This document shows positions 1 through 38,213 of a DNA stretch of 38,213 bases, one piece after another (within the stretch, counting starts at the first letter, position 1; each line of letters opens with the position of its first letter). The notes under the pieces were generated by a model. It was not told where the DNA came from, did no database searches, and worked only from the letters and a program-made list of their open reading frames with translations. A program made the translations under genes and the position numbers. The stretch comes from Treponema sp. (GTDB taxonomy: Bacteria > Spirochaetota > Spirochaetia > Treponematales > Breznakiellaceae), in NCBI GenBank assembly GCA_031273265.1, contig JAISSH010000028.1, forward strand, positions 1 through 38,213, given 5' to 3'.

Positions 1-1388
1 TTGTTTTCGGAAAAAGCGTCCCCGATTAATTGAAAGCCGACAGGTAAACCTGCCGCGTCAAATCCGCAGGGAAGCGCAACTGCCGGAAGTCCGGCGAGAT
101 TGATTGAGACGGTGTAGATGTCGCCCATGTACATCTTGATTGGGTCGCCGACATTTTCACCTAACTTGTACGCCGTGGTCGGCGCGACTGGCGAGAGTAT
201 CATGTCAAACTGTTTGAACAATTTATTGTAAGCGTCCTTGATAAGAGCGCGGACTTGCAGGGCTTTTTTGTAATAGGCGTCGTAGTAACCCGATGAGAGC
301 ACGAACGAGCCGAGCATTATTCTTCTTTTTATTTCCATCCCGAAACCTTCGCTTCGAGAGAGGCGGTAAACTTCGGAGAGCGTGTTCGCCTTCGCGCTTC
401 GATAACCGTACTTCAAGCCGTCATAGCGCGAAAGGTTAGACGAGGCTTCGGCGCAGGCGATGATGTAGTAGGTGGGGATCAGATAATCCATCAGCGGCAT
501 TTCAAATTCTTCAATCTTCGCGCCTGCCGCCTCAAGCTCTTTCGCCGCAGAAAGAACGGCGGTCTTTACATCGTCATCAATTCCGCTTCCAAAATAATTG
601 CGCGGTAAGCCGATCTTAAAAGGTTGACTTTCACTCTTTGCGCTGAAGTCAAACGGCTTTTCAATGACGCAGGTGCTGTCTCGCGTGTCCGGCCCTGAGA
701 TAATTTCCAGCATTGCGGCGCAGTCATTAATGTTCTGGCCGATTGGTCCGATCTGGTCAAGAGATGAGGCGTAGGCAATCAGCCCGTAACGCGACACTGC
801 GCCGTAAGTCGGCTTGATTCCTGTAACGCCGCAAAATGCGCAAGGCTGGCGGATACTGCCGCCCGTATCGGAACCGAGAGCCGCAGGAATCTCACGCGCC
901 GCAACTGCCGCCGCACTGCCGCCTGACGAACCGCCCGCAACACGCGCAATGTCCCACGGATTATGCACCGCGCCGGACACGCCCGTTTCGCTCGAGCCGC
1001 CCATCGCGTACTCGTCCATGTTGAGTTTCCCGATGAGGATCATTCCCGCTTGTTCCAGCTTCTCCACGACAGCGGCGTTGAAAACCGGCGTGTAGCTTTC
1101 GAGCATTTTTGACGCGCAGGTGGTCGCAATTCCCGTTGTGGAAATGTTATCTTTCAGCGCGATTGGCGCTCCGGCAAGCGGCGAAAGTTCCTCGCCCTTA
1201 TCAAGCCGCGACTGGATTTCTTTCGCGCGAGTAAGAGCGCTCTCCTTTGACAGTGCGAGAAATGCGTTAAGACGGCTGTCATTCTTTTCTATTGAATCAA
1301 TGTACGCGCTCACTACTTCGGGCACACTGAGTTTTTTCGCTTTTATCGCCGCCGCTAATTCCAACGCGCTTTGCTCAAACATTGACAT
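1..1388 (-). CDS. gatA: Aspartyl/glutamyl-tRNA amidotransferase subunit A, 3' part outside window
   Basis: Reverse-strand reading from ATG at 1388 ([22 protein letters not shown]...) stays open to the window edge. It contains the Ser-rich amidase signature ([39 protein letters not shown]) and lies directly downstream of gatC. Confidence 0.93.
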   Translation of the reverse strand, partial: [462 protein letters not shown]

Positions 1389-1396
1389 CACCTTTC

Positions 1397-1684
1397 TCAC
1401 TCGACCGTTTTAGGCGCGACGGTAAATTCATCGTTCCTGCTCGGCGCGTTGTTCAAAACAAACACGCGTTCTAAAGAAGCGCGTACCTCATCGTCTCTAA
1501 AGGCGTTTACATCGTCAAAAGGGTGGCTTCGCTCGCTCACGCCGTTGGTGTCTATCTCGCTGAGCCGCGCCATATAGTCAAGAATTTTCTGCAAATCTCC
1601 GGTTAAACTGGTTTTTTCGCCGTCCGAAAGCGCGAGGCAAGACAGGTCTTCCAAGTACGAGATCAGTTTACTGTCAATTTGCAT
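1397..1684 (-). CDS. gatC: Aspartyl/glutamyl-tRNA amidotransferase subunit C
   Basis: 95 aa, GatC-like pattern (LEDLSCLALSDGEKTSLTGDLQKILDYMARLSEIDTNGV), upstream of gatA. Confidence 0.9.
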   Translation of the reverse strand: MQIDSKLISYLEDLSCLALSDGEKTSLTGDLQKILDYMARLSEIDTNGVSERSHPFDDVNAFRDDEVRASLERVFVLNNAPSRNDEFTVAPKTVE

Positions 1685-1755
1685 GGCTTCTCCTGATTAG
1701 GAGTATAGAATAAAACGCGCCGTGTGTTCAAGGATAATGGTGAATTGGGAATGTA

Positions 1756-1785
1756 TTGACAATAGTATCATTTTATAGTACCATA
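1756..1785 (+). promoter_or_regulatory. Putative promoter of the HicB-like gene
   Basis: TTGACA followed by the AT-rich segment TATAGTACCAT just upstream of the ATG at 1791. Confidence 0.4.
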
Positions 1786-1790
1786 AAAAT

Positions 1791-2147
1791 ATGAACTCCA
1801 AAAAAAATATGATGGAGTATAAAGGGTATTTAGGCGCTGTTGAGTATGACGCTCAAGCAAAAATTTTTCACGGAGACATTGTCAACACCAGAGATGTTAT
1901 CACATTTCAAGGTACAACTGTTAAAGAGATAGAACGTGCTTTTAAGGACTCCATTGACGATTATATTTCGTGGTGTGAAGAAGAAGGCGTAGAACCTGAA
2001 AAACCATACTCAGGTAAATTCAATGTCAGGCTTTCACCGGAACTTCACCGTCAGATTGCAATATTGGCAAAGAAAAAGCATATTTCCCTTAATAATTTTG
2101 TGGAAAAAGCTATAACAGATGAAATTGCGTTGTTGCACGAAGCATGA
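1791..2147 (+). CDS. HicB-family antitoxin-like protein (HicB fold plus RHH DNA-binding domain)
   Basis: 118 aa. MEYKGYLGAVEYDAQAKIFHGDIVNTRDVITFQGTTVKEIERAFKDSIDDYISWCEEEG plus FNVRLSPELHRQIAILAKKKHISLNNFVEKAI match the HicB/RHH architecture. Confidence 0.85.
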   Translation: MNSKKNMMEYKGYLGAVEYDAQAKIFHGDIVNTRDVITFQGTTVKEIERAFKDSIDDYISWCEEEGVEPEKPYSGKFNVRLSPELHRQIAILAKKKHISLNNFVEKAITDEIALLHEA

Positions 2148-2180
2148 TGTCTTTGTGTGATGTAAAACAAAACTTCCGCG

Positions 2181-2209
2181 ATAGCCCCCGCAATTTCTGC
2201 AAGGGCTAT
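2181..2209. terminator. Hairpin between converging genes, possible terminator
   Basis: ATAGCCC...GGGCTAT inverted repeat after the HicB-like stop, overlapping the 3' end of the convergent ORF. Confidence 0.45.
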
Positions 2210-3285
2210 TGCTCTATGACTAAAAAGTACCTGACACCGCTGGCGTTATCCGGCACTTTTGCTTCCATATTCCATTCTCCATTATTATAAACATAGATTC
2301 CTGCCTTACAGCCGTTTAGATTATAGAAATCATCAAAATCATTTTCAAAAGAATTATTTAATTTCACATTTGAACCAATTTTTATTTTATTTAATTTGTT
2401 GCCGATAAAAGTACCTTCAAGTTCAAATTTTGATCTTAAAAATTGTAAATCTGGACTGCCACAAAAGGCTTGATGACCGATAACTATTACTGAATCAGGT
2501 ATTTCAATAAATGTAATACCGCTTTCCTGAAATGCCCTGTCGCCTATAGTTTTTACCGTACCGGGAATTTTAATGTCAGATAAAAATGTTGTAAAAGCAA
2601 AAGCTTCTTTTCCTATTGATTCGATAGTATCAGGCAATACTACAGTTCTAATTCTGTTATTTACGCTCATTCCATACAGACCAGAAGTAAGCATTGGACC
2701 GCCAGAGAATTTGTTTTCTTTTAATACTTTCTGGTATAGTGCGGGAAATTGCGCATCTCCTTTGAATGCATTATTACCGATTGCTTTTACTTTCATTTTT
2801 TTAATTTTCGGAGGTATAGATATAACTTCATCTATCCCTCTATAACTTAAAATAGTAACTTCATTTCGATTGTCTATAAGAATAAAAAAATCTTTTGGGT
2901 TTGAGTATTTTGGCATAGAAAGCAATATTGAATTCCATATTAATAGCACAACAGTTGAAACAGTTACGATAGTACCAATAATTCTTAGAGCTATTTTTTT
3001 ATCTTTCCACAACGAAAATAATGCTGCCATTAAACCAATAATAAATATAATAAAACGCAAATCAAACTTAAAATTTAAATTAATAAGTAATAATACAACA
3101 CTTATAATGATACTCAACATCAAAAAGACATCAAACGCCAGTAACGCAATATATTTTTTATATAACGATTTTGTGTCATTAATCACAATTTCATTTTCGC
3201 AGCTGGAACAAACAACTTTAATAGGTTCGTTCTTTTTAATTTTTTCAATTTCAATTTTTTTTCCACAATTACATTTAATTTTCAT
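2206..3285 (-). CDS. Zinc-ribbon + TM + BspA-like leucine-rich-repeat protein
   Basis: N-terminal paired Cys motifs (CNCGKK...CSSCENEI), hydrophobic TM segments, then LRR_5-like repeats (AIGNNAFKG, SIGKEAFAFTTF, TIGDRAFQESG, VIGHQAFCGS). Confidence 0.75.
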   Translation of the reverse strand: MKIKCNCGKKIEIEKIKKNEPIKVVCSSCENEIVINDTKSLYKKYIALLAFDVFLMLSIIISVVLLLINLNFKFDLRFIIFIIGLMAALFSLWKDKKIALRIIGTIVTVSTVVLLIWNSILLSMPKYSNPKDFFILIDNRNEVTILSYRGIDEVISIPPKIKKMKVKAIGNNAFKGDAQFPALYQKVLKENKFSGGPMLTSGLYGMSVNNRIRTVVLPDTIESIGKEAFAFTTFLSDIKIPGTVKTIGDRAFQESGITFIEIPDSVIVIGHQAFCGSPDLQFLRSKFELEGTFIGNKLNKIKIGSNVKLNNSFENDFDDFYNLNGCKAGIYVYNNGEWNMEAKVPDNASGVRYFLVIEQ

Positions 3286-3316
3286 ATAAGCCTCCTTTAA
3301 TCATTTCGTTTCTCTC

Positions 3317-4291
3317 TCACGGTCTTTCAATAAAATGAAATTTAATATCTCTTATTTTATCATGGCTATGCCATCCGCCTAAGGTTTCTTTTTTATTAGG
3401 ATTTACCACTAATGAAAATTTGCTCCACCTACCGCCAACTACCAAAAGTTGAACACCGCCAATCAATAATGGTATGTCTGAACTATTGAAAAAATCAAAG
3501 TAGTAATAGTCTGTCCAACCCCCCCACCTATTATAGGTAATAAAATTCCAGTATTTATTTGTCTTGACGATTTCCATATTATTTGTTTCAATTACATCTA
3601 TTGTCCAATCGTCATAATTGCGTAAAATGTAATAAACTATTATATCTACCCAATAATCAGTATATTCGCCTTTCAGGTATATTTGGGCGTTTATCTTATA
3701 ATCATTCCCTATATTTCCCATATTTTGATAATTTATCATTTCTACTTCATTTGCTGATTTTACTTCCCAATTCCAATTTTGTCCCAGATAACCATCAGGA
3801 CCTTCTGATATTTTTCTACCGACTAAATCATTGGGCAGATTCTGTATATCGTGTCGAGGTGGTATTATAGTTAAAATCAAATTATCAATCTGTGCCATGA
3901 GCGCAATAATGGTATCATCGACTGGCAGGTTAGTATCACGATAACCGTTATATGCGTACTGGAATACATTATTTTTTTGTTGATTAGTGGAATATCTACT
4001 GCTCAATTCAAGATAATATTGATCCGCCCTCTGTAAACTATTATTATATTGTACATTTATTTGGTCGTTTATTTCCTGCTCTTTTCTTCGCGCTTCTATG
4101 CGTGTCTGAAAATGATAGGAACTAAAATCTTTAATAAATTCTGAATAATATTTTTTGCGAAGTTCAGTTAATTCACGTTCGCTATCGTAATATTTTTTTG
4201 CGGCTTTGATTCCGTCTGCTTCCGGTGAAGAACAGGCACATACAAAAATACTCAATAGTACGCCGATGAATAATTTGTTTTTCAAACGCAT
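3317..4291 (-). CDS. Hypothetical lipoprotein
   Basis: 324 aa, signal peptide with lipobox (MRLKNKLFIGVLLSIFVCACSS). Confidence 0.7.
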   Translation of the reverse strand: MRLKNKLFIGVLLSIFVCACSSPEADGIKAAKKYYDSERELTELRKKYYSEFIKDFSSYHFQTRIEARRKEQEINDQINVQYNNSLQRADQYYLELSSRYSTNQQKNNVFQYAYNGYRDTNLPVDDTIIALMAQIDNLILTIIPPRHDIQNLPNDLVGRKISEGPDGYLGQNWNWEVKSANEVEMINYQNMGNIGNDYKINAQIYLKGEYTDYWVDIIVYYILRNYDDWTIDVIETNNMEIVKTNKYWNFITYNRWGGWTDYYYFDFFNSSDIPLLIGGVQLLVVGGRWSKFSLVVNPNKKETLGGWHSHDKIRDIKFHFIERP

Positions 4292-4346
4292 AATGTATTC
4301 ACCTCAATATCGGACGCTGTGCGCCTGTTTTCTCTTTAAAAAAATT

Positions 4347-4390
4347 AAATGAAAAGTGAAAAAAGTTTTTTCCTTCTTCACTTTTCATTT
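4347..4390 (-). terminator. Perfect 14-bp inverted repeat, likely terminator of the minus-strand lipoprotein operon
   Basis: AAATGAAAAGTGAA (4347-4360) and TTCACTTTTCATTT (4377-4390) with a 16-nt loop. On the minus strand it is followed by a T-rich tract. Confidence 0.5.
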
Positions 4391-4408
4391 TTTCCTTGTT
4401 ACTCCGCT

Positions 4409-4930
4409 TTACCCCAAAAACACCCTGTGCTTCGCAGGTGTAGCCTTGCCTACACTTGGTGTACTTTGCAACATACGCTGAACCGCATTTCTATAAACAA
4501 CCGTAGCGATAGAACTGGTCTTTAGATACAATGTCCTAAACTCGCCGTCTCTTACTTCCCAATTATTGGCAAGATTATTTACCAAAACTATTTGTGCATT
4601 GGCATTATTAGCGAACGCGGTTTCAAACTGACCTTTTACTGGACCAGGAGCCGTTGGATCCGTATACGCCGCGTTAAATGCCGTAATGACGTTTGCAACA
4701 ACGGCGTCCCAATCTGCATTAAGATACAGGTCGCTTGTACTGATTGTTACTTTGCCGTCAAATGCCAAGCCGTTGTCTTGTGTAATTGTTTTGGGTTGCG
4801 GTACGGACGCTGTTTCTTCATTGTTGTTGTCGTCGTCGTTGTTGTTATCGTCTTTGTCGCACCCTGCCATTGAGAACCCGATTACCGCTATAATGGCGAT
4901 AATTGCTAACAGTTTAATCGCTGTTTTCAT
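4409..4930 (-). CDS. Hypothetical lipoprotein (second gene of the operon)
   Basis: Start re-assigned to MKTAIKLLAIIAIIAVIGFSMAGCDKDD at 4930, with RBS aaggag 5' of it. Asn/Asp-rich linker after the lipidated Cys; no domain recognised. Confidence 0.7.
   Translation of the reverse strand: MKTAIKLLAIIAIIAVIGFSMAGCDKDDNNNDDDNNNEETASVPQPKTITQDNGLAFDGKVTISTSDLYLNADWDAVVANVITAFNAAYTDPTAPGPVKGQFETAFANNANAQIVLVNNLANNWEVRDGEFRTLYLKTSSIATVVYRNAVQRMLQSTPSVGKATPAKHRVFLG
4871..4930 (-). repeat. 60-bp direct repeat copy 1 (lipoprotein signal-peptide cassette)
   Basis: Identical base for base to 5817-5876. Confidence 0.95.
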
Positions 4931-4949
4931 AAAATGCTCCTTTATATAA

Positions 4950-5075
4950 TTAAAAAGCCCGCACGGCACGAACCGAGATCCAACTGTTCTTGCCGTTGTA
5001 GAGTTCGTCCAGATAGCCATCGCTGAATCTCTGATGCCATGCTTGGTTATTACTGTACTGCGACGAGGACCAGTA
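4950..5075 (-). other. Candidate DGR variable region (VR)
   Basis: Encodes YWSSSQYSNNQAWHQRFSDGYLDELYNGKNSWISVRAVRAF* at the extreme C-terminus. Conserved framework with scattered non-conserved residues, ending in a GC-rich IMH-like stretch (GTTCGTGCCGTGCGGGC). Confidence 0.6.
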
Positions 5076-5876
5076 ACTAGTTATCTCACTTATATTGCCA
5101 ACTGAAGTTTTGTTCACATAGAGCTGGTTCAGTTCGTCTTTGCTCGGTAAAAACCAGTCTGTTTTGCCGCCGTTGCTATAGTCGTCGCAGGCTTTTGCCG
5201 CAGGCGCGTTAGTATTCAACGTAGCAAGAATAAGGGCGGTGTTTTTCCTGCCGGTTCCTATTTCTGTTGCCGTACCTGCAATGTTGGTCGAAGTTTCGTT
5301 TTGCGTAGCCCATTGTGTTGCTGTCATATCGACAGGAGCAGCTTCAAGATAGTGGGCGGTATAATTTTCTGCGGGGTTTACCATTTGTACAGTAAAGCCC
5401 GTATCGCTTTTATAGAAGATTTTTCCCCCGCCGGGACCTTCGGCGCCAAGATTGTATACAGGGATAGACTCGTAGGAAATAGTTACCGTCTTGGGCGAAC
5501 CGCTTATGGTATAGCCGGTCTTTGCCACCGCTACGGTCAATGTCCCGTTCGCGGTAAAGCCGCTAATGCCTAAAGTATACGTCGGTCCCGCGCCGCTCAA
5601 GGCTCCATTCGTTACGCCCGCTACGTCGCTGAGGGTAATGTCATTGGCGGAAAGCCCGGTAATCGCCGCGCTAAAAGTAAGCGTCAGCGTTGTGGTTGTG
5701 GTGGTCGTGCTGCTGTATGCCGTCAGGCTGCTGAATGTAACCGGAGTAGCACCACTGCCGCCGCCACCACCGCCACCACCGCCCCCGCCAGTATTGCCGT
5801 CATCGCAAGCGGCTAATGAGAACCCGATTACCGCTATAATGGCGATAATTGCTAACAGTTTAATCGCTGTTTTCAT
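4950..5876 (-). CDS. Lipoprotein with Ig-like domain and C-terminal DUF1566 (C-type-lectin-like) domain; candidate DGR variable protein
   Basis: Lipobox SLAACDD, Gly11 linker, Ig-like segment (TLTFSAAITGLSANDITLSDVAG...TVAVAKTGYTISGSPKTVTISY), then DUF1566 hallmarks (GGGKIFYK, GKTDWFLPSKDELNQLY, YWSSSQ, SVRAVRAF). Confidence 0.85.
   Translation of the reverse strand: MKTAIKLLAIIAIIAVIGFSLAACDDGNTGGGGGGGGGGGSGATPVTFSSLTAYSSTTTTTTTLTLTFSAAITGLSANDITLSDVAGVTNGALSGAGPTYTLGISGFTANGTLTVAVAKTGYTISGSPKTVTISYESIPVYNLGAEGPGGGKIFYKSDTGFTVQMVNPAENYTAHYLEAAPVDMTATQWATQNETSTNIAGTATEIGTGRKNTALILATLNTNAPAAKACDDYSNGGKTDWFLPSKDELNQLYVNKTSVGNISEITSYWSSSQYSNNQAWHQRFSDGYLDELYNGKNSWISVRAVRAF
5817..5876 (-). repeat. 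60-bp direct repeat copy 2 (lipoprotein signal-peptide cassette)
   Basis: Identical to 4871-4930; encodes MKTAIKLLAIIAIIAVIGFS. Confidence 0.95.
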
Positions 5877-6081
5877 GTTTTTGCTCCTTTTGTAGTTTTG
5901 GCTAGTTGCGGAGTGTAAGATTACCGTTGATACGGCGATTTACATACAACGTTTCCTAGAAACTCCCCATAATCTTAATATATTTCTTGAAAACTATCAA
6001 TAAGGAATAGGAAAATTACTATAGGAAAGTGTGTAAAGAACTAAAAGACAGTTATCATTTACTTATAGATAGTGGGAGAAA

Positions 6082-6414
6082 ATGGAAAAAATTCGGGAAA
6101 TTTTGGCACAAAACATGAAAATATACCGCCAAAAACTCGGAATTACACAACCAGAACTAGCAGAACGGGCTAATATTTCCACCAATTTTATAGGCATGAT
6201 CGAGCAGAAACGAAAATTTCCTGCCCCAGAAATGCTGGATCGGATAGCTAATGCTTTAGAAATCGAAACCGCTGAACTCTTTGAAACTTCCGCTTCTCCT
6301 CAAGCCGAACTAAAGAAACTCCATAAGGAAATACTATCTGACTTGGATCGGGCTATTGGCGAAGCTGTAGGTAAAGCCATTAAAGAACAATATAAAGACA
6401 ATAAGCCGAAATAA
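6082..6414 (+). CDS. XRE-family helix-turn-helix regulator
   Basis: 110 aa, IREILAQNMKIYRQKLGITQPELAERANISTNFIGMIEQKRKFPAPEMLDRIANALEI. Divergent from the DUF1566 lipoprotein operon. Confidence 0.88.
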   Translation: MEKIREILAQNMKIYRQKLGITQPELAERANISTNFIGMIEQKRKFPAPEMLDRIANALEIETAELFETSASPQAELKKLHKEILSDLDRAIGEAVGKAIKEQYKDNKPK

Positions 6415-6853
6415 TGCGGTTTCAAAAAGTTTTTTCCCGAAAGCAAAAATGCGCCAAAAGATGAAATTAAAGATACGATTATTGATCTTGTCCGCTCTTT
6501 GTAAAATAGAAACCGGAGCAACATATTTATATTTTGAGGAAGTATTAGATAGCAATCGTAACAAAGCATTACGAGGTCGGACATTTTTCAAGATAATTAA
6601 AAAGATTGATATGAAAAACTTTGAAAGAATAATAACGATGAATAAAATCACAGATTTGACAAAGGCAAAAAAAATAGCAGCCGGAGGCTATCCCGGCGGT
6701 GAAGCATGGTAAACCACGCCCGGCGGCAGCCGCTTCCGCCCCTTCGCTATACCTAAAAGTATCGTATAAAAGCCTTTGTCTGTCAAGCATTTTCGTCTCT
6801 CCGCGACCTGTGGCTCTGTTTTCATTCCCTCAAAAATCCCATATAATTCCGTC

Positions 6854-9307
6854 ATGGCAAAGTACCCTTTTGAAACAATCGAACCCAAGTGGCAAAAATA
6901 TTGGGCGGACAATAAAACTTTTAAGGCGGTGGAAGACCCCGCGATTCCCAAAGACAAGCGCAGATATGTGCTTGATATGTTCCCCTATCCTTCCGCGCAG
7001 GGGCTTCATCTCGGTCACCCCGAAGGCTATACGGCGACCGACATTTACTGCCGTTACCTGCGCATGAACGGCTACAATGTGCTTCACCCTATGGGCTTTG
7101 ACGCCTTCGGACTTCCGGCGGAAAATTACGCGATCAAAACCGGCACTCATCCGTCGATTACCACGGCGGCAAATGTCGAGACGTTCCGCACGCAGATAAA
7201 AACGCTGGGCTTTTCCTACGATTGGGATCGCGAAGTTGATACTTCCACCGAAGATTACTACCGCTGGACGCAGTGGATTTTTCTGAAACTTTTTGAAAAG
7301 GGACTCGCCTACGAAGCGGAAAGCCCGATTAACTGGTGTCCGTCCTGTAAGACTGGTCTTGCCAACGAAGAAGTGAAGGACGGCTTGTGCGAGCGCTGCG
7401 GTGAAAAAGTTACGCGCAAACGAATCCGCCAGTGGATATTGAAGATAACCGCCTACGCTGAAAGACTGCTCGCCGACCTCGACACGCTTGACTGGCCTGA
7501 GCCTGTCAAGCTGATGCAGCGCAACTGGATTGGTCGCAGTGAAGGCGCGAATGTGGTTTTCAAAATTGACGGACATTCTGACGAACTTGAGATTTACACG
7601 ACAAGACCCGACACTCTTTTCGGCGCGACATACATGGTTCTCTCTCCCGAACATTCGCTGGTTGAAAAAATTACCACGCCTGAACAAAAAAAAGCGGTAA
7701 GCGCGTACGTTGAATCGGCGGCGCGAAAAAGCGACCTTGAACGCACCGACCTTGCCAAAGAAAAAACAGGCGTGTTTTGCGGCGCGTACGCAATTAATCC
7801 TGTAAACGATCAAAAGATTCCGATATGGATAGCCGACTATGTTCTCATTTCCTACGGAACAGGCGCGATCATGGCGGTTCCGGCTCACGATGAACGCGAC
7901 TGGGATTTTGCCAAAGCATTCAATCTGCCAATAATTTTGGTGGTGTCCGCCGAAAAGCCTGTGGACGGAAAAGACTTTTCAAAAGAACCGTCGGAATGTA
8001 CAGCGGCGGACGGCTATTCGGTGAACTCCGGTCTCATTACCGGACTTCCAACTGGAGAGGCAAAAAAGCGCATAACGGACTGGCTGGAAGAAAAGGGAAT
8101 TGGTAAACGCGCGGTAAACTACAAATTGAGGGACTGGATTTTCTCCCGTCAGCGTTACTGGGGCGAACCCATTCCTGTTGTGCATTGCGACAAATGTGGA
8201 ATTATTCCGTTAGCTGAAAACGCGCTTCCGCTGAAACTGCCGAATGTAAAATCATACGTGCCGACTGGCACGGGAGAGTCGCCTCTTGCCGGAATAGACG
8301 AGTGGGTGAACACTGTTTGCCCCAAATGCGGCGGAAAGGCAAAGCGCGAGACGAACACCATGCCTCAATGGGCAGGTTCCTGCTGGTACTACATTCGCTA
8401 CCTCGACCCAAAGAATGATAAGGCATTCGCTTCAAAAGATAAAATCGAGTACTGGCTTCCTGTCGATTTGTATGTCGGCGGAGCGGAACACGCGGTCTTG
8501 CACCTTTTGTACAGCCGTTTCTGGCACAAGGTGTTATACGATCTGGGTCTTGTGAATAGCGTCGAACCGTTCCAGCGGTTGATCAATCAGGGAATGATTT
8601 TAGGCGAAGATAATCAAAAGATGAGTAAAAGCCGGGGCAATGTGATCAACCCCGACGATGTAATTAAAGAGTACGGCGCGGATTCTTTGCGCCTCTATGA
8701 AATGTTTTTGGGACCGCTTGAAGTCAGTAAACCCTGGATTTCTTCGGGGATTATCGGCGTGTCGCGTTTTCTTGAACGACTGTGGGCTATCAGCGAAAAG
8801 CCGCTGTGCGACGCAACGCCGGGCAGTGAAAAAGCAGGAGGCGCGGAACTGCAAAAGCTCCTTCACCGCACGATCAAAAAAGTAACAGACGACACTTCGA
8901 CCCTCAACTTAAATACCGCTATCAGCGCGATGATGATCTACTCAAATGAACTTTCAAAACTGGCGGAAATTCCGCGCGATATGTGGCAACCGCTCGTTAT
9001 CATGGCAGGGGCGTATGCGCCGCACTTAGGCGAAGAACTTTGGGAAAAGCTGGGTAATAAAGACTCTGTGTCCGCGTGTAAGTGGCCGGCTTATGATGAA
9101 CAGCTAACGGTTTTTGACGAGGTAACGGTCGTAGTTCAGGTGAACGGTAAAATCCGCGACAAGTTTACCGCCGCGGCGGGAACCAACAGGAATGAGCTTG
9201 AAAAGACCGCGCTTGCCCTGCCCGGCGTTAAAAAGTGGCTTGAGGGGCAAACTGTCGCAAAAATCATCGCAATCCCTGACAAATTAGTTAATATTGTGAT
9301 AAAATAA
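6854..9307 (+). CDS. leuS: Leucyl-tRNA synthetase
   Basis: Start re-assigned to ATG 6854 ([17 protein letters not shown]). [12 protein letters not shown] (HIGH-like) and KMSKSRGN (KMSKS) present. Confidence 0.97.
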
Positions 9308-9316
9308 AGTATAGGT

Positions 9317-11434
9317 ATGAGTATTAACGGCGATGATCCCTACTACCGCGATGATCCCGGTTCGGGACTTCAGCGGATTACGGTTTTCAAGTTTGATCTT
9401 GACAGGGACTTTAAACAGTGGAAATTATGGCGAACCAATGACGGTCGCATTCTTCCCAACAATAAAAGCGATTTTGCCCTGATTAATGATCCGTTTGAAA
9501 TCGGCGATTTAATTCTGCTCACCGTCAGTTTTGATCCTGCCCTCGCTGGAAAAGCCTTCGGCGGAATTGGCTTGAGGGCGCCCATCAACCCCGCTCTGTC
9601 ATTAACCAACCACACATATATTGAGTTTGATTTACATTACCCCGAAAGCACCGTCAACAAATTTATGAGGCTGGAGATATGGTCAACCTCGTCGGATGGG
9701 GAAGGCTCTCAGACCGGAGCAGGGTCTCCGGGAAATAACAAAACCCAAGTCTATCTGCGAACTTCATATTTTGACGGCATCAGTAATCTTGAATTCAGGA
9801 GCGGTTTTTATAACGGGAAAACATGGTATAAAAAGCCCATCTGCGCTGTAACTCCCCTTTCAACCGGAAACTGGGAATTTTTAAATATCGATCTGCACAC
9901 TGAAACAGGCACAAAACTTGACGACGATCAACTTTTAATCGGAAATATCAGAATAACTCAAACCGATCCAAATGGAACGCCCATTCCCGATGTTGAAAAC
10001 ACAAAAAGTTTTTCCGAAGTTGACCCCATTAAAAGCAAATATAACCCGAACAACGGTTATTTTCTTGTGGGCGTTTGCGGCGCAGGAGCCGTCGATCCAA
10101 AATCAGTAACAGGTTATCACTACGAAATTTTAGTTGATGAAAATAACCTCAAGCCTGAGTGCCACATAAGACCTCCAAAATGGCTTAGGGATCAATTTCC
10201 AAATTTTGAATTTCATTTTGAAGATGAGGGACAGGAATGGGAACTTCCGACAAGCGATCATTTAAACATTATAAAAGCGGGCGATTATAAAATACACGGT
10301 CACTGTCTGACATGGATCAACCAGTCTCCTCCCTGGATGAGACAGATCGTTCCTGAAAATATTTCTTCCATGCAGTGGAACGTGGACGGTCGTTTCTATG
10401 CCGGAGCCAGCAACGCTGCCGGGCCGTTTCTTAAGACGAACAAAAACACAGCTAGAAGAATTTATTTTAACCACATCATGTACGAAATGCGGCATTTTAT
10501 GACGACAGACGCAAGGTATGGATCAAGCGAAGAACGCGGCATTATTCCGTTTCATTCGTTTGACGTGGTTAATGTTGAAATCCACGAAAGCCGGTACATT
10601 TTCATCATTAATGAAAAACCAAATGAATGGAAAGCCGCCTTAAAACATGTTTCATGGCTTATGGCGATGACAGATGACGCTCTTGACGATATAAGACAGC
10701 ATTATGTTTACCTGCTTTACAAGTACGCCCACATCGCAGTCCCCAACGCTCAAATGGCAGCGAAGTACAAAACCGGTTATAACGATCCCGACATCATTCC
10801 CGAATATATGAAACTCGATAACCATGACAACAACGGCAGTATTGACGCATGGATAACCGAAAAACCTCCCATACTCACATACAACGATTATGAAATAGCG
10901 ACATTGTCAAAGGCAAAAGTGGCGCATAATATGATCAAAGAACTGAACGAGGCATGGAAAACAGACCCTCTTTACGACGGCAGAAATTTAATTGAATGTA
11001 TGGGAATTCAGGGACATGAAGTTGTCGCTCCGTATACCGCAGGCAACAATGAACGCGCCCTGTCTTTCTTCGCCGCACTCATTGACGAAGGTTTGCTTGA
11101 CTGCCTGTGCTTTTCCGAACTTGACATAAGGCAGTCGGATGTCGCTCCCGGCGGCGAAGCGTTTGCGCCGGCTGTTTTAAATCAAAAGCAGGCTGACGCT
11201 GTCGGCTACCAATACGCCCTGCTTTTTAAATTGTTTGAAAAATACAAAAAATACATCGACCATGTGATTATCTGGGGTCAGTTCGGATCAAGCTGGCTGA
11301 ACAATTATCTGCCCTTTGATCATGAACAAAAGGCAAGCCAGGCATATTACGGAATAATGGACCCGGACAGATTCATAAAGGGACATTCATATCTGGATGA
11401 TTATTTTTCCGGGAAATACGATAAAGCAAAATAA
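9317..11434 (+). CDS. Glycoside hydrolase family 10-like protein (xylanase-related), with N-terminal beta-rich region
   Basis: HGHCLTWINQSPPWM, DVVNVEIHES, MGIQGHE, CFSELDIR and VIIWGQFGSSWL occur in GH10 order. No signal peptide seen. Confidence 0.72.
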   Translation: MSINGDDPYYRDDPGSGLQRITVFKFDLDRDFKQWKLWRTNDGRILPNNKSDFALINDPFEIGDLILLTVSFDPALAGKAFGGIGLRAPINPALSLTNHTYIEFDLHYPESTVNKFMRLEIWSTSSDGEGSQTGAGSPGNNKTQVYLRTSYFDGISNLEFRSGFYNGKTWYKKPICAVTPLSTGNWEFLNIDLHTETGTKLDDDQLLIGNIRITQTDPNGTPIPDVENTKSFSEVDPIKSKYNPNNGYFLVGVCGAGAVDPKSVTGYHYEILVDENNLKPECHIRPPKWLRDQFPNFEFHFEDEGQEWELPTSDHLNIIKAGDYKIHGHCLTWINQSPPWMRQIVPENISSMQWNVDGRFYAGASNAAGPFLKTNKNTARRIYFNHIMYEMRHFMTTDARYGSSEERGIIPFHSFDVVNVEIHESRYIFIINEKPNEWKAALKHVSWLMAMTDDALDDIRQHYVYLLYKYAHIAVPNAQMAAKYKTGYNDPDIIPEYMKLDNHDNNGSIDAWITEKPPILTYNDYEIATLSKAKVAHNMIKELNEAWKTDPLYDGRNLIECMGIQGHEVVAPYTAGNNERALSFFAALIDEGLLDCLCFSELDIRQSDVAPGGEAFAPAVLNQKQADAVGYQYALLFKLFEKYKKYIDHVIIWGQFGSSWLNNYLPFDHEQKASQAYYGIMDPDRFIKGHSYLDDYFSGKYDKAK

Positions 11435-11439
11435 AAAAA

Positions 11440-11462
11440 GCGGCCGGCATTACCGACCGCCT
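11440..11462 (+). terminator. Likely intrinsic terminator
   Basis: GCGGCCGG cattac-loop CGACCGC hairpin directly after the GH10-like stop, then CTTTCTGCATTTT. Confidence 0.5.
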
Positions 11463-11485
11463 TTCTGCATTTTGCGTGTTCTAAA

Positions 11486-11902
11486 TTAAGCGCCGAAACG
11501 TTTTGTTGATGTGATAAGCGCTCCCAGAACCATCAGATGCGGGGCTAATTGCAGCAGGTATTCCAAGAGTTTAACATCGTTCTTGAGCGGGTTAATAATA
11601 TCCAAGATCACGATGAAGACAAGCCACAGGCAGATAAAGATGAGCAGGATTAAGTCGGTGATGGGTAATTCAATCCTGAAAAGCGTCAGCAGAAGGAAAA
11701 TTCCCGCCGCAATAGCGCAGATCGAAAGAACGACAATCAGCACATCGGAAAAATCACCTCTCTTAAAAATGGTGTTGATCATTTTTCCAAATTCGCCGCC
11801 GCGATCAAGAAATGATGAACGTCTTGAGATTCCCACTATCCCGTTTATCAGAAGATAGATGGCTACTGAAATATTTATCAGAACACTTCCTATTCTATTC
11901 AT
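11486..11902 (-). CDS. Small multi-pass membrane protein, unknown function
   Basis: 138 aa, several hydrophobic segments; RBS-like sequence upstream (ggaggc). Confidence 0.65.
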   Translation of the reverse strand: MNRIGSVLINISVAIYLLINGIVGISRRSSFLDRGGEFGKMINTIFKRGDFSDVLIVVLSICAIAAGIFLLLTLFRIELPITDLILLIFICLWLVFIVILDIINPLKNDVKLLEYLLQLAPHLMVLGALITSTKRFGA

Positions 11903-12016
11903 TTTTGCCTCCTTAGTTGAAAATTATACACGATATATTAAATAAAGTCCCGGTAAATCAACGTTATTTTCTGTTATTTACTGGAAAATATTTTCCGCTC
12001 ATGATAAACTTGTTCG

Positions 12017-12790
12017 GTGAGTGCGGAACTGACAACAGCCAAATTGGACGCGTTTTTCAGGAATTTTCTGGAAATAGAGGGTTTTGCCTCATCTGACAAT
12101 TCGCTAAACGGGATTCAGGTCGATAATGACGGAGCGGCTGTTAAAAAAATTGCCTTTGCCGTGGACGCTGTCATGGAAACTTTTGAACAGGCTGTTGCCA
12201 AAGGCGCGGGGATGCTCTTTGTTCACCACGGGCTTTTTTGGGGCGTTCCCCTAAGAATAGCCGGAAATCTCAGGCGGCGGATAAAGTTTCTGCTTGACCA
12301 TAACATCAGCCTGTACGCGGTTCATCTGCCGCTTGATCAACACCCGAAATTCGGGAACAATGCCGTTATTGCCGGACATTTGGGGCTGGAAAATATCGAG
12401 CCTTTCGGTTTGTACCACGGGCGGAAAATCGGCTATAAAGGGACTTTTGCAAAACCTGTTACGGTTGATGAAGCGGTGAAAAAAATCGGTTTTATGAACA
12501 GACCGCCGCTGGGCGTTTTTCCTTTTGGCAAAAAAGACTGTACAAGCGCGGCTGTGGTGTCCGGCGGCGCGGCGGATAATGCTAGGGAAGCCGTAGAAGA
12601 TGGTGTGGATTTGTTTGTAACTGGCGAAAGTTCCCATTCTGTTTACCACGACTGCTTGGAGGGAAAACTCAACATGATTGCCGGCGGACACTATTCCACA
12701 GAGGTTTGGGGAGTTCAGGCTGTTATGCGTCATTGTATTGAAGAGCTTGGCATTGACGCGGAATTTATCGATGTCCCTACGGGGCAATAA
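12017..12790 (+). CDS. Nif3-like dinuclear metal centre family protein
   Basis: GTG start; NGIQVD, MLFVHHGLFWG, YAVHLPLDQHPKFGNN, VTGESSHSVYHD, GGHYSTE motifs typical of Nif3/YbgI. Confidence 0.92.
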   Translation: MSAELTTAKLDAFFRNFLEIEGFASSDNSLNGIQVDNDGAAVKKIAFAVDAVMETFEQAVAKGAGMLFVHHGLFWGVPLRIAGNLRRRIKFLLDHNISLYAVHLPLDQHPKFGNNAVIAGHLGLENIEPFGLYHGRKIGYKGTFAKPVTVDEAVKKIGFMNRPPLGVFPFGKKDCTSAAVVSGGAADNAREAVEDGVDLFVTGESSHSVYHDCLEGKLNMIAGGHYSTEVWGVQAVMRHCIEELGIDAEFIDVPTGQ

Positions 12791-12807
12791 TTTACATTTG
12801 GAGAAAA

Positions 12808-13368
12808 ATGATGAAACTTTTGGAAAAGATGAAACAATTAAAAGAAAAACTTTTACCGTTATCATTAACAGCTTTTATAATTATTGCGGATCAAATTGTA
12901 AAAGCGATTATTGTAAAAATATCCCCAAAGACGGGATTAATTAAAGATGTTTTTAATAACGATTTTTTGTGGCTATATCACGCGCGGAACAAGGCGATTG
13001 CGTTCAGTCTTGGACAAGGTTTTCCCGATCCGGTTAAAAAAGTGTTTTTTGTCGCCTTTCCAATTCTGGTGCTGGCATTTTTAGCGTGGTATTATTTTAA
13101 GTCTGATGAATTTACAAAAATTCAACGATGGGCGGCGGCGGGCATTATCGGCGGCGGCGTTGGGAATATAATAGACCGTATTTTCCGCCCTGACGGAGTG
13201 GTGGATTTTGTCAGCGTAAAAATCTACGGGCTTTTCGGCTGGGATCGCTGGCCGACATTCAACCTCGCCGATTCATCTGTCGTTGTGTGTTGTATTTTGC
13301 TGTTTGTTACGATTCTGTTTTTCCCTCAAAAAACCGAAAAAAATAAAAAGGGCGCGGCTAATGAATAA
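12808..13368 (+). CDS. lspA: Lipoprotein signal peptidase (signal peptidase II)
   Basis: Four hydrophobic segments, ADQIVKAII, ARNKAIAFSL, GGGVGNIIDRIFRPDGVVDFV and FNLADSSVVV catalytic motifs. Confidence 0.93.
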   Translation: MMKLLEKMKQLKEKLLPLSLTAFIIIADQIVKAIIVKISPKTGLIKDVFNNDFLWLYHARNKAIAFSLGQGFPDPVKKVFFVAFPILVLAFLAWYYFKSDEFTKIQRWAAAGIIGGGVGNIIDRIFRPDGVVDFVSVKIYGLFGWDRWPTFNLADSSVVVCCILLFVTILFFPQKTEKNKKGAANE

Positions 13369-13645
13369 AAAAGTGAATACACTGCTGTTTATTCTTGGAG
13401 CGACCGTGTTCAACATTCTTGTCGCCATATTGGGTTTTGTCTTGCTTACCCTTTTGTACGTTAAATTTATCATGCTTCTGATACCGGAGTCTGACCGCTC
13501 TTGGGGTTTTACGCTCATCTTTTTGTTTTCTATCGTAATCTCGTTTTTTGTTTACCGATTTGCGTTGAAATATCTGCTCACAAAAATAGAAGTCGAAAAA
13601 TATTTCGATCCTCTTTTTGTAAAACGAAACATCAGAAAAGACTGA
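13361..13645 (+). CDS. Small membrane protein, translationally overlapping lspA
   Basis: ATG at 13361 overlaps the lspA stop; MNKKVNTLLFILGATVFNILVAILGFVLL..., hydrophobic. Confidence 0.65.
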   Translation: MNKKVNTLLFILGATVFNILVAILGFVLLTLLYVKFIMLLIPESDRSWGFTLIFLFSIVISFFVYRFALKYLLTKIEVEKYFDPLFVKRNIRKD

Positions 13646-14390
13646 CTGTTTTTTCACAGCGAAATAATTTGACAAATTCCAACGGGCTTATCTCAACCGC
13701 GCCGAGATCGGTCTTGTAATCAAGCGGCATGCCAAGATCAAAAAACGCGAATCCCTGTTCCTGCAAATAGCGGGCGGCGAGAATGATCTGCGCCGTACCC
13801 GCGTTATCCTCGTCATAAAAACCGGAATAGCTGGTGTAGACATTGCCGCAGATTACGCCGAATTCCCCGGCGGCGAGTTTTCCGTCCCGGTAAAGGGCGA
13901 ATGAAAAAGGGCGGGCGTTGGACGCAGGCGCAATCCGGCGCGTGTCCTCATCTCCTTCGTGAAAACTTCGTATCTTTTTTATGCAGTCAACCAGCGGGGG
14001 AGTTAGCCACTCATCGCCGTGCTTTTCCACACAGCGGTCTATAATACGGTCAAATTCCGCGTCCGGGCGGAGTTCGTAATTGTTCAAAAAACGGCGAATC
14101 GATTTTTTTATGTGCAGACTTTCAAAAAAAAGGGCTGATCGGGAAAGGTGCAGTTTGGGAAGCGTAATATAATACGGGTCTTCATCGTCATTTGCTATGT
14201 TCGCCGACATTACAAGAAATCCGGCTTCCATCAATTTTGAGACAAATTCAGGGCTAAAATCCACAGCTATGCAGAATTCCTCGTTATAATCAGTCGCAAG
14301 CATGGCGTCTACAACGGCATCGCAGTCATCTTCTGGGGATATATAAATGTGTCCGGAAGGCGTGTATTTTAGGTACATATACTTGACCAT
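13632..14390 (-). CDS. aat: Leucyl/phenylalanyl-tRNA--protein transferase-like (Aat family)
   Basis: DEWLTPPLVDCIKKI, GKLAAGEFGVICGNVYTSYSGFYDEDNAGTAQIILAARYLQEQGFAFFDLGMPLDYKTDLGAVEISPLEFVKLF follow the Aat pattern, though divergent. Confidence 0.7.
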   Translation of the reverse strand: MVKYMYLKYTPSGHIYISPEDDCDAVVDAMLATDYNEEFCIAVDFSPEFVSKLMEAGFLVMSANIANDDEDPYYITLPKLHLSRSALFFESLHIKKSIRRFLNNYELRPDAEFDRIIDRCVEKHGDEWLTPPLVDCIKKIRSFHEGDEDTRRIAPASNARPFSFALYRDGKLAAGEFGVICGNVYTSYSGFYDEDNAGTAQIILAARYLQEQGFAFFDLGMPLDYKTDLGAVEISPLEFVKLFRCEKTVSLF

Positions 14391-14461
14391 TCTTCGTTAT
14401 TATTCTACACTGATAACCTAATTTTGTTTTTAAGAACCTTTATATATTAGGAGTAATTGCA

Positions 14462-14617
14462 ATGAAACGGACTTATCAACCCAGCAAAGTAAAGCGAAAC
14501 CGTAAATTCGGCTTTCGCGCCCGCATGAAAACGAGGAGCGGGCGGCTGGTACTAAAGCGCCGCAGGGCGAAAGGCCGGCTTAAACTGACGGTTTCTGACG
14601 AGAAAAAGCCTTATTAA
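14462..14617 (+). CDS. rpmH: 50S ribosomal protein L34
   Basis: Short ORF absent from the supplied track: [51 protein letters not shown]. Upstream aggag RBS. Confidence 0.96.
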
Positions 14618-14645
14618 CTGTGAAAATATCCCTGAAAAGGGAAAA

Positions 14646-15026
14646 ATAAGCTCTTTTCGCTTCAGGCGGGAGGAGCATTTAAAGGGAAGGAACGAAATTC
14701 GGGAGGTTTTCGGCAGGGGCAAGCGGTTTGGCTGCCGGGGCGCGAAGCTCTTTGTATTGAAGAACGAATTGCCCCACAACCGGATATGCTTTACATTTTC
14801 CAGAGGGTTTGGAAATGCTGTTGCCAGAAACCGTTCCAGGCGAATCAGCCGCGAGGCTTACAGGCATTTACTGCCGCGCCTTTCCGCTTCGGCGGGAGCA
14901 GATGGCGGATGTGACATAATTCTGCAGGTTTATCCAGAAACAGAAAGATTGTTCACAGCCGGCGCGCTTTCGGACAGAGCCGGACAGCTTGAGTTCCTTT
15001 TTACCAAAGCCGGATTATTAACATGA
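14646..15026 (+). CDS. rnpA: Ribonuclease P protein component, apparently using ATA as start
   Basis: Reading frame gives (ATA)[72 protein letters not shown], an RnpA pattern located between rpmH and yidD. The track start (14757) is an internal TTG that removes the conserved N-terminus. Confidence 0.85.
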
Positions 15027-15232
15027 AGAATATAGCGCTTGTGTTTATCAAGTTTTATCAGTATGCAATATCTCCTCATTTTCCTCCGGTTTGCAGGTAT
15101 TATCCCTCTTGTTCATCTTATGCTTATGAAGCTGTAAATAAATACGGTGTTATACGCGGCTGTTTAATGGCTGTCAGACGGATTGTCCGCTGTCATCCTT
15201 TTCATCATGGCGGCTATGATCCCGTTTTGTAA
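15023..15232 (+). CDS. yidD: Membrane protein insertion efficiency factor YidD
   Basis: [58 protein letters not shown]. Confidence 0.96.
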
Positions 15233-15245
15233 ATAAGGAATTGAT

Positions 15246-17042
15246 ATGGAAAAAAATACGATTTTAGCGATTGTGCTTTCTACTGTTGTGTTGATTGGTT
15301 TTTATGTGATGCAGGGAGTGTTCTTTCCCAAGACGAACCCGGCTTCCGCCGTTCAAACGCAGACACAGCAGGAGTTTACCCCTTCGTCTTCTCCGCCGCA
15401 GGAGGAGACTCCCGCAGTGGAAACTTTGCAGGAGCCGCCCGCCTCTTCATTGACGGAAGAATTGCAGTCAGACTCCGGTCCGCAGGCGGTGCAGTATGTG
15501 TCGATAGAAACGGAATTGATAAAAGTGGTTCTTACCAATGCCGGCGGCAATATAGTTTCATGGAAACTGAATGAGCATGATGACAGCGGCGATAATGTTG
15601 ATATGATTTTTTCCGGTGAAAAAGAAGCGCAGGCTTTTTCGATAGCCTTTGGCGGTCTTGACGCACAGCCGGTTACATCATTGTTTTATGTGAACCGCCT
15701 GTCTGAATATTCGGTGGAATTTTACCGCGATTTTATTATCCCTGCCGGAACGCCCGGCGCAGGCGGAAAATTCCGCTTAATCAAGCAGTACGAATTTAAA
15801 CCAAAAGACCACATGTTTGAGCTAACGGTTACTCTTGACGGCGGGTATTCGGTTTCCAATTTTAATTTTTCCGGCAGCGCGTACACTATCGCTTTTGGTC
15901 CGCAGATTGGACCCAAGTTTGAAAAACTCGACAACCGCTACGATTTCCGGCACTATATCACATTTCTAAATGGAAAACGAAAAAATGTAAAAGTAAATGA
16001 ACTAATTGAATCTCGTCCGGCGTGGGCTGCTATTTCGGGCAAGTACTTCGCTTTTATTGCCGTTCCCTATCTTGCGCAGTACACCATCAGTTTTTCGGAA
16101 AGGGCGGAAGCGGGGATTCCTTCGGCTTCCAGAATGTATATAATCCGTCCTGCCGCGAATGCGTCCAGAATTACCGATAATTACCGTTTTTATCTGGGAC
16201 CGAAAACCCAGGAAGCGCTTGCGATTTACAACACCGGAAAAAGCGAATTCCGCCAAATGGAGGACAGGAATCTTGTCGAAGCTGCCAGTTCGCGCGGGAT
16301 TTTGTCGCCTCTGGAAAAACTGTTAAAATGGCTGCTTCTTTTCTTCTACAAAATTGCACCTAACTACGGCGTTGCGATTATTCTGCTTACGTTATTTGTA
16401 AAGATCGTTTTCTTTCCCCTGACAAAAAAAGGCTCGGAAGCCACATTCCGAATGCAGGCTCTCGCGCCCAGAATAAAAGAGATTCAGGAAAAATATAAAA
16501 ACAATCCGCAGAAACTACAGGTAGAGATGGGTAATTTTTACAAGCAGGAAGGCTACAACCCTGTTTCAGGATGCCTTCCCATGCTGCTGCAAGTTCCGAT
16601 ATTTATCGCCATGTATAACCTTTTTAACAACCATTTTGATCTGCGCGGCGCGGGCTTTATTCCCGGCTGGATACCCGATCTTTCGCTCCCGGAAGCCATT
16701 TGGAGTTTCCCGGAAGGAACCAAGATGCCCATATTAGGCTGGACAGCGTTGAGGCTTCTGCCGTTTATTTACGTCGGCTCACAGTTAATCTACGGCAAAG
16801 TTACACAAACGCCCGGTCAACAGTCAAATACCCAGATGAAAATGATGTTATATGTCATGCCGATAGTGTTTTTCTTCATACTGTATAATATGCCGTCCGG
16901 CTTGTTGATATACTGGATTTTTTCAAACCTTCTCACCCTTGTACAGCAGTTGATTATAAATAAATATGTTTTGGCAAAACGCGGGCAGCCCGAACCGCCG
17001 CCTGTACCTGTAATTGCCCCCAAAAAAAATAAAAAGAAATAA
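15246..17042 (+). CDS. yidC: Membrane protein insertase YidC
   Basis: N-terminal TM, periplasmic domain, and C-terminal 60KD_IMP region (YGVAIILLTLFVKIVFFPLTKKGSEATFRMQALAPRIKEIQEKYKNNPQKLQ). Confidence 0.97.
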   Translation: MEKNTILAIVLSTVVLIGFYVMQGVFFPKTNPASAVQTQTQQEFTPSSSPPQEETPAVETLQEPPASSLTEELQSDSGPQAVQYVSIETELIKVVLTNAGGNIVSWKLNEHDDSGDNVDMIFSGEKEAQAFSIAFGGLDAQPVTSLFYVNRLSEYSVEFYRDFIIPAGTPGAGGKFRLIKQYEFKPKDHMFELTVTLDGGYSVSNFNFSGSAYTIAFGPQIGPKFEKLDNRYDFRHYITFLNGKRKNVKVNELIESRPAWAAISGKYFAFIAVPYLAQYTISFSERAEAGIPSASRMYIIRPAANASRITDNYRFYLGPKTQEALAIYNTGKSEFRQMEDRNLVEAASSRGILSPLEKLLKWLLLFFYKIAPNYGVAIILLTLFVKIVFFPLTKKGSEATFRMQALAPRIKEIQEKYKNNPQKLQVEMGNFYKQEGYNPVSGCLPMLLQVPIFIAMYNLFNNHFDLRGAGFIPGWIPDLSLPEAIWSFPEGTKMPILGWTALRLLPFIYVGSQLIYGKVTQTPGQQSNTQMKMMLYVMPIVFFFILYNMPSGLLIYWIFSNLLTLVQQLIINKYVLAKRGQPEPPPVPVIAPKKNKKK

Positions 17043-17052
17043 GGAGATAAAT

Positions 17053-17769
17053 ATGGAATACGAATTTGAAGGACGTACCGAAAAAGAAGCTATTGATAAA
17101 GCAGCGGAAGAACTGGGTCTTGAAAAAGATGATTTTGATGTGGAGATTCTTGAAATCCAAAAACAGGGTCTGTTCAAAAAAGGTTATGTAAAAATAAAGG
17201 TGCATACCCGAAACCGGAATTCTTCCGCAGGCGCCCGTTCTTCCAACCGGTCGGAAGAAAGCCGCGGCGCAGGAGCAAGGAAGGCGATTTATGGCGAGCC
17301 TTTGTGTCAGAATGAATTTGAGGAAAAATTAACGGGGTTTGCAGCCGGGCTTATTGAACACATGGGTTATCCCGGCAAGGTAACGATCCTGTTCAGGGAA
17401 AAACACAAACTGGGATTAAAAATCGATTCCGAACATTCATCGATTTTGATAGGGAAAAAAGGCAAGAATCTGGACGCCCTTCAGTTGCTGTTGAATATTT
17501 ACGCGGGCAGGCTTGGCAGAGAGGACGTGCGCGTGATTCTGGATACCGAGAATTACCGTATAAGGCGGGAAGAGAACCTTGTGCGTCTTGCGTATAACGT
17601 AGCGGAAAAGGTGCGTGAGAGCCGCAGTTCAATTCTGCTTGAACCGATGAATCCGTTCGACAGGTGGGTTATTCATACCACGTTGAATGATATCAACGAT
17701 GTTGAAACCAAAAGCGAGGGAGATGGTTTATATAAGCAGGTGCGGGTTTATTTCCGCGGATTAAAGTAG
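17053..17769 (+). CDS. jag: Jag/KhpB-like RNA-binding protein (Jag-N, KH, R3H)
   Basis: Start at ATG 17053 after aaggagataa. MEYEFEGRTEKEAIDKAAEELGLEKDDFDVEIL, KH IGKKGKNLDALQLLLN, and an R3H region. Confidence 0.92.
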   Translation: MEYEFEGRTEKEAIDKAAEELGLEKDDFDVEILEIQKQGLFKKGYVKIKVHTRNRNSSAGARSSNRSEESRGAGARKAIYGEPLCQNEFEEKLTGFAAGLIEHMGYPGKVTILFREKHKLGLKIDSEHSSILIGKKGKNLDALQLLLNIYAGRLGREDVRVILDTENYRIRREENLVRLAYNVAEKVRESRSSILLEPMNPFDRWVIHTTLNDINDVETKSEGDGLYKQVRVYFRGLK

Positions 17770-18564
17770 ATGAAGGTCAAACTAGTTTTATTAATGTTTT
17801 TTGCCGCCGTTCCGCTCATTTTTTCAATAACGCTTGAAGAGCTGGTAGACCCGGCTCATGCGGCGCAGTTGCGCTCAGGTGAATCTGTTACCGCAACCCA
17901 GTTGAAAAACCCGGTTTTAAGGCTGCTGCCAAACTCCGAAGAACTGCGGCAATTTACCGCAGACATCAACGCCGCTCTTGCGCCGACTTTGGCTGTCGAG
18001 ACGCTGTACCTGTATAAAAAAAATTCGGACGGGTCTTCGGACAATTGGACCGAAGAACAGCGCACGTCGTTGTTCAATCATCTTTTGTCCATGAGCACCT
18101 TAACCGGTATTGAATATTATTCCGCAAGCCGTCAAACCATGCGTACTTTTTACGAATCCTCCGTGGTCATAGACGGTCCGTCAACCAAAAAACCTCTCCC
18201 TGACCCCGTGTTTTCGCAGCCTCCGGCGAAGTACACCCTTTTCGCAAGGCAGAAAGACCTCACCTTTGGGGACAATATTTACCGCTACGATTTTATATCG
18301 TCTCAGGACGCCCTGATCTTCTCTCAGGAAAATTTGACCGCCATGGTCGCCGGAATTATTCCGGCGGTGGGAAAAAACAAACTGCGTTCAGTTTTGGCGG
18401 TTATTGACTGCGGCGACTCATTGTTGATTTACGCCGTTTCCATGGCAAAGGCGGTTTCTGTTCCGGGCATGGGAGACAGAATCGGGAATTCATTCGGAAA
18501 CCGGGCGGAAGCGGTGCTTAAATGGTTTATTGGCAAGGCTGACGGCGTTTTTGTAGAAAATTAA
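17770..18564 (+). CDS. Hypothetical exported protein
   Basis: Signal peptide MKVKLVLLMFFAAVPLIFSI; 264 aa; no domain recognised. Confidence 0.65.
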   Translation: MKVKLVLLMFFAAVPLIFSITLEELVDPAHAAQLRSGESVTATQLKNPVLRLLPNSEELRQFTADINAALAPTLAVETLYLYKKNSDGSSDNWTEEQRTSLFNHLLSMSTLTGIEYYSASRQTMRTFYESSVVIDGPSTKKPLPDPVFSQPPAKYTLFARQKDLTFGDNIYRYDFISSQDALIFSQENLTAMVAGIIPAVGKNKLRSVLAVIDCGDSLLIYAVSMAKAVSVPGMGDRIGNSFGNRAEAVLKWFIGKADGVFVEN

Positions 18565-18689
18565 CGCGCATTTTACTTTTTTTCGTTTAATTCACAATCA
18601 TTAAACAGGCTTGTTGAATCTTGAATTAAATGGTAAAATTTGCCGAAACTTAATATAGGATTCTATTTTAAGGACAAGGAAGGTGTAAG

Positions 18690-19598
18690 ATGAGGTTACT
18701 AACCCGATCCGACTTTGACGGCTTAGCCTGCGGAGCGCTTTTAGTATATTTAGGACTGATTGATGATTGGAAATTTGTACACCCTAAAGACATTCAAGAT
18801 GGTTTGGTTGAAGCCACAGATAATGATATATTGGCGAATATTCCATATATAAAAGGCTGCAAACTCTGGTTTGATCATCATTCAAGTGAATCTGAGCGCT
18901 TGGGCGGCGGCGTTTATTTTGAAGGGGTATCCAAGCTGGCTCCCAGTTGCGCGCGCGTTGTTTACGAATACTACGGCGGCGACGCCAAGCTGGGCAAATT
19001 TGCCGAGATGATCCATTATGTTGACAAGGTGGATTCAGGACACCTTTCTTCTGATGAAATTCTTGATCCGAAGGGATGGGTGCTTTTAGGATTTATCATG
19101 GACCCGCGCACCGGTCTTGGACGTTTCCGCAATTTTACAATCAGCAACTATGATCTGATGAAACAGTTGGCTTTAGTGTGCTCTGAAAAATCCATTGAGG
19201 AAATTCTTGAAATGCCCGACGTAAAAGAACGGCTGGATTTGTACTTTGAACAGACGAGCATTTTTAAGGAAATGGTTTTGAAGTACGCCAAACCAATCGG
19301 CAAAGTTATCATGGTTGACCTGCGGAATGTTGATGTTATTTATGCCGGAAACCGGTTTCTTATTTATACCCTTTTCCCGGATCAAAATATTTCCGTCTGG
19401 GTTGTGGACGGACGCAATAAAACAAATGTCGCCATTACCGTAGGGTACAGCATTATAAACCGTACCGCTACGGTGGATGTCGGTTCGCTTCTGCTCACAT
19501 ACGGCGGCGGCGGACACCGGCAGGTTGGCACATGTCAGGTTACTTATAATAACGCCGACAAGATCATCGCCGAGATACTGGAAAAAGTAAACAACTGA
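18690..19598 (+). CDS. DHH/DHHA1-family phosphoesterase (exopolyphosphatase/RecJ-like fold)
   Basis: RSDFDGLACGALL, LWFDHHSSE, and C-terminal GGGGHRQVGTCQV. Confidence 0.87.
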   Translation: MRLLTRSDFDGLACGALLVYLGLIDDWKFVHPKDIQDGLVEATDNDILANIPYIKGCKLWFDHHSSESERLGGGVYFEGVSKLAPSCARVVYEYYGGDAKLGKFAEMIHYVDKVDSGHLSSDEILDPKGWVLLGFIMDPRTGLGRFRNFTISNYDLMKQLALVCSEKSIEEILEMPDVKERLDLYFEQTSIFKEMVLKYAKPIGKVIMVDLRNVDVIYAGNRFLIYTLFPDQNISVWVVDGRNKTNVAITVGYSIINRTATVDVGSLLLTYGGGGHRQVGTCQVTYNNADKIIAEILEKVNN

Positions 19599-19600
19599 AC

Positions 19601-22600
19601 TTACTCCACAGTGAATATCGCGTTCCCAAGCGCCCTTGCGAGGCTGTAACATTCCGCGCGTGTTATTGCACGTAACGGAATTGAACAAGGCGGCGTTTCT
19701 GTTTTTCCGGTTTTGTCAACAAGCCGGCATGAGGCGGAATATCCCGCCTGCGTTGCGTCAATTATTACATTCAATGTAAATCGGGCTTCTGTTCCCATTG
19801 CGGCTCTGCCAAAGCCAGCCCGGACAAGCGCTTTTTCAAGAGTTTTTTGAATACCCGCAGCTTGTTCACTCCCGATAATGTTAAATTTTACCGGCAGTTT
19901 TATGCCGCGCTGACGCAGTGCGCCGCGGTTAAGAGCGAAAAGTTCTTCTGCGGATATTTCCCTGTTCTGCCGCCGAAAACTAAAAAGCGAAGATTTTTTT
20001 GGATTTGCGAATTCACTGTAGCATAACGCGATGAATTCTTTTTCCCATAACGGGTCGAAAGCGGACAGAGCTTTCTCCGTAAGATTTTCATTTCCCAGCA
20101 GAATGCCCTCTTCAATGTCATAAGAGGGGATTGACGCCGGAATAAGCGCCGTTTCAAATTCGCGCGCTTTGTTCAGATAGGAAATTGCGCGGCGCGGATA
20201 ATCTTTAAAAGCTTTACAGTATTGTATATATGAATCCAGATGCGCTCCGCCTTCGCTCGACAATTTTCCGTAGTAGGCGTTTGCCGCGGCAAGACAGTAT
20301 TTCCGGTAAAGCCTGAGATTTACCGCGTGTTTTAATTTATACGTCGTGATTCTTAACAAAGAGCGTATTTTATCACGGGGTCCTGCCCACGGCAAAAATT
20401 TTTCTGTTTTTACAAGACCCGAATATGTATCCGTGAGAATTAGGTGAATATCTCTTTTATAACGGTCGGGGTCTATGCCGAAATTCAACATCCATGAATT
20501 GTCGCTCCCTTTTAGGCAGTCTTCCGCGTAAAGCCGCGCTTCTTCCAGACGCCCCGACATTTGATAAACCTGAGCCAGATTTAATTTCGCCAGCGGAGAC
20601 GTATCGATCCCGTAGGCGGTGTTGTACTCTCTCTGCGATTTTTCAAGTTCAAGCCGCCGCATATAAATTTCACCTAATGCGAGGCGACCGGAAGCGCGGT
20701 TTTGAATATTAAGCGAATTGTTGACCGCGTTCATGCAAAAATCGTAGCTGTAAAAATGAGATTCTAAAATTGAAAGGTTGTACCATGCTATGGCGGTAAA
20801 CACGCGGTCTCCCAAATATTCTCCCATCGAGATCGCCTTGTTATACCAATATTTGCTTTCATCATAACGGTACATATCAGAGTACACAGTTCCCAGCGTC
20901 ATTGAAAAATCCGCGTCTTCGCCAAAATGTTCAATCGCGGACTTTAAAAGTTTTTCTCCATCCGCAAGCCTGTGAACCTTAAAATACATCCACCCCAAAC
21001 TGCCGATAGCCTCCCTGTTGTGCGGTTCAAGTTCAAGAACCTGCTCATAATAATCCACCGACACCGTGTCGCGGTTCATGTAACCGGCGGTTCTTGCGAG
21101 CCTGTTTAATACGGTGGGATTGTCGGGAGTGATAGCCTGAGTCTTTTGGTACTCGTCCCACGCAAGACCAAAAAGGGAACGCCCGTAATAAAGATTTCCC
21201 AACGCCCACGGAAAACGCGCGTCCCGCGGAAAGAGCGCGCCGCCTTCCCTGTATAACTCAATCGCCCGTTCCCAATTTTCAGAGTAGTCCGCGCTTGAAG
21301 CTTCCTTAAAAAGTTCATCTGCGCTTTTTAATTCAACATCATCGTTATCCTGCGCTCTGATCTGAGAGCCGGCAATAGACACAAGTAAGAAGATGAGCAG
21401 AAGCGCTTTTCCGTTTTTTTTTGCGGAATTAAGGGCAAGCGCAAGTGGCGGAATCAGCCATAATATTATCCGCCGCCCAAGAGAGATTTCTTTGCGGTAT
21501 GAAACGCAGAATAATTTGTAGTTTTCCCACTGCAGTTCGAAGTCAAATTTTGAGTATTTAGGAGCGAACCGGGCGGCTGCGGCTGAATGGCAGAGAGGAT
21601 ATATGCCGTTGAAACGACTGTTAAGTCCAAGCGCCCATTCCGCTTCCGAAAGCAAACCGTCGCGGTGAATTCCAGCCAGATTCAGGCGGCGGCGTGCGTG
21701 GCTCAAAATACGGGTGGATTTTTTACGGAAGTTGCGCGTCATAAAAACTGAAAGTAAAATGCCGCACCGGATGTAGAGAAAAATGAGTATTATCGCGGCG
21801 ATTGTTATGTGAAGATAATAGTTTTTAATAAACGCGATTGTTTTTCGCGCCAATGAATTGAAACTTGAAACCCGCGCTTCAGCGCTTCCGTCTTCGCGTA
21901 TTTTTATCTCATAGCGGTTTTCAAAAATCTCCCGCATCAGTTTTTCAAAAAGCGCGGGATCTACTCCTGATGAAAACTGTAATTCCTCATTCTCCGCGAC
22001 TTTTTCCGTAGTGGGGTCAAATTCAATCCAGCCGAATCGGGGGAAGGCGACTTCTACCCACGCGTGCGCCATGTCTGAACGCACAGGATAATAGTCGAAG
22101 GTGTTGGTTTGAGGGTCAACGAAAAATCCGGCTGCCACGCGGGCGGGAATTCCCAAAGAGCGCAGGAGCAGGGCATAGGCAAACGCATAGTAGGTGCAAT
22201 AACCTTTTTTTACCTGAAAGAGAAAGTACCCAAGTTGATCTCCGTCGGGCGCGATTCCGGGTTTTAAGCTGTAGCGATATTCGCCCTCTTTAAGAAAATT
22301 CAAAACGGAGATAACTTTGTCCGCATAGTTGCCGTAACCGGCTGTAATTTCCTCTGCGAGAGAGAGGAATCTTTCGTCATTTCCGTAATCGGTGTAAATT
22401 TTGAATTCTTCCTCAGAAAAGCCAAACTGTTCGTATGTTGGATGATCATTTGCGTTAGTTGAATAATATAGGTTTGAAAAATCCGCAGTGCTTACAAGAC
22501 TCTCCGCGCCGTATGCTGATTTAAAAGATGATGCGTTCCAGTTTTCATAGGGACTTGCCGATAAAGGCTCTTTCATAGCGATAAATGAAGACGGGTCTAT

Positions 22601-23599
22601 ATTGACAAGAAAATACTCCTGAAATGAATACCGCGCCTTTTCAAATTCCGGCGGTTCAAAAAATGTCTGCCGTGACGGAAGACGGGGAAGGTGGGTTTTT
22701 TCGTCAAGTTCTTCAATTTGATAAAAACCGTGTTTTTTACTGTAACCGGAAAGAACAAGCTCCCTCAATAAAAAATTTTCATCATTGTCTTTTTTTACAA
22801 CCATGACCAAATCGTTCTTCGTTGAAATTTCCGAATTCAGTTTTGGGTATTTGGAAAAACCGAGACTGAAAAATTTCGGCTCCAAAAGACCGCCGCCCAT
22901 TTTAACCGCCTGCTCCTGCAGAGGTTTTAAAAAGAAATAGCCGCCGAACACAATAATTATTACCAGCGCGGCAACCGCGAAACAAATTTCTTTTACGCGC
23001 AATTTAGTTTCCGGCGGCATTGAAAAGAGCAGGGCAAGCGCCTGTAAAAAAACAACCGCGCTGAATAATACAATCATTACAATAGGCCAGCGGTAAACTT
23101 CTATTTTGGCGGTTTGTGTTACACTGTAAATAAAAAGAAACAGCGCGGCATCGGCGATTATCGACGCTCTTAAAAATTTTCTTCCGCCGGCGGACGAGAG
23201 CGAAAACCACGTTGAAACCGCGCTCCAGTAATACGGAAAGAGTGAGACGAAATTATTCCGGTCAAGATTTAAAAGCATCGAATCGAGGATAATCGCCGGC
23301 GTGTCGGCTCTGCCGGAAATGAAAAGGCGCGGCAAAGCGATTAATGCCCTGCCAACCCAGGGGATCAGCCCGATTGAAATGAGGGCGGCGATTGGGTTCA
23401 TCTGCCTGTTGTTCAGCCGCAGAATTGAAAGAAAGGATGCCGCGGCAAATCCCGCAAGCAAGGTGGCGGTAAAAATCGAAGTGTCCGCAAGGTCTGCGGC
23501 AATGAGCCGGAATTGGAACAGGATAATGAAAAGCGCGACAGACCGGAAAAAAAGCGCCGGTATTGAAGCCGGTATGAAAACAGCCGAATTTTTTTTCAT
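19601..23599 (-). CDS. Large fusion: TgpA-like transglutaminase membrane protein plus TPR-rich C-terminal half
   Basis: Start re-assigned to ATG 23599 (MKKNSAVFIPAS). N-terminal TMs, transglutaminase core (KKGYCTYYAFAYALLLRSLGIPARVAAGF...MAHAWVEVAFPRFGWIEFDPT), a TM then a second hydrophobic segment (ALLLIFLLVSIAGSQIRAQ), then repeated TPRs. Confidence 0.88.
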   Translation of the reverse strand: MKKNSAVFIPASIPALFFRSVALFIILFQFRLIAADLADTSIFTATLLAGFAAASFLSILRLNNRQMNPIAALISIGLIPWVGRALIALPRLFISGRADTPAIILDSMLLNLDRNNFVSLFPYYWSAVSTWFSLSSAGGRKFLRASIIADAALFLFIYSVTQTAKIEVYRWPIVMIVLFSAVVFLQALALLFSMPPETKLRVKEICFAVAALVIIIVFGGYFFLKPLQEQAVKMGGGLLEPKFFSLGFSKYPKLNSEISTKNDLVMVVKKDNDENFLLRELVLSGYSKKHGFYQIEELDEKTHLPRLPSRQTFFEPPEFEKARYSFQEYFLVNIDPSSFIAMKEPLSASPYENWNASSFKSAYGAESLVSTADFSNLYYSTNANDHPTYEQFGFSEEEFKIYTDYGNDERFLSLAEEITAGYGNYADKVISVLNFLKEGEYRYSLKPGIAPDGDQLGYFLFQVKKGYCTYYAFAYALLLRSLGIPARVAAGFFVDPQTNTFDYYPVRSDMAHAWVEVAFPRFGWIEFDPTTEKVAENEELQFSSGVDPALFEKLMREIFENRYEIKIREDGSAEARVSSFNSLARKTIAFIKNYYLHITIAAIILIFLYIRCGILLSVFMTRNFRKKSTRILSHARRRLNLAGIHRDGLLSEAEWALGLNSRFNGIYPLCHSAAAARFAPKYSKFDFELQWENYKLFCVSYRKEISLGRRIILWLIPPLALALNSAKKNGKALLLIFLLVSIAGSQIRAQDNDDVELKSADELFKEASSADYSENWERAIELYREGGALFPRDARFPWALGNLYYGRSLFGLAWDEYQKTQAITPDNPTVLNRLARTAGYMNRDTVSVDYYEQVLELEPHNREAIGSLGWMYFKVHRLADGEKLLKSAIEHFGEDADFSMTLGTVYSDMYRYDESKYWYNKAISMGEYLGDRVFTAIAWYNLSILESHFYSYDFCMNAVNNSLNIQNRASGRLALGEIYMRRLELEKSQREYNTAYGIDTSPLAKLNLAQVYQMSGRLEEARLYAEDCLKGSDNSWMLNFGIDPDRYKRDIHLILTDTYSGLVKTEKFLPWAGPRDKIRSLLRITTYKLKHAVNLRLYRKYCLAAANAYYGKLSSEGGAHLDSYIQYCKAFKDYPRRAISYLNKAREFETALIPASIPSYDIEEGILLGNENLTEKALSAFDPLWEKEFIALCYSEFANPKKSSLFSFRRQNREISAEELFALNRGALRQRGIKLPVKFNIIGSEQAAGIQKTLEKALVRAGFGRAAMGTEARFTLNVIIDATQAGYSASCRLVDKTGKTETPPCSIPLRAITRAECYSLARALGNAIFTVE

Positions 23600-24882
23600 A
23601 GTTGAAATCCTATCGCCCGCGCTCTTACGCCGGGACGTTTGTTGTAAAGAGTTACGCATATCTCAGCCGCAGCCGCCCGCTCTTCGTGAACGCGGTTCCC
23701 GCCTTCGCCCGCGCCGTAGATAAAAATCAGTTCTATTGAGCGGCTCGCGTTGTTGGACAGAAATCTGTCCAGCGAAGAAGCCTCCGATGTGACCCTTGGC
23801 AATGCCAATATCAAAACAGCGCGCTCCTCCGGTACGGACGGCAGATCCATCGGCGCGGGCGAAGCTGCAGGAAACGCCAGCATAAAACCCAATTCCGCCC
23901 TAGTCAAGGACACGCCGTTTTTTTCACCTGAGTCAGTATAACCGATTTGCACATCTTTTTCTTTGCCTAAACCGTCAACAATAGCCATTGCGTTCTCACA
24001 TAACAAATCCACGGCAGTCCGCGCGTCTGCGCTTGCAACGGCGTGTTTGTCCCTGTTTCGCAGGGCGAAAATTCCCCTGCTGTAAAGCGCGTCAAACTGC
24101 GTATCTATCAAAATGGTTATCGCCGACTGGGGCGGCGGTTCTCTTTCACCCTGCCTGATAAAAAGCTCTCCTCCGTGACTGTACAGTTTCCAGTTAATGC
24201 GCCGCGGATCATCTCCGGGCACATAGGGGCGGCTGTCAACAAGATCGTCGGTGCGATCAACAGGCAAACCCTCTCTGCATGATTCGCCGCCGCTTGCCCG
24301 CACAGGGACAGCTTCGCTTGCGGTATGCGGGCTGACAAGAAGGCGAGCCGCGCTTTCGACGGGCATACGGTACGCGAAGCGGAAAAAACCAAGTATGTCG
24401 AATACGGCAAACTCATCGTAAGGAGAAAAATACGCGCCGCGTTTTTCCGCCTGAAACTGCTCCTGCCGCGCCGCGCCGGTTTTCAATTCCGGTTTGAAAT
24501 CGTATGTTAAATGCCGTCCGTCTTTTGTACAAAGCGGCACGCAACAGCGGACAAGAATTCCCGGAAGTTGAATAATTTCCCTGAATGATGAACTTCCCTC
24601 ATCTTCAAAATAACTCACCTGCGTCCAGCCGCCTGAGATGATTTTTTCCGGACTCAAACGGATAGTGACTCCGCCCGCGCGTCTTCGGTGGAACAACGCC
24701 AACAACAGAGTCATCGCGAGGCAGTAGACCCAGATTGCCAGAAACACCGATCCCGTCAACGTAAGAACCATCTCCCCCCTGATTATTCCCGCCGCGAAAG
24801 ACAGGACAATTATGAGCAGGACAAAAACGCCCATCGTCCGGGGCGTTAGCGCCGCTTTAATTTTAACCGGTTTTTTTTTCAT
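23596..24882 (-). CDS. DUF58 domain protein
   Basis: Start taken as MKKKPVKIKAAL at 24882. DLVDSRPYVPGDDPRRINWKLYSHGGELFIRQGERE is the DUF58 signature. Stop overlaps the next gene's start. Confidence 0.88.
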   Translation of the reverse strand: MKKKPVKIKAALTPRTMGVFVLLIIVLSFAAGIIRGEMVLTLTGSVFLAIWVYCLAMTLLLALFHRRRAGGVTIRLSPEKIISGGWTQVSYFEDEGSSSFREIIQLPGILVRCCVPLCTKDGRHLTYDFKPELKTGAARQEQFQAEKRGAYFSPYDEFAVFDILGFFRFAYRMPVESAARLLVSPHTASEAVPVRASGGESCREGLPVDRTDDLVDSRPYVPGDDPRRINWKLYSHGGELFIRQGEREPPPQSAITILIDTQFDALYSRGIFALRNRDKHAVASADARTAVDLLCENAMAIVDGLGKEKDVQIGYTDSGEKNGVSLTRAELGFMLAFPAASPAPMDLPSVPEERAVLILALPRVTSEASSLDRFLSNNASRSIELIFIYGAGEGGNRVHEERAAAAEICVTLYNKRPGVRARAIGFQL

Positions 24883-25840
24883 CGGTTTTATCCAATTTTT
24901 CTTTTTCCAGTTTTTCAAGTCTGGCAAGGCAGATTTCCCGTATAATTTTTTCACTCTGCGTTCTTGGATCGCGAAGTTTCACACGATGCGAAATTACCGG
25001 AGAGGCAAGGATGGCGAGGTCTTCATCTGAAACATAATCCCTCCCTTTAACAAAAGCGCGCGCTTTAACCGCCGACAACAGATGAAGTCCAGCACGCGGA
25101 CTTGCTCCAAGACTGAACGCTTTGTGAATGCGCGTGTCCCTGATCATATCAGCGATTGCTTCTTTCAGGGATTGATGGCAGAACACAGTAGCCGCGGCTT
25201 TTTTCGCGGCGGTGAAATCCGCCAGACGGATGACAGGCTCAAGTTTTGCGAGTACAGTCTCGGCGGGATTTTCTTCGAGGATAGCAAGCTCCGCTTCGCG
25301 TTCGGGGTAACCCATCGAAAGCTTCATCATAAAGCGATCAAGCTGCGCGGCGGGAAGGGGAAAAGTTCCCTCGCTTTCAATTGGATTTTGCGTCGCAATC
25401 ACAAAAAAAGGTTCGGGCGGCTTGTGGGTATTTTGCCCGATAGTAACCTGTCTTTCCGCCATGACTTCCAGCAGAGCAGACTGAACTTTCGGCGTGGTGC
25501 GGTTGATTTCGTCGGCAAGAACAATATTCGCTAGCACAGGACCCGGCATAAAGCGAAAAGTCCGCGACTTAGGATCGAACACATCAACACCGGTGATGTC
25601 GTAGGGTAAAAGGTCGGGAGTAAATTGAATCCGTTTGAAGTCCAGCCCCTTTTTTCCGCCGTCGATCAACCTTGCAAGAGTTTTTGCCACTGTGGTTTTT
25701 CCCAGCCCAGGATAATCATCAATGAGCACATGACCGCCCGCCAAAATTGCCGCAATCAGCAGTTCAAGAAATTCATTTTTCCCTTTGATGATCCGTCCCG
25801 CGCCCTCAAGCAGGGCAAGGGCGGCGTTATTTGCTTTCAT
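24863..25840 (-). CDS. MoxR-family AAA+ ATPase
   Basis: Walker A (DDYPGLGKTTVAKTLA), Walker B (IVLADEINRTTPKVQSALLEVMAERQVTIG), FFVIATQNPIESEGTFPLPAAQLDRFMM. Confidence 0.95.
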   Translation of the reverse strand: MKANNAALALLEGAGRIIKGKNEFLELLIAAILAGGHVLIDDYPGLGKTTVAKTLARLIDGGKKGLDFKRIQFTPDLLPYDITGVDVFDPKSRTFRFMPGPVLANIVLADEINRTTPKVQSALLEVMAERQVTIGQNTHKPPEPFFVIATQNPIESEGTFPLPAAQLDRFMMKLSMGYPEREAELAILEENPAETVLAKLEPVIRLADFTAAKKAAATVFCHQSLKEAIADMIRDTRIHKAFSLGASPRAGLHLLSAVKARAFVKGRDYVSDEDLAILASPVISHRVKLRDPRTQSEKIIREICLARLEKLEKEKLDKTDEKKTG

Positions 25841-25905
25841 GTTGAGTAATCATAGCATGAAATGGGCGGGCAGGTAAACGCACCCGGCGGATTTTCTCAA
25901 AAGAG

Positions 25906-27069
25906 TCAGGCGCTGATAGCCAGAGACGTGCTGTCAACCGCGCGATTCCTCCCGCTTCTTTTCGCGGTGTAAAGAGCCTTGTCCGCCATATCGTACAGAA
26001 TTTGCGTGTCATCTGTCACGCCGCATTTTGTTATATGCAGTCCAATGCTCACTGTTACATAAGGCGCGGCATCTGATTTTTCATGCGGAATGTTCAAGTC
26101 GCGTATCATCTGAATAACCTGTGAGGTGACATTATTGGCGTGGGCGGCTTCTTCTTCAAACCAGACAAGAGCGAATTCTTCTCCGCCGATTCTTGCGGTG
26201 TATATTTTTGTGGCGGCATTCAGATCATTAAGCGCTTTGCCTATTTTACGGAGACATTCATCGCCCATAGGGTGACCGTAATGATCGTTATAGTTTTTGA
26301 AGAAGTCAATGTCCATAATCGCGAGGCACAAAAAATGATCAGTTTCCCGGTAATTTGAATTATATCTGCAAAAGGTCTGTATAAAATCCCTGCGATTTTT
26401 CAACTGGGTCAATTCGTCTACGGTGCTTTGATCATAATAACTGTCGCGTTCATTTTCAAGTTTTTTTGCGGTCGAAGCCATAGTTATTCTGTTCATAATA
26501 ATCTGCCAGCCGAAAATCAAACCGACGATTCCGGCAAACATGGCGTTTTGTATATCATAATTCCAAACTAAAGGATTTTTATATAGAATAACAGTTGTTA
26601 TAAAAGTTATTACCGCGCTTAACATAAGACAAAGGTACAACACGGGCGAGATATTAAACAGAAACAATACACAGATCAGAATGCCTATAAAAGACCCGGC
26701 AATTTTTTCAGTATTTGCCCAGACAGCCAGATACAATCCAAACATCATAACATTCATAAAAAATAAAAAAATTAAAATGTAAATGAGACTGCGGCTGATC
26801 TGTTTTTTTTGATTGAACTGACGCTTCTTATAAGCAGAGAAAAAATACATAATAAAGGCGGCTATGGACGATATCAAATAAATTTTTGTTTTGGCAAAAT
26901 CGTTTTCGGTAATGATTGGAAAAATCGCGAAAAAGAACGTTAAAACCGCCGCTATTAAATTCGCCTTACGCAGACCGGAAATGTTATTGGAAAATATTAT
27001 CCCCATACATTTTTTGTATTCAGTCTGTCCAAGTCCGTAATAACGCCATTTGATAAATAATTCACGCAT
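25906..27069 (-). CDS. Membrane-anchored diguanylate cyclase (GGDEF domain)
   Basis: Six or so TM segments then a GGDEF domain with ARIGGEEFALVWF and DELTQLKNRRDF. Confidence 0.93.
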   Translation of the reverse strand: MRELFIKWRYYGLGQTEYKKCMGIIFSNNISGLRKANLIAAVLTFFFAIFPIITENDFAKTKIYLISSIAAFIMYFFSAYKKRQFNQKKQISRSLIYILIFLFFMNVMMFGLYLAVWANTEKIAGSFIGILICVLFLFNISPVLYLCLMLSAVITFITTVILYKNPLVWNYDIQNAMFAGIVGLIFGWQIIMNRITMASTAKKLENERDSYYDQSTVDELTQLKNRRDFIQTFCRYNSNYRETDHFLCLAIMDIDFFKNYNDHYGHPMGDECLRKIGKALNDLNAATKIYTARIGGEEFALVWFEEEAAHANNVTSQVIQMIRDLNIPHEKSDAAPYVTVSIGLHITKCGVTDDTQILYDMADKALYTAKRSGRNRAVDSTSLAISA

Positions 27070-27103
27070 TCAAGCACCTTGTATCAAAAGATAATACAAA
27101 AAA

Positions 27104-27115
27104 TGACATATGTCA
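27104..27115. promoter_or_regulatory. 12-bp perfect palindrome overlapping the putative -35 of the GGDEF gene
   Basis: TGACATATGTCA; the minus strand reads TTGACA-17-TATCTT upstream of ATG 27069. Confidence 0.4.
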
Positions 27116-27163
27116 ATATTACTGTTTTTTGTATAAAACCTTGCGTTAAAGATACAAAACGCC

Positions 27164-27817
27164 TTATTTTTGAAGATATTTAGCTTTAAAAAAATTCAGA
27201 TTTGGAGGAAACCATGCGGGGTCTATGGCAGGTCCGTTATGAAGTTCAAAATCATCTAACATTCCGCTTCCGCTTTGTTCTTCGTTATCAATGGTAATAT
27301 CGTACCATATAGACAGTTTGGAAGAAACATTTCCCCTTTCATATTCCTTGATTATTTTTTTCATCTCATTATCTGTTAGATATTTTTCTATAAAAATATA
27401 ATAATGATTCAACTCTTCATCAGATTCATGTTTTTTTGTTAACGGTTTGTCCATTTTTGAAATTAATATCTTGCCGTTTTCTTCGGAATGAATCAAGATA
27501 AATTCACTATCTGAATTTCCGTCTTCATCTGCGGTTTCATTAAGATAAATATAAATATTTATTTCGTCTCTTTTTAATAAAATATCATAATCACCAATTA
27601 GTATATTGCCGTTATTAAATTCAAAGCCTGAAATTTGATAATCACCCATATACTGAACAGGTATGCAAAAATAATGGCTTTTTCCATTATTCAAAAGAAA
27701 AATGGATAAAGTATTATTCAATGAAAGATCATAATTATGTTTTGCTGTACAATTTGAAAAGGTAATTGCTGTAAATAAACTTATAATACAAAAATAGGCA
27801 TTAATTTTGTTTTTCAT
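27164..27817 (-). CDS. Hypothetical lipoprotein downstream of rnfB
   Basis: MKNKINAYFCIISLFTAITFSNCTAKH gives signal peptide plus lipobox-like TFSNC. The track start (27826) is a TTG. Confidence 0.65.
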   Translation of the reverse strand: MKNKINAYFCIISLFTAITFSNCTAKHNYDLSLNNTLSIFLLNNGKSHYFCIPVQYMGDYQISGFEFNNGNILIGDYDILLKRDEINIYIYLNETADEDGNSDSEFILIHSEENGKILISKMDKPLTKKHESDEELNHYYIFIEKYLTDNEMKKIIKEYERGNVSSKLSIWYDITIDNEEQSGSGMLDDFELHNGPAIDPAWFPPNLNFFKAKYLQK

Positions 27818-27822
27818 AAGCG

Positions 27823-28632
27823 TCAACTCGCCAGAACATCACGTTCAATAATCTTGAAAACTTTGGACGGACATTTTTCCGCGCAGGTTCCGCAGGAGTT
27901 GCATTTTGAAAGATCGACAACCGGAATGAACGTATCAAGACTGATGCACTGCTGGGGACAGCTTCTGACGCACAGTCCGCACTTAAAACACGCGATTTTG
28001 CAGGTTTTTGCCACCGCCTGTTTTACGGGATTTTTGTTGGAGCAGAGAACCATTGCGCCTTTTTGTTCCCTCGCGACGGCTTTGAACAGTCCCTGCGGAC
28101 ACTCGGTAACGCAGAGCCCGCAGCCGGTGCATTTCGCGTAACTGACTTTCGGCAGATTGAGATCGCTCATTTCAAGCGCGTCAAACTTGCACACTTTTAC
28201 ACAGTCGCCGAAACCAAGACAGCCCCAAGAGCAGAGTTTTGTTCCGCCCGCGAGTTTTGCGCCGCGACAGGTTTGAAGTCCGGTGTAAGTTCCTTTTAAC
28301 GGCGTGTGCAATGACGACCCTTGGCAGGCGAGGACGGACACGGTCTGCACGACAGCGCCGCCTGACTTGCCAGTAATAGCGGCGATTTTTTCCGCGACGG
28401 AAGGTCCGCCAGCTGTGCAGGAATTTATCTCCGCGCTGCCCGCAGTGATCGCGGCGGCGTAGCTATCACAACCGGGAAAACCGCACGCGCCGCAGTTTGC
28501 GCCGGGAAGTGCCGCACGAATGTTAGCTGTCATCGGGTCTTCCGGCACTGCGAAAAATTTCCTGAAAAAACCAAGGGCAGTTCCCAGTATGAAGGCGAGA
28601 ATCAACGCGAAAACGGCAGTAGTTAAAATCAT
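27823..28632 (-). CDS. rnfB: Rnf electron transport complex subunit B
   Basis: N-terminal TM, CGACGFPGCDSYA, several ferredoxin CxxCxxCxxxC motifs. Confidence 0.95.
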   Translation of the reverse strand: MILTTAVFALILAFILGTALGFFRKFFAVPEDPMTANIRAALPGANCGACGFPGCDSYAAAITAGSAEINSCTAGGPSVAEKIAAITGKSGGAVVQTVSVLACQGSSLHTPLKGTYTGLQTCRGAKLAGGTKLCSWGCLGFGDCVKVCKFDALEMSDLNLPKVSYAKCTGCGLCVTECPQGLFKAVAREQKGAMVLCSNKNPVKQAVAKTCKIACFKCGLCVRSCPQQCISLDTFIPVVDLSKCNSCGTCAEKCPSKVFKIIERDVLAS

Positions 28633-29204
28633 TGTGCCAACCCCTTAAAGCCCATGAAGGCAATAGAAAGAAGCGCAGTCGCCGCGAAAAGTACCGGCGT
28701 TCCTTTTAGGAAAGCGGGAATGGGACTTGTCCGCAGACGATTGCGAATACCAGCCAATAAAAGCATGGAGAGCAGGAAACCCATTGCTACGCCGACAGCG
28801 TAAACGATAGACTCAATGAAGCTGTAGTTTCTGTCAATTGCGTTAAATGTTACCGCGAGGATCGCGCAGTTTGTTGTAATGAGAGCCAGATAGATTCCCA
28901 TTGATTTGTACAGAGACGGTATTATTTTTTTCAGATAGAATTCAACCAATTGAACCAGCGAAGCGATGACAAGAATGAAAACCAAAATCTTGAGGAACTC
29001 AAGACCTCGAGGTTCAAGAATAAATTTGTAAACAGGCCATGTAACGCAGGTTGCCAGCACAGTAACAAATGTTACCGCAAGCCCCATGCCGATAGATTTG
29101 TCCTCATCGGTGCTCATCCCGATAAAGGGACAGAGCGCGATAAATTGCATCAACACGATGTTGTCAATTAAAAATGCCGCTATAAAAATATTAAAAAGAT
29201 TCAT
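28629..29204 (-). CDS. rnfA: Rnf electron transport complex subunit A
   Basis: MNLFNIFIAAFLIDNIVLMQFIALCPFIGMSTDEDKSIGMG. Confidence 0.94.
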   Translation of the reverse strand: MNLFNIFIAAFLIDNIVLMQFIALCPFIGMSTDEDKSIGMGLAVTFVTVLATCVTWPVYKFILEPRGLEFLKILVFILVIASLVQLVEFYLKKIIPSLYKSMGIYLALITTNCAILAVTFNAIDRNYSFIESIVYAVGVAMGFLLSMLLLAGIRNRLRTSPIPAFLKGTPVLFAATALLSIAFMGFKGLAQ

Positions 29205-29205
29205 T

Positions 29206-29919
29206 TTAACCTTCCTTGCTTGTCTGACCACTGGCTGAAGTGGTCAGGCTTTCTGGGATACCGCAGTTAGTAACCGTACATCCGTGCGCAGAGCATCCTT
29301 CACAATCAGCCGTCTGCGAGACTGGTTTTTTCAGCTTCGACCTGATAAACAGATTGAGCGAGATAAACAGCGCGAACACAAAAAACCCGCCAGGCGGCAG
29401 AGCAAAAAACATTATCTGATAATCCTGCGGAATGATCATGTAGTCGAGAATAGCGCCGCTTCCCAATAATTCCCGCACAAAGGAAATTCCTGTCAGTACC
29501 CATGTGTAACCCAATCCCATTCCAAGCGAATCAAAAATTACATCGCCGAGCGGAGACTTGTAAGCGAAGCCTTCAACGCGTCCCATGATGATGCAGTTTA
29601 CAACGATGAGCGGAATGAAAACGCCCATCGCCTTTGAGAGTTCGGGGAACCACGCTTTCAGTACATAGTCGATAACTGTGGTAAATGCCGCGATGATAAT
29701 TATAAAAACGGGTATGCGGATTGAATCGGGGATCAATTTTTTGAAAAGGCTGATCACTACCTCAGACATGAGAAGAACGAAAGTCATGGCAAGCCCCATG
29801 CCAATTCCGTTTGCGACTTTGGTTGTTACCGCCAGAGCGGAACAGAGACCTATCATCAATATCAACAGCGGATTTTCGCGGACAAGTCCGTTTGTAAATA
29901 TGCCGAAAAATCTTTTCAC
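29206..29919 (-). CDS. rnfE: Rnf electron transport complex subunit E
   Basis: MKRFFGIFTNGLVRENPLLILMIGLCSALAVTTKVANGIGMGLA. Confidence 0.94.
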   Translation of the reverse strand: MKRFFGIFTNGLVRENPLLILMIGLCSALAVTTKVANGIGMGLAMTFVLLMSEVVISLFKKLIPDSIRIPVFIIIIAAFTTVIDYVLKAWFPELSKAMGVFIPLIVVNCIIMGRVEGFAYKSPLGDVIFDSLGMGLGYTWVLTGISFVRELLGSGAILDYMIIPQDYQIMFFALPPGGFFVFALFISLNLFIRSKLKKPVSQTADCEGCSAHGCTVTNCGIPESLTTSASGQTSKEG

Positions 29920-30557
29920 AATTCTCCTCCTTCTTCTGATGCGCCGGAAACAATGTCAACTTCTTCGCCTGTAAACCATGCGTTAGCCGCAAGAGCAGCC
30001 GCTTTAACCGATGAAGAAACAGCGTTACTCGTTATCGTGGAAGCGGTAATCGCTATTACATCATCCTTCACCCTGAAAGGATGGCTGACATGTTTTCCGG
30101 CGAACTGCCCGTAAAAAGTTAAGCCCTTCTCGCGGTCAACAAAGTACGAAGAAGAGGCGGCGTTGGCTCCAAATCCAGGAGTGTCGGAGTGTTCCAGAAT
30201 TTTTACGCCGGTGATAAAACCGTCTGTGCTTACGCCGACCATTGTCATAATGGGACCTGAGTAACTTGCGCGTGAAAGCTCCAGCACCGCCCCGATAACT
30301 TCGCCGTTCTTCAGAGCCGAGAATGCGACCATAATAGTAACCGCCGGATCGGGACTTGCAATATTTTTTATTTCCTCAAAGCTGTCGGCGTCGGGGAAAA
30401 TTTCTTTTTCAGCCTTTACAAGTTCCTCCTCCTGACGCTGTTCAATTATTGTTTTCGTGCCTGCGTAAACAAAAGCAAGCATAATGCAGGCTGCTGTCGC
30501 AAACGCCGCAAGGATAGCTCCTAGTTTTAACATGCCAAAAAAATCTTTAAATTTCAT
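29916..30557 (-). CDS. rnfG: Rnf electron transport complex subunit G
   Basis: Single TM, FMN-binding domain with D.ITASTITSNAVSSSVKAAA (SGATxTS-like attachment region). Confidence 0.92.
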   Translation of the reverse strand: MKFKDFFGMLKLGAILAAFATAACIMLAFVYAGTKTIIEQRQEEELVKAEKEIFPDADSFEEIKNIASPDPAVTIMVAFSALKNGEVIGAVLELSRASYSGPIMTMVGVSTDGFITGVKILEHSDTPGFGANAASSSYFVDREKGLTFYGQFAGKHVSHPFRVKDDVIAITASTITSNAVSSSVKAAALAANAWFTGEEVDIVSGASEEGGEL

Positions 30558-30580
30558 TTTGCCCCCTTTTTCACAAATCT

Positions 30581-31582
30581 TTATTTTTTCGACAGCATTT
30601 TATTAAGGAAGGGAACTGCGGTGTTCATTATCAATATCGAAAAACACACTCCTTCTGGATAGCTTCCCCACTTGCGGATCAGCATGGTGATAATACCCGC
30701 GCCAATTCCAAAAAGTATTTTTCCTTTTCCTGTTATAGGGGTTGTCACATAATCGGTCGCCATGAAAACCGCGCCGAAAACCAAACCGCCGGAGAGTACG
30801 CTGTAAAGGGAAAATCCAATGTCCTGCCAAAAAAGAAGAGAGAAAAGAAAACCCGAAGCAGTCATGCAGACAGGTGTGCGCCAATCAATTGTTTTTGTAA
30901 CAAGCAGAAATAAAAATGAAGTGAGGCATAAAAAGATCGAAGTTTCGCCGATACAGCCTGCGTTAAAACCGAAGAAAAGAGTTTTCATTGTTGACAAGTA
31001 GGAGTCCGAAGCTGAAAGCCCGGCTTCGACAAAAGACCTGCCCACTGCGGAAATTCCCGCTCCCATTTTTGTAATACCCAGCGGAGTCGCGCCGGTGATT
31101 GCGTCCGCCGCAAAAAACGGCTGACAAGGCACAGGCCATTTGTTAAGCGCACCTCCAAAACTCATTTGGAGGAAGGCGCGTCCAATCAGCGCAGGATTGA
31201 AAATATTCGCGCCCAATCCGCCGAAAAACTCTTTCGCGACAATAACGGCAAAAAACGCGCCTAACGCGGTCATCCAGTACGGCGTGTTGGGCGGGAGAAC
31301 AAGCGCCAGTAACAAGCCGCTGACTCCCGCGGAAAGGTCTTTTGCCCTGACCGGCTGTTTGATGATAAGGCGGAAAAGGCTTTCGCCGGCAATGGCGGAT
31401 ACTATCGCTATGACAATATTAAGTAACGCAGGAAGCCCGAAAATCACAACGCCGAAAATTGAGACCGGCGCGAGAGCGATAAGCATATTACGCATAAGCG
31501 CCGTCGAATTTACAGGAGACGCGATATGCGGACTTGACTGAAGTAAAATTGAAGGTATTGATCTATTTAATGGTGTTGCCAT
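30581..31582 (-). CDS. rnfD: Rnf electron transport complex subunit D
   Basis: SPHIASPVNSTALMRNMLIALAPVSIFGV, NPALIGRAFLQMSF, AITGATPLGI. Confidence 0.95.
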   Translation of the reverse strand: MATPLNRSIPSILLQSSPHIASPVNSTALMRNMLIALAPVSIFGVVIFGLPALLNIVIAIVSAIAGESLFRLIIKQPVRAKDLSAGVSGLLLALVLPPNTPYWMTALGAFFAVIVAKEFFGGLGANIFNPALIGRAFLQMSFGGALNKWPVPCQPFFAADAITGATPLGITKMGAGISAVGRSFVEAGLSASDSYLSTMKTLFFGFNAGCIGETSIFLCLTSFLFLLVTKTIDWRTPVCMTASGFLFSLLFWQDIGFSLYSVLSGGLVFGAVFMATDYVTTPITGKGKILFGIGAGIITMLIRKWGSYPEGVCFSILIMNTAVPFLNKMLSKK

Positions 31583-31591
31583 ATTCGCTCC

Positions 31592-32956
31592 TTATTTCGC
31601 CGCCGCTTTTTGCGCCGCTTGTTTTATTCGCAGACGCTGTTTGCCGACGCGGAAACGCTGAACCAGTTTTATCTTTGCGGGACACATATAGGAACAACTT
31701 CCACATTCCATACAATCCATAAGACCCGCTTTTACCGCGTAATCAAGATCGTCCGCTTCAAGACTGTTGTTCATTATAACTGGCGAAAGTCTCGCGGCGC
31801 AGTTGCGGATACAGCGTCCGCATCTTATACACGGTCCTTCGGCTTCGGCGGTGGTTTCTTCTTTTGTCATCAATATAATTCCCGAAGTATTTTTCTGAAT
31901 CGGTATTTCCAAAGACGGAACGGCTGTTCCCATCATCGGTCCGCCGAAAATTATTTTCGCGAGTTTTGAATAATCGATCTCCATGAACTCAACCGGCAGG
32001 TCTTTTAACAGCGTCCCGATTGGGGCGCGGATATTTTTCGGCGTTTTGCACGCGCCGCCGCTCACTGTCAAGTCGCGGTCGATAAGCGGCTTTCCAAGTA
32101 AAAACGCTTCCGCGATGGCGATTAACGAGCCGACATTTTGCACAATACAGCCCGCGTCCATTGGAAGACCGCCGGACGGCACTTCGCGCCCCGTCAGCGC
32201 GGTAATCAACATTTTTTCGCCGCCCTGAGGATAGCGCGTTCTGCAAAGACCGATTGAAATGTCGCCCTTAATCTCTCCCACGCGCAGTTCGCGTTCGATC
32301 ATCGGTATCAGATTTTTTTTATTATCTTCCATTCCGATAATCGCGCGGTTAACGCCGGTAATCTTCATTATGATTTCAAGCCCCTTCACAAGCAGGTGCG
32401 GCTTTTCAGTCATAGCGGCTTCATCGGTGGTGAGGTAGGGTTCGCACTCCGCGCCGTCCGCAATAATAACGTCAATCTTTTTGTTGGGCGGCGGCGCGAG
32501 TTTTATGTGCGTGGGAAAACCCGCTCCCCCCATGCCGAGGAGTCCGGCTTCCCGAATACGCGCAAGGGCGTCCTCTTTCGTGCAGGTAAACGGATCGAGC
32601 GGAGTCATAAATTCCTCGCGCCCGCCGGAAGAATCGCCGCCTTCTTCCGCTTCAATAACAACGCACAGCCCTTCGGTATTATTCGACTGAGTGCGCGGTT
32701 CGATTTTCTTCACAACCCCGCTGATTGAAGCGTGAACCGGAACAGTCATCGGACCCGGCGAAGAAGCGTCGGCTATTTTCTGCCCGCGAATCACCTTTTC
32801 GCCGACACTGACCAGCGGTTTATTCGGCGCGCCAAAATGCTGATTTATGGGAATCACCGCCTGTTTGGGCGGCGGAACCATCTCAATCGGTTTTCCCTCT
32901 GTGGCGTGCTTCCTTGTGGGAAGTTTCAAGCCACGCCTGAATGTAGATACAGACAA
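31592..32956 (-). CDS. rnfC: Rnf electron transport complex subunit C
   Basis: GLLGMGGAGFPTHIKL, ADGAECEPYLTTDEA, two CxxCxxC cluster motifs. Confidence 0.96.
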   Translation of the reverse strand: MSVSTFRRGLKLPTRKHATEGKPIEMVPPPKQAVIPINQHFGAPNKPLVSVGEKVIRGQKIADASSPGPMTVPVHASISGVVKKIEPRTQSNNTEGLCVVIEAEEGGDSSGGREEFMTPLDPFTCTKEDALARIREAGLLGMGGAGFPTHIKLAPPPNKKIDVIIADGAECEPYLTTDEAAMTEKPHLLVKGLEIIMKITGVNRAIIGMEDNKKNLIPMIERELRVGEIKGDISIGLCRTRYPQGGEKMLITALTGREVPSGGLPMDAGCIVQNVGSLIAIAEAFLLGKPLIDRDLTVSGGACKTPKNIRAPIGTLLKDLPVEFMEIDYSKLAKIIFGGPMMGTAVPSLEIPIQKNTSGIILMTKEETTAEAEGPCIRCGRCIRNCAARLSPVIMNNSLEADDLDYAVKAGLMDCMECGSCSYMCPAKIKLVQRFRVGKQRLRIKQAAQKAAAK

Positions 32957-33073
32957 CAGTTTTTCCTCCTAAATCTGAGGTCATCTTTTCATGTAATTTA
33001 CTAATGATACTACTAATTGAAAAAAAAACAAGATAAATTTTCAATTTATTGGAATTGAGTGTTTTTCAACTTC

Positions 33074-33101
33074 TTGAAAAATCCTAGTTTTTTGATACAA
33101 T
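33074..33101 (+). promoter_or_regulatory. Putative sigma70-type promoter abutting the start codon of 33109
   Basis: TTGAAA-16 nt-TACAAT; the -10 ends 7 nt before the ATG. Confidence 0.5.
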
Positions 33102-33108
33102 TTTTTCA

Positions 33109-34065
33109 ATGAGAAAACTTTTTTTCCCATTAATGGCGCTTCAATTATTGGTATCATGCGCTACTAATGTTGTATTCCAAATTGAACATCCGCCTTTAGT
33201 TGATTTACGAACCGTGAACACTATTACAGTTATTCCTCTTGGATGGAATGAAACCGGAAGATATAGGTATCTTGGAAATGATGTAACTAGAGCGTTAACT
33301 AACGGCATAAGGAAATCTGGAACTTACACTTTCGTAAATCCTGCTGTATTAAGAGATATTGATGAAGCAGATTATTGGGAATACGTTGACGTTTATATAA
33401 CCGGACGAACATTGAATATTACTTCAGATGATAAAAGTGAAACAAAAGAAGAAAAGAGCGGAAAGAAAACAGAAACAAAAGTTTATATAACCAGAACCGT
33501 AACGGTTGATATTGAGTATAAGTATATCCGTGCAATCAATAACGAAGTATTGAAAGTGTTTAAAAAAACAGAAAGTCATAGTGTAACTTTTGATGATTCC
33601 AGAAGAGCGAAAAAATGGTGGGCGAATCTTTTGCTTGATATTTTTGTTCCAAAAGGACCATCATCTGATGAAATTGCCAAATCCGCAGCAGCAAAATTTT
33701 CAAGGGATATGATACGTGAAATTGCCCCATGGACAGGGACAGAGAAAAAGCGCATTCAAAAAAGCATAAATAAGGATAAGCGTTTTGAGGAAGCGCAAAA
33801 ACTTGTTCGGCAAAAAGAATATTTCTATGCGCTTGTATCGTATAAAAATATTTATGAAGAGACAGGCAGTGTTGTTGCCGGGTATAATACGGCTCTTTTG
33901 CTTCAGGCAAACGGTCAATTTAACGATGCGCTGGAATTATTGGTAAACTTGGGTGAAAGAATATTAAAAACAGGTATAGACGCTCCGCCTTTCATAAAAA
34001 ATGAAATAGAGAATATAAAGAAATTAATAGATGAATTCAAAATACTGGAAGATTACAAAGATTAA
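33109..34065 (+). CDS. Hypothetical lipoprotein with C-terminal TPR-like segment
   Basis: MRKLFFPLMALQLLVSCATN lipobox; 318 aa. Confidence 0.7.
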   Translation: MRKLFFPLMALQLLVSCATNVVFQIEHPPLVDLRTVNTITVIPLGWNETGRYRYLGNDVTRALTNGIRKSGTYTFVNPAVLRDIDEADYWEYVDVYITGRTLNITSDDKSETKEEKSGKKTETKVYITRTVTVDIEYKYIRAINNEVLKVFKKTESHSVTFDDSRRAKKWWANLLLDIFVPKGPSSDEIAKSAAAKFSRDMIREIAPWTGTEKKRIQKSINKDKRFEEAQKLVRQKEYFYALVSYKNIYEETGSVVAGYNTALLLQANGQFNDALELLVNLGERILKTGIDAPPFIKNEIENIKKLIDEFKILEDYKD

Positions 34066-34067
34066 TC

Positions 34068-34538
34068 TTACTTAATATCCGCCGAAGTGATACTCAACTT
34101 TCCGTCGTCTTTGCGAGTGGCTATCGTTTTAAAATATTCAAAGTAACGTTTGTCCATTACCGCTATGTGAGACAAAATCCATTCTTTCAGGTATCTGGTA
34201 AAAGATGAAAGTGTGAGGCGTTTTCCGGCTTCGTAGTCCTTGATATTGGCGACAACGGCAAGCACAAAATTATCGTGTTCTTTTTTATGTTCGGCGTAAC
34301 CGGAGAATTTTGTCGCAAGCATGATTTTTTCTTCCGTGGCGAAATGGACTTTTACGTATTTTACAGCTTCCTGAATAACCCTGTTAAAATAATCGTGTTC
34401 CTGTTTTTCATTGCCGGTGGCATGCTTGAACATATCGTTGACCAAATCAACCAGACCCTTGTGTTGATCATCGATCAACTTTACCCCGCACGATAATTTG
34501 TTTGACCATGAAACAAGTTCGGAATTTTGTTGTATCAT
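34068..34538 (-). CDS. Bacteriohemerythrin family protein
   Basis: [55 protein letters not shown] iron-ligand pattern. Confidence 0.93.
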
Positions 34539-34544
34539 AATTTT

Positions 34545-34573
34545 ATTGTATCAAAAACGCGCGATAAATTCAA
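34545..34573 (-). promoter_or_regulatory. Putative sigma70-type promoter abutting the hemerythrin start codon
   Basis: Minus strand TTGAAT-17 nt-TACAAT, 6 nt before ATG 34538. Confidence 0.5.
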
Positions 34574-34691
34574 CATAATTAGCTGTTTCTTTAAATTTTA
34601 TCTTAATTTTTCATGTTTTCTCATCTTGTTATACTCTCTTTTTTCCCTTATACTGGACTGGTTAGTAAATCTATTATATAGGAGATTTTTT

Positions 34692-35234
34692 ATGGCTGAA
34701 TTGAAAGGTTCAAAAACCGAAAAAAATTTGAAGGATGCGTTTGCGGGCGAATCTCAGGCGCATGTCAAGTATCAATACTACGCGTCAAAAGCCGAAAAAG
34801 AAGGGTATCAGCAGATTGGCGCGATATTCCGCGAGACTGCGCTTAACGAAAAAGAGCACGCGAAAATTTGGTTCAAACTTCTGCACGGCGACGATGTGCC
34901 CCCGACAACCGCCAACTTGAAAGACGCCGCGGACGGCGAAAATTTTGAATGGACGGATATGTACGCGGGTTTTGCGAAAACAGCAAAAGAAGAAGGCTTT
35001 GATAAAATCGCCGGGTTGTTTGAAATGGTCGGCAAAATTGAAAAAGAGCATGAAGAGCGTTATCGCAAACTTCTTGCCAACGTCAACGGCGGGCTTGTGT
35101 TTTCGCGTGACGGCGACCAGATTTGGCAATGTTCCAACTGCGGACACATCATCGTTGGCAAGAATGCGCCTGAAGCGTGCCCTGTGTGCAAACATCCCAA
35201 AGCGTATTTCCAGATTAAGGCGCAGAATTATTAA
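34692..35234 (+). CDS. Rubrerythrin
   Basis: Start at ATG 34692 after taggag. [25 protein letters not shown]-terminal rubredoxin CSNCGHI...CPVCKHP. Confidence 0.95.
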
Positions 35235-35236
35235 TC

Positions 35237-35833
35237 GTGGACGCGGGAATAAACCGGGCACAGGCTTGGGAACTTCTTAAACAGTACAACAAAGACCCCT
35301 TTCACCTTCAGCACGCGCTGACTGTGGAAGGGGTTATGAAGTGGTTCGCTGAGGATCAGGGCTTCGGCGGCGAGAGCAAATTTTGGTCGATTGTGGGACT
35401 GTTACACGACATCGACTTTGAGCAGTTTCCAGAACAGCACTGCATTAAAGCGCCGGAGCTTCTTGAAGCGGGCGGCGCAAGTAAAGAATTGATTCACGCC
35501 GTGTGCAGTCACGGTTACGGTCTTACCGCCGTAGACGCCAGTCCCGATCACATCATGGAAAAAATCCTTTACGCAGCCGATGAACTTACCGGGCTTATCT
35601 GGGCGGTTGCCATTGTCAGACCGTCCAAGAGCGTAATGGATATGGAAGTGAAATCGGTTAAAAAGAAGTACAAAACTCCCGCATTTGCCGCCGGCTGTTC
35701 GCGCGATGTCATTGAAAAGGGAGCCGCGATGTTGGGCTGGGAACTGGATTTTTTGATTGAAAAAACAATCCTTGCCATGCGAAGCTGTGAAGCGGAAGTC
35801 AACGCGGCTGTTGACGCAATCAAAAACGCCTGA
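35237..35833 (+). CDS. HD-domain hydrolase
   Basis: HLQHALTVEGVMKWFAE...WSIVGLLHDIDFEQ...HAVCSHGYG...YAADELTGLIWA. Confidence 0.85.
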   Translation: MDAGINRAQAWELLKQYNKDPFHLQHALTVEGVMKWFAEDQGFGGESKFWSIVGLLHDIDFEQFPEQHCIKAPELLEAGGASKELIHAVCSHGYGLTAVDASPDHIMEKILYAADELTGLIWAVAIVRPSKSVMDMEVKSVKKKYKTPAFAAGCSRDVIEKGAAMLGWELDFLIEKTILAMRSCEAEVNAAVDAIKNA

Positions 35834-35846
35834 GTTTCCGTTTGTT

Positions 35847-36902
35847 ATGTGCAATAAAGCGATAATCGCCATGTCCGGCGGCGTTGACAGTTCTGTCGCC
35901 GCCGCACTTATGCTTGAGCGCGGCTTTCAGTGTGTCGGCGTAACTCTCAAATTGTTTCGCGGGGAGAGCCGCTGTTGCTCTCTTGCGGACGTGAACGACG
36001 CGAGAAACGTCGCTTTCAATTTGGGCATCGACCATTATGTGCTAAATTTTACCGAAGAATTTGATAAGCAGGTTGTCCGCCATTTTGTTGAAACCTACGA
36101 ACAGGGCGCAACCCCCAACCCTTGTATTGAATGTAACCGCCATATCAAATTCAACCTGCTTCTTCTGCGTACGCGCCAGCTTGATTTCGACCTTCTTGTA
36201 ACAGGACACTATGCCCGCGTAACGCAGGACGGGTCAAGCGGCAGATTCTTGCTTCAAAAAGCGTTAGACGAAAAAAAAGACCAAAGTTATGTGCTATACT
36301 GCCTGACCCAGCAACAGCTTGAAAGAGCGCGTTTCCCGCTTGGGGAACTTTCTAAAAATGAAGTGAGAAAAATCGCCGAAGAAAAAAAATTTGTCAATGC
36401 GGCGAAAAGCGAAAGCCAGGACATCTGCTTTGTGCCGGACGGCGACTACGGCAAATTTATCGAAAGCTACACAGGCAAAACATATCCGCCCGGCGACATT
36501 CTTGACATAGAAGGCAAAACAATCGGAAGGCATAAAGGCATTATCCGCTACACGATAGGGCAGAGGCGCGGATTGGGAGTTGCGGCTAACACGCCAGTCT
36601 ATGTCGCCGCGAAGTCAACCGCAGACAACACCGTCACTCTGGGACCGGACTCCGCTCTTTTCAGCAAATCGCTGACCGCCAAAGACATCAATCTTATCGC
36701 CTGTGCTGACTTAAAAAAACCAATGCGCGTAATGGTAAAAACGCGCTACTTGCAGGCTGCCCAAAGCGCGGTTGCGGAGCAGATCGGCGAAGACAGCCTG
36801 CACATTGAATTCGATTCGCCCCAGCGCGCGATTACTCCGGGACAGGCGGCTGTAATGTACGATGGGGATATAGTTGTAGGCGGCGGGACAATTACGGAGT
36901 AG
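35847..36902 (+). CDS. mnmA: tRNA-specific 2-thiouridylase
   Basis: Start re-assigned to ATG 35847. AMSGGVDSSVAAALM, NPCIECNRHIKF, ATGHYAR-like VTGHYARV, KDQSYVLYCL, SQDICFVPDGDY. Confidence 0.95.
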   Translation: MCNKAIIAMSGGVDSSVAAALMLERGFQCVGVTLKLFRGESRCCSLADVNDARNVAFNLGIDHYVLNFTEEFDKQVVRHFVETYEQGATPNPCIECNRHIKFNLLLLRTRQLDFDLLVTGHYARVTQDGSSGRFLLQKALDEKKDQSYVLYCLTQQQLERARFPLGELSKNEVRKIAEEKKFVNAAKSESQDICFVPDGDYGKFIESYTGKTYPPGDILDIEGKTIGRHKGIIRYTIGQRRGLGVAANTPVYVAAKSTADNTVTLGPDSALFSKSLTAKDINLIACADLKKPMRVMVKTRYLQAAQSAVAEQIGEDSLHIEFDSPQRAITPGQAAVMYDGDIVVGGGTITE

Positions 36903-36920
36903 AGTTTTAACCTGCGCCGG

Positions 36921-37451
36921 TTAAGAGCCCATTATCTTTTTTGTTAATGCGGGCGACGAATACCAAAGAGTGACAGGTTCATTTTGACGGGTGTTTACTT
37001 TCAGGTAGACATATCCGCTTTTCAAATTCCACGAAGTTTCATAGGGGCGCATTTCCCTGATTATTCCATCGCAGAGCAGGGTGGGACCGTACAGTTCCAA
37101 AAGATTTTTTTGTACGTCTTTGTAGCACTGCATAAGTTGATCAAGATTGAAGGTGTGGAAGTAGTAAGTTCCGCCCTCAAGACCGTCTTTAGAAAAATAA
37201 GCCACCATAAATACTGGGTATCCCGACACTTCAAGACTATCATAAACCAGCGATTGAAGACCGTTGTATTCTTCCGTATGAGCCGGCTTCCCCATTTTGG
37301 CGGTAAATTCCTTCATGCTCGTACCCCAGGGAAAATTGTGGAAAACCACATCGACATTCGCCTCTTCGCCAAAAAGCGCGGGCGCAACTGCCAGCGCGCA
37401 GATAATCAATATAATTTTTTTCAAGGTACACCCCCGTCTGATTATCGGCAT
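36921..37451 (-). CDS. Hypothetical exported protein
   Basis: Signal peptide KKIILIICALAVAPALFGEE; 176 aa maximum. Confidence 0.65.
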   Translation of the reverse strand: MPIIRRGCTLKKIILIICALAVAPALFGEEANVDVVFHNFPWGTSMKEFTAKMGKPAHTEEYNGLQSLVYDSLEVSGYPVFMVAYFSKDGLEGGTYYFHTFNLDQLMQCYKDVQKNLLELYGPTLLCDGIIREMRPYETSWNLKSGYVYLKVNTRQNEPVTLWYSSPALTKKIMGS

Positions 37452-37489
37452 AAATGGGAAGGAACTTTAACGCATGAATAACTCGCTCT

Positions 37490-37574
<85 letters not shown>

Positions 37575-37837
37575 AAAACATCTCATATAAGGGTGTTTTT
37601 TCTATATTATCGCTTTTTGCGTTGCTAGGCAACATATCGAATTATCGTTGAATGTGTTAAAATCTTGTGTAAAATGTTGACAAAATCATAAAAAAGTGAT
37701 ATTTATTTAATGATCGGTGGTAAAATTGTAATTATCGGTCGTTTTTGCCTTTTTTATGGCAGAGATACGCACAAAGAAAAGGGGTATATTAAGACAATAT
37801 GTCATATTTTAAGACTGTAAACATCAATTGTATATTA

Positions 37838-37853
37838 CCCCCCCCCCCCCCCC
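37838..37853 (+). repeat. Poly-C homopolymer tract (16 C)
   Basis: tatatta-CCCCCCCCCCCCCCCC-aatgtaat, about 100 nt upstream of the ATG at 37954. Confidence 0.95.
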
Positions 37854-37953
37854 AATGTAATTGTGTCCGGCAGGCTGCAAAACAGCCAAAACTACAACTA
37901 TCAAATCAAAAAACGCATTTTTCTCATTTTTCCAAAAAACATAAGGAGTTTTT

Positions 37954-38213
37954 ATGAAAAGAACGATTCTCTTTGCCCTCATTGTGGGGACAGCCGCGCT
38001 CTGCTTCGCGCAGACCGCAACTTTGGACATCGCGCTTTCCGGCGCGAAAACCTACATCGAAACCCAGCTTCCGAAGGGCGCGAAGGTTTTGATCATCGAC
38101 CCTGCCGCTCCCGGCAAAGAGCTTGGCTCTTACGCCGCGCAGGAACTTTCCACCCGACTCGTGAACAGTAAGCGCGTTACGGTTGTGGAACGCGGCGCAG
38201 ATGTCATGCAGAG
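37954..38213 (+). CDS. Exported protein, partial at window edge
   Basis: RBS ataaggag then MKRTILFALIVGTAALCFAQTATLDIALSGAKTYIETQLPKGAKVLIIDPAAPGKELGSYAAQELSTRLVNSKRVTVVERGADVMQ. The open frame runs off the window; it resembles CsgG/LpoB-like fold proteins (weak). Confidence 0.75.
   Translation, partial: MKRTILFALIVGTAALCFAQTATLDIALSGAKTYIETQLPKGAKVLIIDPAAPGKELGSYAAQELSTRLVNSKRVTVVERGADVMQ

Follow-up and report, generated by a model that had tools for sequence, protein, structure and literature searches.

The C16 homopolymer that lies ahead of an exported-protein gene in this Treponema contig is, on balance, best read as a contingency tract in a phase-variable leader ORF, which would act on the gene by translational coupling or by anti-termination. 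For the C-tract family as a whole, a leader-ORF frame switch appears very likely. The window's own case is less sure because the window has no terminator and the leader ORF has a weak Shine-Dalgarno (SD) sequence. An earlier note on this DNA had taken the tract to be a phase-variation switch that works through the promoter. A phase-variation tract ahead of an exported gene is well supported, as such tracts occur genus-wide, are strongly oriented to signal-peptide genes, and vary in length where the flanks of paralogous sites are near-identical; phase variation of the tract-linked exported genes is probable. The promoter-spacer mechanism is not supported.

The window, i.e., the whole stretch of DNA analyzed here (38,213 bases), is an entire contig (C49) of a termite-gut Treponema MAG of 2.01 Mb, 136 contigs, and 87% completeness; its mnmA relatives are termite-gut Treponema MAGs as well, at most 84% identical. 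The sixteen uninterrupted C residues are present as the earlier note had reported, and they form the sole C- or G-run of at least 8 in the window, in which about 3e-6 C/G runs of at least 16 are expected by chance. No A/T run in the window is longer than 9. The host genome holds 11 C-runs of at least 9: three are short (9 to 10) and look intragenic, and eight are long (15 to 20) against an expectation of about 0.0006. Since a contig end is no more than 500 bases away from five of these eight long tracts, exact lengths taken from short reads are uncertain. The contig end lies 360 bases past the C16 tract and cuts the exported-protein gene at 86 codons. The closest orthologue of this gene, in genome G021, also carries a long C-run (C24), which argues against a one-off artifact in the window. 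The features of the locus are collected in Table 1.

Table 1. Features of the C16 locus in the window (positions are those of the window)
Feature	Position	Strand	Remarks
Divergent tRNA-Leu	37490-37574	-	Bounds the region on the side away from the exported gene
TTGACA, exact -35 consensus	37677-37682	+	Candidate; about 120 nt 5′ of the leader ATG; direct sequence
AGGGG, possible weak SD of the leader ORF	37780-37784	+	14 nt from ATG 37799, beyond optimal; direct sequence
Candidate leader ORF, 52 codons (MSYFKTVNINCILPPPPPQCNCVRQAAKQPKLQLSNQKTHFSHFSKKHKEFL*)	37799-37957	+	Traverses the tract; stop TGA (37955-37957) overlaps ATG 37954
TTAAGA-16-TATATT, rival promoter candidate	37809-37836	+	9/12 consensus match; start site would fall inside the tract
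C16 homopolymer tract	37838-37853	+	Five CCC (Pro) codons plus one base in the leader ORF frame; direct sequence
Small hairpin GGCTGCAAAACAGCC	37873-37887	+	Within the leader ORF; lacks a T-run, hence not an intrinsic terminator
AAGGAG, SD of the exported-protein gene	37943-37948	+	Within the leader ORF; direct sequence
Exported-protein gene, 5′ end	37954-38213	+	ATG 37954; signal peptide MKRTILFALIVGTAALCFAQ; cut by the contig end

The candidate leader ORF reads MSYFKTVNINCIL-PPPPP-QCNC...KEFL* from its ATG. As the divergent tRNA-Leu bounds the region, a plus-strand upstream gene does not explain this leader. C16 puts the leader ORF in the coupling frame (ATG+1), which we define as the frame whose stop TGA overlaps the gene ATG, and one base more or less breaks the ATGA overlap. 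Specifically, when tract lengths from C9 to C23 were simulated, lengths of 1 modulo 3 (e.g., C13, C16, and C19) retained this overlap, with the leader stop at +1 relative to the ATG; at lengths of 2 modulo 3, the leader stopped 96 nt ahead of the gene ATG, and at lengths of 0 modulo 3, it overran the ATG by 215 nt. The open frame at this locus is not significant by itself. No intrinsic terminator was found between the tract and the gene in the window, the global RNA structure of the window leader is not special (z -1.0), and the leader region matches no known RNA family except for the divergent tRNA-Leu. The TTGACA upstream of the leader has poor -10 partners (TATTTA at 37700-37705 with a 17-nt spacer, or GATATT at 37698-37703), and it is a candidate only, as the promoter scan did not list it. 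The AGGGG/GGGGTAT sequence 5′ of the leader recurs ahead of other tracts. GGGGTA/GGGTAT is over-represented there (GGGTAT 13 versus 2.2 expected; window copy at 37780-37786), and in a few loci its position suits that of an SD for a tract-entering ORF.

We propose that the C-run would lie within a short leader ORF at the 5′ end of the exported gene's mRNA, and that replication slippage would alter its length. As the ribosome would read the run as polyproline, every one-base change would shift the leader frame. In the ON state, the open leader would stop in the TGA that overlaps the gene ATG, so that ribosomes would traverse the whole leader and could re-start on the gene. In the OFF state, the second frame would end translation just past the tract, about 96 nt short of the gene, and in the third frame translation would overrun the gene start out of frame. 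In the subset of leaders in the genus that carry an intrinsic terminator, a ribosome translating the open frame would also prevent termination. We infer all three of leader translation, switching, and the direction of the effect.

The exported-protein gene begins where the earlier note had placed it, with its ATG behind a good SD and ahead of a signal peptide. Pfam gave no useful match for the 86-aa fragment. Two of its orthologues (354 and 345 aa) match Pfam LpoB (1.6e-6) and CsgG (4.6e-5), and they are predicted to be LpoB/CsgG-like outer-membrane-associated proteins. The orthologue in G021 shares 64% identity across the 86 residues; its C24 tract lies 74 nt ahead of its ATG, and its coupling frame is likewise open. 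The orthologues at L428, L430, and L432 have no tract. Absence from these more distant orthologues indicates that the tract is a lineage-specific addition that the gene does not need. A coding-frameshift contingency gene was considered for the window and does not fit, because an in-frame TAA 12 nt 5′ of the ATG leaves the tract outside the gene's own frame; furthermore, the orthologues begin at the same Met.

A survey of G/C tracts near surface genes, which the earlier note had called for, was run on the genus with pattern searches and 160 fetched regions, which contain many of the tracts (one genome per species). C-runs of at least 11 occur in 35 of the 40 genus genomes, with all 12 of the first-searched relatives and 22 of 27 further genomes carrying them, up to 34 per genome. 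Genes were called at tracts by one mechanical rule throughout (an SD and an ATG 20 to 300 nt from the tract, followed by a long ORF), and they lie on the C side in 56 cases and on the G side in 5 (binomial p about 6e-12). A hydrophobic N-terminus of the signal-peptide type is found in 47 of the 56 C-side genes. Thus, coding sequence lies on the C strand, and most of the genes encode exported proteins or lipoproteins. The tracts usually lie about 100 to 190 nt from the start codon, and lengths of 15 to 27 are common.

At three paralogous sites of G011 (L133, L134, and L138), the tracts are C15, C13, and C12 despite at least 90% identity over 120 nt upstream and 54 to 61 nt shared downstream, which fits slippage. 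These sites share a near-identical 5′ flank and the tract, but their downstream genes soon diverge, which looks as though the tract-bearing 5′ part were a mobile cassette or marked a recombination junction. Two other groups of loci share conserved blocks. At L400, L408, and L416, a well conserved block (AATTTTCTCTATTAA..TATAATATCTCTAA) stands 3′ of the tract, and two of the three precede the same lipoprotein gene (MKQKKSVSMV...). At L148, L152, L157, L158, L171, and L172, from two species (G005 and G009), a similar block TTGTCCGGCGCTGGGG...TTCATCTACA stands 5′ of the tracts; it has no Rfam match. Besides, MAG contigs often end at C-runs, with low-complexity C/A/T junk beyond (L100, L115, L117, L124, L129, L161, and the start of L179). 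This junk is a short-read artifact and will break or mis-start genes behind tracts. Since short-read assemblies so often end at tracts, the tract length and the ON/OFF phase of any single locus are not trustworthy.

The coupling frame was first noticed among the three frames that leave the tract and was then measured in two sets of loci, the second from other genomes fetched after the frame hypothesis had been formed. In 19 of the 37 loci of set 1, this frame has no stop until it comes within 20 nt of the ATG or passes it (shuffles: mean 6.3, sd 2.0); by the same criterion, it is open in 11 of 19 loci of set 2 (shuffle mean 3.5, sd 1.5). Together, this makes 30 of 56 loci, the rest including direct N-terminal fusions and loci that fit neither pattern. 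The other two frames show no consistent difference from shuffles. Stop density is 0.032 in the ATG+1 frame versus 0.057 and 0.051 in the other frames (p=3e-5), and tract-free leaders of the same lineage (n=92) show no deficit in that frame (0.056). The same 120 nt are open in 16/34 tract leaders versus 12/92 tract-free leaders (p=1.5e-4). Furthermore, at 11 of 32 loci an SD-started ORF enters the tract, a count that none of 200 shuffles equaled (mean 3.0); by plain length, the longest open frame 5′ of the tracts is only mildly above the null, and the SD-restricted test is the clearer one. The open ATG+1 frame and the SD-started ORFs therefore indicate that many tracts sit within a short ORF, which in one phase out of three extends as far as the gene. 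This evidence on the leader frame suggests that the tract acts within the transcript. The leader peptide sequence is not conserved; a YFS-like motif seen by eye in set 1 was not repeated in set 2 and was dropped.

Terminator-like hairpins, i.e., hairpins of -9 kcal/mol or better with a T-run between the tract and the gene, occur in 17 of 47 tract leaders versus 8 of 92 controls (p=1.3e-4). The ATG+1 frame passes completely through every one of the eight hairpins at -17 kcal/mol or better. At L109, L365, L368, and L389, only this frame reaches the hairpin, and the other two frames stop within 24 nt of the tract.

Previously, GCAGA repeats in a leader ORF of Streptococcus gallolyticus pil1 have been shown to decide whether ribosomes disrupt a terminator (PMC3894217). 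In pil1 and pil3, as proposed here, the repeat lies in a short leader ORF at the 5′ end of a surface-protein transcript, and gain or loss of a unit puts the leader in another frame and relocates its stop, in these loci relative to a terminator before the gene (PMC3894217). In contrast to pil1/pil3, the treponeme repeat is a C homopolymer encoding polyproline, the favored frame continues to a TGA overlapping the gene ATG, and the tracts stand at many loci per genome across the genus. Set against the pil1 anatomy, the window has a candidate leader ORF at ATG 37799, for which the possible ribosome-binding site AGGGG lies 14 nt away, and across the genus a leader ORF with its own start and SD is seen in 11/32 loci (3.0 expected); a unit change moves the window's leader stop among three states (+1, -96, and +215 relative to the ATG); an intrinsic terminator between repeat and gene is absent from the window and present in the 17/47 subset. 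The tract leaders in which the ATG+1 frame crosses the hairpin have the anatomy of the pil1 switch. Two other known systems are related in part. In the E. coli pyrL-pyrBI system, a leader ORF is also translated through a terminator to near the structural gene, but control is by nucleotide supply and not by tract length. In Neisseria opa-type contingency genes, slippage changes the frame at the 5′ end of the gene; such a frame change is seen directly in a second class of tracts (L118, L127, L128, L141, L154, and L165, from G011, G009, and G005), where the tract lies between the start codon and the signal peptide of the same gene, whereas the window tract lies outside the gene. This second class, with its polyproline N-terminal extension, is by its layout ordinary frameshift phase variation.

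In Treponema pallidum, tprE/G/J, tprL, and tp0126 have poly-G tracts within their promoters or immediately 5′ of the start site (PMC7864442). Both there and here, a G/C homopolymer of variable length precedes treponeme genes for outer-membrane proteins; the T. pallidum tracts have G on the coding strand and lengths of about 7 to 11, whereas those of termite treponemes have C on the coding strand, reach 15 to 27, and usually stand 100 to 190 nt before the ATG, within an ORF. A promoter-based alternative for the window, that TATATT (37831-37836) is a -10 element with the tract at the start site, had been offered in the earlier note. In this account, TTAAGA-16-TATATT would be the promoter; with transcription starting in the C-run, start-site choice, promoter escape, or reiterative initiation would vary with the length of the tract. 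The hexamer is where it was reported, the 9/12 match ends 1 nt ahead of the tract, and the T. pallidum tprL start site is the fourth base after its poly-G (PMC7864442). Three loci of two single-contig treponeme genomes from another family (L401, L412, and L417 in G014 and G017) share the layout TAGACA-16..18-hexamer-A-C(n), with the tract one base past a -10-like TATACT, TACACT, or TATAGT, which suggests that the tracts of those treponemes act at the start site. No such enrichment was seen within the genus, where -10-like sequences adjoin tracts in 6 of 32 loci, similar to other stretches scanned; moreover, this account leaves the open ATG+1 frame, the SD-started ORFs, and the terminators unexplained. 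Given the 9/12 match and the three loci of the same layout, it stays a live rival, which we consider unlikely for the window.

Somewhat less likely still, the C-run in the mRNA leader may be a binding site, either for a G-rich small RNA or for Rho on unstructured C-rich RNA, and its length would grade expression without leader translation. Untranslated C-rich leaders are suited to Rho, and the coding strand is the C strand in nearly all cases, as any RNA-level mechanism predicts; the open coupling frame and the SD-started ORFs would again be unexplained. Rho could also act together with the leader-ORF frame switch. That the tract is a neutral slippage hotspot or an assembly product of no regulatory role is improbable: contigs do often end at tracts with low-complexity junk (e.g., L100, L124, and L161), and most orthologues lack the tract, but the orientation and the biases in signal peptides and frame depart far from neutrality, and tracts are present in single-contig genomes of other genera too.

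T. pallidum tp0126 and Neisseria porA exemplify a promoter-spacer switch by a homopolymer tract. The earlier note had proposed such a switch, with TTGTAT (37828-37833) as -35, TGTAAT (37856-37861) as -10, and expression ON near C11; the hexamers and the 22-nt spacer are correct, and other treponemes are known to use this mechanism (PMC7864442), but it is very improbable here, as TTGTAT matches TTGACA at only 4/6 positions, G021 has GCGTAAT after its tract in place of TGTAAT, no -35/-10 enrichment is seen at 32 tract loci, and the tract lengths of 15 to 27 common in the genus are far from 17 nt.

In the open-access literature, we found no report that deals with phase variation or such tracts in the treponemes of termites, and the papers found document leader-peptide phase variation for two pilus loci of one streptococcus. 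There is perhaps an even chance that termite-gut treponemes share a genus-wide design, in which many surface and lipoprotein genes per genome would stand behind polyproline leader ORFs. C-tract length would then pick one of three outcomes, namely ATGA coupling with crossing of any terminator, an early stop, or an overrun of the start, and each cell would set many envelope genes independently. The leader-ORF frame switch predicts that expression tracks tract length modulo 3, and where poly-G/C tracts in treponeme leaders have been given a promoter-based reading, leader ORFs should be looked for. If true, this genus-wide homopolymer version would make leader-peptide phase variation a general strategy, and uncultured termite symbionts, not pathogens alone, would vary their surface stochastically.
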